Shown here: positions 1 through 64,000 of the stretch, in pieces
How positions within the stretch are numbered: the first letter of the stretch is position 1
How the letters are laid out: every line of letters starts with the position of its first letter
NCBI GenBank assembly: GCA_944325625.1
Contig: CALVAP010000007.1
Coordinates: 62,001 to 126,000, forward strand
Origin: Candidatus Gastranaerophilales bacterium
GTDB taxonomy: Bacteria > Cyanobacteriota > Vampirovibrionia > Gastranaerophilales > Gastranaerophilaceae
Reading direction: 5' to 3'
DNA: 64,000 bases
Notes under the pieces: generated by a model
Told to the model about the DNA's origin: nothing
The model's database searches: none
The model's input: the letters and a program-made list of their open reading frames with translations, nothing else
Program-made: the position numbers and the translations under genes

Positions 1-2
1 TT

Positions 3-824
3 GAAGCGCTTAGCAATCCGAAACTCAATGTTCCTGATATTGAAGCAATTGCTAAGATTGCACACGAAAACAACATACCTCTAATTGTTGATAATACTAT
101 TCCAACACCGTATTTGCTTACTCCAATAGATTTTGGTGCTGATATAATTGTACATTCCATTACGAAGTATATTAACGGTCATGGGAATTCAATGGGTGGT
201 GTCATCGTGGATTGCGGAACCTTTGACTGGGAAAAAAGCGGAAAATTTCCGGAACTTGTCGAACCGGATGTGAGTTATCACGGAACGTCATATACAAAAA
301 CTTTTGGCAAAGCCGCATTCATTGTTAAAGCTAGAGTACAGCTTCTTCGTGACCTTGGTGCTTGCATCAGCCCGATGAACTCATATTTGACACTTTTGGG
401 TATGGAAACATTACACCTTAGAATGCAAAGAATGTCTGAAACTGCTTTAAAAGTAGCAAAATTCTTAGAAAATCACAAAAACGTAACCTATGTAAATTAT
501 CCAAAATTGGAAAGTTCCGCATACTATGAACTCGGAAAAAAATATCTTCCTAAAGGAGGTTCATCGTTAATAGGCTTCAGAGTCAAAGGTGGCAGAGAAG
601 GTGGAACAAAATTTATAGAAAACCTTAAAATGCTTATACACGCAACAAACTTGGGTGATTCACGCTCAATCATCACATATAGCGCACTGACAACCCATCG
701 TCAACTCAGTGACGAACAACTTAAAGCCTGTGGCGTTTACAACGACTTTATGCGTTTATCTGTAGGACTTGAGGACGTTGATGATATTATCGAGGACCTT
801 GACTACGCATTAAATCAAATTTGA
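3..824 (+). CDS. metY: O-acetylhomoserine sulfhydrylase, C-terminal part
   Basis: This is the last 273 residues of a PLP-dependent Cys/Met-metabolism enzyme; the gene begins before the window and the frame is open from base 3. The visible part has the cofactor-binding Asp-Asn (LIVDNT, about residues 28-32 of the fragment) and the Schiff-base lysine in HSITKYINGHGN (K55). The family condenses O-acetylhomoserine with sulfide to give homocysteine in methionine synthesis. NPKLNVPDIEAIAKIAHE and GGVIVDCGTFDW are typical of MetY rather than cystathionine gamma-synthase. A full protein is usually about 425 residues. The acyltransferase gene follows after 13 bases, so the two may be co-transcribed. 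Confidence 0.93.
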   Translation, partial: EALSNPKLNVPDIEAIAKIAHENNIPLIVDNTIPTPYLLTPIDFGADIIVHSITKYINGHGNSMGGVIVDCGTFDWEKSGKFPELVEPDVSYHGTSYTKTFGKAAFIVKARVQLLRDLGACISPMNSYLTLLGMETLHLRMQRMSETALKVAKFLENHKNVTYVNYPKLESSAYYELGKKYLPKGGSSLIGFRVKGGREGGTKFIENLKMLIHATNLGDSRSIITYSALTTHRQLSDEQLKACGVYNDFMRLSVGLEDVDDIIEDLDYALNQI

Positions 825-837
825 TGGTAAAAAAACT

Positions 838-1944
838 ATGTCAGATGAAGCAAAAAAAGAATTCTCTAACAAGGTTACTATTCTCAAAGCCCTGGCAATA
901 CTTTTGGTTGTATCAGGTCATTTAGAATTCTCTCTTATGGGAATGTTTACGCCGTACTCTTTTCAACTCGCTTTATTTTTCTTTATTTCAGGATACTTGT
1001 TTAAAGAAAAATACCTTGATGAAGTACAAACATTTTTGACGAGAAGGGTCAAAAGCCTGCTTTTACCATATTTTTGGTACAATATATTTTATCTGTTCGT
1101 TACGGTTGTAATTGCAAAACTTACCGGTAAATTTTGGGGGATGCCTTTGTCGTTAAAAAACTTTTTTATAACCCCTTTTCTGAACGGACATCAATTTGAT
1201 TTGGCTTGTCCGCTTTGGTTTGTAACACAATTATTTATCACTATGGTTGTCTTTTTATTTTTGTTCAGAGTGCTAAGAGCTATAAAAAATAATAAACTTT
1301 TCCATCTCGCAATATTTATGCTATTGGGCATTTTTGCCATACCGCTTTCGAAAATAATTGATATAAATTCAATAACCCTTTTAGTAATAAGAACAATGTT
1401 CTCACTATTTTTTGTTTATTTAGGATACTATTACAGACATTTCATTGAAGACAAAGTAAATATTTTTACAATCAAATGGTTCTGGGCAATAGTTTGCCTG
1501 CAATCGGTATTATGGTTGTTTAATAGAGATTACGACCCTGAACATGGCATTGGATTGAGTTATGTACTTGTATGGGCAAGATTTGACGAACAAATGATTG
1601 TTCCAATAATCACAGCTTTAACAGGAATCTGGGCATCACTCTTCTTAGTAAAAATAGTTTACCCTTATTTTAAAGATGCAAAATTTGTCCAACAAATGGG
1701 TGAAAATACATATCATATCATGGCAAATCATTTACTTATAATGTATATTATCACCGCTGTTTTTCTTTGGATAAACGGCATACCGATAAGTGAACGCGCA
1801 AATCACGATATCTATTGGATTTATAATCCCGTGCAAACGACTTACCTCTATTTTGTACTTACAATGATTATTTCGACATATACAGGCGTCGGCTTAAAAT
1901 TATTAAAACAAAAACTGTTCCCAAGTCAAAAAACTACATCTTAA
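838..1944 (+). CDS. acyltransferase family 3 membrane protein
   Basis: A 368-residue integral membrane protein with about ten hydrophobic segments. The N-terminal pattern ILKALAILLVVSGH (His28) followed by FFISGYLF is the hallmark of the acyltransferase_3 family (OafA, OatA, fucose 4-O-acetylase-like proteins), which transfer acyl groups, mostly acetyl, onto sugars of exopolysaccharide, LPS or peptidoglycan. The sugar substrate cannot be read from sequence. No strong ribosome binding site precedes the ATG, in keeping with translation from the metY transcript. Its last 11 bases overlap the end of the convergent GH13 gene, so the two genes share a tail-to-tail boundary with no room for a separate terminator. 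Confidence 0.82.
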   Translation: MSDEAKKEFSNKVTILKALAILLVVSGHLEFSLMGMFTPYSFQLALFFFISGYLFKEKYLDEVQTFLTRRVKSLLLPYFWYNIFYLFVTVVIAKLTGKFWGMPLSLKNFFITPFLNGHQFDLACPLWFVTQLFITMVVFLFLFRVLRAIKNNKLFHLAIFMLLGIFAIPLSKIIDINSITLLVIRTMFSLFFVYLGYYYRHFIEDKVNIFTIKWFWAIVCLQSVLWLFNRDYDPEHGIGLSYVLVWARFDEQMIVPIITALTGIWASLFLVKIVYPYFKDAKFVQQMGENTYHIMANHLLIMYIITAVFLWINGIPISERANHDIYWIYNPVQTTYLYFVLTMIISTYTGVGLKLLKQKLFPSQKTTS

Positions 1945-3991
1945 GCCACATAGCAGCATATGGTTCAAGCTTTACAGTAAGTTTTTTATTCTGCACTTTG
2001 GCTTTTATACCTTTATCCGTCAATAGATTTTTCAAATAAATATCTTTTGACTTCTTACCAAAATCATCATCAATAAAATTGACAGTTGCATTGATTTTCT
2101 TGTCAGATAAGTTGTTTATAATAACAACTCTTTCGCCGTTCAAAGCCCTAACGTATGAAAAAACTTCCGGTGAATCAGACTTGATTTCCGTAAAACTTCC
2201 GCGAGTTAAAATAGGATATTGTTTCCTTAAAGAAATTAATTTTTTAACTCTTGAATAAACCGTATTGCCATATGTTCCTGCAATATTTTTAGCATCATAA
2301 AAAGTTTTTTGAGAAATAGGTCCTCGATTAATATCACGACTATCAAAATAGCTTAGCATTTCAACCTTGTTTTCGGAACTTTTTGAAGCTTTTTGCTGAG
2401 CTTCTCGCTGTTTAGCACTAATTTTTGCATTAGCATAGTTATTAGGAGCCCCTATTTCATCGCCATAATAAACAATGGGCAGCCCCGGAAGGGAGAGCAA
2501 AATTGAAAACGCCATACCTATACGAGAAGGATCTTTGTCCAAAAAACTTGCCAAACGCCCGCTTACTCCATAACCTTTTCTGAATGTAGCACCCTTTGGC
2601 ACTAAACCTTCATAAATTAATTCCCGTGTTTTTTCATTAACCATTTCCAAAGTTAACTCGTCATGTACACGCAAAAACAGTGCCCAAGTGGCAGAATCAG
2701 GAATTTTAGGTGTTTCACGGTAAGCCTTCCAGAAATAAGCATTGTCAGCAGTAATCAAAGAAGCCCAAATAGCAGGCATATACGGAAAATGATAAGCAAT
2801 TTGAACTTCATCTGTTCTTAGAAGTTCTTTTTCCTCATTTCCATTCTTAATATTAACCTTTCTTTCGGTGCCAAAATAAGGCAAGATTTTTTTAGGCCAT
2901 TGACAAGCCTCCGCCTGAATGACCGAACGAGGGGCTACAGCTTGCAAAAATGCACTAATCAATTTTATTATCTGATGTGTCTTAGGTAAATTTTCAGCAC
3001 TCGTCCCCTCTTCCTTGATATAATAAGGAATAGCATCCATTCTAAAAATATCAATACCAATATTTGCCCACATACCAATGGTATCTAACATATAATAAAG
3101 TACCTTTGGATTTTCCCAATTTACATCAAGTTGAAACGGATAAAAGGTATGATAAAGGTAATAATCCTTATCATTAATTGTTACCTTTCGATAATGATTA
3201 TCACAAATCTCCGGGAAAATTAGTCTACGCGTGGTAATCGTCCCGTCTTTTTCTTTATACTCAACGACAAACCCTAATTTTTCATCTTTGTATTTCCTAT
3301 ATTCGGGCATGTCCTCTCGAACAATAAAGTAATTTAGCTTATCTAAATCTCCCGCAAGAGCTTGGCGGAACCATTCATGCTGGTCTGAAAAATGGTTTAA
3401 AACCAAATCCGCCTTAATCTTAAAACCCTTGGAATGCGCAACCGAAACAAACTCTTTAAACTCAGGCATTCCGCCTAAATCCTGACGAACATTGCGCGGG
3501 TTCTTAACATCAAACCCAGAATCATTCATAGGTGACTCCGCAAACGGCAGAACATAAATTGTGGTTATACCCAAATCTTTAAGATAATCGAGCATTGAAA
3601 TCAAATTTTTAAAAGTGCCGGGTTTTCCATACTCTTCGACCCCAAACTGGTCGGGATAAAACATATAAACAATTTCATCCTTATACCAATCACCGGTACG
3701 TGAAAAATCCTCTTTCTTAAGCGAAGCACTTCTTTGCGCACGAATTTTTGTTATAAGCGCCTCAATTTGCATATAAATTTCATCGGTTTTCTCTTTACCG
3801 TAAATAGCAGAAATTGAAGCTTTCATTTCATTTTCAAGTTTTTTAGGAACAACCGATTGAAAAGTAACATTTTTATTTAACGTTGGTTTGACAAAAGCAT
3901 TCAAAGAACTAACCTGAGCCACTCCCGCTAAAGAAAAAGAATTGGCTAAAAGCACAGATAAACATAATAAAGAACTGATACGTTTATACAT
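1934..3991 (-). CDS. secreted GH13 alpha-amylase family protein, trehalose-synthase-like
   Basis: A 685-residue protein with an N-terminal signal peptide (SLLCLSVLLANSFSLAGVAQ). The GH13 regions are all present: DLVLNH (195-200), IDIFRMDA with nucleophile Asp319, acid/base Glu361 in VIQAEACQW, and RVHDELTLEM with His443-Asp444. The stretches around DAIPYY...EGTSAENLPKTH, HFPYMP and HDELTLEMV match the maltose alpha-glucosyltransferase (TreS) subgroup more closely than ordinary amylases. TreS enzymes normally isomerise maltose and trehalose in the cytoplasm, so an export signal is odd. About 100 residues before the barrel are not recognisable. An external alpha-glucan hydrolase or transglucosylase role is inferred; specificity is unproven. 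Confidence 0.85.
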   Translation of the reverse strand: MYKRISSLLCLSVLLANSFSLAGVAQVSSLNAFVKPTLNKNVTFQSVVPKKLENEMKASISAIYGKEKTDEIYMQIEALITKIRAQRSASLKKEDFSRTGDWYKDEIVYMFYPDQFGVEEYGKPGTFKNLISMLDYLKDLGITTIYVLPFAESPMNDSGFDVKNPRNVRQDLGGMPEFKEFVSVAHSKGFKIKADLVLNHFSDQHEWFRQALAGDLDKLNYFIVREDMPEYRKYKDEKLGFVVEYKEKDGTITTRRLIFPEICDNHYRKVTINDKDYYLYHTFYPFQLDVNWENPKVLYYMLDTIGMWANIGIDIFRMDAIPYYIKEEGTSAENLPKTHQIIKLISAFLQAVAPRSVIQAEACQWPKKILPYFGTERKVNIKNGNEEKELLRTDEVQIAYHFPYMPAIWASLITADNAYFWKAYRETPKIPDSATWALFLRVHDELTLEMVNEKTRELIYEGLVPKGATFRKGYGVSGRLASFLDKDPSRIGMAFSILLSLPGLPIVYYGDEIGAPNNYANAKISAKQREAQQKASKSSENKVEMLSYFDSRDINRGPISQKTFYDAKNIAGTYGNTVYSRVKKLISLRKQYPILTRGSFTEIKSDSPEVFSYVRALNGERVVIINNLSDKKINATVNFIDDDFGKKSKDIYLKNLLTDKGIKAKVQNKKLTVKLEPYAAMWLKM

Positions 3992-4107
3992 TGTTACTAA
4001 TCTCTCAAGCCTAAAACGAGATAATTATCATATTTAATTTATATCATGTCAAGAACCCGCATTTACAAAAATTTATGATAGAAGTATTAATCCTGTGAGA
4101 TAAAATC

Positions 4108-5188
<1,081 letters not shown>

Positions 5189-5210
5189 TTCCAAGAACGT
5201 AAGAAATAGC

Positions 5211-5241
5211 AAAAAGGCGGTTTTAAAAAGCCGCCTTTTTT
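5211..5241 (+). terminator. Rho-independent terminator after gap
   Basis: AAAAAGGCGG (5211-5220) pairs perfectly with CCGCCTTTTT (5231-5240) across a 10-base loop, followed by further T. It ends the gap transcript and can also act for the pilin-like gene converging from the right. Confidence 0.9.
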
Positions 5242-5265
5242 ATTTTATATAAATATCAATCGAAT

Positions 5266-6057
5266 TTACTCTTTCCTGCAAGCAAGCCAAACAACAGAGT
5301 TTGGTCTGTTTTCATCCCCCACAAGAGGCATATCCGAGAGAAAAGGTAGATTATTTATTTTTACAGTATTTCCATAACCATTGACAAAACTGAATGCAGT
5401 ATTGTTTTCCTTACAGGTTCCAGCTTCATCACGATTCGGGCAGGTTAATGCCCTAACCGTATCACCCCCAAGCACTGATAAACTTTCCCATCTATTCAAA
5501 CCATCACTTGTATAAGCGTACCAGTTGTTTCCATCATCGACATATGACCCACCTCTCAATAACTGGGACGTATCAGCAGACAAACTATAGTTTAACTTAC
5601 CATTATAATCAGTTGAAATCACAGGGTAATTTCTATCACCCAGAACAGAATTCGCATAAGAATTTTTGTTTCTGAATGGTCCATATCGAAAATAATTCAC
5701 AGTCGCTAATGCATTTATTGCCTGTAGCTCCGGTACAACATGTTTATGTTTATGTACCATTTGTTCTTTTTTTTGACCTATCTCCGAATCGCCTTCTTGC
5801 GCAAGTCGCGGGTAATATCCGCTTAAGCCACTGCTTGAAGTCACAACAGCCTTCCAACCATCAGGACATGTTTTTCTATCGTCAAAAAACATAATTGCGC
5901 CCTTGGGAACAGCATCTTGTTCTGCATGTATATTTTGAATCATTGAACGCTTCATCTGACCTGATATCAAAGGAGCAGCCGCAGCTAAAGCTATACTGAA
6001 TATCAAAAGCGTCATCATTGCTTCTGCTATCGAAAACGCTCGTTTATTCGCATACAA
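5266..6057 (-). CDS. type IV pilin-like (prepilin) protein, probable phase-variable N-terminus
   Basis: The 263-residue frame has a prepilin N-terminal helix, AFSIAEAMMTLLIFSIALAA, with Glu at position 5 of the helix as in type IV pilins and T2SS pseudopilins, then a soluble domain with PKGAIMFFDDRKTCPDGWK and four further cysteines. No convincing start lies near the helix: the TTG at 6057 has only a poorly spaced AGGA. The frame stays open upstream to 6150 through a run of 11 G (coding strand, 6142-6132). A GTG at 6166 with GGAGGG 6 bases before it reads into this tract, but with 11 G it is one base out of frame. With 10 or 13 G it would add about 36 residues in frame. The function as a surface or pseudopilin subunit is inferred from the helix. 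Confidence 0.72.
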   Translation of the reverse strand: MYANKRAFSIAEAMMTLLIFSIALAAAAPLISGQMKRSMIQNIHAEQDAVPKGAIMFFDDRKTCPDGWKAVVTSSSGLSGYYPRLAQEGDSEIGQKKEQMVHKHKHVVPELQAINALATVNYFRYGPFRNKNSYANSVLGDRNYPVISTDYNGKLNYSLSADTSQLLRGGSYVDDGNNWYAYTSDGLNRWESLSVLGGDTVRALTCPNRDEAGTCKENNTAFSFVNGYGNTVKINNLPFLSDMPLVGDENRPNSVVWLACRKE

Positions 6058-6131
6058 TCCTGTAGGAAAAAGATTAAATCTTAATTTTTCGCCAAAACAT
6101 AAATTTTTAAACTTTAGGCTTTTAGTATTTG

Positions 6132-6142
6132 CCCCCCCCCCC
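6132..6142 (-). repeat. homopolymer G11 tract (coding strand)
   Basis: Eleven uninterrupted C on the plus strand, 11 G in the transcript of the pilin-like gene. It is the only long G/C homopolymer in this AT-rich window. It lies 75 bases before the annotated TTG and 22 bases after the GTG start at 6166, inside the translated leader if that GTG is used. Confidence 0.95.
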
Positions 6143-6205
6143 TGTAAAGCTCAATAATGAACGCACTTTTCACCCTCCATTCTAATCCTCATTTTCTATT
6201 TTTAT

Positions 6206-6234
6206 ATATTACCATTTTACATAGCTTTTGACAA
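6206..6234 (-). promoter_or_regulatory. sigma-70 promoter of the pilin-like gene
   Basis: On the minus strand TTGTCA (6234-6229), exactly 17 bases, TATAAT-like TAATAT (6211-6206). The start would be near 6199, so the mRNA includes the GGAGGG (6178-6173), the GTG at 6166 and the G11 tract. The tract is therefore transcribed and not part of the promoter. Confidence 0.72.
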
Positions 6235-6281
6235 GGTACAGGGATTTATTATAAAAATTTAACATTACTCAATAATTTCTT

Positions 6282-6310
6282 TTGTAAAAATAATATGTTT
6301 ATGTTACATT
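6282..6310 (+). promoter_or_regulatory. probable promoter of rpsF-ssb-rpsR
   Basis: TTGTAA (6282-6287), 17 bases, TACATT (6305-6310). It gives a leader of about 45 bases with AAAGGA before the TTG start of rpsF. Confidence 0.5.
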
Positions 6311-6360
6311 CTTAACATAAGAATACTAATTAAATCCTAGGCTAGAAAGGAAATAAAAAA

Positions 6361-6657
6361 TTGAAAACTTACGAACTATTAGCAATAATCAAACCTACAA
6401 TGGATCAAGAAGAAGTAGACAAGGTTATTGAAAAAATCGAAGAAACAGTTAAAAGCTACAACGGATCTGTTGAATCAACAGACAAAATGGGAAGAAAAAG
6501 ACTGGCGTTTGAAGTAGAAAGCTTCAGAGACGGATTTTTTGTTTCACAAAAAATGCAACTACCTGCAGACAAAGTAGCAGACTTTAAGAGAATGCTTAAA
6601 CTAAACGAAAATATTATAAGAACAATGTTTGTTGAAGCTTCTAAAGTAAGCGCATAG
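6361..6657 (+). CDS. rpsF: 30S ribosomal protein S6
   Basis: A 98-residue S6, a primary component of the 30S platform that binds 16S rRNA together with S18. The family start MKTYELLAIIKPTM and the central KMGRKRLAFEVE are clear. The start codon is TTG, chosen because AAAGGAA lies about 8 bases upstream and the next Met is far inside the fold. It is the first gene of the conserved rpsF-ssb-rpsR operon; rplI, which often follows, is absent here. Confidence 0.96.
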   Translation: MKTYELLAIIKPTMDQEEVDKVIEKIEETVKSYNGSVESTDKMGRKRLAFEVESFRDGFFVSQKMQLPADKVADFKRMLKLNENIIRTMFVEASKVSA

Positions 6658-6676
6658 TTAATTAAGGAAAAAATAA

Positions 6677-7093
6677 ATGACTTTAGCCAGAGCAACTATC
6701 TCAGGAACGGTATACAGAGCACCGGAAAAAAGGTTCACATCGAATAATGTACCTATAACCGGATTTACAATAAATATTAACCCTGATGATGAAACTTTAA
6801 TAAGGGTTATAGCTAAAGGGAATCTTGCCGATGCAATGGTAAATACTATCAACAAAGGTGATAACATTGTAGTTGAGGGCAGGTTACAAAACAATACCGT
6901 AAAAACCGAAGATGGAAGCGAAAAAAGGATTGTTGAAATTGACGCTTCTTCGTTTGAAAAATTATCAGGAAGTTCAACATCAACAACAAAATCCTCGACC
7001 TCCGCGGATTTTGGAGAAACAGAGCAAATAGTCAAATTCGGAGCGGATGAATTCACCGAAAGCCTCATAGGCGAAGATGAAATACCGTTCTAA
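6677..7093 (+). CDS. ssb: single-stranded DNA-binding protein
   Basis: A 138-residue SSB. It has an OB-fold domain of about 100 residues (ATISGTVYRAPEKRF at the start, DNIVVEGRLQNN in the middle), a Ser/Thr-rich linker, and the acidic tip ending GEDEIPF, which in the family recruits repair and replication partners. It coats single-stranded DNA during replication and recombination. It sits between rpsF (19 bases) and rpsR (34 bases) as in most bacteria. Confidence 0.95.
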   Translation: MTLARATISGTVYRAPEKRFTSNNVPITGFTININPDDETLIRVIAKGNLADAMVNTINKGDNIVVEGRLQNNTVKTEDGSEKRIVEIDASSFEKLSGSSTSTTKSSTSADFGETEQIVKFGADEFTESLIGEDEIPF

Positions 7094-7127
7094 ACTTACA
7101 AAGCACATAATTTAAGGAAATAAAGAA

Positions 7128-7358
7128 ATGTCAAGAGAAGCAAAAGACGCAAAAAAACGTAAAAATTGTAACTTCTGTGCTGACCATGTAGAAGTTATAG
7201 ATTACAAGGATGCACAAAAAATCAGAAGATACTTAACAGAAGCCGGCAAAATTCTTCCAAGAAGAATAACGGGAACTTGTGCTAAGCACCAAAGAATGCT
7301 TGCATCTGCAGTAAAAAAATCTAGAGAAGCAGGTTTGATTAGTTACGTTTTTGACTAA
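7128..7358 (+). CDS. rpsR: 30S ribosomal protein S18
   Basis: A 76-residue S18, partner of S6 on the 30S platform. The family core [20 protein letters not shown] and [13 protein letters not shown] is intact. The N-terminal CNFC plus the later Cys-x-x-His give a zinc-ribbon-like set of ligands, as in the zinc-binding form of S18. AAGGAAA precedes the ATG. It is the last gene of the operon, ending 23 bases before a terminator. Confidence 0.96.
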
Positions 7359-7380
7359 TAAGTTATATTACATTTGAATA

Positions 7381-7411
7381 AAAACAGGTTCTTAAATGAG
7401 CCTGTTTTTAG
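7381..7411 (+). terminator. Rho-independent terminator after rpsR
   Basis: AAAACAGGTTC pairs with GAGCCTGTTTT (one G-T pair) around a short loop and runs into T. Confidence 0.85.
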
Positions 7412-7466
7412 TATTTGTAGTATAATTAAAAATAGAAGCGAAATGCTACTTAAAAAGGGAATTGAT

Positions 7467-7676
7467 ATGGGAAGAGTCGTAATAGATTCAGAAAAATGCA
7501 AAGGCTGTTTGTTGTGTGTGGATGTTTGCCCAAAAAAAATTTTAAAAAAAAGTGAAACATTTAACGCAAAAGGCATATATACAGTTTACGCTGACGATAA
7601 AAACAATGAATGTATAGGATGTGCCCTTTGCGCAAAAAGATGTCCTGATATTGCAATCACCGAGGTATACAGATAA
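7467..7676 (+). CDS. 2-oxoacid:ferredoxin oxidoreductase, delta (ferredoxin) subunit
   Basis: A 69-residue protein with two 4Fe-4S motifs, CKGCLLCVDVCP and CIGCALCAKRCP. It is the electron-accepting ferredoxin-like subunit of KorABCD/VorABCD enzymes. A longer frame opens at 7374, but the ATG at 7467 is chosen because AAAAGGGA lies 7 bases before it and the earlier part overlaps the rpsR terminator. The stop and the ATG of the next subunit overlap by one base (TAATG), showing translational coupling. Confidence 0.92.
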   Translation: MGRVVIDSEKCKGCLLCVDVCPKKILKKSETFNAKGIYTVYADDKNNECIGCALCAKRCPDIAITEVYR

Positions 7677-8746
7677 TGACAAAGACAGCAGAAAAAGTTT
7701 TATTAAAAGGAAACCACGCAATAGCAAAAGCCGCAATAAATGCCGGCTGTCAATGTTATTTTGGCTATCCCATAACTCCACAAAATGAAATAGGCGAATA
7801 TCTAAGTGTAGAAATGCCAAATAGAGGGAGAGTATTTTTACAAGCAGAAAGTGAAATTGCGGCAATAAACATGTTGCTTGGAGCCGCAGCGACAGGAACA
7901 AGAGCAATGACATCTTCATCCTCTTTGGCAATTGCACTTATGCAAGAAGGCATTTCATATATAGCAGCAGATAATATTCCGGCAGTCGTTGTATCGGTAA
8001 TGAGAGCAGGTCCGGCATTGGGATATATTTTCCCATCACAGGGAGATTATTTTCAAACCGTTAAGGGCGGTGGAAATGGCGACTACAAAGTCCTAACATT
8101 GGCGCCTTCAAACGTGCAGGAGATGATAGATTATACGTATAAAGCTTTTCATTTGGCGCACAAATACAGGACTATAGTTTTTCTTCTTGCAGACGGGCTT
8201 TTGGGTCAGATGATGGAACCTGCCGTACTTTATGACTATCCGTATGAAGATATAGATAATTCGAGTTGGGCGCTTGACGGTGCAAAGGACAGACCTGGTC
8301 GTTGGATAGGTTCTATTCACCGCTCAGAAGAAGTCTTAGAGCGCAAGGTACTGGAATTGTTTGCAAAGTATGATGTCATAAAACAAAATGAAGTTGAGTA
8401 TGAAACAATGCTTACAGACGATGCTGAGATACTTATTACTGCTTTTGGCAGTGTCGCAAGAATAGCAAAAGCGGCGATTAAAAAAGCACGCGAAGCAGGA
8501 ATAAAAGCAGGATTATTCCGTCCGATAAGTCTTTGGCCATTTCCAACCGAAGAACTCAACAAAATGGCAAGGGGCAAGAAGATTGTCCTTGATATAGAGA
8601 TGAACATGGGACAAATGGTTGAAGATGTGAAAATTGCTGTTAATGGGGAAGCAAAGGTCGAATTTTTCGGACGTCCGGCAGGTTTCTACTTTACTCCTGA
8701 TGAAATATTTGAAGAAATTAAAAAAGTAATGGAAGGGTTAAAATAG
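7676..8746 (+). CDS. 2-oxoacid:ferredoxin oxidoreductase, alpha subunit (VorB/KorA-like)
   Basis: A 356-residue alpha subunit of the four-subunit 2-oxoacid:ferredoxin oxidoreductases. These decarboxylate 2-oxoglutarate or branched-chain 2-oxoacids to the acyl-CoA and pass electrons to ferredoxin in the cytoplasm of anaerobes. The N-terminal pyrimidine-binding domain carries GYPITPQNEIGEYLS and LQAESEIAAINMLLGAA, and the C-terminal part is transketolase-C-like. The general look (MRAGPALGYIFPSQGDY) resembles proteins annotated VorB (2-ketoisovalerate), but substrate cannot be fixed from sequence. It lies between the delta and beta genes. Confidence 0.88.
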   Translation: MTKTAEKVLLKGNHAIAKAAINAGCQCYFGYPITPQNEIGEYLSVEMPNRGRVFLQAESEIAAINMLLGAAATGTRAMTSSSSLAIALMQEGISYIAADNIPAVVVSVMRAGPALGYIFPSQGDYFQTVKGGGNGDYKVLTLAPSNVQEMIDYTYKAFHLAHKYRTIVFLLADGLLGQMMEPAVLYDYPYEDIDNSSWALDGAKDRPGRWIGSIHRSEEVLERKVLELFAKYDVIKQNEVEYETMLTDDAEILITAFGSVARIAKAAIKKAREAGIKAGLFRPISLWPFPTEELNKMARGKKIVLDIEMNMGQMVEDVKIAVNGEAKVEFFGRPAGFYFTPDEIFEEIKKVMEGLK

Positions 8747-8750
8747 ATTT

Positions 8751-9506
8751 ATGGAAACACTGGTATTTCAAAAACCCAAGAGCATACACAAGGATTGCAA
8801 AGTAACATTTTGTCCGGGATGCGACCATGGGGTTGCAATTCGTATAATAGCTGAAGTTTTGGACGAAATGAATATTGCAGATAAAACTATTGTGGTAAGT
8901 TCCATTGGTTGTTCCGTATTCTTAAATGATTACTATAATTTAGATATAGTAGAAGCACCGCATGGAAGGGCAATGGCAGTTGCAACCGGAGTAAAAAGAG
9001 CAAAACCTGATAAGTTAGTTTTTACATATCAAGGTGACGGAGATTTTGCTTCAATCGGACTTGGGGAGAGCATGCATGCAATTTCCAGAGGGGAAAAAGT
9101 TACTGCAATATGTATTAACAACACCAATTACGGAATGACAGGCGGTCAAATGGCTCCGACAACAATATTAGGACAAAAAACCACAACAACTGTAAATGGA
9201 AGAGATGCTGAAGTACAAGGTTACCCTATAAAAATATGCGAAATGGCATCTACATGCGAGGGAGCAGCATTTGTTGCAAGATGCTCACTTGACAGCTCAA
9301 AAGAGATTGAAAATACAAAAAGAATGATAAGAAAAGCATTCGAGTCCCAACTTGCAGGACAGGGAGCTTCTGTAATTGAAATTTTGTCAACATGCCCGAC
9401 AAACTGGAAGCTTTCACCGCAAGAGTCACATGAAAGAATAAGAAAAGAACTCTACCCGGTATTTCCTCTGGGTATATACAAAGAAAAGACAAGTAAGCAG
9501 GTATAA
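8751..9506 (+). CDS. 2-oxoacid:ferredoxin oxidoreductase, beta (TPP-binding) subunit
   Basis: A 251-residue thiamine-diphosphate-binding subunit. CPGCDHG near the start is characteristic of the family, and the TPP motif runs from GDGDFASIG to INNTNYGMTGGQ. With the alpha subunit it forms the active site where the oxoacid is decarboxylated. It begins 4 bases after the alpha stop and ends 2 bases before the gamma start, so all four subunits are one translationally coupled unit. Confidence 0.93.
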   Translation: METLVFQKPKSIHKDCKVTFCPGCDHGVAIRIIAEVLDEMNIADKTIVVSSIGCSVFLNDYYNLDIVEAPHGRAMAVATGVKRAKPDKLVFTYQGDGDFASIGLGESMHAISRGEKVTAICINNTNYGMTGGQMAPTTILGQKTTTTVNGRDAEVQGYPIKICEMASTCEGAAFVARCSLDSSKEIENTKRMIRKAFESQLAGQGASVIEILSTCPTNWKLSPQESHERIRKELYPVFPLGIYKEKTSKQV

Positions 9507-9508
9507 TT

Positions 9509-10069
9509 ATGACAGTCAAAGAAGCGAGTATTATAATTTCAGGATATGGTGGTCAAGGCGTACTTTTTATAGGAATGGCAATTTCTAACTGCGCAATGGA
9601 CGAAAACAAATACGTAACTTGGATGCCATCATATGGCGCAGAAATGAGAGGCGGAACAGCAAATTGTACAGTTGTGATAGCAAATGATGAAGTTGCATCT
9701 CCATACCAAACTAATCCTGATTATGTCATTGCTTTGAATGCGCAATCCGTTGAAAAATTTGAGATGAAAATTAAATCCGGCGGAACTCTTATTGTTAACT
9801 CATCTTTGTATAAGGGACATGAAAAAAGAACGGATATAAACTATGTTTACATTCCTGCAAATGAAATTGCAGCAAAAATCGGAGAGATTAAGTGCGCAAA
9901 CGTAGTTATGCTGAGCGCTTTTATTGAAAAGACAAAAATTGTAAAAATTGAAAGTCTGAAAAAAGTTATAAGAAACGTAATAACTGCTTCCAAAGCAAAA
10001 CTTCTAGAGATTAATGAACTTGCAATCCAAAAGGGTTCAGAATACATAAGACTACCTATCTGTAATTAA
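9509..10069 (+). CDS. 2-oxoacid:ferredoxin oxidoreductase, gamma subunit
   Basis: A 186-residue gamma subunit of the same complex. SGYGGQGVLFIG at the N-terminus and YGAEMRGGTANCTVVIA are diagnostic of the family; this subunit helps bind CoA. The delta-alpha-beta-gamma gene order with separate genes is the form typical of 2-oxoglutarate and 2-ketoisovalerate enzymes. The gmk gene follows after 11 bases. Confidence 0.92.
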   Translation: MTVKEASIIISGYGGQGVLFIGMAISNCAMDENKYVTWMPSYGAEMRGGTANCTVVIANDEVASPYQTNPDYVIALNAQSVEKFEMKIKSGGTLIVNSSLYKGHEKRTDINYVYIPANEIAAKIGEIKCANVVMLSAFIEKTKIVKIESLKKVIRNVITASKAKLLEINELAIQKGSEYIRLPICN

Positions 10070-10080
10070 CAGGGAAATAT

Positions 10081-10647
10081 ATGACAAACAACGGTCAATT
10101 ATTCGTAATAACTGGTTCTTCAGGTGTGGGAAAAGGCACACTTATAAAAAAATTTCTTGAAAAGAATCCACAGATAGAATACTCCGTTTCATATACAACC
10201 CGTTTGCCCCGCCCCGATGAGATTAACGGTATAAATTATTTTTTTGTCACGAGAAAAGAATTTGAAAGCGCCATAAAAAACAACGAATTTATAGAATGGG
10301 CAAAATTTTCTGATAATTATTACGGTACAAAAATCTCAACCGTTGAAAAAGCGCTTAAAAACGGTACAAACTTAATATTGGAAATTGAAACCCAAGGCGC
10401 ACTACAAATTATGGACAAATTTCCAAATGCAAAATATATTTTCATTCACCCACCATCGGCTCAAGAACTGGAACAGAGACTTCGCTCAAGAGGAACTGAA
10501 ACCGAAGAGGCAATCCAAAAAAGGCTAAGCGCAGCAAAAAAAGAATATGAAATATCTAAATTATTCACATACCAAGTGGTAAATGATAATATTGATAAGG
10601 CGTTAGAAGAATTACAAAAAATATTTGACGGAAATAAAGATGTTTAG
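10081..10647 (+). CDS. gmk: guanylate kinase
   Basis: A 188-residue guanylate kinase converting GMP plus ATP to GDP plus ADP. The P-loop is GSSGVGKGT, and the GMP-binding region contains SYTTRLPRPDEINGINYFF and the EFIEWAKFSDNYYGT block. AGGGAAAT precedes the ATG. It overlaps the next gene by 8 bases; gmk next to coaBC is a frequent arrangement (often with rpoZ between, not seen here). Confidence 0.96.
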   Translation: MTNNGQLFVITGSSGVGKGTLIKKFLEKNPQIEYSVSYTTRLPRPDEINGINYFFVTRKEFESAIKNNEFIEWAKFSDNYYGTKISTVEKALKNGTNLILEIETQGALQIMDKFPNAKYIFIHPPSAQELEQRLRSRGTETEEAIQKRLSAAKKEYEISKLFTYQVVNDNIDKALEELQKIFDGNKDV

Positions 10648-11830
10648 AAATAAGAATATATTAATTGGAATTACAGGCGGGATAGCTGCATATAAAATTC
10701 TTGAACTCATAAGGCTTTTTAAAAAAAATAATGCAAACGTCAAAGTAATAATGACAGAAAATGCCACCAACTTTGTTACCCCGTTGACTGTAAGAACACT
10801 TTCTAACAACCCTGTATATACAAAGCAATTCGAAGTGGACAATCTTTTTCCTGAACACATATCACTTGGAACTTGGGCTGATATTTTTGTTATTGCCCCT
10901 GCCAGTGCAAATACAATAGGAAAAATAGCAAACGGGATATGTGACAATTTACTGACCTCAATTGCCTGTGCATTTTCCAAACCGATAATTATAGCCCCCG
11001 CTATGAATTGTGAAATGTGGAATAACGTTTTTGTTCAAGAGAACATAAAAAAACTCAAAGATAACAATTACCAAATACTGCCACCCGAAGCAGGTTTTTT
11101 GGCATGTGGTACATCCGGCATTGGCAGACTTTGTGCAATCGAAAAGATATGTAACGCAACATATGAACAATTAAAATATAAAAATGAAAAACTAATTGGA
11201 AAAAAAATAGTTATAACCGCAGGTGGCACAAGAGAAAACATTGACCCGGTAAGATTTCTAGGCAATCACTCTTCCGGAAAAATGGGAGTAGCGCTGGCTG
11301 ATAAAGCCTATGCCCTAGGCGCAAATGTTGTTCTAATAAACACTTTTAATCACAAATCCAACTACAAAACTATTAATGTAAATAGTGCACTTGAGATGAA
11401 AGACGCAGTCAAAAATGAACAAAAAAATGCCGATTGTATAATTATGGCTGCAGCAGTAGCTGATTTTAGAGTAAAAAATCAATTTGAAAATAAAATAAAA
11501 AAGGATACTACAAATGAAGAAATTACTCTCGAATTAGTTAAAAATCCTGACATACTAAGTGAAATATGTCAATCAAAAACCCAAAATCAAATAATTGTTG
11601 GCTTTTGCGCTGAAAGCGAAAATCTCATAGAAAATGCGAGAAATAAAATAATAAAAAAACAATGTGACTACATAGTAGCCAACGACATATCCAGAAAAGA
11701 CATAGGGTTTTCTAGTGATGAAAACGAAGTTTATATTATAGACAAAACCCAAAATATAACAAAAATAGAAAAAGCACCTAAATCTATCGTTGCCGAAAAG
11801 ATTTTTGGAGTAATTTATGGCGCAGATTAA
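10640..11830 (+). CDS. coaBC: bifunctional phosphopantothenoylcysteine decarboxylase/phosphopantothenate-cysteine ligase
   Basis: A 396-residue two-domain protein that makes 4'-phosphopantetheine for coenzyme A. The N-terminal FMN-dependent decarboxylase has GITGGIAAYK, the active-site His in EHISLGTW, and PAMNCEMW. The C-terminal ligase has ITAGGTRENIDPVRFLGNHS and MAAAVADF. An in-frame ATG at 10625 would add five residues; 10640 is preferred because MFRNKNILIGITGG is the usual start. It overlaps gmk and the following Nif3-like gene (14 bases). Confidence 0.94.
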   Translation: MFRNKNILIGITGGIAAYKILELIRLFKKNNANVKVIMTENATNFVTPLTVRTLSNNPVYTKQFEVDNLFPEHISLGTWADIFVIAPASANTIGKIANGICDNLLTSIACAFSKPIIIAPAMNCEMWNNVFVQENIKKLKDNNYQILPPEAGFLACGTSGIGRLCAIEKICNATYEQLKYKNEKLIGKKIVITAGGTRENIDPVRFLGNHSSGKMGVALADKAYALGANVVLINTFNHKSNYKTINVNSALEMKDAVKNEQKNADCIIMAAAVADFRVKNQFENKIKKDTTNEEITLELVKNPDILSEICQSKTQNQIIVGFCAESENLIENARNKIIKKQCDYIVANDISRKDIGFSSDENEVYIIDKTQNITKIEKAPKSIVAEKIFGVIYGAD

Positions 11831-12557
11831 AGATATTATAGAAAAAATAGAGAAAATAGCCCCGCTGGAAACACAAGAAGAGTGGGACAATTCAGGTTGG
11901 CAGATTAATCTTGGGATAAAAGATGTAAAAAATGTTATGATAGCATTGAATGCAACGGAAAACACGATTAATGCTGCAATAAAAGCAGGGTGTGAGCTTC
12001 TTATCAGTCATCACCCGATGATATTTTCACCACTGAAAAATATTAAAAATAAAGCAATCATAACAGCGATAAAAAATAATTTACAAGTATACAGTGCTCA
12101 CACAAACTTTGATAAGTCAAAAAATGGAACAACATCAACTCTTGTTCAGGAACTTGAAAAAGGGCTGGAATTATATAGTATCAAAAATATCAATGATTAT
12201 GTAAAAACCGCAAAGCTCAAAAAGGCCATGAGCATAAATGAATTGACAAGCAAAGTAAAAAATTTATTAAACTTAAAAACATTAAAAATATCAAAACCTG
12301 TAGAAGAAATAAGCTCAATAGCTTTTTGTGCCGGAGCAGGGGCTGAATTTTTGCCGGAACTAAAAAAATATGGTATACAATGTTTTATAAGTTCTGATAT
12401 CAAATATCACCAGGCATTGGATAGTGAAATAATGGTAATTGATATCGGACATTATGAGAGTGAAATAATATCGTTAAAATCGATAAAAAAAGTTATAGAA
12501 ACAGACGATATCAATGTAATAATAAACGAAGAGGAGCCTGTTTTTGAAGTTATTTAA
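11817..12557 (+). CDS. Nif3-like dinuclear metal-centre protein
   Basis: A 246-residue protein of the Nif3/YbgI family (GTP cyclohydrolase I type 2-like). LISHHPMIFSPLKNI supplies the paired His ligands, and IGHYESE near the C-terminus supplies His and Glu ligands of the two-metal site. EEWDNSGWQINLG is the conserved start. Members form toroidal hexamers; their biochemical role remains unsettled, so none is claimed. The start lies inside coaBC, and the end overlaps the next gene by 14 bases. Confidence 0.88.
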   Translation: MAQIKDIIEKIEKIAPLETQEEWDNSGWQINLGIKDVKNVMIALNATENTINAAIKAGCELLISHHPMIFSPLKNIKNKAIITAIKNNLQVYSAHTNFDKSKNGTTSTLVQELEKGLELYSIKNINDYVKTAKLKKAMSINELTSKVKNLLNLKTLKISKPVEEISSIAFCAGAGAEFLPELKKYGIQCFISSDIKYHQALDSEIMVIDIGHYESEIISLKSIKKVIETDDINVIINEEEPVFEVI

Positions 12558-13098
12558 AAAGTTTCTTATAATAACATCAATTTTTTGGACACTGCCTGCA
12601 ATGGCATATCAAACAGTAGCAATGGATTTCCCCGGAAACTGGTATAAGATAAGATATGTCAATAATGAAAATGATGCAATTGTTCAATTTGTAAGACGAG
12701 GCTATAACGAAGAGACCTGGCAAGAGAGTGTGGTATTTCACACCTACAAGTGGAGTAAGAACAGAAATATGAGTGCACAAAGCCTAATGTATTACTTACT
12801 TAGGGATGTAGGCAAAAAAAATCCGACAATGAAAACTACATATCTAAGACTTGATCCGGAAGAGACACTAACAAGCTGGTGTACTTCTGCGACAAAAACA
12901 GCTCCTGCCCAATGTGAATTGCTTCGAACAACACAATCATTTGAAGGTGCTCTTTCGATGCACTACATTAATAAAAATCCTCAAAACTACAACGCCGTAA
13001 AACAAGACTGGATAGAGAGAATGTCAAAAGCAAGAGTTTATCAAAGTTATTTCAGATTAGATAGAATTCTCAACAAGTCAATGACATTTGAACTATAG
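12544..13098 (+). CDS. secreted protein of unknown function
   Basis: A 184-residue protein with a signal peptide (FLIITSIFWTLPAMA, cleavage probably after AMA), then a soluble domain with two cysteines in SWCTSATKTAPAQCELL that could form a disulfide. I do not recognise the family. The start codon is TTG, chosen for the GAGGAG about 7 bases upstream inside the Nif3-like gene. The overlap means it is translated from the gmk-coaBC transcript. An envelope or periplasmic location is inferred from the signal peptide alone. Confidence 0.75.
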   Translation: MKLFKKFLIITSIFWTLPAMAYQTVAMDFPGNWYKIRYVNNENDAIVQFVRRGYNEETWQESVVFHTYKWSKNRNMSAQSLMYYLLRDVGKKNPTMKTTYLRLDPEETLTSWCTSATKTAPAQCELLRTTQSFEGALSMHYINKNPQNYNAVKQDWIERMSKARVYQSYFRLDRILNKSMTFEL

Positions 13099-13252
13099 AA
13101 ATTATTTCAAACCAAGTATTCACCCACAATAATAGACCAAAAGGTTTAGAAAGAATTTTGACCCTTTGGTTGATGTTAAAACTGCTCCAAAAACATATGA
13201 TTAAATCACAATGTTGAGTGAAATCATTTTCACAGGGGAGTAAAAAAGGGAA

Positions 13253-14362
13253 ATGAGTAGAGTTTTAGGAGAAATTAAAAAACAATCCGCAATTTTAGCA
13301 GCAGCAATAGCAATGATTGGAACAAGCTGTTATGCTGCGGACATCAGTCTTTCTGAAATAGAATTTACACCCTCAGGAAATGACTATAACATTGTTTTAA
13401 AAACCGATAAAAAAACTACTTTTAAAAAGACAATACAAAGTGACGAAAAGATATTAATCGAGCTGAAAAACACTGCCACCACGGAAGATTTTTCAACTGT
13501 ATACAATGACGTTTCGAGTATAAACAACATAACCGTAACACCAAGCGGAAAAGATGATTTGAAAATACAAATTCAAGGTTCAGACGTAAGCAAAAGCAAC
13601 ATAAGTATTGACTACAAAAATACACCTGTTGCGGTAAAATCACAAAATTTTGACGAAAGTGAAATAAACCTGAGTCTGCCAATGGAGAATTATAAACCAA
13701 TCTACGATGAACAAACTATTGAAGAAGAAGAATCGAATTCCAACTTGCAATCGACTTTGTCAAAATTAAATCCAATCACAGTAGCACAAAGCTTGACAAA
13801 TGGCGAAGAAAGTGAAAACGACCAAAACAGTAATAATTTCAAATGGTTAACATACATTGGACTACTAATAATAATGATTAGTGCTGGCAAAAATATATTC
13901 AAACCGGCAAAAGAAACCACAATCGGTTTAACGCAAAGCCTAAAAGAGAGAGAAAAAGCTCTTGCACAAAAACTTAATTCGAACGTAAGAGAAACTTTAT
14001 CACTAAGAAACAAAATTGCACAAAATGCATCAGCGCCATCGATTAACTATGGACTTCGTTCGTATCAAAATTCACAAAAAAATCCCTATGCGGATGCACC
14101 AGCAACAATTCGACCGATAAAAAGAACACTTGATGAACAAGCAAACATAAAAATGTCGGGATTAAAGACACAACCCAAAAGTCAAACGATAACAACATCA
14201 ATACCAAAACGCAACACTTATTCGACTCCATTGAGACAAAATAAATCAATAAACGTTGATAGTATGAAATTTTTGGAATCCATGACAAAGATATATGAAA
14301 AAAACGGCAGAGCCGACCTCGCAATGGGACTCAAAAATAATATAAATAAAGTCAATATTTAA
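13253..14362 (+). CDS. AMIN-domain-like membrane-anchored envelope protein
   Basis: A 369-residue protein with a signal peptide (SAILAAAIAMIGTSCYA) and then, at about residues 30-130, a beta-rich stretch (ISLSEIEFTPSGNDYNIVLK, INNITVTPSGKDDLKIQIQG) like the AMIN domain that targets PilQ and amidases to peptidoglycan. An acidic Asn/Glu-rich linker follows, then one transmembrane helix (WLTYIGLLIIMISAG, about 200-215) and a basic Gln/Asn-rich tail. A link with the pilus/secretin operon at 27-33 kb is possible. AAGGGAA precedes the ATG; a terminator follows. Confidence 0.6.
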   Translation: MSRVLGEIKKQSAILAAAIAMIGTSCYAADISLSEIEFTPSGNDYNIVLKTDKKTTFKKTIQSDEKILIELKNTATTEDFSTVYNDVSSINNITVTPSGKDDLKIQIQGSDVSKSNISIDYKNTPVAVKSQNFDESEINLSLPMENYKPIYDEQTIEEEESNSNLQSTLSKLNPITVAQSLTNGEESENDQNSNNFKWLTYIGLLIIMISAGKNIFKPAKETTIGLTQSLKEREKALAQKLNSNVRETLSLRNKIAQNASAPSINYGLRSYQNSQKNPYADAPATIRPIKRTLDEQANIKMSGLKTQPKSQTITTSIPKRNTYSTPLRQNKSINVDSMKFLESMTKIYEKNGRADLAMGLKNNINKVNI

Positions 14363-14390
14363 CACATAAAAACGATACTCAACAAATTAC

Positions 14391-14416
14391 TAAAGGCTGT
14401 TTTTTCAGCCTTTTTC
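14391..14416 (+). terminator. Rho-independent terminator
   Basis: AAAGGCTG and CAGCCTTT arms around a T-rich loop, then TTTCTTT. It ends the AMIN-like gene. Confidence 0.85.
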
Positions 14417-14494
14417 TTTGTAATAAAATAGCAAACTAAAATGAATTATGATATTATAATTATCAAGAATAAATCTATAGATTAGGGGCCTTTC

Positions 14495-15031
14495 ATGTTT
14501 ACAGAAACAAATATAGTAGAAAAATTGAATTTTTTTGACATAAACTGCGATATAGAACAAGTTTCAAATCTAATTAAAGAACTTCGATTAGAACCAATTT
14601 TTGAAGACGAAGACGGACAATTATACTACGATGAGGAATCATACGAAACAATCAAAAAGACCCTGGAAGTAAAACACTCGCAATTTGAAACAAAAGAAGC
14701 AGAAATTGTTGACGAGGAAGAAACAACACCACAAACTGAAAATTCCCAAACAGCACTGAGCGTTGATAATACGGGTAAAAGTGTTGAAGTAATTGCCAAA
14801 ACCATAGCACAAAAAATTACTGAAGATTTAACCGATTATATAAAAAAGAATCTTTCAACGGAAGAAGCTTTTAAAGCGGGTATTTTCAAGCGAGATAATG
14901 AAATATTATCCAAAAAACTTCAAGAAACAATCAATGATAATAAAAAACTGATAGAAAAACTTCGTCAGCTTGAATATGAAATCCACAAATTTCATCCTGT
15001 CTTTGGCAACATCTATGTAAAGAGCAAATAA
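14495..15031 (+). CDS. unknown protein, MerR-like N-terminus with C-terminal coiled coil
   Basis: 178 residues. The first 60 (IEQVSNLIKELRLEP ... GQLYYDEESYETIKK) have the rhythm of a MerR-type winged helix, where a turn of Gly-x-x-Tyr precedes a helix, but no diagnostic residues prove it. The middle is an acidic Thr/Glu linker. The end (DNEILSKKLQETINDNKKL, KLRQLEYEIHKF) is a strong heptad coiled coil. AGGGG lies before the ATG. Ten bases separate it from the nucleotidyltransferase gene, so they are probably co-transcribed. I do not assign a function. Confidence 0.6.
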   Translation: MFTETNIVEKLNFFDINCDIEQVSNLIKELRLEPIFEDEDGQLYYDEESYETIKKTLEVKHSQFETKEAEIVDEEETTPQTENSQTALSVDNTGKSVEVIAKTIAQKITEDLTDYIKKNLSTEEAFKAGIFKRDNEILSKKLQETINDNKKLIEKLRQLEYEIHKFHPVFGNIYVKSK

Positions 15032-15040
15032 CTTTGTAAT

Positions 15041-16291
15041 ATGACAAAAGATATAAATATAAATCTCTCTAAAAAACTAACCTCTTCTCTTAGTGAAAAT
15101 TATGCAAATATTGTTGATATAATATCAAGCTACTCAAAAGAGTTTGGGGCTAAAGTATACATAATAGGCGGAGCAATCCGTGATTTACTGCTTGAAAAAC
15201 CAATTTATGATATAGATTTTGTTGTAGAAGGAAATGCTATAGAATTTTGTCACCTATTAGAAGCAAGGGGTATTGCCAAAATAGTACAAACAACTGAAGA
15301 TTTTGGAACAGCAAAAATTGAATTCAATAACATCAAATTACGAATAGATCTTGCCTCAACACGCACCGAAGAATACCCCAAACCTGCCCACTTGCCTGTT
15401 GTAAAAAAAATTGGTTGTAGCTTAAAAGAAGATATTCTAAGGCGTGATTTCAGCGTTAATTCACTTGCGATGTCGTTATCACCAAACAACTTCGGTGAAC
15501 TTATTGATTATACAAACGGACTTGAGGATATAGAAAACAAAAAGCTGAGAGTTCTTCATGAAAAAAGTTTTATTGACGACCCCACAAGAATTATAAGGGG
15601 GCTTAGGTTTATACACAAGTTAGGATTTGAACTTGAGCCAAAAACTAAACTACTTCAACAAAAATATTTAAACGACTTTAATAATCAAGATATTTGCTAT
15701 GAAAGAATAAAACAAGTCACCAACCTGGCTTTTTCTCTTAATTCAAGCGAATTGTATGACGATTTTATAAGAGAAAAAATATACAAACTTTTGACAACAA
15801 CCCCGCGTCAAACCGACGGAAAAGCAATACATACAGCTATTCAAAAATATTCAAATCTCGTTTCTAAAGAGAATATATGGCTTATTTATCTGGCAAATTT
15901 AATTACGAGCACAGATGCAGAAAAACTCAACCTAAGTTCAAAAGAAACTGAAATAATATCTTACTTAGATGAGCTTTTAGCCAATTTGCCATACTTAAAA
16001 AATAACTTTGAGATATACAAATTTTTTAAACCAATCCCATACGAAACAATTGTCGCATACTTAGGAAATACAAAAGATGCGTCCGCTGAAAAGTATCTTG
16101 AGAAACTCAAAGACACCAAGCCACTATTAAATGGTAATGACCTCAAAAAACTCGGTTTTACTCAAGGCACCATAATTGGAGAAGCTCTTAATATAATATT
16201 AGAACAAAAAATTAACGGGAAAATATCTTCAATGAATGATGAAATACTACTTGCCAAAGACATTTTGCGTAAAAAAAATACCAACAATTAA
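15041..16291 (+). CDS. CCA-adding/poly(A) polymerase family nucleotidyltransferase (no HD domain)
   Basis: A 416-residue class II nucleotidyltransferase. The palm motif IIGGAIRDLLLEKPIYDIDFV has the GG and the DxD metal-binding pair. RRDFSVNSLA is motif B-like, DDPTRIIRGLRF the conserved neck motif, and YERIKQ the likely base-selecting helix. The family adds CC, A or CCA to tRNA 3' ends or makes poly(A). The C-terminal 200 residues lack the HD domain. A second family member with HD domain lies at 37.5 kb, so this one may be one half of a split CC-/A-adding pair. The ATG is 9 bases after the upstream gene. Confidence 0.85.
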   Translation: MTKDININLSKKLTSSLSENYANIVDIISSYSKEFGAKVYIIGGAIRDLLLEKPIYDIDFVVEGNAIEFCHLLEARGIAKIVQTTEDFGTAKIEFNNIKLRIDLASTRTEEYPKPAHLPVVKKIGCSLKEDILRRDFSVNSLAMSLSPNNFGELIDYTNGLEDIENKKLRVLHEKSFIDDPTRIIRGLRFIHKLGFELEPKTKLLQQKYLNDFNNQDICYERIKQVTNLAFSLNSSELYDDFIREKIYKLLTTTPRQTDGKAIHTAIQKYSNLVSKENIWLIYLANLITSTDAEKLNLSSKETEIISYLDELLANLPYLKNNFEIYKFFKPIPYETIVAYLGNTKDASAEKYLEKLKDTKPLLNGNDLKKLGFTQGTIIGEALNIILEQKINGKISSMNDEILLAKDILRKKNTNN

Positions 16292-16452
16292 AACTCCTTT
16301 GGATGAGCTATATATCTTTGGCAAAAAATATGTTATTATGTGAAAGTAAATATTTGTAAACAAGTAAGATAAAAACAAGAAACTTTTAATATTTACGCTC
16401 ATTAAAAAAAATGAAAAGTTAATAAGTGTTATTCAAATTAAAAGGAAGAAGC

Positions 16453-16752
16453 ATGTTTAATTTAAAAGATTTAAAAATTGTCAAATCCCTCAAGAACGTA
16501 AAACCTCGTCTTAAATGGCTGATGTTTTCACAAATGCAAGATTACAAAATCAATTCAAACTATATTGACATGATTTGTAATGACAAAGAAAAACCACAAA
16601 ATGCAGATAGTGAAACACTTGAAGCAATGGTTCGAGAAACATTAATAAAAGAATTTAGCCCATCAATTCAAAACTCTGCCTCATATGAGTTATTGGTGGA
16701 TGCAGTACTTCACAACTTGAAGAAAAAACAACTTGAAGCTCTTGATGAGTAG
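16453..16752 (+). CDS. small protein of unknown function
   Basis: A 99-residue protein, mostly helical by composition, with no signal peptide or membrane segment. A longer frame begins at 16426, but the ATG at 16453 has AAGGAAGA 5 bases upstream and is preferred. The text MFNLKDLKIVKSLKNVKPRLKW is basic; the rest is mixed. I do not recognise it. It stands alone between the nucleotidyltransferase and a terminator-like hairpin. Confidence 0.65.
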   Translation: MFNLKDLKIVKSLKNVKPRLKWLMFSQMQDYKINSNYIDMICNDKEKPQNADSETLEAMVRETLIKEFSPSIQNSASYELLVDAVLHNLKKKQLEALDE

Positions 16753-16834
16753 TTAGAGACCCCCATAAAACTAACCATAAAAGCAATATCTAACCTGACA
16801 AAATATCTTTTAAATTAAGTTTAAATTAACTACA

Positions 16835-16870
16835 AAAACAGCACTTTTCGGTAATGAAAGTGCTGTTTTC
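16835..16870 (+). terminator. Rho-independent terminator upstream of hsp20
   Basis: A 13-bp perfect stem (16835-16847 with 16857-16869), 9-base loop, ending TTTTCTTA. It separates the 99-residue gene from hsp20. The A-rich left arm makes it potentially bidirectional. Confidence 0.8.
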
Positions 16871-16910
16871 TTACTTTAACATAATTATGTATCAATATGG
16901 AGGAGCCAAA

Positions 16911-17366
16911 ATGAAATATCTAATTAAAAAAACCCCGGATGGGTTTATAAAAACAATTAATGATGAGATAAACTCGATATTAAATCGCAACTTTGACAGC
17001 CTATTCCCCGAATTTATTTTCACTGGAGAAATGGACAAATATGCAATGCCGGTAGAAATACATGAAAAGGATAATGAATATAAAATCAAAGCAGAACTTC
17101 CTGGTGTAAAAAAAGAGGACTTAGAAATAGATATCGACAAAAATCATCTTTCAATTCTTGCAAAAAAAGTTGAAGAGCACGTGGAAGATACCAAATCATG
17201 TCGCAAGTCTGAATTTAAATATGGTGACTTTTCAAGAGTAATATATTTCCCGCAAGAAATAGACGTAGAAAAGACAGAAGCAAAACTCAACAACGGAGTT
17301 TTACATATTGAAGCACCTAAAATGAAGCAAGAGAAAGAAAAAAGCAAAAAACTTGAAGTAAAATAA
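16911..17366 (+). CDS. small heat-shock protein, Hsp20/alpha-crystallin family
   Basis: A 151-residue holdase chaperone. The alpha-crystallin domain runs from about residue 45 (VEIHEKDNEYKIKAELPGV) to NGVLHIEAPK; a Lys/Glu-rich tail follows. A frame opening at 16854 starts inside the terminator hairpin; the ATG at 16911 with GGAGGAG 6 bases upstream is the real start. No CIRCE element is visible before it. These proteins bind unfolding proteins in large oligomers during stress. Confidence 0.93.
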   Translation: MKYLIKKTPDGFIKTINDEINSILNRNFDSLFPEFIFTGEMDKYAMPVEIHEKDNEYKIKAELPGVKKEDLEIDIDKNHLSILAKKVEEHVEDTKSCRKSEFKYGDFSRVIYFPQEIDVEKTEAKLNNGVLHIEAPKMKQEKEKSKKLEVK

Positions 17367-17380
17367 GACCAAGAAGAAAA

Positions 17381-17406
17381 GCGGGCGCGAATATATTCGC
17401 GCCCGC
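17381..17406. repeat. 26-bp perfect GC-rich palindrome
   Basis: GCGGGCGCGAATA followed by its exact reverse complement, forming an 11-bp stem with a 4-base loop in RNA. It lies 14 bases after the hsp20 stop and 12 bases before the next start. No T-run follows; the next bases are GGGGATAG. It is far more GC-rich than its surroundings. Confidence 0.95.
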
Positions 17407-17418
17407 GGGGGATAGATA

Positions 17419-17670
17419 ATGAAAACTATTATAGGAATAAAACTAAACAACAGAGCTGCAACCTCTAAACAAATGCAAGACATTCTAAGCGAATACGGAT
17501 GTATAATCCGAACACGAATCGGCTTACACGACGTAGACTGCGGAAAATGCTCAACAAATGGCATCATCCTACTCGAGGTTATAAACGATGAACTTCTTCC
17601 CAAGCTACAAAAAGAACTCTGCTCCATAGAAGGAATAGAACTTCAACAAATGGTGTTCGAACGAGATTAG
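17419..17670 (+). CDS. TM1266-like small protein (iron-only hydrogenase system regulator family?)
   Basis: An 83-residue protein beginning KTIIGIKLNNR, then MQDILSEYGCIIRTRIGLH, then ILLEVINDE and LCSIEGIELQQMVF. This is the beta-alpha-beta-beta-alpha-beta (ACT/NikR-C-like) pattern of the small family that includes TM1266, named a putative regulator of [FeFe] hydrogenase systems. The DVDCGKCSTNG insertion with two Cys is seen in some relatives. HydG is encoded 31 kb away, which is compatible. The ribosome binding site is the G-rich end of the neighbouring palindrome region. Confidence 0.55.
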   Translation: MKTIIGIKLNNRAATSKQMQDILSEYGCIIRTRIGLHDVDCGKCSTNGIILLEVINDELLPKLQKELCSIEGIELQQMVFERD

Positions 17671-17690
17671 CCAAAAACATTCATTTTAGC

Positions 17691-17696
17691 TATAAT
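17691..17696 (+). promoter_or_regulatory. -10 box for leaderless start of receiver gene
   Basis: TATAAT ends 6 bases before the ATG at 17703, so transcription would begin at the start codon. No clear -35 is seen and no ribosome binding site precedes the ATG. Confidence 0.55.
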
Positions 17697-17702
17697 TATG
17701 GA

Positions 17703-18104
17703 ATGATTAGAATACTTGCAGTAGATGACATGCCTCAATGGCGAAATTTTCACAAAAATGCCTTAAATGAAGTTCTGCACGGGATACCTTTTGAGCTTAC
17801 ACTCAAAAATTCTGCTACAGAAGCTTTTGAATGTATTCAAAAAAATCTTGAAACTCCTTTTGATTTAATAATAAGTGATTTGCAAATGGAAACAGATTAC
17901 GAACCTGAACTTGCAGGCGAATGGCTCATCAGAAATATTAATTCCCTGCCTCAATACAAAACTACACCCAAAATTCTTGTATCTGCGGCATTCAACATAA
18001 AATTCATCTCCGAAAAACTTCAAGCAGAATACCTGCCAAAATCATCGATTATACATAGTATCCTTGCTTACGAGCTAAAAATAACCGAGCTTTTAAACAG
18101 TTAA
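17703..18104 (+). CDS. stand-alone response regulator receiver domain
   Basis: A 133-residue REC domain with no output domain. Asp8-Asp9 (VDDM), phospho-acceptor Asp59 (IISDLQME), Ser94 (LVSAA) and Lys113 (LPKS) are the full active-site set, so it should be phosphorylated by a histidine kinase not present in this window. Single-domain receivers usually act through protein contact, as CheY does. The insertion around METDYEPELAGEW lengthens the loop after the phosphorylated Asp. Its last 12 bases overlap the convergent gene. Confidence 0.85.
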   Translation: MIRILAVDDMPQWRNFHKNALNEVLHGIPFELTLKNSATEAFECIQKNLETPFDLIISDLQMETDYEPELAGEWLIRNINSLPQYKTTPKILVSAAFNIKFISEKLQAEYLPKSSIIHSILAYELKITELLNS

Positions 18105-18728
18105 GCTACCCTTTTCGCCTTCTTTTTTATCTCTTATTTTGTTTGAAATATGGTTTGCTATCGGAGTAGCAACTACAGGGCACATAAACCTGTAGAGTAA
18201 CTGGAATACCATCAAACTCTTAGCTATCTTGAACCCTTTCATTATATCGGAAGCCCTGTCACCATAGTGATTTTTAATTGCGACTTCAAACGGTGCAAGT
18301 TTTTTGTCTATAGCACCATTCAAAGCATAACCACCAATAGTAGAAAGGACCGTACCAATAAACATATTAAGCATCAATGGTTTCTTTTGCTCTTCCTCAA
18401 TTTTCTTGGAACGCATAACGTTATACATATAAAATCCGTTAAGAACGTTAGCACACATAGCAGAAAGGTGCTGAGTATAATCAACGTTGTTTTCAACACA
18501 CCATTTTGTTAACTTTTGAACATGCTTGTTTCCTGCAACCTTACCAATACCTTTAGCCAGAAAATCAATAGAATTATCAAAACCTTTTTTTACAAAATTC
18601 GGTATCAAAGAAGGAGCCGCCATTCCTGATACTTGGGAAATAGCAGAACTTTCACGTGCGACTCTTGCGGTCATTACGCGAGGTATTTGCCGAGAAATGC
18701 TATGGTTAATTAAAGGTTGTATTGCCAT
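18093..18728 (-). CDS. unknown protein with hydrophobic segments
   Basis: 211 residues. The N-terminus MAIQPLINHSISRQIPRVMT is not a signal peptide. Two or three moderately hydrophobic segments (LSAMCANVLNGFYMYNVM, LMLNMFIGTVLSTIGGYAL, SLMVFQLLYRFMCPVVATP) suggest membrane association. It pairs with the upstream gene, one base away, which has a similar plan; the two may be distant paralogues. AAGGAGC sits 8 bases before the ATG. No known family recognised; the style resembles abundant Gastranaerophilales-only proteins (inference). Confidence 0.65.
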   Translation of the reverse strand: MAIQPLINHSISRQIPRVMTARVARESSAISQVSGMAAPSLIPNFVKKGFDNSIDFLAKGIGKVAGNKHVQKLTKWCVENNVDYTQHLSAMCANVLNGFYMYNVMRSKKIEEEQKKPLMLNMFIGTVLSTIGGYALNGAIDKKLAPFEVAIKNHYGDRASDIMKGFKIAKSLMVFQLLYRFMCPVVATPIANHISNKIRDKKEGEKGSLTV

Positions 18729-18729
18729 A

Positions 18730-19581
18730 TTATTTCAACGCTCCTTTAAAGTTCTGGAAGACTTCTTCTCCTGAGGGTGTGCTCTTGAATGTTATATACT
18801 TAAAGTGATCATAAGTTGTAAATACCGGTTTATCATCCTTGCTTGGTTTCTTCTTAAGTATGTATTTGTCAATAATATACTTATCAATATAAGGCATGGT
18901 TCCAATAGTAAAGGCAGCTAATATTGAAGAAGTCAAAACCTTTGGTCCGTAAGTAACAAGTTGATTAAAACAATCCCAATTAGTAGCTTTTTTCTTAGCT
19001 GACTTAACAGCCCCCTGAACATTTTCGGACGAAGCCTGCTCTTTAAGAAAATCAACCGCATCTCCCAAATATTTTCTTCCATTGCCTTCATCAAGAGCCG
19101 ATTTAATTTTTTTCATAGCAAGAGAAAACGGTTCATACGCAATCTTAGCAAAAACTAAACCGGTTACACCCGAAGCAATAGAATGCGAAGCTGCCTTCCT
19201 GTTTTTATCTTCATCCTTTTGCGGCATTGCCATAATAGCCAATGGTCTCATTCCACAGGTAATAAACAAGGCGCCAACAGCCTCTGCTACTGCTGAATTT
19301 TTCTGAGCCATATCACAAAAACGCTCAAACCATTTTTGCTTAACCAACTTCTCTGCAAAACCACCAACTTGCGCTTTTATATCACCGGAAAAAGAAACAC
19401 GACTACTATTTTTATATCCTGTAGTCGTGTTTATTATATCATCTTTATTACTCTCATATTGTCCCTTGAAAACAGCCGCACTTTGGTTAACTTTCAACCT
19501 CTCACAAGACATGGCTCCCATGTATCGCTTTAAGCGGTTTTTTGGCAAGTTATTAGAATTTAATTCTAACTGGACGCTCAT
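18730..19581 (-). CDS. unknown protein, partner of the downstream gene
   Basis: 283 residues. The N-terminal 60 are polar with AAVFKGQY and SRVSFSGD, short F-x-G motifs of a kind that recur near the N-termini of proteins in this lineage. Then come hydrophobic helices (AVGALFITCGMRPLAIMAM, SGVTGLVFAKIAYEPFSLA, LTSSILAAFTIGTMPYI) broken by a Lys-rich region, with a polar tail containing DDKPVFTTYDHFKYI. It ends one base before the next gene's start, so the two form an operon. No ribosome binding site is obvious before the ATG. Function unknown. Confidence 0.65.
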   Translation of the reverse strand: MSVQLELNSNNLPKNRLKRYMGAMSCERLKVNQSAAVFKGQYESNKDDIINTTTGYKNSSRVSFSGDIKAQVGGFAEKLVKQKWFERFCDMAQKNSAVAEAVGALFITCGMRPLAIMAMPQKDEDKNRKAASHSIASGVTGLVFAKIAYEPFSLAMKKIKSALDEGNGRKYLGDAVDFLKEQASSENVQGAVKSAKKKATNWDCFNQLVTYGPKVLTSSILAAFTIGTMPYIDKYIIDKYILKKKPSKDDKPVFTTYDHFKYITFKSTPSGEEVFQNFKGALK

Positions 19582-19837
19582 TTGTAACTTTCATTTCTGT
19601 GTTACTTATGTAAAAACCGAACATTTTTACATTTGCTAGTATAACATCAACAAATTTTACAAACAATCATGCTTAAACATTTATATCAATAACCGTATGG
19701 GCTAAAACCAGTACTGACAAAATTTCTAACTAAAGATAAAGCTTATATTAAAACTACACATAATTTAACATTTACGCTAATCTAAACTCCATGTACTTTA
19801 TACCTACAAAGTTTTTTCACCTCCCTCGCAATAAAAA

Positions 19838-19880
19838 TACAAAAATAAAAAAAATGTTTGCAAGACTTGCTGCAAACATT
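19838..19880 (-). terminator. strong minus-strand terminator with no known gene upstream
   Basis: AATGTTTGCA (19853-19862) pairs with TGCAAACATT (19871-19880) across 8 bases. On the minus strand the stem is followed by TTTTTTTATTTTT. rplL already has its own terminator at 20160-20190, so a separate short minus-strand transcript must be the client. Confidence 0.8.
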
Positions 19881-20022
19881 AAATAAACACGAGGATATTA
19901 AGAGAGAGAGTATAAATTAAGCCTTTTTTCCGTTCAAACCTTCGAAAAATTCGTTCGAACTTCCGTAAAATCTTTATATCCCTTACATGTATATAAACGA
20001 TTTTTTTGAACCAAAATTTCAT
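19879..20022 (-). CDS. possible 47-residue basic small protein
   Basis: ATG at 20022, TAA at 19881-19879, with the stop codon overlapping the start of the terminator stem, an arrangement common for real small genes. The peptide is rich in Lys, Arg and aromatic residues (MKFWFKKIVYIHVR ... RIFRRFERKKG) and ends hydrophobic. There is no ribosome binding site and no convincing -10 box, so it could be a chance frame inside a non-coding RNA. Confidence 0.3.
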   Translation of the reverse strand: MKFWFKKIVYIHVRDIKILRKFERIFRRFERKKGLIYTLSLNILVFI

Positions 20023-20159
20023 AAAAATGTTGAGTTGATACAAATATTTGCAATACTTAACAGATTATTTCAAGAATATATATTAACAACTTCAACAATA
20101 TAAAAAAACTAAATATTAAAAAATAATTTGCTTAACAATATTTTTTCCCAAAAAAAGGA

Positions 20160-20190
20160 ATAAAAAAGGCGGACGAAAATTCGTCCGCCC
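20160..20190 (-). terminator. Rho-independent terminator after rplL
   Basis: GGCGGACG (20168-20175) pairs with CGTCCGCC (20182-20189); read on the minus strand it runs into TTTTTTAT. Confidence 0.92.
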
Positions 20191-20210
20191 TAAAGTGTTT
20201 TATCAAAAAA

Positions 20211-20585
20211 CTACTTGATTTCAACAGTAGCGCCAGCAGCTTCCAATTGAGCTTTAAGAGCTTCTGCTTCTTCCTTCTTAATGTTTTCTTTGATTGGTTT
20301 CGGAGCAGCATCAACCAAATCTTTAGCTTCTTTCAAGCCAAGACCTGTGATAGCTCTAACTTCTTTAAGAACAGCGATTTTGTTAGCACCTGCAGAAGCC
20401 AAGATAACAGAAACTTCGCTTGCTTCAGCAGCAGGAGCATCACCAGCAGCAGGAGCTGCAACAGCAGCAACTGCAACAGGAGCTGCAGCAGATACGCCGA
20501 ATTTTTCTTCCATAGCTTTTACTAATTCAGCTGCTTCGATTAACGTTAATTTTTCGATTGATTCTAAGATTGATTCTACGCTCAT
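20211..20585 (-). CDS. rplL: 50S ribosomal protein L7/L12
   Basis: A 124-residue L7/L12, the multi-copy stalk protein that recruits GTPase translation factors. It shows an N-terminal dimerisation helix ([21 protein letters not shown]), an Ala/Pro/Val hinge (about residues 35-55), and the C-terminal domain with [20 protein letters not shown] and [19 protein letters not shown] precedes the ATG. It lies 60 bases after rplJ and ends at a strong terminator. Confidence 0.97.
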
Positions 20586-20645
20586 TTTAATTCTCCTTAT
20601 AAATTGAGTTATTCTTCACTAATACAAATGTTGTGCTTTCAACAA

Positions 20646-21167
20646 CTAAGCTTGTTTTTGTTTTGCAACAGCGTCAATAGCTCTGACAAGCGCAGACATA
20701 ACACCGTTGATACCGCCAACGATACCTGATGCAGGCGAGTTGATGCAGCCAAGCATTTTTGCATAAAGTTCTTCTCTTGAAGGAAGTTCTGCAAGTTTCT
20801 TAGCTTCATCCGCACTGAGCAGTTTACCGTCTAATGCAGCGGCGATAATTTCACCTTTTTTAGTTTCTTTGATAAATTTTGACAGAACTTTTGCCGGAGA
20901 AACTTCGTCTTCATATCCGAAAGCTACCGCTGTAGGACCTGTAAGAACGCTTTCCAACACTGCAAAGTCTGTATCTTTAAAAGCAATTTTTGCCAAAGTG
21001 TTTTTAGTAACCGTATAATCACCATGTTCTTTTTGAAGTGCTCTTCTCAACTTAGTGATTTCTTCAACAGAGTATCCTCTGTATTCGGTAACAACAGCAA
21101 CTTTAGCTTTTGATGCTTTTTCTTTAAGCATTTCAATTTTATTTTCTTTGAAGGCTCTTGTTGCCAT
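20646..21167 (-). CDS. rplJ: 50S ribosomal protein L10
   Basis: A 173-residue L10, which anchors L7/L12 dimers to 23S rRNA. The conserved region is EYRGYSVEEITKLRRALQ and NTLAKIAF, with the C-terminal helix that binds L12 after GVMSALVRAI. A frame begins upstream at 21224, but the ATG at 21167 has AAAGGAGC 5 bases before it and gives the family N-terminus MATRAFKENKIEMLKEK. rplK and rplA are not adjacent, and no rpoB follows rplL here. Confidence 0.96.
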   Translation of the reverse strand: MATRAFKENKIEMLKEKASKAKVAVVTEYRGYSVEEITKLRRALQKEHGDYTVTKNTLAKIAFKDTDFAVLESVLTGPTAVAFGYEDEVSPAKVLSKFIKETKKGEIIAAALDGKLLSADEAKKLAELPSREELYAKMLGCINSPASGIVGGINGVMSALVRAIDAVAKQKQA

Positions 21168-21421
21168 ATTTTGCTCCTTTTTGTTTTGTATCGACCTAAA
21201 AATATTGTTAAAACTCACAGGCAAGCCTGCTTGTATTAATAATCCTGTTTAGTTATCTTCAAACCTGAAATGGGTGGAGTTTTAAGGGTTTGTTTTGTGA
21301 AGACCAACTCAACATAATCATAATGATTGATATTGTCAAATCTTCCGCCGGGCTTGTGCCCAACCCCCCAGTTTTCCCTGGTTCGTTACTCTAAATTATA
21401 TTAAACATAAAGTAAAATCAA
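21168..21421 (-). promoter_or_regulatory. rplJL promoter and about 220-base structured leader (probable L10 autoregulation)
   Basis: Minus-strand TTGATT (21421-21416), 15 bases, TATAAT (21400-21395) would start RNA near 21388, leaving about 220 untranslated bases. The leader has small hairpins at 21381-21368 (CCAG/CTGG) and 21361-21350 (GGGC/GCCC) flanking a G-rich run. In many bacteria L10-L12 binds this leader to repress rplJL. The length and position fit; I cannot confirm the kink-turn binding site by eye. Confidence 0.5.
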
Positions 21422-21458
21422 GCATGATTTAATTTTTTGTGTAAAGAATGTAAACGAA

Positions 21459-22109
21459 TTATTTTGGCAGCTTATTAAACCAATCCGGATCACTAAGCGC
21501 CTTAGCACCACAACCTATTCCGTTTTCATTCGCTCCGCTTGCAATATCATCCGCAAAACATTTAGTATACCAAGTAGATGTATATTTTGCTGTATTCATA
21601 CTTCCAGTAATCTCGAACTGTCTTGTTATTGGATTTTGGTACCAAAAAAACACATCATGTCCGTACCTGTTTGGCTTTTTATTCTTGCCGTTGACATCAA
21701 TCCCTATTAAACGACTATTTGCATCATAACCGTTAAAAATAATTAAACCAATCATTCCATTCGGTAAATCAAATTCTCCTCGCAATTGAGTAGCTAATGC
21801 TCCGCTGGCATTATAAACATCACCAAAACTCTTATATTTATTGTCAAAACGTGTTTTTGTCTGAAAATTATCAGACTTAAAGTATTTAGATATCTCTTCT
21901 GGGGTCAAGTCCGATATGTCCACACCATCTTTAACTATCAATCCTGAAGTATTCATCACAATTGAATTTGCCACAAAAAACGCTGAGCGTAATTGCGCTG
22001 CTTGATATTTTTTTGCCAAAGTAGGAATTGTCAACGCTGCTATAACACCGATTATCGCCAAAGTTATAAGCGTTTCTGCTAAAGTAAAGGACTTTTTAAT
22101 ATTACCCAT
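21459..22109 (-). CDS. type IV prepilin-like protein
   Basis: A 216-residue protein beginning MGNIKKSFTLAETLITLAII, with the prepilin methylation site before SFTLAE and the hydrophobic alpha-1 helix that packs into the fibre core (GVIAALTIPTLAKKYQ). The C-terminal domain is soluble, with two cysteines (TKCFADD, GIGCGAK) that may form the pilin disulfide loop. A TTG at 22118 is in frame, but the ATG at 22109 is preferred. No ribosome binding site precedes it; a consensus promoter ends 8 bases upstream. Substrate of the PilB/PilC/secretin system at 27-33 kb (inference). Confidence 0.82.
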   Translation of the reverse strand: MGNIKKSFTLAETLITLAIIGVIAALTIPTLAKKYQAAQLRSAFFVANSIVMNTSGLIVKDGVDISDLTPEEISKYFKSDNFQTKTRFDNKYKSFGDVYNASGALATQLRGEFDLPNGMIGLIIFNGYDANSRLIGIDVNGKNKKPNRYGHDVFFWYQNPITRQFEITGSMNTAKYTSTWYTKCFADDIASGANENGIGCGAKALSDPDWFNKLPK

Positions 22110-22113
22110 ATTA

Positions 22114-22158
22114 TTCAATTATAATTGAATACACATGTTTGTCAATAGTTGACATAAT
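22114..22158. promoter_or_regulatory. divergent overlapping promoters with two inverted repeats between pilin and XRE genes
   Basis: For the pilin (minus): TTGACA (22145-22140), 16 bases, TATAAT (22123-22118), 8 bases before its ATG. For the XRE gene (plus): CATAAT (22153-22158), 6 bases before its ATG. Two inverted repeats overlay them: ATTCAATTA/TAATTGAAT (about 22113-22130) across the pilin -10, and TGTCAA-TAG-TTGACA (22140-22154) across its -35. They are natural operator candidates for the XRE protein. Confidence 0.65.
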
Positions 22159-22164
22159 ATTTCC

Positions 22165-22398
22165 ATGGCAACAGATGAAGAAAAAAAACGTATTTTCAAG
22201 ATTATCGGGAAAAATATTCAAAAAGCACGAAAACAAAACAATTGGAGCCAAGAAAAATTTGCAGAACAAATGAATGTTTCTTGGAGTTATGTTTCGAAAA
22301 TTGAGGCGGGAATTTTAAACATTTCTATCGGAAAATTGGTTGATATCGCCCGTGTGCTGAACACAAATTTACAGAACATATTAGAAGTAAAGGGATAA
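22165..22398 (+). CDS. XRE-family transcriptional regulator (HTH only)
   Basis: A 77-residue single-domain helix-turn-helix protein. The HTH is NIQKARKQNNWSQEKFAEQM followed by NVSWSYVSKIEAG and the family end LVDIARVLNTNLQNIL. There is no ligand-binding domain. It is transcribed away from the pilin gene and shares its promoter region, so repression of the pilin and of itself is likely. It has no ribosome binding site and is probably leaderless. Confidence 0.9.
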   Translation: MATDEEKKRIFKIIGKNIQKARKQNNWSQEKFAEQMNVSWSYVSKIEAGILNISIGKLVDIARVLNTNLQNILEVKG

Positions 22399-22408
22399 TT
22401 ACTCGTAA

Positions 22409-23740
22409 TTATTTTCCTATGCAGAAATTATCAAAAATATTATTCAGAATGTCATCTGTAATCACTTCGCCTGTAATTTCATCTAAGGCTAAAAGTGCTG
22501 ATTTTACGTCGATTGATATCAAATCTTGAATTTCTTCACGCTCCACAGCCTCCAGCGCAATATTTACAGAATCAAGCGCCTTTTGCAAACAATTTTGTTG
22601 TCTTGAATTTGTTGTAAACTCTGTTTCTGTTAAATCATTATTCAAAACAACATCTGCAATTTTTCTGCGCAAAGTTTCAATATTTTCTTCGGTTTTATTA
22701 GACAGATAAATTGCATCTTTATCGGTTCTGTTTTGAGAAAGGTCTGATTTCGTTGCAACTTTTATATAATTACAGTTTTTTACAAGTTCAAAAATTTGTG
22801 CATCTTCATCATTTAATCCCACTGAGGAATCGTATAAGAACAAGACCAAATCAGCATCTTGGACAGCTTGACGCGAAAAATCAATACCAATCTTTTCAAC
22901 TTTGTCAATATTACCTTCGCGAATCCCTGCTGTATCAATAAGTGTGACAGGAATTCCCTCTACATCAATGGTTTCTTGGATTGTATCACGCGTAGTTCCT
23001 GCAATATCTGTTACAATAGCCCTTTCCATGGTGAGAAGGTTGTTAAAAAGTGAGGATTTACCCACATTAGGACGCCCTGCTATTGCAACTTTTATCCCTT
23101 GTCGCATAATATTAGATTTCTGTGCCGACAGCAGAACCTTTTCGATACTTTGCTTGACACTTTCAAGCTCATTTTTCAAATCTTTATAATCCGGCTCCGG
23201 CATATCCTCGGGAAAATCAATTCCTGCAATTATCGACGATAAAGTTTTAAATAAGTCTTTTTTAATCCTGTTTATTTCTTGAGCAAGAGAGCCAGAGAGG
23301 TTTTTTGCCGAAGCAGAAGCAAATTTTGATGTTTTAGCATGGATTAAATCCAATATTGCTTCTGCTTTGGATAGATCTATTTTACCGTTTAAAAATGCTC
23401 GTTTGGAGAATTCTCCACGCTCTGCCATTCTTGCACCGTTTCTCAAAACAAGGTTAAGTATAGCCCTAAGCACATTAACCCCGCCGTGTGCCTGAATTTC
23501 TATTACATCCTCACCTGTAAAGCTGTGAGGGGCTTTAAAATAAAGAACAACAACCTCATCAACTAACTTTTGATTATCCTTTATCCACCCGTATGTTATT
23601 GCGTTGGGCTTTATTTCCTTAGCCGAAAAAATCCCGCCAACAACCCTAAGAGCAGAACCGCCGGAAATCCTTATAATCCCTACTCCACCTGTGCCAAGAG
23701 GAGTTGCTATTGCTGCAATTGTGTCAAATTCATAATTCAT
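22409..23740 (-). CDS. mnmE: tRNA uridine-5-carboxymethylaminomethyl modification GTPase MnmE
   Basis: A 443-residue GTPase that acts with MnmG at the wobble uridine (U34) of tRNAs, using folate. It has an N-terminal tetrahydrofolate-binding domain (FDTIAAIATPLGTGGVGIIRISG), a helical domain with an inserted G domain (GRPNVGKSSLFN P-loop, TDIAGTTRDT, DTAGIRE), and the C-terminal CIGK ending whose Cys is required for modification. Full length. MnmG is encoded separately at 46-48 kb. A -10-like TAAATT lies 6 bases before the ATG. Confidence 0.97.
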   Translation of the reverse strand: MNYEFDTIAAIATPLGTGGVGIIRISGGSALRVVGGIFSAKEIKPNAITYGWIKDNQKLVDEVVVLYFKAPHSFTGEDVIEIQAHGGVNVLRAILNLVLRNGARMAERGEFSKRAFLNGKIDLSKAEAILDLIHAKTSKFASASAKNLSGSLAQEINRIKKDLFKTLSSIIAGIDFPEDMPEPDYKDLKNELESVKQSIEKVLLSAQKSNIMRQGIKVAIAGRPNVGKSSLFNNLLTMERAIVTDIAGTTRDTIQETIDVEGIPVTLIDTAGIREGNIDKVEKIGIDFSRQAVQDADLVLFLYDSSVGLNDEDAQIFELVKNCNYIKVATKSDLSQNRTDKDAIYLSNKTEENIETLRRKIADVVLNNDLTETEFTTNSRQQNCLQKALDSVNIALEAVEREEIQDLISIDVKSALLALDEITGEVITDDILNNIFDNFCIGK

Positions 23741-23778
23741 AGGTTTAATTTAGCATAAAAATGCACAATTCGCTAAAA

Positions 23779-23931
23779 TTAAACCACAGAAAAACTCATT
23801 GCAAAATACAATAAAACAAGTCCCACAAAACTAATCAAAAGCCAAGAGTGCATTAACGGATGCTGAGATGTCCATATTTCACTTATGCTCGATGTTGTCC
23901 TCTCAACTAATGCTATATTGTTATCTGCCAT
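23779..23931 (-). CDS. 50-residue single-pass membrane peptide
   Basis: A small frame with ATG at 23931 and TAA at 23781-23779, preceded by AGAAGG 7 bases before the ATG. The N-terminal 28 residues are polar (MADNNIALVERTTSSISEIW), and the C-terminal 20 form one hydrophobic helix (SWLLISFVGLVLLYFAMSFS). The separation into polar head and membrane tail, plus the ribosome binding site, favour a real gene. No family recognised. It lies between mnmE and the RelA/SpoT gene on the same strand. Confidence 0.6.
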   Translation of the reverse strand: MADNNIALVERTTSSISEIWTSQHPLMHSWLLISFVGLVLLYFAMSFSVV

Positions 23932-24091
23932 AATCTAACCTTCTTCTCTTAACAAGACTACTTTAACGATTTTCACCAAAAATGACATCAATCAATCAGA
24001 CTATTATTTTTTAAAAAAAATTTAATCAAAAAGAGTATTGCGAACTGAAAACTTTTATAAGAGAAAATAGAGCATGCCAAAAATCTTTTAT

Positions 24092-26344
24092 CTAAGATTT
24101 TTTATTTTTTTTGTTTCCACTCTGCTTCTTGTCGTGTTTAACCGTAGTTTTTTGAAGATTTTTGGGTTTATTCTGAGGAGGCATATTGTAGCTATGTTTA
24201 CTTTGGCTGGAACCTTGAATACGTTTTACCGAATAAACATCGGGTAAAGCTTGAAGTGCAGCCATTACTTTTTGAAGTCGTGTAATATTGTCAACTTCAA
24301 TACCAAGCTCAACAATACCAAGATTTTTTGTCGGATGTGCTTTTACATTTGCATACACAATATTGGTATTACAGTCTGAAAGCGCAATCAAGAGTTCTTT
24401 CAACATTCCCATTTTATCAGGGGTATCAATTCTTATTGACGTAATATAAGTTTTATTAAGATGATTATCTGCCCATTTAATTTCCATCAGGCGCTCAGCG
24501 GGAGTATTGTCTAAAGAAGGACAATCAATTCTATGCACAGATACACCTTTACTTCGTGTAATAACTCCTACAATCGGTTCCGGTGGAACAGGCATACAGC
24601 ATTTTGCAAAGCTATAGAGCATTCCTTCCAAACCTATAATATCATTTTGAGAGCGTTTTCTTTCTTTTGTTGTATGGATTTGAAGCTCTTCTTCCTGTGG
24701 TTTGTTCAATTTATTTATAACTTTTTGTGCGGTCGTTTCGCCATATCCGACTGCTGAATATAAATCTTCTAAAGAAACATAATTCATTTCTTTAGCAACT
24801 TGAGCCAGCTCTCCCGATTTTACATATGAATCAAAAACTGCTTTTGTAAGCTCTGTTTCAAGATTGGCTCGACCTATTTGAATATGAGTTTCTTTTTGAT
24901 TTTTCTTAATCCATTGTTTAATTTTGGATTGAGCCTGCTTTGTAACAACAAAATTAAGCCAGTCCAAACGAGGCGCAGCATTTTTGGAGGTCATTATCTC
25001 GACAATATCGCCATTTGTAAGCTTCGTATCAAGAGGAACAATTCGCCCGTTAATCAATGCGCCAACCGTTTTAAATCCAACATCGGTATGTATTCTAAAT
25101 GCAAAATCAACCGGCGTAGCACCTTTTGGAAGGTCAAAAACATCCCCCATCGGGGTAAAAGCAAAAACTTGATCAGAGAATATATCAAGCTTTACACTCT
25201 CAACAAACTCCTGCGCATTGGTAACATCTTTGCCCATTTCTGCAACTTTTCGCATCCAAGAGAATTTGATGTCCGCTGGATTTTCCGCCTTTTGTGAACC
25301 CGATTCTTTATAACGCCAATGAGCAGCAATCCCATATTCTGCAACCTCATGCATTTCATGTGTTCTAATTTGAACTTCAAGCGGTTTTGCCTTCGGACCA
25401 ATAACCGAAGTATGGAGCGAACGATATCCGTTCCCCTTAGGCATTGCAATGTAGTCTTTAAACCTACCCGGAATAGGTTTAAACTGTGCATGAATAATTC
25501 CAAGCACTTCATAACAAGAACGAATATCTTTGGTTATTACCCGAACCGCAGTAATATCATAAAGATCATGAAAGCTTATATTCAGGCGCTTCATCTTTGC
25601 ATAAATACTGTAATAATGCTTAAATCTCCCTTGAATATCAGCCTCAATACCATTTGCCTTGAGTGCTGCACCAATCTTTTTCATCAATAATTGAACAGTT
25701 TCTTGGCGTTCTGTTTTCTTTTGAGCAACAAGCTGAGCAATTTCAAAGTACTTCTCCGGATACAAATACCTTAAAGACAAATCCTCAAGTTCTGCTTTAA
25801 TTTTACCAATACCAAGCCGATTTGCCAGCGGTGCAAAAATATCTAAGGTTTCTTGCGCTATTTTTTGTTGCTTATTCTGCGCCATATAATTCAATGTACG
25901 CATGTTGTGCAATCTATCAGCAAGTTTCAGAAAAATTATTCTAATATCATCAGCCATAGCAATAAACATCCTGCGGAAATTCTCCGCCTGACGTTCTTCT
26001 TTTGACTTGAATTGATATTTGCCGAGTTTGGTAACCCCTTGCACAATACTTAAAACATCATCACCAAATTTTTCACTGATTTCTTCCGGCTGGGTTTCAG
26101 TATCCTCCAAAATATCATGCAAAAGTGCCGCAATAATAGTATTTTTATCAACACGCAAGTCCGCAAGAATAGTTGCAACTTGGATAGGATGAATAATATA
26201 TGGCTCCTCACTAACACGATATTGTCCTTCATGCAGCTTTCTGGCAAACTCATATGCCCTATCAATCTCAGCAATGTCAGCCTCAGGGCGCCCCTGCTCC
26301 ATAAGAATATTTCTTAAGTTTTCATATAAATCCGTATAAGCCAT
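24092..26344 (-). CDS. bifunctional (p)ppGpp synthetase/hydrolase, RelA/SpoT homologue
   Basis: A 750-residue long RSH protein controlling the alarmone (p)ppGpp. The hydrolase HD domain (HPIQVATIL, LLHDILEDT, LADRLHNMRTL) appears intact, the synthetase domain has GYRSLHTSV and EVQIRTHEMHEVAEYGIAAH, then the TGS domain (VFAFTPMGDVFDLPKGATP), a Cys-containing zinc-finger-like region (FAKCCMPVPPEPIVGV) and a C-terminal ACT domain. With both catalytic halves intact it should make and degrade (p)ppGpp. A Lys/Gln-rich tail of about 35 residues is extra. AAGGGA precedes the ATG. Confidence 0.96.
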   Translation of the reverse strand: MAYTDLYENLRNILMEQGRPEADIAEIDRAYEFARKLHEGQYRVSEEPYIIHPIQVATILADLRVDKNTIIAALLHDILEDTETQPEEISEKFGDDVLSIVQGVTKLGKYQFKSKEERQAENFRRMFIAMADDIRIIFLKLADRLHNMRTLNYMAQNKQQKIAQETLDIFAPLANRLGIGKIKAELEDLSLRYLYPEKYFEIAQLVAQKKTERQETVQLLMKKIGAALKANGIEADIQGRFKHYYSIYAKMKRLNISFHDLYDITAVRVITKDIRSCYEVLGIIHAQFKPIPGRFKDYIAMPKGNGYRSLHTSVIGPKAKPLEVQIRTHEMHEVAEYGIAAHWRYKESGSQKAENPADIKFSWMRKVAEMGKDVTNAQEFVESVKLDIFSDQVFAFTPMGDVFDLPKGATPVDFAFRIHTDVGFKTVGALINGRIVPLDTKLTNGDIVEIMTSKNAAPRLDWLNFVVTKQAQSKIKQWIKKNQKETHIQIGRANLETELTKAVFDSYVKSGELAQVAKEMNYVSLEDLYSAVGYGETTAQKVINKLNKPQEEELQIHTTKERKRSQNDIIGLEGMLYSFAKCCMPVPPEPIVGVITRSKGVSVHRIDCPSLDNTPAERLMEIKWADNHLNKTYITSIRIDTPDKMGMLKELLIALSDCNTNIVYANVKAHPTKNLGIVELGIEVDNITRLQKVMAALQALPDVYSVKRIQGSSQSKHSYNMPPQNKPKNLQKTTVKHDKKQSGNKKNKKS

Positions 26345-26382
26345 ATTTTCCCTTAAGAGTATATTTATTTTACAACTTATTT

Positions 26383-26388
26383 TATAAT
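26383..26388 (+). promoter_or_regulatory. -10 box for leaderless YggU-family gene
   Basis: TATAAT ends exactly 6 bases before the ATG at 26395. No ribosome binding site is present; transcription would begin at the start codon. Confidence 0.55.
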
Positions 26389-26394
26389 ATTGCT

Positions 26395-26703
26395 ATGGAA
26401 ACATTTTATAAACATACAGATAATGGAATTTTACTTAACATAAAAGTAGTACCAAACTCATCAAAAACAATGATTATGGGAATTGAAACCTCTGCATTAT
26501 CAGGTGAAACGTTTCTAAAAATAAAAATCGCATCCCCACCCAATGAAAACAAAGCAAATGAAGAACTTGTAAAATTTCTTTCTAAAGAACTAAAAACACC
26601 TAAAAGTACAATTGAATTAGCTAAAGGTGCTAAAAGTAAAGAAAAAAAAGTTCTACTTAAAAAATTTTTTGAAGAAAAAAGTATTATAAACCTACTCAAT
26701 TAA
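26395..26703 (+). CDS. YggU/DUF167 family protein
   Basis: A 102-residue protein of the widely conserved YggU (DUF167) family. LNIKVVPNSSKT, LKIKIASPPNENKANEELVKFLSKEL and VELAKGAKSKEKKVLL-type sequence (here IELAKGAKSKEKK) are the family signature. Its biochemical role is unknown. It is transcribed divergently from the RelA/SpoT gene with 50 bases between starts, and is followed by a terminator. Confidence 0.9.
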   Translation: METFYKHTDNGILLNIKVVPNSSKTMIMGIETSALSGETFLKIKIASPPNENKANEELVKFLSKELKTPKSTIELAKGAKSKEKKVLLKKFFEEKSIINLLN

Positions 26704-26708
26704 AATGT

Positions 26709-26740
26709 AAAAATATTAGCCGATTGGCTAATATTTTTTA
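26709..26740 (+). terminator. Rho-independent terminator after the YggU-family gene
   Basis: A 13-bp stem (26709-26721 with 26726-26738) with GATT loop, ending in T. Confidence 0.88.
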
Positions 26741-26833
26741 AATGGAATATGTAGTATAACAGGTTTAGTCAAACAAATAAACTAATTCTATTCAACTACT
26801 CAAAATAGACTTACCCAGATACGATAAATTAGC

Positions 26834-26861
26834 AACCTTGCAAAAAGCAAGGTTTTTTTTT
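26834..26861 (+). terminator. second terminator, about 95 bases further on
   Basis: AACCTTGC pairs with GCAAGGTT across AAAAA, followed by a run of T. No gene lies between it and the preceding terminator. Confidence 0.85.
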
Positions 26862-26970
26862 GAAAAAGTGGTATCCGCGCTTAATATATTTGCAAAATAT
26901 TTCTAAAAATAGTAATATTTAAAGAAAATCATCTTAATATATGATAATCAATAATGGAATTCAGGGTAGA

Positions 26971-27843
26971 ATGAAACCGTTAGAATCAGAATACGAAGTA
27001 ATGAGTGAAGAAGAAATGAATATAGGGATTGACCAAACTCCGCACAGGATAAAAAAAACTCGGAGTGGCAAAAAGTTTTTACCCGCAATGTTAGGTATAG
27101 CTTTGTTGCTGTTTGGCGCACTTCAGGCAATAAACTTTATGACGCAAAAGAACCTTGAAACAGAAAACTCATTCATAATACCTCAAAATATTAATTCTGA
27201 TAGTAACAAGGTTACATCAACACAACAGATGGGAGATAATTTTTACAAAGCCGCCTCAGAGGGTGCAGCGCTTCCTGCAAATTCAGGACAGCAAGCACAA
27301 GCGGCAACAGCAAATCCAAGCCCACAAACCAAAACAGCCACAAAACCTGCACAAAATAAAGATAATAAGGATAAACAGCCGAAAGATGAACTTGTAACAG
27401 TGAACCTATCGGCAAACGTAGGTCGGGCTCATCCTTTTGTACCTGCAGTCACAATGAGTGCATATAGCAAAATGCCCAAAACACCAGTAGTTTCGTATCC
27501 TGCGCCGCCTACTCAAATTATTCCAGATGATTCTGCAATCAAACTTATGTCAACGACAATCTCAGGTATTATGTACGATGCGCTTTCACCTTCGGCTATT
27601 ATTAGCGTAGAAGGTCAAGATCATCTGGTACGCAAGGGGGATAGAATAAACGGATATAAAATAGTCAACATAACAAAAGATAGAGTTATAGTTCAAAATG
27701 GAACAAACGTTTATAGGGCAACCGTCGGAGAAACACTGACAACAGAAGCTAGCGGTATAAATGTAAATAATGTATATAATCTTCAACAAAAATTTGGAGG
27801 TTCAACAGCGCCCAAGGGCACAAAAATGATACAAATAAATTAA
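26971..27843 (+). CDS. GspC/PilP-like inner-membrane component
   Basis: A 290-residue protein with one transmembrane helix (FLPAMLGIALLLFGALQAI), a Gln/Lys/Pro linker, and a C-terminal beta domain (ISGIMYDALSPSAIISVEG, LVRKGDRINGYKIVNITKDR, RATVGETL) with the rhythm of the GspC homology region or PilP, which contacts the secretin. ATG at 26941 is in frame, but 26971 has AGGG 5 bases before it. It heads the operon secretin-PilB-PilC and presumably links the inner-membrane platform to the secretin. Confidence 0.72.
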   Translation: MKPLESEYEVMSEEEMNIGIDQTPHRIKKTRSGKKFLPAMLGIALLLFGALQAINFMTQKNLETENSFIIPQNINSDSNKVTSTQQMGDNFYKAASEGAALPANSGQQAQAATANPSPQTKTATKPAQNKDNKDKQPKDELVTVNLSANVGRAHPFVPAVTMSAYSKMPKTPVVSYPAPPTQIIPDDSAIKLMSTTISGIMYDALSPSAIISVEGQDHLVRKGDRINGYKIVNITKDRVIVQNGTNVYRATVGETLTTEASGINVNNVYNLQQKFGGSTAPKGTKMIQIN

Positions 27844-27873
27844 AACAAGAAAATAAATTCTGGAGTTATAAAA

Positions 27874-29697
27874 ATGACAAACTTACAAAAAAAATGTATA
27901 GGAAAAAAGGTTTTAATGGGGACATGCGTAGTTGCATTTGTCTCAAGCAGCCTAATTTCGCTTGCAAATACTCAATCCTACTACAGTGGAATTGAGGCAA
28001 ATGCCCAATCCGCGACTCAGACAGAAACCCAAGAACATAACAGAAATGTAGTCCTAAAAGGTGAGGTTTCTCTTGCAAGGGGAAATCAAAAGGTTGCTGT
28101 AAGTTTGCGAGACTCCGATGTCAAACAAGTACTAAGAATGTTTGCTGATAAAGCAGGATTAAACGTAGTATTCCACAAGTCCGTAGAAGGCAAAATTACA
28201 TTAGACCTTGTCAACGTAACACTTAATGATGCTTTCAACATGATTATGCAAATGGCGGAATTAACATATTCAATTGAAAATGATACACTAATGGTTGCAT
28301 CATCAGAAGAAGCAAAAAAATTAAACTTCACAAAAGAGGTAATGTCACCCGTTACTGTTAAGTACCTTGATGCGGGAAAAGTTGCAGAATTCCTAAATAA
28401 AAATATATTCACAAAAAGTCGTCCCGGATTATCAAATACAGAAATTGCAGTAGCAAACCCCAGAGAAAATGAAGTTCTTATTTTCGGGTCAAAAAGCGAC
28501 TATCAGGTAGCAAAAAGAGTTGTTGAAGAATTAGACAAACCACTTAGAATAACTACTTATAAAGTTAATCATACAACCCCAAAAGAAATGGCAACACTGA
28601 TGTGTGATGCCTGGTTAAAAGACAAAGGAACAGAAGGTGATGAACTGGATGAAAACAGTGATACCGATATAGTAGTTGGTGGTGGAGTAATTGCCTGTAC
28701 CGTAGATAGTGAAGATGAAGACCAAGGCGAGATGAAATCACTTGAAACTCAAGGTCTGAAAATTGCTTACTTCCCAACACAGGGCGTAGTAAAACTATAC
28801 GGTGGAACAGCACAACAAGCAGAAGATATGAAAAAATTCGTTGCCGATGCAGACAAAAAACAACCGCAGGCACTATTGGAAATGTCAATTGTCGAACTCA
28901 ATGAAACAGGTTCAAAAACCTTTAATAACACTTGGACAATCTATTCAAGATTTTTCTCAGGAACAATTGGTGGTGCAGCAGGTATAAACACAACCGACAC
29001 CTCATATCCACTTGTATGGCGCGCCCCATCTGACAAAGTATATTTCTATGACCCGCTTCAACCAGGTAGCACAACACCTGTTGCAGTATTCCAAAAATGG
29101 AGAGGAACTCCTCTTATTTCATCACAAATTAATTGGTTAATTTCAAATAGAAACGGTAGGGTTCTTTCAACTCCAAAAGTAATGATTACAAGCGGACAAG
29201 AATCAGAGATAAACCTTACATCAGATTACGTATCATCAGTAACAACACAATATCTCGATACAGGTACAGTAAGTGCGGGACAAGTTCAAAGAACATATAA
29301 CATATCAAATGATAACGGTATGAAAATTACTCTTACTCCGTTTATAAGTCCTGATGGTTATGTGTCAATGAACATTAAACCTGAATATGCAACAATCAAA
29401 GAAACTGTTGGAAGTGGAGAAGATATTGCGGCAACACTTTTACAAAGAAGAAACCTTGACCTTAAGAACATTAGAATAAAAGACGGCGAAACACTGGTAA
29501 TTGGAGGACTTATTCAAGAATCCGAAACAAAACGTGTTGATAAACCGCCCGTTCTTGGAGATATCCCAGGTCTTGGCTGGTTCTTTAGAAGCACAGGTAA
29601 CAACAAAGAAAAATCCGAGTTAATTATAATGATTACACCACACATAATAAAGGATTCGGAAGACCTAGTTGAAACGAACGAAGTTGAAGCCTTATAA
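27874..29697 (+). CDS. secretin of type IV pilus/type II secretion (PilQ/GspD family)
   Basis: A 607-residue outer-membrane secretin precursor. It has a signal peptide-like start (VLMGTCVVAFVSSSLISLA), an STN-type domain (VSLRDSDVKQVLRMFADKAG, VTLNDAFNMIMQM), an N1 domain (VAKRVVEELDKPLR), and the secretin barrel region with PPVLGDIPGLGWFFR and ELIIMITPHII at the C-terminus. An acidic Asp/Glu-rich stretch (about residues 250-285) interrupts the N-domains. Secretins form the channel through which the pilus or exoproteins pass. CTGGAG precedes the ATG. Confidence 0.92.
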   Translation: MTNLQKKCIGKKVLMGTCVVAFVSSSLISLANTQSYYSGIEANAQSATQTETQEHNRNVVLKGEVSLARGNQKVAVSLRDSDVKQVLRMFADKAGLNVVFHKSVEGKITLDLVNVTLNDAFNMIMQMAELTYSIENDTLMVASSEEAKKLNFTKEVMSPVTVKYLDAGKVAEFLNKNIFTKSRPGLSNTEIAVANPRENEVLIFGSKSDYQVAKRVVEELDKPLRITTYKVNHTTPKEMATLMCDAWLKDKGTEGDELDENSDTDIVVGGGVIACTVDSEDEDQGEMKSLETQGLKIAYFPTQGVVKLYGGTAQQAEDMKKFVADADKKQPQALLEMSIVELNETGSKTFNNTWTIYSRFFSGTIGGAAGINTTDTSYPLVWRAPSDKVYFYDPLQPGSTTPVAVFQKWRGTPLISSQINWLISNRNGRVLSTPKVMITSGQESEINLTSDYVSSVTTQYLDTGTVSAGQVQRTYNISNDNGMKITLTPFISPDGYVSMNIKPEYATIKETVGSGEDIAATLLQRRNLDLKNIRIKDGETLVIGGLIQESETKRVDKPPVLGDIPGLGWFFRSTGNNKEKSELIIMITPHIIKDSEDLVETNEVEAL

Positions 29698-29718
29698 AGG
29701 GTTAAAAGGTTAAATTTA

Positions 29719-31767
29719 ATGGCACAAAGCATCGTCAATAAAATTGAGAATATGATAAACAAAGTCTACGCTGCAAAGTTCAGCGTAGATGTTGTTAATC
29801 AACTTATGTTTATACCAATTGACGAACAAAAAGGTGTTTTTTATGCGGCGATAAACGAGAAATCTGCTAGAAGTGAAATAGAATCTAGAATTTCAACTGC
29901 AACTAATCTTAAAGCAAAATTTGTGATGTTAAAAAGTGATGAATATAAAGAACTGCATGATTTTTACTTAAAAGAAATTGCAGAAAAACCGACACAAACA
30001 ATCAGTAATCCTACTACACCCCAAACCCAAACCGGAACAAAACCCAGAAAAAGATTAGGGGACTTGTTGAAAGATGCCGGATTGATTAATGATCAACAAC
30101 TCGTTGAGGCTCTCGTTTACAGTCGCTCAAACAGTGTTCCTATAGGCTCAGCATTGGTTGAAAAGGGTTATATTACAGTAGATATCCTTAAAGAATTTCT
30201 TCACGAGCAACAAGATACAGAAACAGTCGATTCAAATGAACTTCATATTCAACCCAATATCTTAAAGCTCCTACCTGTAGATTTTATTAAAACAAATAAG
30301 GTCATTCCACTATCTTCGGACGGAAAAAATATCATAATTGGTATGGTAAATCCAAATGACAAGAAAGTTTTAAATGAAATTGTGTACATAACAGGTGGAC
30401 TTAAACCGCAAGCAAAACTATTAACCCACTATGAATTTAAAACATTCATAGATCAGCACTATGGTGAAAGTTACAAAGAAACATCAGAGATTATAAAAAA
30501 TATCGAACAAGAAGTTCTTGAATATGACTTGGAAGAAGATCTTTCCTCACAAGTAGAGAGAGAACTTCAAGATAAGACCGGAAACGTAGCAAAATTCGTA
30601 AACAAAATTATTACAAATGCAATTGATAAAAAAGCTAGCGATATTCACATAGAACCACGTTTAGACGGATATATAGTTCGCTACAGAATAGACGGGATAT
30701 TAAGACAAGTTCTTAGCCTGCCTGCAAAGGTAGAATCAGCAGTTATAACAAGGTTTAAAGTGCTATCCAAAATGGACATAGCAGAATACAGACGCCCACA
30801 AGACGGTACATTCTTTATCAAGTATAACAATATATCCTATGACTTTCGTATCAATACACTCCCCGTAGGTACCCGCGAGAAAATGGTAATCCGTGTTCTA
30901 GCCCCTGCACAAACTCTAAGCGCAAGCGATAGAGAAATAAAACTTCAAGGTGCAACCGAAACCGAACATGAAATTATAAAGAAAATGACTTCGTCTCCAA
31001 ACGGAATAATCCTCGCTTCTGGTCCAACGGGTTCAGGTAAAACAACCACTCTATACTCTGTACTAAAAAGCGTAAATGACCCGAGCGTTAACATTACAAC
31101 AATTGAAGACCCGGTAGAAATAAAAATTGACGGGATAAATCAATCCCAAGTAAATCCAAAAGCAGGAATAACATTTGCAAGCTGCATGCGTGCAATATTA
31201 CGTCAAGACCCCGACATTATACTTGTTGGTGAAATACGTGACTTAGAAACCCTTGAAGTTGCTATATCAGCTGCATTGACAGGTCACCTCGTTCTAAGCA
31301 CAATTCACACAAACTCTGCAGCTACCACAGTCACTCGATTAATTGAAATGGGAGCAAAAGATTACCTTGTATCTTCTACTTTAACGGGCATTATTGCCCA
31401 AAGGCTTGTAAGAAGATTATGCCCTCATTGTAAAGAAGCTTATCATCCTTCAAAAGAGGAAACAGAAAAAGTCATTTTAAATCCTGATGATTATGAAGCC
31501 TTTATGAAAAGAGAAATATATCGTCCCAAAGGATGTACTGAATGCAACTTTGAAGGATATAAAGGTCGTATGGGGGTATATGAAATTCTGCCAATAACAA
31601 AAGAAATTCGAAGACTAATAGCTCAAGGCGCCCATGATATTGAAATTGAAGAAGTCGCAATTGGTGCAGGAATGAGAACACTGCAACAAAGTTGTATGGA
31701 ACACATCTTAAGAGGTGAGACTACTATCAGTGAATTTGTCAGGGTTCTTGGTATGGCTAACGAATAA
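29719..31767 (+). CDS. pilB: type IV pilus assembly/type II secretion ATPase (PilB/GspE)
   Basis: A 682-residue hexameric assembly ATPase. The N-terminal MshEN/GspE-N domain (LGDLLKDAGLINDQQLVEAL, GSALVEKGYITVDILKEFL) may bind cyclic di-GMP in relatives. The catalytic core has ASDIHIEPR, Walker A GPTGSGKTTT (about 435-444), the Asp box TIEDPVE, Walker B DPDIILVGEIRD, the His box TGHLVLSTIHTN, and the tetracysteine zinc site CPHC/CTEC. It powers pilin extraction. It follows the secretin by 21 bases. Confidence 0.96.
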   Translation: MAQSIVNKIENMINKVYAAKFSVDVVNQLMFIPIDEQKGVFYAAINEKSARSEIESRISTATNLKAKFVMLKSDEYKELHDFYLKEIAEKPTQTISNPTTPQTQTGTKPRKRLGDLLKDAGLINDQQLVEALVYSRSNSVPIGSALVEKGYITVDILKEFLHEQQDTETVDSNELHIQPNILKLLPVDFIKTNKVIPLSSDGKNIIIGMVNPNDKKVLNEIVYITGGLKPQAKLLTHYEFKTFIDQHYGESYKETSEIIKNIEQEVLEYDLEEDLSSQVERELQDKTGNVAKFVNKIITNAIDKKASDIHIEPRLDGYIVRYRIDGILRQVLSLPAKVESAVITRFKVLSKMDIAEYRRPQDGTFFIKYNNISYDFRINTLPVGTREKMVIRVLAPAQTLSASDREIKLQGATETEHEIIKKMTSSPNGIILASGPTGSGKTTTLYSVLKSVNDPSVNITTIEDPVEIKIDGINQSQVNPKAGITFASCMRAILRQDPDIILVGEIRDLETLEVAISAALTGHLVLSTIHTNSAATTVTRLIEMGAKDYLVSSTLTGIIAQRLVRRLCPHCKEAYHPSKEETEKVILNPDDYEAFMKREIYRPKGCTECNFEGYKGRMGVYEILPITKEIRRLIAQGAHDIEIEEVAIGAGMRTLQQSCMEHILRGETTISEFVRVLGMANE

Positions 31768-31778
31768 CGGGGTTTCTA

Positions 31779-32996
31779 ATGGCGATATACACATACATAG
31801 CATTAAAAGATAATAAAGAAACCGTTAGAGGAAAAGTTGAGGCTGATGATTTAAGAAGCGCAAGGTCACAAATAAAAAGTCTTAACCTATTACCAATAAA
31901 AGTTTATGAAGATACAACAAATAGTGATGAAAAGCAAAACCTTTTACCTACAATAAAATTAAGACCTCTAACCTTGAAAGAGAAAATAGATTTTTCATCA
32001 ACATATCAAACATTAGCAGGTGCGGGCGTTCCGGTAGTTGAAAGCTTGCTTTTTATGGAACAAGAAGCAAGTTCGGCCCGTATCAGAAACCTATCTAAGG
32101 AACTTCGCAGACACATCCTTGCGGGGGCAACTTTTGCAGATACAGTCAAAAGATACAGTGAGATTTTTGGTCAGATTTTTGTCGGGTTGGCAAAAGCCGG
32201 AGAAGATTCCGGTGAAATGGAAAGTACCATGGCACGTATTATCGACCTTTTGAGAAAACAAGAGTCTATTCGGTCTAAAGTTACGGGTGCTTTGATGTAT
32301 CCTGCATTCGTTATCATTCTAGCTATCGTTGTTATCATTATTATGCTTACTTTTGTATTCCCGAAATTTGCAGAAGTTTTTGAGCAACAAGGCAAGGAAA
32401 TGCCTTTTATCACGCAATTATGTATTGACTCAGGTCACTTCATAACAGAATACTGGTACGCAGTAATATTGATGTTTATCGCGTCAGGCTTTGGAATATA
32501 TTATATGTTCAAATACCCGCCAACAAGAAACTTTATAGATAAAGTATCGCTTCAAATACCGCTAATTGGGGAGTTACTTAAATATGGAGCTTTTTCTAAC
32601 TTCCTTGCAGTACTTCAAGTTTCTTATGAGGCTGGCGTTCCTATTGTTAATTGCTTGTCTTTGGCAATATTGACGGTGGAAAATGTTTTGGTGAGAGCAG
32701 CTATGACGTCTGCAAAATCTAAAGTACAACAGGGGCTTCACCTTTCTGCAGCACTAAAAAGCACAGGTGTTATGCCTAAAATGATTTTATTTATGATTCA
32801 AACAGGTGAACAATCCGGTAAACTAGGCGCTATGCTTGAACAAGCTGTTAAGTTTGTCGACAAAGAACTTGATAAATTTGTTGAAAAAATGACAAAAGCA
32901 ATTGAACCTATCATGCTTGTTGTGTTGGGAGGGATAGTTTTATTCTTCGCTCTGGCATTATACTTACCGTTGTTCAGCATGATTACACCCGCTTAA
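31779..32996 (+). CDS. pilC: type IV pilus/type II secretion platform protein (PilC/GspF)
   Basis: A 405-residue polytopic inner-membrane protein with the duplicated GspF domain (first repeat around STYQTLAGAGVPVVESL, second around SNFLAVLQVSYEAGVPIV), each followed by KAGEDSGEME and QTGEQSGKLG signatures, and three transmembrane helices. It couples PilB to the growing fibre. It starts 11 bases after pilB. Confidence 0.95.
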   Translation: MAIYTYIALKDNKETVRGKVEADDLRSARSQIKSLNLLPIKVYEDTTNSDEKQNLLPTIKLRPLTLKEKIDFSSTYQTLAGAGVPVVESLLFMEQEASSARIRNLSKELRRHILAGATFADTVKRYSEIFGQIFVGLAKAGEDSGEMESTMARIIDLLRKQESIRSKVTGALMYPAFVIILAIVVIIIMLTFVFPKFAEVFEQQGKEMPFITQLCIDSGHFITEYWYAVILMFIASGFGIYYMFKYPPTRNFIDKVSLQIPLIGELLKYGAFSNFLAVLQVSYEAGVPIVNCLSLAILTVENVLVRAAMTSAKSKVQQGLHLSAALKSTGVMPKMILFMIQTGEQSGKLGAMLEQAVKFVDKELDKFVEKMTKAIEPIMLVVLGGIVLFFALALYLPLFSMITPA

Positions 32997-33006
32997 GGAG
33001 TTAAAA

Positions 33007-33354
33007 ATGGAAAACAAGTTGCAAGATAATGACAAATTTATATCAGGAGTCTGGTCTGAAAAAATACTCGTTGTTACACAGGATTATGAAATTCGCGGAT
33101 ATGTTTTTATGCCCAAAACCGGCAAAAAGAATCGTTTACTATCTGATATTCTAAACGGAACTAAACGTTTTGTTGCAATAAAAGATTGTGAGGTTATCCA
33201 TCGTAACAATCCTGCTCGTAAAGCAGAACACCTAAGTTTTATACAACTTAACCTCAATTCCATTATTCTCTTAAGACCGGAAGAAACCCAATCAACTAAA
33301 TCTGAGGTCAAATCCAAAACAGGTACTAGAAAGACTAAACAAACTAAAGAATAG
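33007..33354 (+). CDS. DUF6812-like small cytosolic protein
   Basis: A 115-residue protein with a compact beta domain (LVVTQDYEIRGYVFMP, LLSDILNGTKRFVAIKDCEV, FIQLNLNSIILLRP) and a Lys/Thr-rich disordered tail. It resembles the DUF6812 group, small proteins of unknown role found near pilus or surface genes. It begins 10 bases after pilC with AAGGAG, so it belongs to the pilus operon. No transmembrane segment. Confidence 0.6.
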   Translation: MENKLQDNDKFISGVWSEKILVVTQDYEIRGYVFMPKTGKKNRLLSDILNGTKRFVAIKDCEVIHRNNPARKAEHLSFIQLNLNSIILLRPEETQSTKSEVKSKTGTRKTKQTKE

Positions 33355-33363
33355 CTAAGCTTA

Positions 33364-34599
33364 TTAAAGTGAGCACATTTTGTTCATAATTTTTCGTGCT
33401 TCGTCCAGTTGAGGATCTTTGTCTGTGTAGTAGTATTTTGGTGAATATTCCACCTTGTAATCAGGATTAATTCCTTTTTTGTTAATATCAGAGCCGTTTG
33501 GTGTAAGATATTTTGCAATAGTCAAATTCATGCCTGTTTGGTTTGGCATCGGATAAATTTTTTGAACCATTCCTTTTCCATATGTCCTCTCACCAACAAG
33601 CACTGCCTTATGATAATCTTTGAGTGCACCGCTTACAATTTCCGATGCGCTTGCTGTTCCGCCATCTACCAGTATTACAAGCGGTTTTTCTACTGCTACA
33701 GTTTTTCCTTGCGCATTAATATTATTTTTTATACCGTTTCTATCCACTATAGAAACAATATTGCCCCCATTCAAAAACATATCCACGACAAAAACCGCAT
33801 TAGGCAAAAGCCCGCCCGTATTACCTCGAAGATCTAGGATTATCCCTTTTGTATATTTTAAGGCCTTCATCGATGCTAAAAAATCATCCGGCACATTTGA
33901 CCCAAGAAAACTTGTTATCTGTATATACCCTACATTATCGGGTAGAACCTTGTGATTTACGCTTTTGATAGTTATTTCTTCTCTAAGAAGCGTCTTTGTC
34001 AATTTATTCCCATCACGCAAAAACTGTAAAGTTACGGATGTTCCTGCCTCACCACGGATTAACTGTGCAATCTCCGATATACTTTTACCATGGACATCTT
34101 TTCCGTCAATCTTATGAAGTATATCACCGGACTGTATTCCGCTCTTTTGCGCAGGTGTTCCCTCAACAGTGCTTACTACAACTATTTTCCCTGATAAAGA
34201 AGTAATATTTACCCCAATACCAACAATTTTTGAATCTATGTTTGTTATCTGCTCAGAATACTCCGCTGCATCCAAGAATCTTGAATATGGGTCATCCAAG
34301 CTTGCCAACATAGTATTTATTGCCAAGTACGCATCTTCTTCTGTTTCAATCATATCAACATATCTGTCTTTCCATCTGTCCCAGTCCTGATGATTTAACG
34401 TTGCATCATAGTATCTTTTCTTTATAATTTTCCAGGAGTTAACAAACAACTTCTTCGGTGCTACTTGTGAATTGTTCTTAAGATTTTCATTCGCCAGAAA
34501 AATATTATAAGAAGGATGAATAACCGCCTCAACCGTCAAAAAAGCCAGTACCAACGATAATACCGACATTAAGAATATTGCGATTGAACGTTTTTTCAC
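33364..34599 (-). CDS. ctpA: S41 family carboxy-terminal processing protease
   Basis: A 411-residue periplasmic serine protease. It has an N-terminal signal/anchor helix (IAIFLMSVLSLVLAFLTVEA), a PDZ domain (about 115-200, VEGTPAQKSGIQSGDILHKI) and the catalytic core with LDLRGNTGG, nucleophile Ser317 in GGTASASE and general-base Lys342 in GERTYGKG. Members trim periplasmic or envelope proteins from the C-terminus. The start is GTG, supported by GAGGGA about 9 bases upstream. It converges on the pilus operon with only 9 bases between stops. Confidence 0.94.
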   Translation of the reverse strand: MKKRSIAIFLMSVLSLVLAFLTVEAVIHPSYNIFLANENLKNNSQVAPKKLFVNSWKIIKKRYYDATLNHQDWDRWKDRYVDMIETEEDAYLAINTMLASLDDPYSRFLDAAEYSEQITNIDSKIVGIGVNITSLSGKIVVVSTVEGTPAQKSGIQSGDILHKIDGKDVHGKSISEIAQLIRGEAGTSVTLQFLRDGNKLTKTLLREEITIKSVNHKVLPDNVGYIQITSFLGSNVPDDFLASMKALKYTKGIILDLRGNTGGLLPNAVFVVDMFLNGGNIVSIVDRNGIKNNINAQGKTVAVEKPLVILVDGGTASASEIVSGALKDYHKAVLVGERTYGKGMVQKIYPMPNQTGMNLTIAKYLTPNGSDINKKGINPDYKVEYSPKYYYTDKDPQLDEARKIMNKMCSL

Positions 34600-34690
34600 T
34601 CTAAAATCCCTCGATTTTTTCCTTATAGTTACAAAGTAATTTTACATTGATTATAAAAAAAAATCATTAATCATTTAATTTTTATAAGTG

Positions 34691-35581
34691 CTAAATTTTA
34701 AACTTAGTACCAAGATACATTCTTTGCTGAATAGTTGCATTACTGGGTTGGGCAAAATTTGTTAACGTAACTTCAAGTTCCAAATTTCTGTCCGATTTTG
34801 TAGGGTGATACTTTAGAGTCAAATCACTTCTGGAATTATTATTGGTTACATCATTTTGCAAGCCTGTTGAAATTGACAAACTATCGGTCAAGTCTATTTC
34901 CGGTTGTAAAAACAAAGTATTTGCTTCCAAATCTAAAGAACTGTTAGGTTTATAGCGCGAAAGTTGAGTATTAAATTTGAACTTTTTATATCTGTACTGA
35001 TTAAAAAGTCCATAATGTGTTGCTTCTTTGATACCAAGGTTAGTAGAATAAACTGCACTCCCGACAATAAGTTCACCAACCGGAAGTTTTACCGGCGCAC
35101 TCGAAACAACAACTCCTCCGGAACCGCCTACTGCTGTTGAGGAGTTATATGCCGCAGCAGAAACGTTTATGTATTTGCTTTTTGATATAAATGTTGCACC
35201 GTAATCCCCATATGAAGCCTCCCTTTTTATAAAATTAACACTGGGACCGATTGCAGAATATAAATTATGGCTTCCTATTATTACTTCTGTATTATCGTCT
35301 AGGGCAATTGTCTTATCCGTTACTCCCCTATCATATTTTCGATAAGTTTTTTGATCATAGATATTTATTCTTCCAAGTTCATCTATACCCCTTATCATCT
35401 CTTTACTAACAGCCGGTACGTTTTTTTCTACACGAATTTGGAATATATCAGAATCGGGTTTTATCAAAGATTCGCCCTCATCATCTCTGTGAAACTCGAT
35501 TACTTCTAAGTCAATTTCTTCTGCTAAGACAGAAGTTGCAAATAAAAAAAATGAAATTGCTATCAATAAAATCCGTTTCAT
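34691..35581 (-). CDS. probable outer-membrane beta-barrel protein
   Basis: A 296-residue protein with a signal peptide (ILLIAISFFLFATSVLAEE). The mature part has a polar first 100 residues, then alternating polar/hydrophobic strands separated by short turns (YINVSAAAYNSSTA, LIVGSAVYSTNLG, FKFNTQLSRYKPN, LELEVTLTNF) and ends MYLGTKFKI. A strand-rich tail ending in hydrophobic/aromatic residues is typical of outer-membrane barrels. No specific family is recognised. It appears leaderless: TAAAAT lies 6 bases before the ATG. Confidence 0.6.
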   Translation of the reverse strand: MKRILLIAISFFLFATSVLAEEIDLEVIEFHRDDEGESLIKPDSDIFQIRVEKNVPAVSKEMIRGIDELGRINIYDQKTYRKYDRGVTDKTIALDDNTEVIIGSHNLYSAIGPSVNFIKREASYGDYGATFISKSKYINVSAAAYNSSTAVGGSGGVVVSSAPVKLPVGELIVGSAVYSTNLGIKEATHYGLFNQYRYKKFKFNTQLSRYKPNSSLDLEANTLFLQPEIDLTDSLSISTGLQNDVTNNNSRSDLTLKYHPTKSDRNLELEVTLTNFAQPSNATIQQRMYLGTKFKI

Positions 35582-35587
35582 AATAAT

Positions 35588-35616
35588 ATTTTATCGCCCA
35601 AAATAAATTTTTGTAA
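35588..35616 (-). promoter_or_regulatory. promoter of the barrel-like gene, leaderless arrangement
   Basis: TTACAA (35616-35611), 17 bases, TAAAAT (35593-35588) on the minus strand, with 6 bases to the ATG at 35581. Confidence 0.5.
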
Positions 35617-35698
35617 TTATTCAGATAAATGATTTAAAAAAATCGGCAAAGGTTGCCCAATGCCGACTTGAGAGAGATTATCAGTTGAGTTAATTTTC

Positions 35699-36595
35699 TT
35701 AGCCGCCTAGCAAACTTAAAGCTATTGCTGGCATTTGGTTTGCTTGAGCAAGTACACTCGTTGATGTTTGTTGCAGAATTTGATATCTAATCATTTCCGA
35801 ACTTGCCTCTGCGACATCTACATCGAGGATTTTTGATTTTGCAGATTCCAAGCTAAGATTCATTGTTGTCAGGTTTGCAGAGTTAGACTCCATAGCATTC
35901 ATGTATGCACCCATAACGGATTTATCGTTTGTAATCTTTGTCAAAGCTTCATCAAGTAAACCTATATAATCCCTTATGTCTTGAGTTTCCCAAGTTGAAC
36001 CATCAATTGCACCGCCTGCAGCACCGCTTCCCAATGCAGTAATATCAAGACTTATTCCAAGAGCATCTGTCTGACAGTCCGTCAACGATGGAGCTATGTC
36101 TATAGCATTCAGCATTGGATCGGCATCTACCGCGTCCCCGTTGGGTCCCATTTGAATAAATAATGTTGTTACACTTCCGTCTATAAGACTTTTTCCGTTA
36201 AAGTTTGTTGTTAACGCAGTTGTATTAATTGTTTCAAGCCTTTGCTTAATTTCGTTCAAAATTGATTGTTTTGAGTTTTCGTCATAAATTTCGTTTGCCG
36301 CTTGAATACATAACTCACGAATTCTCTGAATATCTTCGGTTATAACCGTCAAACCGCCTTCTGCTGTTTGTATGAGGTTCAATCCGTCTTGGATATTACT
36401 CATTGCCTGTGAGTTACCTCTGATTTGTGCAGTCATCAATTCTGCTACACCCAAACCTGCTGCGTCATCTTTTGCACTGTTAATTCTCAAACCTGTTGAT
36501 AATTGTTGCAAAGTGTTGCTTAACGCACTTGTGTTCTTGTTTAAACTGTTCTGTCCAATCAACGACTGAACGTTTGTGTTTACTACTACTGACAT
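35699..36595 (-). CDS. flagellin
   Basis: A 298-residue flagellin with the canonical D0/D1 ends: N-terminal NVQSLIGQNSLNKN, LSTGLRINSAKDDAAGLGV and DGLNLIQTAEGGLTVITEDI; C-terminal AEASSEMIRYQILQQTSTSV and NQMPAIALSLLGG. The central variable domain is short. It should polymerise as the flagellar filament after export by the flagellar type III apparatus, whose genes are not in this window. AGGAGAG precedes the ATG, and a sigma-28-type promoter lies upstream. Transcribed alone. Confidence 0.95.
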   Translation of the reverse strand: MSVVVNTNVQSLIGQNSLNKNTSALSNTLQQLSTGLRINSAKDDAAGLGVAELMTAQIRGNSQAMSNIQDGLNLIQTAEGGLTVITEDIQRIRELCIQAANEIYDENSKQSILNEIKQRLETINTTALTTNFNGKSLIDGSVTTLFIQMGPNGDAVDADPMLNAIDIAPSLTDCQTDALGISLDITALGSGAAGGAIDGSTWETQDIRDYIGLLDEALTKITNDKSVMGAYMNAMESNSANLTTMNLSLESAKSKILDVDVAEASSEMIRYQILQQTSTSVLAQANQMPAIALSLLGG

Positions 36596-36638
36596 TTTTT
36601 CTCTCTCCTATAAATAATAGTTTTTACTTACACCACAA

Positions 36639-36665
36639 TTATCGACTATCACTTCTAATACTTTA
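36639..36665 (-). promoter_or_regulatory. sigma-28 (FliA/SigD-type) promoter of flagellin
   Basis: On the minus strand TAAA (36665-36662), exactly 15 bases, GTCGATAA (36646-36639); consensus is TAAA-N15-GCCGATAA, so only one base differs. The start would fall about 35 bases before the ribosome binding site. It predicts that a FliA-like sigma factor is encoded elsewhere. Confidence 0.8.
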
Positions 36666-36733
36666 GTTTAACTTTCGTGTATTTTCTATAAACAATTTCC
36701 CCAAAATTCTTGATATATTTGAACTTTAGCTGT

Positions 36734-36751
36734 ATTATACTAAAGTATAAT
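36734..36751. repeat. 18-bp palindrome containing divergent TATAAT boxes
   Basis: ATTATACT-AA-AGTATAAT, between flagellin and rsmE. Each arm contains a TATAAT in opposite orientation. The plus-strand box is 32 bases before the rsmE start. It could be a divergent promoter or operator. Confidence 0.6.
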
Positions 36752-36783
36752 ATTTCATACATATGATGTAGAAAGCCTAGCAT

Positions 36784-37521
36784 ATGCCACATTTTTTTAT
36801 CGAACAAAACGCAGTAAACAAAAGCATCATAACCATTTCGGACAAGGAAAATTACAATCATATAGCAAAATCCTTGCATATAAAAATCGGCGAAAAACTC
36901 TTGTTAATTGATAGTGAACAAACTCAGTATGAAACTGTTGTTGAGAAAATCACATCAAGTTCTATCATTACCAAAATAACAAAATCATATAAATCACATC
37001 GCATACTGCCCATAAACTTATACCTCGCGCAGGTAGTCCTTAAAAAAGAAGCTCAAATAAGCGCCATCCAAAAAGCCTGCGAACTCGGTATCAAAGGAAT
37101 TTTCCCACTTGTTTCTGATAATTGTGTTATTAAAAAGAGTTACATCAAAGAAAAAATTGATAAATATAACAAACTCTCGACAGAAGCTTCAAAACAGTGT
37201 GAAAGACCGGACATAGCTCCCGTTTATGACGTTTGTGAACTAGAGGATATTCTTGGCAACAATGACTTCGAAATAAAAATCGCATGCGTTGAAAAATATG
37301 CTAATTCTTCATTAAAAACTTTTTTAAATCAACTTAATTATGAAAAAGATGCCAAAATTCTTGTAATAATAGGGCCTGAAGGTGGTTTTTCCGAAAGGGA
37401 ATTCGAACTGTTTAAAACTTATAAAGTACCTATGGTTTCATTAGGTAATCTAATCTTAAGGGCTGATACTGCGGTTGTTACGGCCGTTTCTAACATAATT
37501 TACGGACTTGATAATGAATAA
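36784..37521 (+). CDS. rsmE: 16S rRNA (uracil-1498-N3)-methyltransferase
   Basis: A 245-residue SPOUT-class methyltransferase. The N-terminal PUA-like domain (PHFFIEQ, HIAKSLHIKIGEKLLLID) precedes the knot domain with IIGPEGGFSEREFELF and SLGNLILRADTAVVTAVS, which bind SAM. It methylates U1498 of 16S rRNA in the assembled small subunit. The stop overlaps the start of the next RNA-processing gene, so the two are coupled. Confidence 0.94.
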   Translation: MPHFFIEQNAVNKSIITISDKENYNHIAKSLHIKIGEKLLLIDSEQTQYETVVEKITSSSIITKITKSYKSHRILPINLYLAQVVLKKEAQISAIQKACELGIKGIFPLVSDNCVIKKSYIKEKIDKYNKLSTEASKQCERPDIAPVYDVCELEDILGNNDFEIKIACVEKYANSSLKTFLNQLNYEKDAKILVIIGPEGGFSEREFELFKTYKVPMVSLGNLILRADTAVVTAVSNIIYGLDNE

Positions 37522-38926
37522 TATAATTAAAAATATCAACGATGATGTTGTAATAAAACAAATAAAACCCTTCCTTAGCGAAACCGAGGCGTATCTTGTT
37601 GGCGGATATTTGCGTGATATTATGCTTGAAAAATCAAGCTACGATAGGGATATCGTACTTATCAATACAAATATTGAAACTATTGCGAAAAATATTGCTG
37701 AAAAGCTAAACGCCACTTTTATTGAACTTGATAAGGATTGGGGAATTTATCGGATTGTACTAAATGATAAGAAAAATTATATTGATTTTGCTAAGGCAGT
37801 TGACAACAGTATCGAAAAAGACCTCAAAAGACGCGATATAACAATAAATTCAATCGCATTTAACCTAAACACAAACACTTTTTTGGATCCAAATAATGGA
37901 ATTGCCGATATTAAAAATAAAATAATAAATGGAATCTGCGAAAAAAATTTTATAGAAGATCCCCTCAGACTACTTCGCGTTTTTAGATTTCAAAGCACAC
38001 TCGGTTTTGATATATCTGAGGAAACTTATAATATAATCAGCAAGCATACAAATCTGCTTGAAAACCCCGCAAAAGAACGTATTAACGCCGAACTAATAAA
38101 ACTTTTTGAAGGTGAAAATTCAACTTCTGCTATTAATTGCATGAACAAAAACGGCATGCTGGAACTTATTTTCCCATTCGTAAAAGAACTTAGAAAAATA
38201 CCCCCTAACTCACATCACCACTTGGATTTAATAAACCATTCCATTGAAACTGTTCACCAGATAGAAAAACTTCTCCCAACCATGCCAGCCAACGTCTTGG
38301 AGATTTTAAATCAAACACCATATGGAACAGTTAAAAAAACAGCCTTTTTAAAACTAGCAGCGTTTATGCATGACATAGGCAAGCCCTCCACCTGGACAAT
38401 CGACCCTAACTCCTTGCGACATAGATTTATATATCACGACTCCAAAGGTGCAGAGTTAGCCCCGACTTACCTAAAACAACTCAAGTTCTCAAAAAAACAA
38501 ATATCTTATATTCAAAAACTAATACGCAACCATATCTACCCATCAAACGTTAATATTAATAACGACAAGTCTATAATGAAATTTCTAAGAAAAATGGGTG
38601 ATGATACCATTGATGTAATAATTTTAGCCATGGCAGACAGACTCTCTGCTCGAGGAGAAGCAATCACAGAAGAAATAGTTTCTCAGAACCTAAACAACCT
38701 TAATATACTATTACAAAAATACTTCGAAAATCTTGAACAAATAAAACCTCTACCCAAACTACTGGACGGAAACGAGGTTATGGAGCTTTTGAATATTCCC
38801 CCCTCTCCGACACTCGGTAAAATCCTCTCCTTGCTTCATAATGCGCAAGAAGACGGAACTGTAACCAATCGCATCGAGGCAATAGAATTTGTCAAAGCTC
38901 AACGCTCAAAAAAACTACCAGTATAA
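37514..38926 (+). CDS. CCA-adding/poly(A) polymerase family nucleotidyltransferase with HD domain
   Basis: A 470-residue class II nucleotidyltransferase. LVGGYLRDIMLEKSSYDRDIV gives the GG and DxD motifs, LKRRDITINSIAFN motif B, EDPLRLLRVFRFQ the neck motif, and AKERINAELIKLF the base-recognition helix. A C-terminal HD domain (AFMHDIGKPSTW, IYHDSKGAELAPTYL) is fused, as in enzymes with added phosphohydrolase activity. ATG at 37514 is chosen over the TTG at 37508; it overlaps rsmE by 8 bases. It is a paralogue of the HD-less protein at 15 kb. Confidence 0.88.
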   Translation: MNNIIKNINDDVVIKQIKPFLSETEAYLVGGYLRDIMLEKSSYDRDIVLINTNIETIAKNIAEKLNATFIELDKDWGIYRIVLNDKKNYIDFAKAVDNSIEKDLKRRDITINSIAFNLNTNTFLDPNNGIADIKNKIINGICEKNFIEDPLRLLRVFRFQSTLGFDISEETYNIISKHTNLLENPAKERINAELIKLFEGENSTSAINCMNKNGMLELIFPFVKELRKIPPNSHHHLDLINHSIETVHQIEKLLPTMPANVLEILNQTPYGTVKKTAFLKLAAFMHDIGKPSTWTIDPNSLRHRFIYHDSKGAELAPTYLKQLKFSKKQISYIQKLIRNHIYPSNVNINNDKSIMKFLRKMGDDTIDVIILAMADRLSARGEAITEEIVSQNLNNLNILLQKYFENLEQIKPLPKLLDGNEVMELLNIPPSPTLGKILSLLHNAQEDGTVTNRIEAIEFVKAQRSKKLPV

Positions 38927-38930
38927 AATT

Positions 38931-38953
38931 AAAAGCGACTACTGCCGCTTTTT
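38931..38953 (+). terminator. terminator after the HD-domain nucleotidyltransferase
   Basis: AAAAGCG pairs with CGCTTTT across 8 bases, ending in T. Short stem, so moderate. Confidence 0.6.
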
Positions 38954-38958
38954 ACTAT

Positions 38959-39162
38959 TTATTTACTATTAACTTTTTCAAATTTATCTGTTGAAAGCCC
39001 TTTGTTATCAACCGACTTAACTTCCGGTTTTATTTCAGTATCGTTTTCTTTACAACACGGGCAATTACAACACTGAGTAGCTTTTACATCTTCCGAATTT
39101 CCCTTGAACAATGGTCTTATTGGCGTTGCTGCCATTGTGCTTGTGATGAAACTTACTTGCAT
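38959..39162 (-). CDS. 67-residue cysteine-cluster small protein
   Basis: The start at 39162 is set by GGAGGAA 4-5 bases upstream; a longer frame to 39192 is less likely. Near the middle is CCNCPCC, five cysteines in seven residues, suggesting metal binding (zinc, copper or iron-sulfur) or a redox role. It also has IRPLFKGNSED, an F-x-G motif resembling those in the unknown gene at 18.7-19.6 kb. There is no signal peptide. Function unknown. Confidence 0.65.
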   Translation of the reverse strand: MQVSFITSTMAATPIRPLFKGNSEDVKATQCCNCPCCKENDTEIKPEVKSVDNKGLSTDKFEKVNSK

Positions 39163-39261
39163 AATTTCCTCCTCACAGAACATGCTTTCCACAAAAATAT
39201 TATACCAATTTAACTATTAATTGTACATACTACAATCAATTTCTTAATAAATATTTTATAT

Positions 39262-40137
39262 CTAAAGATAAACAGCAGTATCTTCGATTAGTTTAATCTG
39301 GAATTTTGTTCCCTTATTAATAAAAAGCCTACCGCCTTTGGAGAAAAGAGCAATGGCCGGCGAAACCGCTACATTGGCAGCCAAAACAGTCACACCTCCG
39401 ACAAAGGTGATTGGTGTAAGGATTACCTCCAACCCGTCACCTGCAAACTTTTTCGTCAGCTGCCATGACTTTGAATAAAATTTCTGACCAGGCTTAATCG
39501 CTTTAGCTACACTTTTCCAGTAGGTATGTTTACCTTTTATATTATTTTGAAAAATCCTCTTATTGCCTACCATAATAATCTGAGCTTCTATTGGATAACT
39601 TCTTCCCTTGTAGATAAACTCGTCCACAGAAATAACAAGTAATCCTCCATTCGCTGAAATCTGAGGCAAATGCGAATCTTGAACCGTACCTATAAATTTC
39701 GTACCCGCAGGTATCGTTATGTATTTATTTACCTCCGGGAAAAGACTTGTAAAATAAATTTTAGAACCTATATTTGCCGAATCATCAACCGCTTGCTCTA
39801 TCCTCAGTTTGAATTTTGTACCCTTCTTAACAAGTACATAATCACCCGTATTTATAGGTTTTACCACACTTTGCGTTCCTGGCTGATATTGTTTCTTCTC
39901 AATCGGCTTGGATTGTAAAGATCCCTGTTTTTGAGGTTCTACCGTAGGAACCGAAGAAGGTTTGCCTTCATTTTTCAGACTATCGGGCAATTCCGGCAGA
40001 TACTCATCTCTTAGAGCATTTGCATCGTATTGTTTTATTATAACATCGTTTATGCTGTCATCTGCCCAGATTGTCTGCGCTTGTACCCCACTCGAAATTA
40101 TTGTCAGTAATAAAAATGATGTTATAAATTTCTTCAT
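39262..40137 (-). CDS. secreted/periplasmic protein of unknown function
   Basis: A 291-residue protein with a signal peptide (FITSFLLLTIISSGVQAQ). A Gln/Lys/Pro-rich linker (residues 55-95) is followed by two copies of a beta motif: KKGTKFKLRIEQAVDDSA at about 102 and INKGTKFQIKLIEDTAVYL at the C-terminus, with IPAGTKFIGTV between. This G-T-K-F motif and ANIGSKIYFTS resemble the periplasmic beta domains of VirB10/TrbI-type or envelope proteins, but I do not claim the family. LTPITFVGGVTVLAANVAVS is a hydrophobic segment. Confidence 0.65.
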   Translation of the reverse strand: MKKFITSFLLLTIISSGVQAQTIWADDSINDVIIKQYDANALRDEYLPELPDSLKNEGKPSSVPTVEPQKQGSLQSKPIEKKQYQPGTQSVVKPINTGDYVLVKKGTKFKLRIEQAVDDSANIGSKIYFTSLFPEVNKYITIPAGTKFIGTVQDSHLPQISANGGLLVISVDEFIYKGRSYPIEAQIIMVGNKRIFQNNIKGKHTYWKSVAKAIKPGQKFYSKSWQLTKKFAGDGLEVILTPITFVGGVTVLAANVAVSPAIALFSKGGRLFINKGTKFQIKLIEDTAVYL

Positions 40138-40146
40138 AACATCAGT

Positions 40147-40731
40147 TTAATAGAGAGAGAGAGATTTGTCTATTTTTAAGAGAGAATTTTTAAGAGATGA
40201 CGTACTAAGCCCAATTACATTGTTTTTGGAACCTTCAAGAGATTTTACAAAACTTTTATCAAGCTCCTGTATCCCATATGCCCCTGCTTTATCCAGAGGT
40301 TTTTTTGTTTCAACATATTCTTTTATTTGTGCCTCTGTCAGGTCTTGCAATGTTACAACACTTGTCGTCGCTTCAGAATAATACTCCTTTGTTTTTACAT
40401 CTACTACTGTTATTGCGGTCACTACAATATGAGATTTTCCACTCAGTTTTTTTAGTTCATTTATTGCATCTTTTTCATCCTTTGGCTTTAGAAGTATCTC
40501 GTTGCCTAAAACAACAACCGTATCTGCACCTATAACTATTGCATCATCATTAAGACGATTTGCAACATCCAACGCTTTATTCCTCGATACTTCCTTGATT
40601 AACTCATATGAAAAACTTTTCCCCTCTAAGTTCTCATCATATTGTGATGGAATAATTTCATAACTAAGCCCGAGAGTCCTCATCAACTCCTGACGACGCG
40701 GTGATTTTGATGCCAATATAATTCTTTTCAT
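40147..40731 (-). CDS. maf: Maf-like nucleotide pyrophosphatase
   Basis: A 194-residue Maf protein; the family hydrolyses dTTP/UTP or modified nucleotides to monophosphates. IILASKSPRRQELM at the N-terminus is diagnostic, followed by IGADTVVVLG with the catalytic Asp, and DKAGAYGIQ. Residues beyond Ser-Leu near the C-terminus are encoded by a (TC)6 repeat next to the stop. The ATG at 40731 is preferred over 40749: TATAAT ends 6 bases before it. Confidence 0.9.
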   Translation of the reverse strand: MKRIILASKSPRRQELMRTLGLSYEIIPSQYDENLEGKSFSYELIKEVSRNKALDVANRLNDDAIVIGADTVVVLGNEILLKPKDEKDAINELKKLSGKSHIVVTAITVVDVKTKEYYSEATTSVVTLQDLTEAQIKEYVETKKPLDKAGAYGIQELDKSFVKSLEGSKNNVIGLSTSSLKNSLLKIDKSLSLY

Positions 40732-40737
40732 ACATCC

Positions 40738-40766
40738 ATTATATGGCAAAAAACCTTTTCTCTCAA
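40738..40766 (-). promoter_or_regulatory. promoter of maf, leaderless arrangement
   Basis: TTGAGA (40766-40761), 17 bases, TATAAT (40743-40738), then 6 bases to the ATG at 40731. Confidence 0.6.
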
Positions 40767-40771
40767 TTTAT

Positions 40772-41020
40772 CTACTGAAGTGCGGATGCAATTGTCGGAT
40801 CTTTATATTTAGCTGTTCTTGCATTAATTGAATAACAAGCTTTTTTCAATCTTTGACTCAGTGCAAACATATTAGCCTGCATTGCTGCATAGTCCCTCAT
40901 CGCACTCATCATCTTTTCAGGATCTACCATTGATATCATATTTTCATGATTATCAACTTTTTCTTCTGCATATTTTTGCACCAACAACTGGTCAATCGTA
41001 TCCCTAGCCCCTATAGCCAT
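40772..41020 (-). CDS. 82-residue helical protein of unknown function
   Basis: A small, mostly helical, Met- and Ala-rich protein (MVDPEKMMSAMRDYAAMQANM). There is no signal peptide or membrane helix. AGGGA before the ATG at 41020 supports translation. It ends 41 bases before the maf start on the same strand, and the maf -35 box falls just upstream of its stop. No family recognised. Confidence 0.6.
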   Translation of the reverse strand: MAIGARDTIDQLLVQKYAEEKVDNHENMISMVDPEKMMSAMRDYAAMQANMFALSQRLKKACYSINARTAKYKDPTIASALQ

Positions 41021-41113
41021 TCCCTATTCTCCCTATATAAAATTATTCCCTTGGTTTTCCCTTACTTATATAAAAGATTTTTTTTTCCAAGAAATTGCCT
41101 TTTATTAAGTTCT

Positions 41114-41142
41114 TTGTAAAGAAACATTAAGCGTGATAAAAT
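41114..41142 (+). promoter_or_regulatory. promoter of xerC-like gene, leaderless arrangement
   Basis: TTGTAA (41114-41119), 17 bases, TAAAAT (41137-41142) with an extended -10 TG (TGATAAAAT), then 6 bases to the ATG at 41149. No ribosome binding site. Confidence 0.62.
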
Positions 41143-41148
41143 AACAGA

Positions 41149-42015
41149 ATGAACTCGCAATTGATTATGGAATATTTAGAATTTTTAGAAGTAGAACGGG
41201 GCTTAGCTCAAAACACACTCGAAGCATACAACCGTGATATGATACAGTTTTTTGACTTTATTGAAGCCCAAAACGTCTCAGACATAAACCAAATAAAAAG
41301 AATTCACATAAATCTCTATCTGAAATTCTTGAAAGAAAATAATCTCGCCCCCACCAGTCTGTCGAGAAAAATTGCTTCGCTTAAAGGATTTTTCTCTTGG
41401 CTAAATTCAATGCAAAAACTAAACTACAACCCTACACTCAGTATAGAACAACCAAAACTCTCTCAAAAACTCCCTAAAGTTTTATCAAGTGAAGAAGTTT
41501 CAACTATTCTTAAAAGTAAGCTCTCTAAGAGAGATAAAGCGATTATAGAAGTTATTTATGCTGCGGGACTAAGAGTCTCTGAACTTTGCGGGCTAAAAAT
41601 GACTAATATTGACTTAAATTCAAGATTTGTAAGATGCGTAGGAAAAGGTTCAAAAGAAAGAATTATACCAATAGGAAACATGGCAGTAAAGGCGGTGAAG
41701 TCTTATTTAAAAGAGAGAGATTATATACTTAAAAAGAATCAAATACAAACTCCGTTTATTTTCCTTAGAGAAAATGGAAAGCAAATTACAAGAAGCGACG
41801 TTTATCTCATTGTAAAGAATTTGGGAAAACTCATCAACAAAGAAATAACTCCGCATATACTAAGACATAGTTTTGCAACCCATTTGCTGGAAAATGGAGC
41901 AGATTTGAGGGTAGTTCAGGAGCTTCTCGGGCACAGCGACGTTTCTACAACTCAACTTTATACGCATGTTAGCAAGAAACGACTTAAGGAAATTTATTTT
42001 GCAATAAATCAATAA
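41149..42015 (+). CDS. tyrosine recombinase XerC/XerD type
   Basis: A 288-residue site-specific recombinase with the SAM-like N-terminal domain and full catalytic set: Arg142 (AAGLRVSEL), Lys166 (GKGSKE), His236-x-x-Arg239 (HILRHSFATHLLENGADLR), His262 (LLGHSDVSTT) and nucleophile Tyr271 (LYTHVS). Length and lack of mobile-element context fit the chromosomal Xer enzyme that resolves dimers at dif. Whether it is XerC or XerD cannot be decided here. No dif-like site was recognised nearby. Confidence 0.92.
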   Translation: MNSQLIMEYLEFLEVERGLAQNTLEAYNRDMIQFFDFIEAQNVSDINQIKRIHINLYLKFLKENNLAPTSLSRKIASLKGFFSWLNSMQKLNYNPTLSIEQPKLSQKLPKVLSSEEVSTILKSKLSKRDKAIIEVIYAAGLRVSELCGLKMTNIDLNSRFVRCVGKGSKERIIPIGNMAVKAVKSYLKERDYILKKNQIQTPFIFLRENGKQITRSDVYLIVKNLGKLINKEITPHILRHSFATHLLENGADLRVVQELLGHSDVSTTQLYTHVSKKRLKEIYFAINQ

Positions 42016-42056
42016 TTTTTTGATATAATACTAAAACAGTTGAAAAAGAGGAAAAC

Positions 42057-42452
42057 ATGATTGAACTAACATCAAATAAATTAGCCAGTGTTATCGCAAG
42101 AATTTTAGATGACAAACTTGGAAAAGACATAACAATACTTAATATTAGTAATGTTTCTGTTTTAGCCGACTATTTTGTAATAGTAACAGGTGACAGTACC
42201 CCGCAAGTTAAGGCATTGAGTTACGCTGTTCGCGACAAAATTAAACAACTCTTTGAACGTATACCGCTTCGAGATGAAAACGACAACAAAAATCGATGGA
42301 ACCTTCTTGACTATGGCGATGTAATAGTCCATGTTCTTCACCGAGATGAACGTGAAACATATGCTCTGGAAAAATTCTGGAACCACGCGCTTAAAATCGA
42401 ACGTGAAGCTTGGGAAAAAGAATCAGAAGAATACTCGGAATACACTAAATAG
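42057..42452 (+). CDS. rsfS: ribosomal silencing factor RsfS
   Basis: A 131-residue RsfS (Iojap) protein that binds L14 of the 50S subunit and blocks subunit joining when nutrients are short. The family core VSVLADYFVIVTGDSTPQVKAL and NRWNLLDYGDVIVHVLH and the Tyr-Leu-rich end are clear. A GAGGAAAA ribosome binding site precedes the ATG. The C-terminal tail is acidic. Confidence 0.94.
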   Translation: MIELTSNKLASVIARILDDKLGKDITILNISNVSVLADYFVIVTGDSTPQVKALSYAVRDKIKQLFERIPLRDENDNKNRWNLLDYGDVIVHVLHRDERETYALEKFWNHALKIEREAWEKESEEYSEYTK

Positions 42453-42490
42453 TAAAATTTTATTTCATCTAAAAATTTTTACAATTTAAG

Positions 42491-42519
42491 TTGACAATAA
42501 ATTATGCTTTAGGTATATT
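42491..42519 (+). promoter_or_regulatory. promoter of tRNA-Glu
   Basis: TTGACA (42491-42496), 17 bases, TATATT (42514-42519). The start would fall near 42526, nine bases before the mature tRNA. Confidence 0.85.
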
Positions 42520-42534
42520 ATTTACACAGTCCGA

Positions 42535-42610
42535 GCTCCCATCGTCTAGAGGCCTAGGACACATCCCTTTCACGGATGCGACAGGGGTTCAAATCCCCTT
42601 GGGAGTACCA
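42535..42610 (+). tRNA. tRNA-Glu (UUC)
   Basis: A 76-base cloverleaf. The acceptor GCTCCCA pairs with TGGGAGT (terminal G-T), the anticodon loop CTTTCAC gives UUC, the T arm is AGGGGTTCAAATCCCCT, and the CCA end is encoded. It stands alone with its own promoter and terminator. Confidence 0.96.
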
Positions 42611-42619
42611 TTTAATAAA

Positions 42620-42650
42620 AAAAAAAACGCCAATAAATGGCGTTTTTTTT
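42620..42650 (+). terminator. Rho-independent terminator after tRNA-Glu
   Basis: AACGCCA pairs with TGGCGTT across a short A-rich loop, flanked by A-run and T8, so it works on both strands and can also serve the convergent flagellin gene. Confidence 0.9.
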
Positions 42651-42660
42651 ATTCCCCAAA

Positions 42661-43497
42661 TTAGGATACTCCGGATATCAAGTCTAACACATTACTTTGG
42701 GTTTCAAATCCCGATTTAAGCACTGCTATTAGTGTCTCCTGAGTAAATTGGTTTTGCATCATGCCAATCATTGCCGATGCATAATCCGTATCCGCAATTT
42801 GAGAATATGAAGCCTGATTGTTGACTACGGAAGTCATATTTGTGCCTATAGAATCAATCAAACCTGTTTGTACTGCTGCAATCTCTGTTCTTTTCGTTGT
42901 TATGGTACTTAACATATCATCCGCAAGTTCCATAGCCTCTCTGGCACTCTGTGATGAAGTTACATCAAATTTCATTTCCTCTGGCATCTGAATATTCGGG
43001 TCATAAGAGATTACGGACTCTTGAGTAGAACCTGTTCCAACTTGAAAGTTAATATTTTCAGCCTTTGTCGAGGTATCATCACTTACCACATTTAAAACCT
43101 CTTTGCCATTATAGTTAACACTGGCAAGCGTTTTTTCTATACCGGCACTAAGCTCATCTATCTCAGCTTGTATTGCTTGTCTTTGTGCATCTGAATAGGT
43201 ATCGTTGGCGGCTTGCGTTGCCAACTCCTTGATACGCGATATTGAATCACCGACATTTGCCAAAGCAGAATCTGCTACAGATGTAAGATTAACACCCTGT
43301 TGTGCATTCTCGATTGCCGCATATCCGGACATGACATTCGTGTTCAAATTATTGGAAACGTACAAATCTGAAGGACTTATTTGCGAAAAACTTCCGCTCG
43401 CTATACTCTCTACAAATTTCATAAAATCTGCTTGAGTATTTGATAATGCTATTTGCGCTATATTTACTGCTGAAATTGAATCAATATTTATATTCAT
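42661..43497 (-). CDS. divergent flagellin-like protein
   Basis: A 278-residue protein with recognisable flagellin D1 regions: AIENAQQGVNLTSVADSALA and RIKELATQAANDTYSDAQRQ in the N-terminal half, and IADTDYASAMIGMMQNQFTQ plus FETQSNVLDLISG at the C-terminus. The first 60 residues lack the SGLRINSAxDDAAG motif and read instead ESIASGSFSQISPSDLYVS, so the D0 region is altered. It may be a minor filament protein, a hook-junction-like protein or a secreted paralogue. AAGGAG precedes the ATG; no sigma-28 box is seen, but TATAAT lies at 43546-43541. Confidence 0.8.
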   Translation of the reverse strand: MNINIDSISAVNIAQIALSNTQADFMKFVESIASGSFSQISPSDLYVSNNLNTNVMSGYAAIENAQQGVNLTSVADSALANVGDSISRIKELATQAANDTYSDAQRQAIQAEIDELSAGIEKTLASVNYNGKEVLNVVSDDTSTKAENINFQVGTGSTQESVISYDPNIQMPEEMKFDVTSSQSAREAMELADDMLSTITTKRTEIAAVQTGLIDSIGTNMTSVVNNQASYSQIADTDYASAMIGMMQNQFTQETLIAVLKSGFETQSNVLDLISGVS

Positions 43498-43618
43498 AAT
43501 TAACTCCTTATAAGTGTATAGTACCCACTTTTTGGAGATTATAACCTTTATGCGAAAAATTTTTTACAAATATTTATATTCAATGACACCATGCATATTC
43601 AAAAGCAAAATATATTTG

Positions 43619-44920
43619 CTATATAAGCTTTTTCAACTCCAACAAAGCTCTATCAGCCAGTAATTTATTTTTTAATTTTTTATCTTTACGAGTTTTCTTA
43701 TCCATTTCCATTGGAGCAACTATACCCCAATTCGAATTTATAGGTTGAAAAGACTTATGCTCCGGACAAGAAATATATGCCATCAATGCTCCAAGCATAG
43801 TTGTTTGAGGCAAAATTAACAATGACTTATTCTGCAAATACCTAACCATATTTATTCCGGCAAGCAATCCACCTGCAATAGATTCGCTATATCCCTCAGT
43901 TCCGGTAATTTGACCTGCAAAAAACATATCCGGACGTTTATATGTCTGTAATCCTGCATTAAGAACTTTGGGACTATTTATAAACGTATTTTGGTGCATT
44001 ACTCCATATCGAACTATATTAACATTTTCTAATCCCGGAATAGATTGCAACAGCTCTTTTTGAGCTCCCCATTTTAAATTTGTTTGAAACCCAACCAGAT
44101 TATATAAATTGGCCTTTGCATCATCTTGCCTTAACTGTACAACGGCATAATTTTTTTCTTCCGTTCGTTTATCAACAAGTCCAACAGGTTTCATCGGTCC
44201 AAACCTGAGCGTATCAAACCCTCGAGAAGCGAGAACTTCAATGGGCAAACAACTCTCAAAAAATTTTGCATCACTCTCAAAATCCTTGCACTCTATCCTT
44301 GGTGAATTCATCAATATATTGTAGAACATCTCATATTCCGGCTTATCCATAGGACAATTTATATACGAGGCCTCTCCTTTGTCATATCTTGACCCATAAA
44401 ATGCTTTTTCAAAATTAATACTATCTTTCTCTACTATCGGTGCAATTGCATCAAAAAAATGCAGGTGCTCCTCGCCGGTAAATTTCTTTATATCTTCCGC
44501 TAGTTTTTGTGATGTTAATGGCCCTGATGCGATTATTAGCGGTCCTTGCGGAATTTCATCGACTTCCTCTCGAATGAGTTTTATTTTATCATTTGCTTCT
44601 ACTACCTCCGTAACCTCCTGAGAAAACCCTTCCCTATCAATAGCTAACGCATTACCCGCAGGAACAGAATTCCTAAAAGCTATGTCTATCAAAAAAGAAC
44701 CTAACTCTTGCATTTCTCTTTTTAGAAGACCGCTTGCATTTGTTACATCAGATGAACCAAGCGAATTAGAACATACAAATTCAGCAAGTTTTTCTGTTCT
44801 GTGTGCTTGCGTAGAAACCTTAGGCCGCATTTCATAGAGATTAACATCCACACCGTTTTTTGCCAGCTGCAACGCCGCTTCAGTCCCCGCTAAACCTCCG
44901 CCTACTATCGTAACTTCCAT
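43619..44920 (-). CDS. trmFO: folate-dependent tRNA uridine-54 5-methyltransferase TrmFO
   Basis: A 433-residue flavoprotein that makes ribothymidine at U54 of tRNA using methylenetetrahydrofolate. The FAD-binding start is TIVGGGLAGTEAALQLA; EFVCSNSLGS carries the family Cys, and GQITGTEGYSESIAGG and PMKPVGLVD are diagnostic. Its start overlaps the stop of the HD-GYP gene by one base (TAATG), so they are coupled. It is homologous to MnmG, encoded in the same transcript direction upstream. Confidence 0.96.
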   Translation of the reverse strand: MEVTIVGGGLAGTEAALQLAKNGVDVNLYEMRPKVSTQAHRTEKLAEFVCSNSLGSSDVTNASGLLKREMQELGSFLIDIAFRNSVPAGNALAIDREGFSQEVTEVVEANDKIKLIREEVDEIPQGPLIIASGPLTSQKLAEDIKKFTGEEHLHFFDAIAPIVEKDSINFEKAFYGSRYDKGEASYINCPMDKPEYEMFYNILMNSPRIECKDFESDAKFFESCLPIEVLASRGFDTLRFGPMKPVGLVDKRTEEKNYAVVQLRQDDAKANLYNLVGFQTNLKWGAQKELLQSIPGLENVNIVRYGVMHQNTFINSPKVLNAGLQTYKRPDMFFAGQITGTEGYSESIAGGLLAGINMVRYLQNKSLLILPQTTMLGALMAYISCPEHKSFQPINSNWGIVAPMEMDKKTRKDKKLKNKLLADRALLELKKLI

Positions 44921-45972
44921 TACATTACCATATCTTCAAATGCTTTTGTATCATCATAATTATACATATATACAAATGTGTATAAAATATCAATGGCAAA
45001 GCCTTTTGATCCTATCTCTAACATGTATTTTAAGGCTTCTTTTGTATTATTTATCTTATGCTGTGTCCTATTGAAAGTAAGGTTGTCAAAAAAATTACAG
45101 ACCGATATAATCTTACTTTCCAAAGATATTAAATCGCCTGACTTACCATGAGGATATCCGGTTCCATCATTTCGTTCATGGTGCTCCAGAGCCACTTTGG
45201 CAATTCTCTCTCCTAAGTTCATCTTATTCTTAATCAAATTATACCCAATTTTTGTATGGGCCTGATAGAGTTTCTGTTCCTGAATTGTCATCCCTTGTTT
45301 AAAAACAAGATTTTTAGGTAAACAAATTTTCCCTATATCATGCAACAAAGCTGCAAGAGTTATTTCACGTATAAAATCCTCAGGCTTACCAAGTTTTCGC
45401 GATAGTGCAGCAGTCAACATTGCCACGTTAATAGCATGACATCTGTCATAATCTCCCAACAATCGAAATTGTGAAGAATATATCGCCTTATCTAAAACAG
45501 ACGTGTAGTCATTTTGGATTTTATCCCGCAACTCTTTCATTCTACTAAGAATTTTATCCGGGTCTATTTTTGTAATATCTCCGACCGTATTTTCATAGAA
45601 GACTTTTAGCCTTATTTGCTCATCAGCAGGAATTTTTGACTCCTTGTTTATTATAGCTACTGTATTTTTAATATCTGTTGCATCAAATGCTGATTCTTTT
45701 TCGGAAGTAATAACAGGCGCAACATCTTGGCTAACGCTCACCTTTTGTGCAGCAGGCTTTTGAATAGCAGGCTCCTCTACAGGTTGGGAAGAAACTTGAC
45801 CGACTTTTTCTTCTTGGAGATTCCTGTATATTACATCTATATGCCTTAATTGCAGAAACTTTCCGGGAGTAAGCACTTCACCCGCGGGGAAAAGCAACTT
45901 ATCACCTTTTGTATAAATATTAAAAGGTAATATTTTATAATTAATTAACTCTTCAACTGTGATTAGCTGCAT
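44920..45972 (-). CDS. HD-GYP domain protein
   Basis: A 350-residue protein. The C-terminal HD-GYP domain has AALLHDIGKICLP and ALEHHERNDGTGYPHGKSGD. Typical members hydrolyse cyclic di-GMP, with metals held by the HD and following His residues. The N-terminal 90 residues (ITVEELINYKILPFNIYT, LLFPAGEVLTPGKFLQLR) form a small sensor-like domain often fused to these proteins, followed by a Val/Gln/Ala-rich linker. ATG at 45972 with AGGAG 5 bases upstream replaces the longer frame to 46029. It lies between mnmG and trmFO. Confidence 0.88.
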   Translation of the reverse strand: MQLITVEELINYKILPFNIYTKGDKLLFPAGEVLTPGKFLQLRHIDVIYRNLQEEKVGQVSSQPVEEPAIQKPAAQKVSVSQDVAPVITSEKESAFDATDIKNTVAIINKESKIPADEQIRLKVFYENTVGDITKIDPDKILSRMKELRDKIQNDYTSVLDKAIYSSQFRLLGDYDRCHAINVAMLTAALSRKLGKPEDFIREITLAALLHDIGKICLPKNLVFKQGMTIQEQKLYQAHTKIGYNLIKNKMNLGERIAKVALEHHERNDGTGYPHGKSGDLISLESKIISVCNFFDNLTFNRTQHKINNTKEALKYMLEIGSKGFAIDILYTFVYMYNYDDTKAFEDMVM

Positions 45973-46047
45973 TATTACTCCTGCTTTATAAAAATTATAA
46001 CTTAATTCCGTTAAAATATTGCACTTCAAATAGAGGATTTTATAAAT

Positions 46048-47931
46048 TTATATAACGCTTTTACTCCTTGGCACTCTTCTGGTTTCCAATATAACCATTA
46101 AAACGGAAATATCAGCGGGTTTCACCCCACCAATTCGAGCAGCTTGCGCAAGCGTTTGCGGACGAACCTTTTCAAGTTTATCTTTGGTTTCTGTTGATAT
46201 CTGTGCTATTGCCCTATAATCTATATCTTCGGGTATTTTTATTTTTTCAAGCTTATCCGCTATGTCTATCTGCTCTTGCTGACGTCTTAAGTAACCATCA
46301 TACTTCAGCTCTATTTCTACCTGCTCATATATCTCTCTTGATAAATCTAGCTCTTTTGTTTCCTTATCCAACTCTTTCAATATTTCATAGTTTAAGGCCG
46401 GTCTTTTAATCAATTCTGCAAGTTTTTTTCCTGCATCTAAGCCCTCATTGTACTTGGATAAAACTTTCAAAACTTCTTCATTCGGCGAAACTTTTGTATT
46501 CCTCAATCGTTCAATTTCTTTTTCTATTGCTGCTTTTTTGGTCTTAAACATTTGGTACCTTAAGTCGCTTATCAAACCGACTTTATGTCCTATATCACTA
46601 AGTCGCATATCCGCATTATCTTGTCTTAATATCAGACGATATTCAGAGCGAGATGTCAGCATTCTATACGGCTCATCAATATCTTTAGTTACTAAATCAT
46701 CTATTAAAGTTCCAATATAAGATGACTTGCGAGATAGTGTTATCATTTCTTTTTTATCGTTATATAAAGAAGCGTTTATCCCGGCAATCAGACCTTGCGC
46801 TGCTGCTTCTTCATATCCGCTTGTTCCGTTAATCTGCCCGGCACAGAAAAGTCCTTTTATTTTCTTTGTCATTAGTGTATGAGAAAGCTGTAAAGCTGGA
46901 ACATAATCATACTCTACTGCATATGCGGGTTTTATTACATGAACATTTTCAAGCCCCTCAAGAGTATGCAACATCTCAATCTGTGCCATAGCAGGCAAAC
47001 TTGTTGAAAAACCTTGAACATAAACTTCATAAGTATCCTTACCTTCCGGTTCTATAAAGATGTGATGAGAAGGATTTTGAGCAAATCGCACAATTTTATC
47101 CTCTATTGATGGACAATACCTCGGACCTTTACCATGAATAAGTCCTGTATACATCGGTGATTTATCAAGATTTTTACGAATTACTTCGTGCGTTTTTTCA
47201 TTTGTCCTTGTCAAATAACAAGGTACTTGTTCTCTAATCGGTCGATTGGGCAAAAATGAGAAAAAGTTCAACTCTTTATCTCCGGGCTGAATAAGCATTT
47301 TTGAATAATCAATTGTCCTGCTATCAACTCTTGCGGGGGTTCCTGTTTTTAATTTTTTTACTGTCAAACCATGCTTACTTAAACTTTCAGAAAGCCCTAC
47401 CGCCGGGGCTTCACCAAGCCTTCCTGCTTCTATTGATTGAAGACCTATCCAAATTCTCCCGTTCAAAGAAGTTCCCGTCGTAAGTATAACCGCATTTGCT
47501 CTATATTCAAGCCCAAGCTCATCAACTACTCCAACTGCCTTTTCGTCTTGAACAAGCAACTCAGTTATCATACATTGTTTTAGACTTATATTTGGCTCCG
47601 ATTCTATCAGATGACGCATAAATCGCATATATTCTTTTTTATCGGACTGAGCACGTAAAGCTCTTACAGCAGGTCCTTTTGAACGATTAAGCATTTTCAT
47701 CTGGATATAAGTCGCATCAGTTACAACGCCCATAACTCCGCCTAAAGCATCTACTTCCCTCACCAGACAAGATTTAGCAGGTCCGCCTATGGCAGGATTA
47801 CATGGCATCAGGGCGATATTCTCTATATTGAGTGTTGTTAGCAAAACCTTCTGACCCAACCTCGCTGCCGATACAGCAGCCTCACAGCCTGCATGCCCTG
47901 CTCCAACTACTATTACATCATAATTAAACAT
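46048..47931 (-). CDS. mnmG: tRNA uridine-5-carboxymethylaminomethyl modification enzyme MnmG
   Basis: A 627-residue FAD enzyme, partner of MnmE in wobble-uridine modification. It has VIVVGAGHAGCEAAVSAARLG (split here by coordinates: FAD-binding GAGHAG), NPAIGGPAKS, GTSLNGRIWIG, CPSIEDKIVRF and FCAGQINGTSGYEEAA, and a helical C-terminal tail with DISVLMVILE. The frame can be opened to 47949 with TTG, but ATG 47931 gives the family start and has TATAAT 6 bases upstream, hence probably leaderless. Confidence 0.96.
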   Translation of the reverse strand: MFNYDVIVVGAGHAGCEAAVSAARLGQKVLLTTLNIENIALMPCNPAIGGPAKSCLVREVDALGGVMGVVTDATYIQMKMLNRSKGPAVRALRAQSDKKEYMRFMRHLIESEPNISLKQCMITELLVQDEKAVGVVDELGLEYRANAVILTTGTSLNGRIWIGLQSIEAGRLGEAPAVGLSESLSKHGLTVKKLKTGTPARVDSRTIDYSKMLIQPGDKELNFFSFLPNRPIREQVPCYLTRTNEKTHEVIRKNLDKSPMYTGLIHGKGPRYCPSIEDKIVRFAQNPSHHIFIEPEGKDTYEVYVQGFSTSLPAMAQIEMLHTLEGLENVHVIKPAYAVEYDYVPALQLSHTLMTKKIKGLFCAGQINGTSGYEEAAAQGLIAGINASLYNDKKEMITLSRKSSYIGTLIDDLVTKDIDEPYRMLTSRSEYRLILRQDNADMRLSDIGHKVGLISDLRYQMFKTKKAAIEKEIERLRNTKVSPNEEVLKVLSKYNEGLDAGKKLAELIKRPALNYEILKELDKETKELDLSREIYEQVEIELKYDGYLRRQQEQIDIADKLEKIKIPEDIDYRAIAQISTETKDKLEKVRPQTLAQAARIGGVKPADISVLMVILETRRVPRSKSVI

Positions 47932-47937
47932 ACTTAA

Positions 47938-47965
47938 ATTATAACCCAAAATTATACTCTCGCAA
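47938..47965 (-). promoter_or_regulatory. promoter of mnmG, leaderless arrangement
   Basis: TTGCGA (47965-47960), 16 bases, TATAAT (47943-47938), then 6 bases to the ATG at 47931. Confidence 0.6.
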
Positions 47966-48027
47966 TTTTGAAACTTTTTCTTATCTGCTTCGTCTTATAT
48001 CTCAAACTCCTTAACATTTGAACTCCT

Positions 48028-48056
48028 AAACCTCACTTTTGTGGGGTTTTTATTTT
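48028..48056 (+). terminator. plus-strand terminator-like hairpin without an obvious upstream gene
   Basis: AAACCTCAC pairs with GTGGGGTTT (one G-T) across TTTT, followed by TTATTTTT. It lies between the divergent mnmG promoter and the tRNA-Leu promoter; no plus-strand gene precedes it. Confidence 0.7.
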
Positions 48057-48061
48057 TGGTA

Positions 48062-48090
48062 TTGATTTAAAACTTTGTTCTTGTTAAAAT
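48062..48090 (+). promoter_or_regulatory. promoter of tRNA-Leu
   Basis: TTGATT (48062-48067), 17 bases, TAAAAT (48085-48090); the start would be near 48097, 24 bases before the mature tRNA. Confidence 0.6.
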
Positions 48091-48120
48091 CCAATAAGAT
48101 ATTGAAAATCGAATATAAAT

Positions 48121-48204
48121 GCCGAAGTGATGAAATTGGTAGACGTGCTAGACTCAAAATCTTGTGTGGGCGACCACGTGCCGGTTCGAGTCCGGCCTTC
48201 GGCA
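48121..48204 (+). tRNA. tRNA-Leu (CAA)
   Basis: An 84-base class II tRNA with acceptor GCCGAAG/CTTCGGC, D arm with AAATTGGTAGAC, anticodon loop CTCAAAA (CAA), a variable arm around GTGGGCGACCAC, and T arm GCCGGTTCGAGTCCGGC. One T-T mismatch lies in the anticodon stem. The CCA end is not encoded (discriminator A is followed by TTTTT), unlike tRNA-Glu above. The T-run after it is probably part of its terminator. Confidence 0.94.
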
Positions 48205-48296
48205 TTTTTTATTGTTTACTTTGGCAAAAATTTTCTACTTATAAACAAATAGTTGGACATTAGTCCAACTATCGTTTTTGTCTGCTTATGTACTTT

Positions 48297-48494
48297 TTAA
48301 CCTTTCTCTACCAAATCCAGCAACAACTCTCCATAACTGTTAAATGAGCCGTTGGACTCCTCTATCTTATAACTTATTTCAGGATTTTTTTCCTTTTCTT
48401 TTTTTGCTCGTTCTTGAGCGTCCTCAAGTTCAGAAAAATCTCCAATTTCATCATAAGAATATCCTTTTGGTTTTCTGATAGATAGTTTATACAT
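48297..48494 (-). CDS. 65-residue protein of unknown function
   Basis: A small charged protein: MYKLSIRKPKGYSYDEIGDF, a Glu/Lys/Arg-rich helix (LEDAQERAKKEKEKNPE) and SYKIEESNGSFNSYGELLL. AAGGAGAAAAG precedes the ATG, which supports translation. It lies just downstream of hydG on the same strand (31 bases) and may share its transcript. I do not recognise a family. Confidence 0.65.
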   Translation of the reverse strand: MYKLSIRKPKGYSYDEIGDFSELEDAQERAKKEKEKNPEISYKIEESNGSFNSYGELLLDLVEKG

Positions 48495-48525
48495 TCTTTT
48501 CTCCTTCTATTTAAACCGCTTTTTA

Positions 48526-49944
48526 CTAAAAACGAAAGTTTCTCTCTCCTGCTTCTATTCTTTCAAGATAAGTTTTTGTCGCTTCTTTGATTTTTTCATC
48601 TTTTATTTTATCAAACTCACCATGAATAAGCTTATAACCAATAGCCCTAGTCTGCTCAGAGGCATAATCGTCCAAATACTCTTTGAGGGTCAAAATAGCG
48701 TTAGGCTGGCAAAAATTGTGAATTTGCTGTTCTTTACAAATCTCCATAAACCTTTCGCCTGTTCTCCCACTTCCATAGCAAGCAGTACAAAAACTCGGTA
48801 AATATCCTAGCTCCATAAGCCATCTAATAACTTCATCCAGTGGTCTTCTATCACTTATATCAAATTGAGCAGAATTTTCGTCTTCCGGCATTGGATTAAA
48901 ATACCCACCCACACTGGTCTTTGAACCTCCGCTCATCTGTGATATCCCAAGATGCAAAAGACGTTTGCGACACTCCTCACTTTCTCGCGTTGAAATTATC
49001 ATGCCGGTATAAGGTACTGCTATTCTTATACACGCAACAATTTTTGCAAACGTATCATCATCAATACCATTATCAAACTCATCGGGATTAACATCATCGG
49101 CTTTGCGAAGTCTGGGAACACTTATCGCATGAGGTCCGACTTTAAAAGCAGCTTCTAAATGTTCGGCGTGCATTAACAATGCCGAAAACTCGTATCTGTA
49201 AAGTTCTAACCCAAATAAAACTCCAAGACTTACATCATCAATCCCTGCTTGCATGGCTCTGTCCATCGCTTCCGTATGATATGCATAATCATGCTTTGGA
49301 CCTGTCGGATGTAATCTCTCATAAGTTTCTTTGTTGTATGTTTCTTGAAAAAGCACATATGTTCCTATACCAACTTCGTGAAGTTTTTTATAATTTTCCA
49401 CCGTAGTTGCTGCTATATTAACATTTACTCTTCTTATTGCACCGTTTTTGTGTTTTACTCCGTATATTGTCTTAATAGAGTCTAAAATATACTCAATCGG
49501 ATTATTTTCGGGGTCCTCTCCTGCTTCTATTGCAAGCCTTTTATGGCCCATATCCTGCAAGGCAATAACTTCGTTTTTTATTTCTTCTTGCGAAAGTTTT
49601 CGTCTGGGAATTGTTTTATTTTGAGAATGATACGGACAGTAAACACAACCATTTACGCAGTAATTTGACAAATATAAAGGCGCAAAAAGTACAATTCTGT
49701 TGCCGTAATAATCCTTTTTTATTTTTTCTGCCAACGCAAAAATTTCATTATTTTTTTCTTCTATTTCACAATCCAATAGAACCGCTGCTTCCCTATGCGA
49801 AAGACCTTTACCCTTTTTTGCTTTAGAAAGTATTTCATCAATCAGTTTTAGGTTATTTTTGTTTTTCTCAGCGTATTCCAACGAGGCAAGAACCTCTTCG
49901 TGCGCTATAAACTCCTCTGCCTTATGAGATTTAGGATTATACAT
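48526..49944 (-). CDS. hydG: [FeFe] hydrogenase H-cluster maturase HydG (radical SAM)
   Basis: A 472-residue radical-SAM enzyme that cleaves tyrosine to give the CO and cyanide ligands of the H-cluster. The SAM cluster motif is C96-x3-C100-x2-C103 (NYCVNGCVYCPYH). The second-cluster motif near the C-terminus is CTAC followed after 22 residues by Cys, the C-x2-C-x22-C that separates HydG from ThiH. GGSKTSVGGYF and the FCTACYGSGRTGERF region agree. GGAGGGG precedes the ATG. HydE, HydF and the hydrogenase are not in this window. Confidence 0.95.
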   Translation of the reverse strand: MYNPKSHKAEEFIAHEEVLASLEYAEKNKNNLKLIDEILSKAKKGKGLSHREAAVLLDCEIEEKNNEIFALAEKIKKDYYGNRIVLFAPLYLSNYCVNGCVYCPYHSQNKTIPRRKLSQEEIKNEVIALQDMGHKRLAIEAGEDPENNPIEYILDSIKTIYGVKHKNGAIRRVNVNIAATTVENYKKLHEVGIGTYVLFQETYNKETYERLHPTGPKHDYAYHTEAMDRAMQAGIDDVSLGVLFGLELYRYEFSALLMHAEHLEAAFKVGPHAISVPRLRKADDVNPDEFDNGIDDDTFAKIVACIRIAVPYTGMIISTRESEECRKRLLHLGISQMSGGSKTSVGGYFNPMPEDENSAQFDISDRRPLDEVIRWLMELGYLPSFCTACYGSGRTGERFMEICKEQQIHNFCQPNAILTLKEYLDDYASEQTRAIGYKLIHGEFDKIKDEKIKEATKTYLERIEAGERNFRF

Positions 49945-50001
49945 TAATTTTGCCCCTCCAAAACAATCATAACGCTTTAAATTTGAAAAGTAAAGCTTAA
50001 T

Positions 50002-50028
50002 AAAAAAGCTCCATTAGGAGCTTTTTTT
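50002..50028 (-). terminator. bidirectional terminator between the secreted protein gene and hydG
   Basis: AAAAAAGCTCC pairs with GGAGCTTTTTT across ATTA. It overlaps the stop of the upstream (right-hand) gene and has T on the 3' side in both directions. Confidence 0.85.
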
Positions 50029-51069
50029 ACTCTGTTTTTGAGGATTGAATAAAATTAAATCCTTAACTCTTGCTGCAAAATAAGGCATTCCTTTATCTTT
50101 TTCTTTCATAAAAATATAGAATGTATTTGTTACTTCAAGATTTCTGCCCTCTTTTGGTGATTGTGGTAGAAAAGATACAAAATTAACATCCAAAGCAGCT
50201 TCGCTCTTAAGCTTTACCCCCGACTCATTAAGATCAAAGTCAACTGTCTGGAGGGCTTTTTCAAAATACATTTCATCTGTATTCTTTATAATCCTGTTAC
50301 ACAATTCATCAAAATTCACATCTTTTTTGAATGCCACATAAGGAACTTTTATTTTATCGCCCTTCATAAACTCATGACTACCTTTATACTTTGCGGTTTT
50401 TTTATTCATATCTTTGTAAATAGAATTAAAAGGCTTGTTTTCCTCCGTTCTGTAAATATAAACCTCGTCATTTGTTCGAGTATTGAGAGCAACAGCAAAT
50501 TCAGAAGGAGAATCATAAAATAAAACTCTAACATTACTATATAAAATCTCGCGTCCGCTCTCATTAATTCCAAAATAATCAGTGTGATACGGCCCAAAAT
50601 CACCTGAAGGCAATTGTGTAAACCTGTTGACAAATTTAAACTCTTTTTTCAACATTGTATATAAGAATACAGCATTATCTGGATCAGACCAGTTGATTTG
50701 TTCTAAAATCTCACTTTTTTCGCCAAATTTTTCCATAATAGCAGTTTCTATTTGACCTTTAAGTTCTAAGGTCGGTTTGCCGTATGTTTTGTAATAAGAA
50801 TCGGGCGAAAGCATACTAACCTTAAACTCCTGTTTATTCAAAGCTTTTGCAACTTTCTGTTCTCCAGAAATAAACTTTACAGGTCCCTTTAAAATCTCAT
50901 CCATAAAATCATTCCAAACAAGTTGGAAGGTGCCAACCCATACTCTATTTGGGGCAACATTTTTTTCGGAAAAAGTTTTAACAACCTCAATCCTATCAAT
51001 AGCAAACGCTGAATTATAAATATTTAGTGCCAATACACAAGCTAAAAATCCAACTATAAATTTTTTCAT
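50014..51069 (-). CDS. secreted protein of unknown function (faint serpin-like features)
   Basis: A 351-residue protein with a signal peptide (FIVGFLACVLALNIYNSAFA). The start at 51069 has GGAGG 5 bases upstream; the longer frame to 51087 does not. The central part has RVWVGTFQLVWNDFMDEIL. Near the end, the pair VDFDLNESGVKLKSEAALD and NTFYIFMKEKDKG, then PYFAARVKDL, follows the layout of a serpin reactive-centre region plus the C-terminal strand, but too weakly to assign. Family unknown. Confidence 0.7.
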   Translation of the reverse strand: MKKFIVGFLACVLALNIYNSAFAIDRIEVVKTFSEKNVAPNRVWVGTFQLVWNDFMDEILKGPVKFISGEQKVAKALNKQEFKVSMLSPDSYYKTYGKPTLELKGQIETAIMEKFGEKSEILEQINWSDPDNAVFLYTMLKKEFKFVNRFTQLPSGDFGPYHTDYFGINESGREILYSNVRVLFYDSPSEFAVALNTRTNDEVYIYRTEENKPFNSIYKDMNKKTAKYKGSHEFMKGDKIKVPYVAFKKDVNFDELCNRIIKNTDEMYFEKALQTVDFDLNESGVKLKSEAALDVNFVSFLPQSPKEGRNLEVTNTFYIFMKEKDKGMPYFAARVKDLILFNPQKQSKKSS

Positions 51070-51139
51070 TCTTACCTCCGAAATCAAAACAGATATTTAT
51101 TTCATGATAACATAAAATGAAGCAAAGGAGAAAACAATC

Positions 51140-51592
51140 ATGAAAGAATACTTAAATATCGAATTAAAAGGAATAAACAAAGACGGAAAAGAACAAAACT
51201 TTGCACTTAAAGATTTTCATGGACAAAAAATAGTACTATATTTTTATCCCAAAGATAATACCTCAGGCTGCACTCAAGAAGCATGCGATTTTAGAGATAA
51301 CATGAACCGAATAAACACAAAAGCCCAAGTAATAGGAGTGAGCCCCGACAGCATAAAAAGTCATATAAAGTTTCAAGAAAAACAATCACTAAATTTTCCA
51401 CTTCTAAGTGACCCCGAAAATATCCTCAGCAAAATGTTTAATGCCTGGGGTGAAAAATCTATGTATGGCAAGAAATATATGGGAATAATTCGTTCTACCT
51501 TTATAATCAATGAAAATGGAGAAATAGAAAAGTCCTGGCAAAAGGTAAAAGTCAAAGGACACGTTGATGAAATACTAAAATACTTAAATTAA
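51140..51592 (+). CDS. bcp: peroxiredoxin, BCP/PrxQ type
   Basis: A 150-residue thiol peroxidase reducing hydrogen peroxide and organic hydroperoxides. The peroxidatic Cys44 and resolving Cys49 are in SGCTQEACDFRD, the BCP arrangement five residues apart. FYPKDNTSGCT and the end AWGEKSMYGKKYMGIIRSTF are typical. AAAGGAG precedes the ATG. It lies alone after the divergent secreted protein gene. Confidence 0.94.
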   Translation: MKEYLNIELKGINKDGKEQNFALKDFHGQKIVLYFYPKDNTSGCTQEACDFRDNMNRINTKAQVIGVSPDSIKSHIKFQEKQSLNFPLLSDPENILSKMFNAWGEKSMYGKKYMGIIRSTFIINENGEIEKSWQKVKVKGHVDEILKYLN

Positions 51593-51624
51593 TATCCCTA
51601 CCACATATTCGCAGGAAATCAAAT

Positions 51625-51789
51625 ATGAACGATAAAAATAATAAAAAAGCACAAAAAACCAAAACAAAGCCTAAAAAAAGTATAAAAAATATGGGGCTGG
51701 ATATTGACAAAAATGAATATATGGAAATAATCCTCTCCAACTCCAATCACCCGGAGGCAACATATAAAAATAAGCACTATTTTGAATAA
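51625..51789 (+). CDS. possible 54-residue basic small protein
   Basis: ATG at 51625 with AGGAAA about 8 bases upstream, TAA at 51787-51789. The peptide has a Lys-rich first third (KKAQKTKTKPKKSIKN) and then a mixed segment (LDIDKNEYMEIILSNSNHPE). It starts 33 bases after the bcp stop and could be co-transcribed. No family recognised; A-rich composition makes chance Lys codons common, so it is uncertain. Confidence 0.4.
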   Translation: MNDKNNKKAQKTKTKPKKSIKNMGLDIDKNEYMEIILSNSNHPEATYKNKHYFE

Positions 51790-51860
51790 AACAACAGTCG
51801 AAAAATGCCCCCTCTTGACCCAATATTTGACACAAAACATCAATTTTAAAACAACAAACC

Positions 51861-51889
51861 TTGACACAAGACGTCAAAAGTCTTATAAT
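51861..51889 (+). promoter_or_regulatory. perfect consensus sigma-70 promoter
   Basis: TTGACA (51861-51866), exactly 17 bases, TATAAT (51884-51889): both boxes match consensus in every base. The start would be near 51896. No protein gene lies downstream on the plus strand until sulP at 53380, with two minus-strand genes between. The site therefore serves a non-coding transcript. Confidence 0.85.
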
Positions 51890-51895
51890 TTTAAT

Positions 51896-52085
51896 TAGGG
51901 AAGTCTTAAAATGTAAATGTATAACTGTCTAATATAAGCCCGCAAAGGCGCAAGATTGAGCAGTGAGAGCATCTGGGTAAAGGGCGGGCACCTATATCTT
52001 GCGCAATACCATTCACTGTTGCATACATTCAAACTCACTGCTCATTTTATTTTAATGACATTTTACGTCATTTGGACTTATTCTT
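51896..52085 (+). ncRNA. candidate structured non-coding RNA, about 180-190 nt
   Basis: It starts just after a perfect promoter. The ends can pair: AAGTC (51901-51905) with GACTT (52075-52079), AAATG (51909-51913) with CATTT (52069-52073), TAAATGT (51914-51920) with ACATTTTA (52058-52065, one bulge). Inside are three further perfect complementarities: 6 bp (51938-51943 with 51984-51989), 9 bp (51948-51956 with 51996-52004) and 11 bp (51957-51967 with 52034-52044). The 6- and 9-bp helices interleave as an H-type pseudoknot; the 9- and 11-bp helices also cross, so alternative folds are likely. Length, end pairing and promoter strength recall 6S RNA, but the pseudoknot does not. No long plausible frame. 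The 3' end overlaps the stop of the flavin reductase gene. Confidence 0.6.
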
Positions 52086-52587
52086 TTACAAGAACTTTCT
52101 CTATTTCTGCAATATATAACGTGTGGAAATCGGATTTCTGATACCACAAATCAATCAATTTTTCATCAACAAAGTTTTCGGGCGCATATTTTTGCTTATA
52201 AAGATTTTTACAGAAAACCGCAAGCCTTGCTTCATTAAAATATGGAATTCCATCATAAAACTCAAGACTCAAACCCGAGTTTTGAATTTTATCCTCATCC
52301 CGACCGGATACCGTTCCAAGGTAGTTGAGTTTACTTTTGAACTCATCATTATAAAAAGTAAGAGAAAATCTTCCTGACTCGTCCACCAGTTCTTTTGTAT
52401 ATCTTTGTGGACGAAGAACGACAAAGACAACATTTTTTGCCCACATGACACCCATTGCGCCCCATGAGGCTGTCATTGTATTAACCAAACCGTTAGATTC
52501 CGCACTCACCAACATCCAATCTTTGCCTATCAATTTAAAAGTATTTTCTTGCAATTCTTTTGGTGAAATTTCTTTAAAACCCTGCAT
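52078..52587 (-). CDS. flavin reductase family protein
   Basis: A 169-residue FMN-binding split-barrel protein of the flavin reductase-like family. The start FKEISPKELQENTFKLIGKD and MTASWGAMGVMWAKNVVFVV, then RPQRYTKELVDESGRFSLTF, are typical of this group in anaerobes. The natural substrate is unknown. ATG 52587 with GGAG 6 bases upstream is preferred to the start at 52599. Its stop lies within the end of the opposite-strand RNA. Confidence 0.88.
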   Translation of the reverse strand: MQGFKEISPKELQENTFKLIGKDWMLVSAESNGLVNTMTASWGAMGVMWAKNVVFVVLRPQRYTKELVDESGRFSLTFYNDEFKSKLNYLGTVSGRDEDKIQNSGLSLEFYDGIPYFNEARLAVFCKNLYKQKYAPENFVDEKLIDLWYQKSDFHTLYIAEIEKVLVKE

Positions 52588-52634
52588 AACAATCTCCAAT
52601 AAACTACTAAATCATTATAACAAAAATTTTTAAT

Positions 52635-53357
52635 TTAAATTCCCGCATCCAGTTTAGGAATTTTAATGTTGAAAATCTTTTCCACATCAACACTATTTAA
52701 AATAGTATCAATCATGCCTCCGGGAGTAAGCGTATTTGCATACTCGACATCTCTGACAATACCCAAAACCTTTGTATCTGAATATTCTTCTATCAATCTC
52801 GGGGCAGTTCTTATTGCAATATCATCTGTACCCTTTGGATAACGATTAATTATAACCCCGCGCACATCTATTCCCTGTTGCTTTGCAAAATTAACCGTCA
52901 AAAGTACATGATTAATTGTACCCAAATCCGGACGCGCTACAATAACCAGAGGCAAATTCAACAATTTCACAACATCACTGGTTAGCATAGAAGGTGCAAC
53001 AGGAACACACAAACCACCTGCTCCTTCCGTAATTACAAGGTCACACTTTTCATCAAGTTGTTTGTAATCACGAACAACTCTATTCATATCAATATGAATC
53101 CCATCTATTTCTGCCGCTAAAGAGGGGGCAGTAGGAGGTTTCATAAGATATGTACAAGATGTTTCAACAAATGCATCAATCTTTTTTACATAAGCTAAAT
53201 CCGGAGCAATTAGAAACCCGTTTTTTTCTTCGGCACCGCTTTGAAACGGCTTAAACACACCTGTTTTATATCCCAAAGACTGCATCAAAGCCGCAAGTCC
53301 CGCTGTTATAAATGTTTTACCTATATCTGTATCCGTTCCCGATATAAAAATATTCAT
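52635..53357 (-). CDS. bioD: dethiobiotin synthetase
   Basis: A 240-residue ATP-dependent enzyme forming the ureido ring of dethiobiotin from DAPA and CO2. The P-loop GTDTDIGKTF at the start, PFQSGAEE, TEGAGGLCVP and GVIINRY are diagnostic. A much longer frame (to 53576) is antisense to sulP and is not real; the ATG at 53357 gives the family N-terminus. No other biotin gene is in the window. TATAAT at 53376-53371 leaves only a short leader and no ribosome binding site. The start lies 22 bases from the divergent sulP start. Confidence 0.94.
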   Translation of the reverse strand: MNIFISGTDTDIGKTFITAGLAALMQSLGYKTGVFKPFQSGAEEKNGFLIAPDLAYVKKIDAFVETSCTYLMKPPTAPSLAAEIDGIHIDMNRVVRDYKQLDEKCDLVITEGAGGLCVPVAPSMLTSDVVKLLNLPLVIVARPDLGTINHVLLTVNFAKQQGIDVRGVIINRYPKGTDDIAIRTAPRLIEEYSDTKVLGIVRDVEYANTLTPGGMIDTILNSVDVEKIFNIKIPKLDAGI

Positions 53358-53379
53358 TGTCTGTGGTACCATTATAAAT

Positions 53380-55026
53380 ATGACTAACATATTAAGTAAA
53401 TCACAAATAAAAAACTTTTTAAATACAGCCAAAGGCGATACCCTTGGGGGGATTATTGCGGCGATAATAGCACTTCCGCAAGCTCTCGCATTTGGAGTTG
53501 CAACAGGTCTTGGAGCAAGCGCAGGAATATGGAGCGCAATTATTTTATCTCTGATAGTTTGCCTTTTGGGGTGCAAATTCCCATTAATCTCTGGTCCTAC
53601 TGGGCCTACCGCTATTGTTCTGGCTTCTGCTGTTGCTCTATATTCCGGTAATCCGTCATTGATAATTTCAATCCTTATTCTTGTTGGAATTTTTCAGCTG
53701 GTTTTATCATTTACAAAAAGCTCCGAATTAGTCAAATTTGTTCCCTATCCAGTAATTTCAGGGTTTATGAACGGAGTCGGTACAATCCTTATAATACTTC
53801 AAATTGCTCCCATTTTAGGGCATAAAATGTATTCTTCTCCAACAGAAACTATTCAAAATCTGCTTGGAATGTTTTCAAACGTTTCCGCAGAACCAATCGC
53901 ACTGGGGCTTCTTACACTTGCTATAATATTCTACTCTCCAAAATGGCTTAACAGAATTATCCCTGTTCAACTGCTTGCCCTTGTTGCTGTAACTTGGATT
54001 TCTACTGTTCTTCAAATTCCGACAGAGAGAATTGGCGAAATAAGTATTCACCTGCCTAAAATAACAATTCCTGCCATTACCTTTACAGAATTCATAAAAA
54101 TTTCACCTACTGCTCTTGTAATAGCTATAATCTGTTCCGTTGAAACACTTTTGACAACACTTGTTTTAGACTCACTTTTGAAAGAAAAACACAATACCAA
54201 AAAGGTGCTTATGGCACATGGAATTGGTAATATGGTTTGTGGCTTTTTTGGGCTTTTAACCGGAGCAGGTGCAACTATGCGAAGTGCTGCGGCAATAAAC
54301 AACGGAGCAACAACAAGATTTGCCTCATTAATTCATGCTATAGTTCTTCTTGCTGTTATTTTTTATTTTGCTCCTTATGCCCAAGAAATTCCGCTTGCAG
54401 TTTTAGCAGGTATTCTTATTAAAATAGGTTACGACATTATTGACACAAAATTTATAAAAGTTATAAAATATGCTCCAAAAGATGATTTAATAGTTGCGTT
54501 GAGCGTTTTTCTTTTGACTGTTTTTCACGACCTTATTTTTGCAATCGGAGTAGGCATAGTTCTTGCTGCATTACTTTATGCAAAACGCATAGCCGACCAA
54601 ACTAATGTGGAAGTAAAAGAAGTCTATGGCAAAGAAATAATGAGCCTTGAAACGAAGCTTATAAAAGATTTTAAGTATAAAATTCGTGTTGTCCACATTG
54701 ACGGTCAGTTTTTCTTCGGCTCCGCTACACAAATCGTTTCCAAATTTGAAGAACTTTTGGGGACAAAGTATTTAATTTTAAACTACGAATCAAGCGCAAA
54801 GCTTGATATTTCAGCTATATTTGCACTGGAAGATATCGTTGTTAGGCTCAAATCCCAACATATCAAACTGTTTATTGTAATAAAAAATGAAGAAATAAAA
54901 ACACAGCTTGAAAATCACGGTATAGCAGAACAAATAGGCTTACATCATATATTTTTTAACGAAGTGGACGCAATAGAAACAGCAAAAAAATATTTAAAAA
55001 GAAAAATTAGAAAAATTTCAAAATAA
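53380..55026 (+). CDS. SulP family anion transporter with STAS domain
   Basis: A 548-residue membrane transporter. The N-terminal 400 residues contain the SLC26/SulP pattern (GDTLGGIIAAIIALPQALAFG, ISGPTGPTAIVLA, AISGFMNGVGTILI-like VISGFMNGVGTILI, MRSAAAINNGA), and the C-terminal about 110 form a cytoplasmic STAS domain (VHIDGQFFFGSATQIVSKFE). Substrates in the family include sulfate, bicarbonate and dicarboxylates; none can be chosen here. Divergent from bioD with no room for an ordinary promoter between the starts. Confidence 0.92.
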   Translation: MTNILSKSQIKNFLNTAKGDTLGGIIAAIIALPQALAFGVATGLGASAGIWSAIILSLIVCLLGCKFPLISGPTGPTAIVLASAVALYSGNPSLIISILILVGIFQLVLSFTKSSELVKFVPYPVISGFMNGVGTILIILQIAPILGHKMYSSPTETIQNLLGMFSNVSAEPIALGLLTLAIIFYSPKWLNRIIPVQLLALVAVTWISTVLQIPTERIGEISIHLPKITIPAITFTEFIKISPTALVIAIICSVETLLTTLVLDSLLKEKHNTKKVLMAHGIGNMVCGFFGLLTGAGATMRSAAAINNGATTRFASLIHAIVLLAVIFYFAPYAQEIPLAVLAGILIKIGYDIIDTKFIKVIKYAPKDDLIVALSVFLLTVFHDLIFAIGVGIVLAALLYAKRIADQTNVEVKEVYGKEIMSLETKLIKDFKYKIRVVHIDGQFFFGSATQIVSKFEELLGTKYLILNYESSAKLDISAIFALEDIVVRLKSQHIKLFIVIKNEEIKTQLENHGIAEQIGLHHIFFNEVDAIETAKKYLKRKIRKISK

Positions 55027-55096
55027 TTTCTTTTAAACTCGATTTATCGGTTGTTTTGTTGTATTATTTGTTTATGAAAGAGAAAAGAGGCGAAAT

Positions 55097-56362
55097 ATGC
55101 TTGATATAAAATTAATCAGAGAAAACCCCGAAAAAATTAATGAACTATTGAAAAGACGCAACCCCGAGCTTTCTATAGACGGAGTTTTGGAAATAGATAC
55201 TGAAAGAAGAAAAATTCAATTTGAAGCGGATGAACTTCGAGCAAAAAGAAAAAACGATTCGCAAAAAATCGGAATGATGAAAAAAAATGGTGAAAATACC
55301 GACGCAATTCAAGAAGAAGTTCGTAAACTCGGAGAAGAAATAAAATTACTTGAAGAAAAAGAAGCAGAACTTAACGAAACACAAACAAATCTTCTTCTTC
55401 ATATTCCAAATACTCCCGATGAAACGACCCCCATAGGGCTTAGCGAAGATAATAACATAGCAATAAAATATTTTGGTGAACCGACAAAAGCAGATTTTGA
55501 GCTTAAAGCACACTGGGATATATGCACAGAAAAAGGCTATGTAGATTTCGAACGCGGGGTTAAACTTGCTCAATCAAGATTTTCACTTTATAGAGGACTT
55601 GGCGCAAAACTTGAACGCGCAATAATAAACTTTTTCCTAAACACTCATACCGAAGAACACGGCTATGAAGAAATTCTTCCGCCTGTTTTGGTGAATTCAG
55701 ATGCAATGAAAGGTACAGGTCAGCTGCCCAAGTTTAGAGAAGATATGTACAAGTGCGAAAACGAGGACTTGTTTCTTATTCCAACAGCTGAAGTTCCTGT
55801 TACAAATATTTATGCAGGTGAAATTCTTGCAGAAGATGACCTTCCTAAATATATGACAGCATATACCCCCTGCTTTAGAAGAGAAGCAGGTTCCGCAGGG
55901 AAAGACACAAGAGGACTAATCAGACAACACCAGTTCAACAAAGTAGAACTGGTAAAACTCTGTACACCTCAAACTTCTGCTGACGAACACGAAAAATTGA
56001 CACAAAATGCAGAAAGAGTGCTGGAGCTTTTAGGTCTGCCTTATAGAAGAGTTGCCCTTTGTTGCGGTGACATAGGTTTTTCTGCGAAGAAATGTTATGA
56101 TCTAGAAGTCTGGATGCCTTCTTATAACGCATATAAAGAAATTTCAAGTTGTTCAAATTTTGGAGACTATCAGGCAAGAAGGGCAAATATAAGATACCGT
56201 AATAAAGAAACAGGAAAAACCGAATTTGTCCATACCTTAAACGGCTCAGGACTTGCAGTCGGAAGAACATTTGCAGCTATACTTGAAAACTTCCAACAAA
56301 AAGACAGTTCAATATTAATTCCTAAAGTCTTAAGACCTTATATGGGAGTTGATAAAATATAA
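55097..56362 (+). CDS. serS: seryl-tRNA synthetase
   Basis: A 421-residue class II synthetase. The N-terminal coiled-coil arm that holds the tRNA-Ser long variable arm is at about residues 25-105 ([19 protein letters not shown]). Motif 2 is [22 protein letters not shown] and motif 3 [19 protein letters not shown] (each split here). TAEVPVTN is the serine-site loop. GAGG precedes the ATG. Its stop overlaps the tmk start by one base. Confidence 0.97.
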
Positions 56363-56979
56363 TGACCGAAAAGAAGGGTTTATTCATAACATTTGAAGGT
56401 GGAGATGGCTGCGGAAAAACAACTCAGCTAAATCTTGTTGCGAAATATTTTAGAGAAAAAGGCAAGGTAGTACTTGTTACAAGAGAACCTGGTTCTATAG
56501 GATTAGGACAAAAACTTCGCGAACTCATCTTGCATTACGATGAAGATATTGCCCCAACGGCAGAAGCTTTTCTTTTTCTTGCCGACAGAGCCCAGCATGT
56601 TTGCAAACTTATAAAGCCTGCAATTGAGCAAGGGAAAGTCGTTCTTTGTGACAGACACACGGACTCTTCTGTTGCATATCAGGGCTACGGGCGAGGCGAG
56701 AATATCGAACAAATAAAAAACTTCAACAATATTGCCACCCAAGGACTTATCCCAGACCTTACACTTGTTTTTGATGTTTCCGAGGATATAGCACAAAAAC
56801 GTCTAGGAAAGGAAAAAGACCGAATGGAATCAGCTGGGAGAAACTTTCACAAAAGAGTTCGTGAAGGTTATCTTGAAATAGCAAAACAGGAACCTCAACG
56901 TGTAAGAGTTATCGACGCAAACCTACCTATCGAAGACGTTTTTGAACAAGTTAAAAAGATTATCAATGAAAAAATATAA
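56362..56979 (+). CDS. tmk: thymidylate kinase
   Basis: A 205-residue dTMP kinase. It has the P-loop EGGDGCGKTTQ, the DRH-type motif CDRHTDSSVAYQGYGRG, TREPGSIGLGQKLRELIL and the lid region RLGKEKDRMESAG. It makes dTDP for DNA synthesis. It is coupled to serS (TAATG) and followed after 10 bases by a small conserved gene. Confidence 0.96.
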   Translation: MTEKKGLFITFEGGDGCGKTTQLNLVAKYFREKGKVVLVTREPGSIGLGQKLRELILHYDEDIAPTAEAFLFLADRAQHVCKLIKPAIEQGKVVLCDRHTDSSVAYQGYGRGENIEQIKNFNNIATQGLIPDLTLVFDVSEDIAQKRLGKEKDRMESAGRNFHKRVREGYLEIAKQEPQRVRVIDANLPIEDVFEQVKKIINEKI

Positions 56980-56989
56980 GGAAAATACT

Positions 56990-57316
56990 ATGGCAAATCA
57001 ACGCTGGTATGACAAAGATCCAATTTTAAAAGAAGCACTTGAGCTGTTGAAACTTCAACCCGCAGACAAACAGGCAGGAGCAACAGATTTCATAATAAAA
57101 TTACAAGAAGAAATAGCTAAAGATGTTATAGAGCGTGTATATGAAATGATTAGCAAATACCAAAATACAGGTAATCGCTGGTATGACCACGACCCCGTGC
57201 TTTTAAAGGCTATGGAAACACTACGGGTAGCGCCTCCCGAAACACAGCGATTAGCCGCAAAAAAACTTTTGCAAAATCTTGAAACTATAGCAGAAGAATC
57301 GGAAGAAAATGAGTAA
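56990..57316 (+). CDS. unknown protein made of two WYDxDP repeats
   Basis: A 108-residue protein with an internal duplication: RWYDKDPILKEALELLKLQP near residue 5 and RWYDHDPVLLKAMETLRVAP near residue 62, each followed by a helix. ATG 56990 with AAGGA 7 bases upstream is preferred over 56942, which lies inside tmk. Its end overlaps folE2 by 8 bases, so it is translated with it. No function is known to me; the repeat suggests a small helical adaptor. Confidence 0.75.
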   Translation: MANQRWYDKDPILKEALELLKLQPADKQAGATDFIIKLQEEIAKDVIERVYEMISKYQNTGNRWYDHDPVLLKAMETLRVAPPETQRLAAKKLLQNLETIAEESEENE

Positions 57317-58103
57317 ATTTTTAAAAGATATTCAAAATCAACAAGACAAAAGAGGCATAGCTATTCAAAAAGTAGGGATTAAAGATGTAGAAATCCCTTT
57401 GACTATACAACGCAAAAATGATTCCAATCAAACTGTCTATGCCAAAGCAAGAATGAGTGTATCTTTACCGCAAACATTCAAAGGTACACACATGTCACGT
57501 TTTATGGAAGTCATTGAGGAATGGCGTTCAAAAAACCTTCTTGGTATTGATATCAAAGGAATTTTAAAAGATTTCCAACAAAAACTAAATGCCCAAAGTG
57601 CACATGTACGCTTTACATTCAAATATTTTGTCAAAAAAGAAGCACCAATAAGCAAATCTCAATCTGTGATGGGCTATGAGTGTTCTTTTGAAGGCAACAT
57701 AAATAGGGAGAACTATGAATTTTTGCTCGGTGTAAAAGTTCCCGTGACAACCCTTTGCCCCTGTTCAAAAGAAATTTCAAACTACAGTGCACACAATCAA
57801 AGAGCAATAATTAAGATTGTAGTCAGTTATGATGAAAAAGAACATATCTGGCTAGAGGACTTGATTAGTCTGGCAGAAAGCTGTGGCTCTTGCGAGCTTT
57901 ATCCAATTTTAAAACGTGAAGATGAAAAGTTTGTAACAGAAAAAGCATATGATAATCCCAAATTTGTTGAAGATGTTATTAGGGACGTAATACTTGAACT
58001 TAAAGCAAATAAGGTTATAAACAGATTCGAAGTAGAGTGTGAAGCATTTGAAAGCATCCATAATCACTCTGCCTGGGCTTATCAAAAAGAAGTCCTGAGG
58101 TAA
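57309..58103 (+). CDS. folE2: GTP cyclohydrolase I type IB (FolE2)
   Basis: A 264-residue FolE2, which opens GTP to dihydroneopterin triphosphate, the first step to tetrahydrofolate (and queuosine). KVGIKDVEIPLTIQ at the N-terminus, SLPQTFKGTHMSRFMEV, and the Cys of TLCPCSKEIS are diagnostic; HNHSAWAYQ-type His/Glu residues lie at the end (IHNHSAWA). FolE2 tolerates several metals and often replaces zinc-dependent FolE under zinc shortage. It overlaps the upstream small gene. Confidence 0.95.
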   Translation: MSKFLKDIQNQQDKRGIAIQKVGIKDVEIPLTIQRKNDSNQTVYAKARMSVSLPQTFKGTHMSRFMEVIEEWRSKNLLGIDIKGILKDFQQKLNAQSAHVRFTFKYFVKKEAPISKSQSVMGYECSFEGNINRENYEFLLGVKVPVTTLCPCSKEISNYSAHNQRAIIKIVVSYDEKEHIWLEDLISLAESCGSCELYPILKREDEKFVTEKAYDNPKFVEDVIRDVILELKANKVINRFEVECEAFESIHNHSAWAYQKEVLR

Positions 58104-58133
58104 TGTAAAAGTTTTTGTAAGAAAATATTTTGC

Positions 58134-58139
58134 TATAAT
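58134..58139 (+). promoter_or_regulatory. -10 box for leaderless uracil-DNA glycosylase gene
   Basis: TATAAT ends 7 bases before the ATG at 58147; a weak -35 (TTTTTG, 16-base spacer) precedes it. No ribosome binding site. Confidence 0.55.
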
Positions 58140-58146
58140 TAAACCT

Positions 58147-58767
58147 ATGGAAATTACATACAACAAAACGAGCAACAACGATAAAAAAGTAGAATTGGAT
58201 AAAATAAAAAAGAAATGCTTGTCTTGCCAAAAATGTCCGCTTGGCAAAACAAGAACAAAACTCGTTTTTTCTTCGGGAAACCCTAACAGCAAAATGATGC
58301 TTATAGGTGAAGCTCCTGGATACTGGGAAGATGTTAAAGGAGAACCTTTTGTCGGAAAAGCAGGTCAGCTTTTGGATAAAATATTTGCTTCTGTCGGGCT
58401 ATCAAGAGAAAATGACGTTTACATTTGTAATACACTAAAATGCAGACCACCTGACAATCGTGACCCATTACCCGAAGAAAAAGAAGCTTGTCGAGAACAT
58501 CTTGATGCCCAACTTAATATTATAAAACCTCAGATAATCCTGCTATGCGGACGAGTTGCGGTACAATCCATGTTAGATACAAACTTGGGTATAACAAAGA
58601 TTAGGGGCAAATGGTTTGACGGTCCTAACGGTTGCAAAATGATGCCAATTTTTCACCCATCCTATCTTTTACGAAATGATTCCCGAGAAAAAGGCAGTCC
58701 AAAATGGCTTATGTGGCAAGATATCCAAGAAATTAAAAGAGTCTATGACACTATTAAATCCGAATGA
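58147..58767 (+). CDS. family 4 uracil-DNA glycosylase
   Basis: A 206-residue iron-sulfur uracil-DNA glycosylase. The N-terminal CLSCQKCPLGKTRTKLVF carries cluster cysteines, with the remaining ligands in YICNTLKCRPPDNRDP and EEKEAC. Motif 1 is GEAPGYWEDVKGEPFVG, and the second motif HPSYLLRN. It removes uracil from DNA after cytosine deamination. Similar N-terminal-domain proteins are fused to phage polymerases, but length and context fit the repair enzyme. It overlaps the convergent cupin gene by 14 bases. Confidence 0.94.
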   Translation: MEITYNKTSNNDKKVELDKIKKKCLSCQKCPLGKTRTKLVFSSGNPNSKMMLIGEAPGYWEDVKGEPFVGKAGQLLDKIFASVGLSRENDVYICNTLKCRPPDNRDPLPEEKEACREHLDAQLNIIKPQIILLCGRVAVQSMLDTNLGITKIRGKWFDGPNGCKMMPIFHPSYLLRNDSREKGSPKWLMWQDIQEIKRVYDTIKSE

Positions 58768-59056
58768 GCATCATTTTTGAGCGTTCCTGCGCACAAACGG
58801 CATGCTCTATGTTCGGTGGGATAATAAGCATTTCTCCTTTGGAAAGTAAATATTTATTGTTATCGATACTAAACTCGATTACTCCCTCAATAACATAAAC
58901 ACAAGCATATGTCGAAACCACATGCTTAGAGATTTTGACATCTTTGTCCAACGCAAAAACTCTAAGTGAACTTTGCTCATTTTCAACAAGAATATTTACA
59001 CTTAACTCTCCGTTTACATAATCAACAGTATTTTCAATTTCAAAAATTTTACACAT
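58754..59056 (-). CDS. small cupin-domain protein
   Basis: A 100-residue single cupin barrel. VEGEIEF-like YVIEGVIEFSI, LLSKGEMLIIPPNIEHAV are the two cupin motifs, though the first lacks the usual two His (it reads KHVVSTYACVYVIEG), so metal binding may be altered. ATG 59056 with AAGGAGC 5 bases before it is preferred over 59104. Small cupins often sense or bind sugars or amino acids; no specific role is assigned. Confidence 0.8.
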   Translation of the reverse strand: MCKIFEIENTVDYVNGELSVNILVENEQSSLRVFALDKDVKISKHVVSTYACVYVIEGVIEFSIDNNKYLLSKGEMLIIPPNIEHAVCAQERSKMMLIRI

Positions 59057-59213
59057 AACTTGCTCCTTTTTAGATATTCTTTGGAAAAATAAAGAATAAT
59101 TCATTCTACAAGTTGTTTTATAAAGATTAATCTTAAAGCTTTTAAAAAATATTTGTAAAAGTTTATAAAAATAAATAGCAAATAAAAAAATTTAGGACTA
59201 TTATTAGTAAAGT

Positions 59214-60074
59214 ATGCTAAGTTTGATTGAAAAAGAGAAACAGACAGAAAATTTTAAGCTTTCAAAACCTGATTTTTCAACAAAAACAGGACGTGAATTT
59301 TTGGCATTTTACCTTCAATCAAAACTTAAAAAAATAATTGCCCATGACAGAAAAAATGAAGTTCCGATTTTTAAGGAGGTTCAGCCTGATTTTATATCCA
59401 GTTTTTCAAGAAGGTTGATTGATTATCCCAACCAACGCATAATGATAGCCATTACCGGCGAAAGTGCCAGCGGAAAGACAACAATCTGTAAAACAGTTCA
59501 AGAAGCCATAAAACAGTTCGATATGCCGATTGAAATAATAAGTTCCGATAATTATTTCAATGACATTTCTGAATTGATAAAAAAATACGGAGGTTTTGAT
59601 GAGCTGCGGGATAACGGTTATGATGTTGATTCCCCCGAAAGTTTTCAGTTAGCTTTACTAAAAGAAGACCTGCTAAAACTCAAAAACGGAGAAGACGTCA
59701 AAATTCCACAATATCTTGTAAACGGTACAGGAATAAGTGTTCCTAAGGCTATATCCAAAAAATCAAAAAAAATAATAGTAGTAGAAGGAATGGCTTCCGT
59801 TTACAAAGACATAAAAGATGTTTTTGACATAAAGATTTACGTTGATATTGACAAAACAACACAAAAACGATGGTTCTTGGAACGAGCATCAGAACGCAAC
59901 CAAAGTCCAGAAAACGCACTCAAACATTGGGAATATGTACAAATTGCTTCGAAAAAATACGTTCAACCTCAAAAAACCGAATGTGACGTAGTAATTAATG
60001 GTGAATCACACCTTGAATATTATAAACAATTCCTTGAATATATGTACACGGTAACAAATAGTTTCAGCTCATAA
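59214..60074 (+). CDS. uridine kinase-like P-loop kinase
   Basis: A 286-residue protein. A helical N-terminal part of 75 residues precedes the kinase core with P-loop IAITGESASGKTTICK, ISSDNYFND (nucleoside-binding Asp), DVDSPESFQLALLKEDL and IVVEGMASVYKDIKDVFD. This matches the uridine kinase/phosphoribulokinase family; the N-terminal extension is unlike classic Udk, so the substrate is uncertain. A TATTAG/TATTAT -10-like box lies 6-9 bases before the ATG with no ribosome binding site. Confidence 0.8.
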   Translation: MLSLIEKEKQTENFKLSKPDFSTKTGREFLAFYLQSKLKKIIAHDRKNEVPIFKEVQPDFISSFSRRLIDYPNQRIMIAITGESASGKTTICKTVQEAIKQFDMPIEIISSDNYFNDISELIKKYGGFDELRDNGYDVDSPESFQLALLKEDLLKLKNGEDVKIPQYLVNGTGISVPKAISKKSKKIIVVEGMASVYKDIKDVFDIKIYVDIDKTTQKRWFLERASERNQSPENALKHWEYVQIASKKYVQPQKTECDVVINGESHLEYYKQFLEYMYTVTNSFSS

Positions 60075-60100
60075 AAATCAAGTAATCTGCCATAAAATGA

Positions 60101-60775
60101 TTATTGACGGTTCATCCCTTGAGCAAGTTCAATCCCTTTTATACACATCTTTAGCTCTTTCAGTGCAGAAGCATCCGAAATAGCATCCACCGCCAGTTTG
60201 ATAAATTCAAGCTTTTCAGTTTCAGAAGCAAATTTTTTCATTTTTTCTTTAATATAAATCTGCAAATCTTCAGATTTTATGCCATTCTCAGAAAGATTAA
60301 CCTCAATACGCCCATCAGGATAATATGTTTTTACAAATTTTCTTGTTCTATCTTTAAAATACTCAACGGTAAGAGGTTTATTTGTTTTCTTTGCCATATT
60401 AAGCATAACAGATTCCGTTACTGCAACATCAATCTGCTTAGGCATATTCATTTCTTTTATAGCATTTTTAGACGCCATAACCTTAACTTTTTCATCTTTT
60501 TGAACAAGTCTCAAAAGTGGGGCGCCATCAGTGCCTGTTGCAAGAAGAGTAACATTCTCACTCCATTCAAAGTCAAAAAGCACAGCCAACTCAACATTCA
60601 ATGCCTTAGAAAGCCTTGCTATCGTTTCAGCGGAAGCAAAATTTTCACCACATTCCAACCTTGTTAACTGGCGCGGATTAACCCCCAAAAGTTCTGATAA
60701 TTCCTCTTGGGTCATACCTCGCATTTTTCGAATTTCTTTTACTCTTGCTCCAAAAGCTTCTTTTAAATTTGTCAT
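60101..60775 (-). CDS. XRE-family transcriptional regulator with C-terminal domain
   Basis: A 224-residue regulator. The HTH occupies about residues 9-62 (RVKEIRKMRGMTQEELSELL, NPRQLTRLECGENFASAETI). The remaining 150 residues form an unrecognised domain with VTLLATGTDGAPLLRL and a helical C-terminus (LEFIKLAVDAISDASALKEL). GGAGC precedes the ATG. Repeats in its upstream region may be its operators. Target unknown. Confidence 0.85.
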   Translation of the reverse strand: MTNLKEAFGARVKEIRKMRGMTQEELSELLGVNPRQLTRLECGENFASAETIARLSKALNVELAVLFDFEWSENVTLLATGTDGAPLLRLVQKDEKVKVMASKNAIKEMNMPKQIDVAVTESVMLNMAKKTNKPLTVEYFKDRTRKFVKTYYPDGRIEVNLSENGIKSEDLQIYIKEKMKKFASETEKLEFIKLAVDAISDASALKELKMCIKGIELAQGMNRQ

Positions 60776-60807
60776 ATTATTGCTCCATTTTTAGCTTAAT
60801 ACACTAA

Positions 60808-60858
60808 CATTAAGCATATAAGGCCTCAAAACATCTATTTTGTTACGGCATTAAGCAT
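60808..60858. repeat. two exact copies of a 10-base direct repeat upstream of the XRE gene
   Basis: CATTAAGCAT at 60808-60817 and 60849-60858, 41 bases apart (about four helical turns), with the related AGCTTAAT at 60793-60800 in inverted sense. They lie 33-83 bases before the regulator's ATG and could be binding sites for it. Confidence 0.6.
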
Positions 60859-60931
60859 TTATGACGTTTAGTGCCATATCTTTATCAGGTTTTTAGGCGT
60901 CGTGCGAGATTTATAATTTCAAATTCCGCAC

Positions 60932-61477
60932 TTACTTAACTACCTTTATATTATGTTTTTTCATCCTCTCATCAAGCTCTTGTTTATACTTCATAAATTG
61001 AACAGTACCCGCTTGAAGTCTTACCAATTCATTTGAAGATAACAGATAACCCGAATCGTCAATAAGGCGTTTAGCGTCATCGTATTTGTTCATTTTCATA
61101 AGAACAATCGACTCAAGTTCTATCAGCGCCATTTTTAATGGGGAAGAAATATCTTTAATTGAGTTTAAAGCCCTAACACAATATTCACAAGCCTTATCAT
61201 TTTCATTAAGCATTTCATAAATATTTGCTAAGCCCGCAAGAACCTTAGTATTATCCATAGATAGCGTCTCAGCTTTCTTATAAAGCTCTAATGCCTGAGT
61301 TAAATTTCCTTCCAGAACAAAAATATTCGCCAGCATCAAAATAGCTTTTAACATACAAGGTGCATAGGTAAGTGCCTGTTTAATTTTATTGACCGCACTT
61401 TCCGTATTCTTAAAGTAGAAAAAATCATCCTCTGCTTCTCGAAACAATCTTTCTGAGCGCACATCAGCTACAAACAT
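60932..61477 (-). CDS. tetratricopeptide repeat protein
   Basis: A 181-residue protein with about three TPR units (AVNKIKQALTYAPCMLKAIL, NLTQALELYKKAETLSMDNT, NDKACEYCVRALNSIKDISS) and no signal peptide. It is likely a cytosolic protein-interaction scaffold. AAGGAAA precedes the ATG at 61477. It is transcribed toward the XRE regulator on the same strand but 156 bases separate them. Confidence 0.8.
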   Translation of the reverse strand: MFVADVRSERLFREAEDDFFYFKNTESAVNKIKQALTYAPCMLKAILMLANIFVLEGNLTQALELYKKAETLSMDNTKVLAGLANIYEMLNENDKACEYCVRALNSIKDISSPLKMALIELESIVLMKMNKYDDAKRLIDDSGYLLSSNELVRLQAGTVQFMKYKQELDERMKKHNIKVVK

Positions 61478-61818
61478 CTATTTCCTTCCCAATTCATTTT
61501 CAACATCTGTAAATAACAAATACTTACATTTACTATGATAAACTTTTGCTCATGCATACGTCCAGATAGAATTTCAGCCATAAAAAACAAAAATGGGCAA
61601 AAACCATGCTCAGCATGTATTTTAGCCCGATAAGTGTTGATTTTACAATTTTTAATATAATTCAGCAATTGCACCAAAAGGCATGCCTGACATGCGTTCT
61701 AGTCCCTTAATGAAAATTAATATTTCTCATGTAATTTGCAGCACCTTTTGCCGGCACAGCATAATAACATATTTCTTAAAAAATCCACAACTAAATAATA
61801 GAAAGACAAACAAACATA
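61478..61818. other. 341-base gap with no supported gene
   Basis: Short overlapping frames on both strands lack ribosome binding sites. The one structure is an imperfect hairpin at 61595-61628 (GGGC...CATG-loop-CATG...GCCC) with no T-run on either side. Nothing else seen. Confidence 0.6.
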
Positions 61819-62010
61819 CTACCAACGAAAATCGCTTACTGCCTGCTCATCCAACCAATTTGCCTTCATTTCACTCTCACAGCCGGAAAATTTTTCAGAA
61901 AATTTATCCGGAGATTTTTCATCCTTTAACTTCGGCTTTGAAACATAGTGCTTTTTTGGTTGTTTAGACTCTTTGTCTTCTGCTATTCCTTGTTTTGCAA
62001 GTAAATCCAT
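61819..62010 (-). CDS. 63-residue protein of unknown function
   Basis: The start at 62010 has GGAAGGAG 6 bases upstream, a very good ribosome binding site; the frame to 62028 is less likely. The sequence is charged and probably disordered (KESKQPKKHYVSKPKLKDEK, FSEKFSGCESEMKANWLDE), with no membrane segment. It is divergent from nrdJ with 167 bases between starts. No family recognised. Confidence 0.65.
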   Translation of the reverse strand: MDLLAKQGIAEDKESKQPKKHYVSKPKLKDEKSPDKFSEKFSGCESEMKANWLDEQAVSDFRW

Positions 62011-62177
62011 GGTAAACTCCTTCCACACTTCTTATTATACATAAAACAAAAAGAAGTCAAAAATTTACTATAATCTGAAATTTCAACAGAACAAAATGTA
62101 TAAAATTTTTAACAACAGGGCAAAAATTACTTTTCGTAATAAAATTAAAGAGAAGAACATAAGCTTGGAGAAAAATA

Positions 62178-64000
62178 TTGCCGCAAAAAGTAAAATTAAC
62201 TCAAAACGCCGTTAAAGTCCTGCAAAAACGCTATTTAAAACGTGACAACAATGCAATTCCGATAGAAACACCCGAAGACATGTTCTACCGTGTAGCCTCA
62301 TACCTTGCACAAGCTGACAAGGAGTATGGCGCCTCTTGCGATGATATTAAACAGATAACAAATGAATTTTATGAAGCAATAACAAACCTATATTTTATAC
62401 CAAACTCTCCAACACTGATGAACGCAGGAAGAGAGCTGGGCCAACTTGCAGCATGTTTTGTCTTACCGATAGAAGACAGCCTCGAAGGAATATTCGAAAC
62501 CATAAAGAACACTGCACTAATCCATAAATCCGGCGGAGGCACAGGATTTTCTTTCTCAAGACTAAGACCAAAAAATGATGTTGTAAGAAGCACAATGGGA
62601 GTTTCGTCAGGTCCAATTAGTTTTATGGAAGTCTTTAATGCAGCAACTGAAGCGGTAAAACAAGGTGGAACAAGACGTGGCGCAAATATGGGAATACTGC
62701 GTGTTGATCATCCTGATATTTTAGATTTTATTAATTGCAAATCTGACAGCTCAAAGCTCAACAATTTTAACATTTCTGTTGCAATAACCGATGAATTTAT
62801 GCGCGCTGTTAAAGAAGGCAGAGATTATGAACTTATCCATCCAAATACAAAAAAAGCTGTGAGAAAAATAGATGCCAGAAAAGTTTTTAACTTAATAGTT
62901 GAAGGGGCTTGGAAAAATGGAGAACCCGGAGTTATCTTTATTGATACAATCAATAAATACAATCCGACTCCCCAAATAGGAGAAATAGAATCTACAAACC
63001 CCTGCGGCGAAGTTCCTCTTTTACCCTATGAAGCATGCAATTTAGGGTCAATAAATCTTGGTTTAATGTTGGAAGAGAGGGAAAACAAACTTCAAATTGA
63101 TTGGAATTTATTGGAAAAAACTACAAAAACTGCAATTCATTTTTTAGATAATGTAATTACGATTAATAACTACCCTCTACCTGAAATCAAAGAGATGGTA
63201 CAAAACAATCGCAAAATCGGTTTAGGCGTGATGGGGTGGGCTGATTTGCTAATGAAATTAGAAATTCCATACAATTCCAAAGAAGCAATAACCCTTGCAT
63301 CACAGGTTATGGAGTTTATAGATTATCATTCAAAAGTTAAATCAGTAGAGCTTGCAAAAAAGCGTGGTAAATTTAAGAACTTTGAAAACAGTGTTTATAG
63401 CATTGGGGACTGGCTTACAAAAAAACACACCGGTAAATCTGCGGGAATTGTTACAGATGATATGTACAAGGAATTGGACAAAGAAATTAAAATAAACGGC
63501 ATTAGAAACGCCACAACAACTTGTATCGCCCCTACGGGAACAATATCAATCATAGCAGGCGCCTCAGGCGGAATAGAACCGTTATTCGGACTTGTTTTTA
63601 TAAGAAATATTATGGATAACACCATTCTTATGGAGGTGAACCCGATTTTTGAGTCCTACGCAAAAAAACATGGCTTTTATTCCGAAGAACTAATGAAAAA
63701 AATATCTCAAGATGGAACACTGGCACATTGTGATAATGTACCTGAAAAAGCCAAAAAAATATTTGTCTGTGCACATGATATTTCACCCTATTGGCATGTA
63801 AAAATGCAAGCTGCTTTTCAAGCCCATACCGATAATGCCGTTTCAAAAACAATAAATTTTGAAGAAAACGCCACGCAAAAAGACGTATTAGATGCATATA
63901 TTTTAGCTTACCAAAACAACCTTAAGGGAATAACCGTTTACAGGAACAATTCCCGCTCACTTCAGCCGATGAATTTGAGCAAAAAAGAACCGGAAAAAAC
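62178..64000 (+). CDS. nrdJ: adenosylcobalamin-dependent ribonucleotide reductase (class II), N-terminal part
   Basis: The frame is open from a TTG at 62178 (GGAG 7 bases upstream) to the window end, at least 607 residues. It shows FIPNSPTLMNAG, KSGGGTGFSFSRLRP, the active-site NPCGEVPLLPYEACNLGSIN with thiyl-forming Cys, and TTCIAPTGTISIIAGASGGIEP. These match class II NrdJ of the ribonucleoside-diphosphate type, which uses vitamin B12 and works with or without oxygen to make deoxynucleotides. The C-terminal redox-Cys tail lies beyond the window. Confidence 0.93.
   Translation, partial: MPQKVKLTQNAVKVLQKRYLKRDNNAIPIETPEDMFYRVASYLAQADKEYGASCDDIKQITNEFYEAITNLYFIPNSPTLMNAGRELGQLAACFVLPIEDSLEGIFETIKNTALIHKSGGGTGFSFSRLRPKNDVVRSTMGVSSGPISFMEVFNAATEAVKQGGTRRGANMGILRVDHPDILDFINCKSDSSKLNNFNISVAITDEFMRAVKEGRDYELIHPNTKKAVRKIDARKVFNLIVEGAWKNGEPGVIFIDTINKYNPTPQIGEIESTNPCGEVPLLPYEACNLGSINLGLMLEERENKLQIDWNLLEKTTKTAIHFLDNVITINNYPLPEIKEMVQNNRKIGLGVMGWADLLMKLEIPYNSKEAITLASQVMEFIDYHSKVKSVELAKKRGKFKNFENSVYSIGDWLTKKHTGKSAGIVTDDMYKELDKEIKINGIRNATTTCIAPTGTISIIAGASGGIEPLFGLVFIRNIMDNTILMEVNPIFESYAKKHGFYSEELMKKISQDGTLAHCDNVPEKAKKIFVCAHDISPYWHVKMQAAFQAHTDNAVSKTINFEENATQKDVLDAYILAYQNNLKGITVYRNNSRSLQPMNLSKKEPEK

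Follow-up and report, generated by a model that had tools for sequence, protein, structure and literature searches.

A guanine tract in the leader of a prepilin-like gene points to probable phase variation by strand slippage across many pilin genes of gut Melainabacteria

The window, that is, the whole stretch of 64,000 nucleotides that was analyzed, carries on its minus strand a gene whose body (5266-6036) encodes a prepilin-like protein, with the helix FSIAEAMMTL... followed by a variable C-terminal domain (MFFDDRKTCPDGW...). The gene stands alone, with a convergent GAPDH gene behind it and a divergent ribosomal protein S6 gene before it; a hairpin scan placed a terminator-like hairpin of 13 pairs, with no strand assigned, between the GAPDH and pilin genes (5211-5240). 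An Rfam scan of 5000-7200 returned 12 weak matches, all below the gathering score, all over this terminator and none at the tract described below, and an RNA element at the locus was rejected on these grounds. When the ORF was scanned alone N_methyl gave 17.9 bits (E 0.0022), below the curated cut-off, and in the genome search the window protein reached 21.6 bits, over the cut-off of 21.2. A model of the structure built from the single sequence had a mean pLDDT of 35.6, only the N-terminal helix (residues 4-26) being usable, and a PDB search with the single window protein gave one chance-level match only (E 0.46).

Both the N-terminal motif expected of a type IV prepilin and the hydrophobic helix are present in the protein; it shares with this class a FTLAE/FSIAE-type start and a Glu at +5 in the helix, and its genome encodes a prepilin peptidase as well as secretion/pilus ATPases. 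It differs from the class in a leader of ~40 residues that contains a homopolymer, and the C-terminal domains of two sister genes differ further in resembling phage tail fibres. One secretion or pilus ATPase is encoded within the window at 30571-31743 (G000:C7:92571-93743, where G000 is the window's own genome; PF00437, 429.9 bits).

Upstream of the body, on the same strand, lies the homopolymer, a run of 11 G (G11, 6132-6142). It is preceded by a Shine-Dalgarno sequence, GGAGGG (6173-6178), which stands 6 nt ahead of a GTG start (6166-6164), and by a leader of eight codons, MRSLLSFT (6143-6166), so that 24 nt separate the beginning of the GTG from the tract. With 11 G the GTG frame reads MRSLLSFT-GGGG-KY and is terminated by a TAA (6124-6122). 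In the helix frame there is no interruption between the tract and the stop at 5266, the second half of the long leader (6037-6131) included, and the first in-frame start, also the only one between tract and helix, is a TTG (6055-6057) with an AGGA directly abutting it and no normally spaced Shine-Dalgarno. The GTG and helix frames are not joined at 11 G and become joined with one G fewer or two G more; the tract is a repeat of slippable length, located between start and body, that changes the frame. The window holds a single G11, none of 100 dinucleotide shuffles produced one, and no other G or C run of at least 8 is present within the 64 kb.

Most of what the initial annotation had claimed for this region was borne out: the G11 lies one base out of frame with a well-formed GGAGGG/GTG start at 6166, and 10 or 13 G would read on into the prepilin helix. 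The early stop at 11 G is also there, after four glycines and not the three given as GGGKY; likewise, the TTG at 6057 does lack a proper ribosome site, although what had been called an annotated start is merely the mechanical start of an ORF. The promoter was located as described, TTGTCA (6234-6229) and TAATAT (6211-6206) with a 17 nt spacer on the minus strand (6206-6234), and matches the consensus at 9 of 12 positions; however, it can be called consensus-like only, since four such sites were found in the region against 4.9 expected by shuffling, no better than chance.

The tract is one of many in its genome. G000 (1,700,121 bases in 17 contigs, rated 99.68% complete) contains 16 G or C runs of at least 8, against ~3 expected by arithmetic from the 35.4% G+C of the window. 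Fourteen of them have a start with a Shine-Dalgarno before and an open frame into a prepilin helix after, a genome-wide recurrence at prepilin leaders that supports the initial proposal of a phase-variation switch in a pilin-like gene; the two without a prepilin are a C10 (L066, G000:C4:178891) and a C9 (L076, G000:C16:36642). The coding strand carries C in most of these tracts and G in two, those of the window gene and of L065, and C12 or C13 is found in five paralogs whose flanks are much alike (L061, L064, L072, L073 and L074). With matches accepted to an E of 0.1, the prepilin N-terminal family counts 46 loci in G000, of which 35 exceed the cut-off; upstream of these 46 we found the 14 tracts, one C6 remnant (L199, which has no in-frame start) and, for most of the others, an ordinary short leader and start. 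When registers were assigned relative to the start with the best Shine-Dalgarno, a choice on which the ON or OFF call depends, all 14 tract-bearing genes were OFF, eight in one shift class and six in the other, and in every one of them 230-287 codons are open after the tract. IMG/VR scans gave no matches for the leader of the window gene or for the common leader of the paralogs.

Several observations bear on which start is the real one. Between tract and helix, 10 of the 14 genes have no start codon at all, and the remaining four, the window gene included, have only TTG codons without Shine-Dalgarno. In two paralogs, L189 and L195, the AGGAGG-ATG leader is the same but other sequence stands in the place of the tract, and the frame runs unbroken into FTLAE; because these two, together with three genes of a sister species described below, read straight through, the upstream start is taken as the real one. 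Moreover, single-base codon differences in the leader before the tract are 109 synonymous to 49 non-synonymous in the ATG frame, versus 17/136 and 40/106 in the shifted frames (eight of nine distinct leaders were used, one of other length being dropped), a strong codon constraint that marks this part of the leader as coding. Over the last 45 nt ahead of the helix no clear constraint on the helix frame can be seen (52/114, compared with 73/118 in a shifted frame).

The absence of any ON gene among the 14, where three neutral frames would give one third, together with L199, in which a mere C6 is left and no in-frame start, is what could be expected of a decaying family whose OFF alleles are pseudogenes and whose tracts are mutation hot spots. 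We hold this to be very improbable, because decay should bring stops and indels elsewhere and not a single indel always within the tract, whereas the frames after the tract are open in all 14 genes and the leaders retain their codon constraint.

Genes of the sister species G002 with the FSIAE helix follow the same design as the window gene, with 21 nt from start to tract. The frame is continuous from ATG into the helix in L084 and L092, which carry G10, and in L016, whose tract is interrupted; it is not so in L009 (G10) and L110 (G11), and in L030 (G12) a stop immediately precedes the helix. In L022, L028 and L029 the upstream part is cut by contig ends. The continuous frame from a real start that the initial annotation had suggested seeking in relatives is thus present in L084, L092 and L016 of G002 and in the tract-less L189 and L195 of G000, and the arrangement it had named as contrary evidence, a non-G sequence with a start immediately before the helix, was found only in other prepilin subfamilies of G000. 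ON, OFF and tract-less alleles occur among paralogs and relatives.

Behind the conserved helix the C-terminal domains of the FSIAE relatives vary freely. Four proteins were scanned for phage tail-fibre families, with matches for L022 (best 8.3e-12) and L028 (3.7e-7) and none for L009 or the window protein; a profile of eight FSIAE-group proteins matched a short tail fibre chain (1.1e-8). At L022:70-660 and L028:802-1623 a prepilin helix is fused to a phage tail-fibre-like C-terminus. Since the PHROGs scan of the single window protein gave no match, the tail-fibre tip is a feature of these two sister genes and not of the window gene.

With this anatomy, its recurrence and the mixture of registers in view, phase variation of many pilin genes by strand slippage, comparable to that of the Neisseria Opa genes, with most genes OFF in the assemblies, is in our view a highly probable explanation. 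The window gene would encode a prepilin-like protein of the type IV class whose leader is unusually long and is translated from GTG 6166, and slipped-strand mispairing during replication would add G to, or remove G from, the G11 within that leader. At a fitting length (10, 13 and so on) a ribosome starting at the GTG would cross the tract and read on into the helix, so that the protein is made, the ON state, while at the assembled 11 G it would stop six codons after entering the tract, the OFF state. The 14 genes of G000 would share this switch, with most of them OFF at any time, and as the window gene is one of the 14, cells of one population should differ in the pilins that they make. Mutation of the tracts would then proceed in real time, the proteins made would probably be assembled into pili, and the advantage might lie in changed adhesion or in escape from phages or immunity.

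We also considered whether the tracts follow from a loss of mismatch repair. MutL was found over the cut-off in 26 of 29 genomes; G000 has MutS and no MutL above the cut-off, as do G004 and G006 (75% complete). The missing MutL could raise tract instability in G000, but the presence of MutS means that a full loss of repair is not established there, and as a general cause this candidate was rejected, since the tract-rich genomes G001, G003 and G008 have MutL. A programmed frameshift in a single direction was likewise rejected as the general mechanism, given that both OFF classes are found in nearly identical leaders.

The comparison was extended to assemblies, with one genome per species. Tracts of at least 10 are present in 93 of 117 genomes of the family, with up to 124 per genome, versus at most 3 in each of 22 genomes from other families of the order Candidatus Gastranaerophilales. 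In seven genomes 176 tracts were classified (G023 being sampled in part, with 20 tracts taken of 88 that are at least 10, and G100 by 20 regions with 22 tracts of at least 9, its whole genome having 25 of at least 10): 103 were of the fused type, 12 had a separate prepilin frame, and in 61 no prepilin was seen, 23 of the latter in G001 and 22 in G100. Registers of the fused type were ON in 20, OFF in 81 and unassigned in two, an ON share with a binomial value of 0.002 against one third, in a set in which paralogs are not independent. As the window protein itself, looked up in named genomes, found no relative there, loci in those genomes were chosen instead via alignment of the paralogs; the helix was located in 79 of 80 such loci, picked by protein alone, and 32 of the 79 have a tract at most 300 nt upstream (28 OFF, three ON, one unassigned), with the frame broken between tract and helix in four of the 32. 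Such an excess of OFF registers would suit a cell that displays few of its pilins at once; alternatively, it could come from a cost of expression or from majority calls in the assembly.

These registers also bear on the possibility of slippage during expression, by RNA polymerase or by the ribosome as it passes the homopolymer, which would yield a fixed small share of product from any register. Room for it is left in G008, where one OFF class takes 28 of the 34 assigned genes, and in G003, where another takes 20 of 27, and the 81 OFF among 101 assigned genes exceed the neutral two thirds. Nevertheless, a uniform register can also arise from a common tract length and a common leader, G000 mixes both OFF classes (8 + 6) in nearly identical leaders, and ON as well as tract-less continuous alleles exist, for which we rate slippage at expression as unlikely. 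That the lengths are errors of sequencing or assembly is scarcely credible: many tracts of the relatives do lie near contig ends and metagenome-assembly lengths are majority calls, but across genomes that come from separate studies the tracts occupy a single functional position, with an OFF bias, and random mistakes would not select prepilin leaders.

Switching by DNA slippage has precedents. The surface-protein paralogs of the Neisseria Opa family each have a CTCTT repeat in the leader-peptide region and are switched by slipped-strand frameshift (PMC3960869). The genes described here likewise form a family of many paralogs, in which each tract-bearing member (14 among the 46 prepilin loci of G000) has its own leader repeat and would be switched by frameshift; they differ in having a run of a single base, G or C, a prepilin-like product and an uncultured gut Melainabacteria host. 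Opa is a beta-barrel outer-membrane protein and the window gene encodes a protein of prepilin type, so the likeness lies in the switching and the gene is not an Opa. A poly-G is also found in the pilus-linked genes PilC1 and PilC2 of Neisseria, where it lies in the region coding for the signal peptide; PilC, however, is not a prepilin and has two copies, compared with a dozen or more here. In Campylobacter and Helicobacter, poly-G/C contingency genes have single-base tracts that change the frame, as do the tracts studied here, and those of G100 are similarly found in other genes; in G000, by contrast, a single prepilin superfamily accounts for nearly all of the tracts. For Helicobacter we refer to a paper on H. 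canadensis (PMC2823697). The 22 G/C tracts of G100 (L337-L356) are all at genes other than prepilins, several of whose frames look by eye like enzymes of glycan biosynthesis.

The available part of a paper on termite-gut Melainabacteria names type IV pilus genes and does not mention tracts (PMC5877343), and in the portions of the open-licence literature searched we found no report of tract-switched pilins in Gastranaerophilales or Melainabacteria. A true start that is out of frame in the assembly tends to make automatic gene calling report such genes as short or broken, and comparisons of pilus gene content in the group may consequently be wrong. Few host-facing functions are known for Ca. Gastranaerophilales, which are gut bacteria; a switchable pilin repertoire, if real, would allow adhesion, escape from phages or contact with the immune system to be approached directly, and could be tested in existing metagenome reads.

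A second design was found in G001, of the same genus as G000, where 29 tract leaders were read by pattern. In nearly all of them the C tract lies in a separate small ORF, a build seen at L129, L118, L117 and other loci; the C14 tract of L115 and L136 represent the fused build. All 19 G001 loci with the pilin start in the sequence keep a terminator-like hairpin, CAAGCC-9 nt-GGCTTG, between tract and pilin (in eight of the 19 the sequence end cuts the pilin frame before the helix). The leader ORF runs through the hairpin in six of the 19, its stop overlapping the pilin start by 8-11 nt (ON), and ends 8-16 nt past the tract in the other 13 (OFF). Codon constraint is absent from this ORF, with 124 synonymous against 540 non-synonymous differences, so that only the passage of the ribosome, and not the peptide, could matter; judged from the arrangement, the build would be one of phase-variable attenuation or translational coupling.

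As a tentative extension, rather doubtful at present, this family of uncultured gut Melainabacteria may carry tens of pilin genes per genome that are OFF by default and whose products have variable tips, some of them tail-fibre-like; rare switching at the single-base tracts in the long leaders would bring up one or a few per cell, the same end being reached in G001 through its second design. Finally, the listed G tracts of G008:C11 are on the plus strand to ~758 kb and switch to the minus strand past ~823 kb, as though they followed the direction of replication.

Follow-up and report, generated by a model that had tools for sequence, protein, structure and literature searches.

A probable small RNA gene with three mutually crossing helices and putative XRE control in Gastranaerophilales

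What is made from a consensus promoter behind which no protein gene can be found? The question is raised by a locus in the window, the 64-kb stretch of contig C7 that we analyzed in the 1.7-Mb genome (G000) of a Candidatus Gastranaerophilales bacterium. A sequence-only reading of this DNA had pointed out a TTGACA-17-TATAAT promoter followed by no credible protein gene and had proposed a pseudoknotted non-coding RNA. The promoter is indeed exact; TTGACA-N15..19-TATAAT occurs without mismatch only twice in 64 kb (the second, at 22145 on the minus strand, has a 16-bp spacer), and no protein-coding gene fits the 51861-52053 region. We consider it reasonably probable that this region is a stand-alone small RNA gene and that its product is an XRE-repressed, trans-acting RNA whose compact ABCABC core displays a 28-nt loop. 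The features on which this reading is built are collected in Table 1.

Table 1. Coordinates, in the window, of the predicted RNA gene, its operator sites, and the candidate regulator gene
Feature	Position	Strand	Remarks
Consensus sigma-70-type promoter	51861-51889	+	TTGACA (51861-51866), 17 bp, TATAAT (51884-51889); exact
Predicted RNA, about 155 nt	51896-52053	+	boundaries predicted, 5' by the -10 box and 3' by the T-rich stretch
Helix a, 5' arm GCCCGC	51938-51943	+	pairs with 51984-51989; 6 bp, perfect
Helix a, 3' arm GCGGGC	51984-51989	+	partner of 51938-51943
Helix b, 5' arm GCGCAAGAT	51948-51956	+	pairs with 51996-52004; 9 bp, perfect
Helix b, 3' arm ATCTTGCGC	51996-52004	+	partner of 51948-51956
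Helix c, 5' arm TGAGCAGTGAG	51957-51967	+	pairs with 52034-52044; 11 bp, perfect
Helix c, 3' arm CTCACTGCTCA	52034-52044	+	partner of 51957-51967
Loop motif CATTCACTGTTGCATA in b'-c' linker	52010-52025	+	candidate working site; unchanged in G001, while G002 retains ATTCACTG
T-rich stretch TTTTATTTT	52045-52053	+	directly 3' of c', a position shared by the three species; with c, probable terminator
Operator 1, GAC-ACAAGAC-GTC	51863-51875		GAC-N7-GTC, overlaps -35; same overlapping pair in g19 locus L162
Operator 2, GAC-GTCAAAA-GTC	51870-51882		in the spacer, 7-bp shift from operator 1
Operator 3, GAC-ATTTTAC-GTC	52057-52069		3' end of the unit; TGACATTTTACGTCA = G001 -35 site, identical
Weak upstream copy GACACAAAACATC	51829-51841		1 mismatch
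Degenerate operator GACGTTTAGTGCC	60863-60875		88 bp before the regulator gene, with 1 mismatch; perfect equivalents in G001 and G002
XRE/HTH_3 regulator, 224 aa	60101-60775	-	probable repressor of the RNA promoter; about 8-9 kb from the RNA

Three crossing helices and their turnover in sister species

The neighbors of the RNA are a peroxiredoxin gene, a conserved 54-aa open reading frame (ORF), and a flavin reductase gene (52078-52599). Since the flavin reductase gene is convergent to the RNA, nothing would be controlled in cis, and as the upstream genes also differ among species, the RNA appears to be free-standing. The 54-aa ORF (SIKNMGLDIDKNEYMEIILSNSNHPEAT, 51625-51789, plus strand) is conserved in varied neighborhoods in 273 of 288 family genomes and has no match in Pfam; it is a family-wide small protein. 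Among 30 loci read around this ORF, the RNA lies beside it only in two copies of the genus, those of G000 and G001.

The sequence-only reading had described three perfect interleaving helices of 6, 9, and 11 bp. All three were found (here a, b, and c), and each crosses the other two, the arms following the order a-b-c-a'-b'-c' in the window copy and in both sister copies described below. Because the three helices cross mutually, the order is ABCABC, with more than two overlapping pairs, a recognized but uncommon arrangement named pseudotrefoil or triple knot (PMC3390330, PMC4885603); Table 3 of PMC3390330 gives ABCABC in 51 RNA sequences versus 1688 for ABAB and 365 for ABACBC. None of 1200 dinucleotide shuffles of the window copy equaled the observed triple, and the counts for the three species were 0, 1, and 0 of 1200.

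We compared three species of one genus (g1): the window genome, G001 (locus L004, later L197), and G002 (L003), the syntenic gaps of the last two being reached through the flavin reductase gene and the 54-aa ORF. The element adjoins the same neighboring genes in both sister species. DNA identity in these gaps is nearly gone, and there follow in unchanged order a promoter (TTGACA..TATAAT in G001, TTGACA..TATTAT in G002) and helices a, b, and c, which read CCCGAA/TTCGGG, GCCGGAAAG/CTTTTCGGC, and GGCGGAAACA/TGTTTCCGCC in G001 and CCCGTT/AACGGG, GCGTAAG/CTTACGC, and AAGCGGTGG/CCATCGCTT in G002. In a hand-set register, gap-free inside the helices and applied to three sequences, too few for tree-aware covariation statistics, 15 of the 22 shared pairs have changed on both sides in the outer register and 19 in the inner one, and no pair is broken; CCCG/CGGG of helix a is constant when that segment sets the register. 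The linkers of the three species measure 4, 3, and 0 nt (a-b), 0, 4, and 3 nt (b-c), 6, 5, and 5 nt (a'-b'), and 29, 28, and 28 nt (b'-c'). With just the window copy as input, a covariance model recovered the full length of each sister copy (37.8 and 31.9 bits) and re-paired helix b in them. Comparison of the three species shows that the promoter, the predicted topology, the spacing, and a loop motif are kept while the letters of the helices turn over. The gaps of close relatives, which the sequence-only reading had proposed to inspect, thus hold both the promoter and compensatory changes, and both sister species support that reading's idea of a pseudoknotted, non-coding RNA transcribed from a promoter of its own. 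Because promoter, helix order, spacing, and loop recur, because the pairs are compensated, and because shuffles almost never match the triple, we regard the element as very probably a real structured RNA gene, its structure and its status as a gene being well supported.

DNA similarity searches gave no match outside this genome, and a search of the genome collection for further species of the genus returned only G001 and G002. When covariance models were run on relatives, only the three species scored convincingly, followed by mere promoter matches; the models are weak, and a stricter covariance filter fails to recover even the G001 and G002 copies. The RNA gene is known from one genus and is previously undescribed, a literature search having returned no such RNA from the non-photosynthetic gut relatives of cyanobacteria.

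How might the three helices be arranged? Nested folding programs favor c alone and are unable to score a, b, and c jointly. With linkers this short (0-4 nt for a-b, 5-6 nt for a'-b'), a and b are well suited to a classical H-type pseudoknot over which c would close, and we infer that all three helices coexist in one molecule. In it, a and b may form a compact pseudoknot, c may fold over this, and c together with the T-rich stretch may end transcription. The terminal complementarity previously noted between 51901-51920 and 52058-52079 does appear in the predicted fold; however, it extends beyond the T-rich stretch and into a GAC-N7-GTC site. The RNA ends of the sister species have different, shorter closing stems, so that the closing stem is the least secure part of the structure.

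The sequence-only reading had also proposed alternative states, and a conformational switch would be the foremost competitor of a single knotted fold. Under such a scheme, an a/b pseudoknot would alternate with helix c, and c with the T-rich stretch would serve as a conditional terminator, perhaps controlled by a ligand. Nested folding does yield three competing folds of quite different energies, and the T-rich stretch behind the 11-bp helix, correctly recognized in that reading, has its equivalent in both sister species; to this extent the proposal fits. Alternative states are nevertheless unnecessary, for all three helices are conserved and no nucleotide belongs to more than one of them, which leaves no built-in competition. 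All linkers allow simultaneous pairing, except for the tight b-c joint (0-4 nt), and a switch would have no gene to act on downstream, the next one being convergent. We therefore consider a switch unlikely and retain the coexistence of the three helices.

Coexisting helices would leave the b'-c' linker exposed. This 28- to 29-nt loop carries the motif AUUCACUG in the window copy and in both sister species; in its full form CATTCACTGTTGCATA it is present in two of the three species and as ATTCACTG in all of them. A search of 191 genomes with one mismatch allowed gave only chance-like matches outside the genus. A rigid knot core could hold the 28-nt loop single-stranded, and AUUCACUG could then bind a partner in trans, either an mRNA or a protein. 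This function of the loop is one that we infer, and we see the chances of a trans-acting loop as evenly balanced.

Operator sites and a candidate XRE regulator

The spacer between the -35 and -10 boxes is filled by overlapping GAC-N7-GTC palindromes, a feature absent from the sequence-only reading. The 64 kb hold eight such sites, three of them inside the 210-bp RNA element. The operator sites of G001 are kept but shifted, with one over the -35 box and one just past the -10 box. A scan of 239 family genomes found the operator-promoter combination also in genera g14 and g19, where an HTH_3/XRE gene diverges from it, the start codon at a distance of 36-60 bp, and where the opposite side bears a different non-coding unit that apparently has its own terminator. 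Full-length orthologs of the regulator occur in the three species of the genus (E values of 2e-70 to 9e-72), and in G001, G002, and g33 a GAC-N7-GTC site precedes the regulator start codon by 80-90 bp. The palindrome thus precedes one orthologous HTH_3/XRE gene in four genera (G001, G002, g14, g19, and g33, with one mismatch in G000), and the same operator is found in the RNA promoter. As a control, we looked upstream of 23 other XRE genes and found the site at none of them; its background frequency is 0.012 per 150 bp. An AlphaFold model of the regulator was of low confidence (mean pLDDT of 58).

Judging from this distribution of sites, the RNA promoter is quite probably under XRE control. 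Most simply, the XRE protein would be an autoregulated repressor and would probably silence the RNA promoter as well: a dimer of it would bind the palindromes between -35 and -10, shut the strong promoter, and regulate its own gene too, so that the RNA would be made in bursts once the repressor releases the promoter. Another view accepts the small RNA gene and holds that the GAC-N7-GTC sites bind a different protein or none, the RNA being constitutive and abundant. The promoter, being consensus and thus strong by sequence, would suit such an RNA; we judge this improbable given that, in several genera, the palindrome precedes an XRE gene of one orthologous group, and that the 23 other XRE genes lack it. 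Still less credible is an untranscribed DNA element, either a miniature mobile element or a recombination site with inverted arms: GAC-N7-GTC copies do flank the unit at both ends in this genome, but the element is single-copy, keeps the same neighborhood in three species, retains its -35 and -10 boxes, and has had its helices replaced pairwise.

Several non-coding units lie beside regulators of this kind in other genera. In g14, a unit of about 200 nt with a terminator hairpin is found next to the XRE regulator (L142, L144, L147-L151, and L161) and contains the conserved stretch AGAC(A/T)TTATAATTCCAA; the four copies searched against Rfam (L142, L144, L147, and L149) gave no match. At L143 and L146 of the same genus, a second copy combines a shorter XRE protein (137 aa), whose gene diverges from an operator-promoter of this type, with another non-coding unit. 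In g19 (L153-L155) and g33 (L191), the regulator diverges from short stretches that are apparently non-coding and have GAC-N7-GTC sites in the promoter region; their sequences are unlike the units of g1 and g14. An abc-type fold was sought in the non-coding units of g14, g19, and g33 and was not seen, so that the regulator link is no proof of a shared RNA function.

We tentatively propose a wider picture, in which the element would belong to a new class of free-standing RNAs in bacteria, their core made up entirely of a three-helix ABCABC knot, with helix letters turning over almost freely and the topology and one loop being kept, within a fast-evolving family of XRE-repressed RNAs of Gastranaerophilales where the same regulator is paired with a different RNA in each genus. 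Little work seems to have been done on small RNA genes in the non-photosynthetic gut relatives of cyanobacteria. Here, a rare knot topology is coupled with an identified candidate regulator, which makes both structure and control directly testable, and the regulator-operator pair offers a handle for finding more non-coding units across the family, beyond sequence search alone.

Comparison with known RNAs and regulators

No Rfam family reached its gathering threshold with the window copy or with the sister copies, which answers the check that the sequence-only reading had suggested. That reading had named 6S RNA as the nearest known idea, while observing that crossing helices do not fit it; the observation holds, now for three mutually crossing helices conserved with compensation, and 6S is excluded as an identity. 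Although its length, closing stem, and strong consensus promoter resemble those of 6S RNA, we find it hardly credible that the element is a 6S RNA or a paralog, since a search of 51600-52400 with a limit of E = 10 gave no RF00013 match, the probable 6S RNA of this genome lies elsewhere (G000:C2:23754-23936; 39.6 bits, under the Rfam cut-off), most relatives likewise have a separate 6S match (46 of 59 genomes carry a 6S-like match), and the single long hairpin with a central bubble that defines 6S is not seen here and is incompatible with mutually crossing helices. Many family members score similarly low with the 6S model, which therefore seems a poor fit for this group. A type III toxin-antitoxin RNA was rejected as well, for there is no neighboring endoribonuclease toxin gene and no repeated pseudoknot unit in the sequence.

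With published pseudotrefoils (PMC3390330, PMC4885603), the element shares the arm order a-b-c-a'-b'-c', and the likeness drawn here concerns that order. Closer in style of gene is the raiA motif, or ModT (RF03072), an RNA of about 200 nt with two pseudoknots whose conservation spans over 2,500 species from Bacillota and Actinomycetota (PMC11706538). Like ModT, the element is stand-alone and intergenic, has a housekeeping-type promoter, and controls no adjacent gene. Unlike ModT, it has no Rfam match (RF03072 itself gave none at the locus up to E = 10), little fixed sequence, and one known genus. The putative control recalls XRE/CI-type repressors with a divergent autoregulated promoter, with which it shares an HTH_3 protein and palindromes over the promoter spacer. 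It departs from them in that the controlled unit would be a non-coding RNA and in that regulator and RNA lie 8-9 kb apart in this genus; the divergent layout of such systems is matched in g14 and g19.
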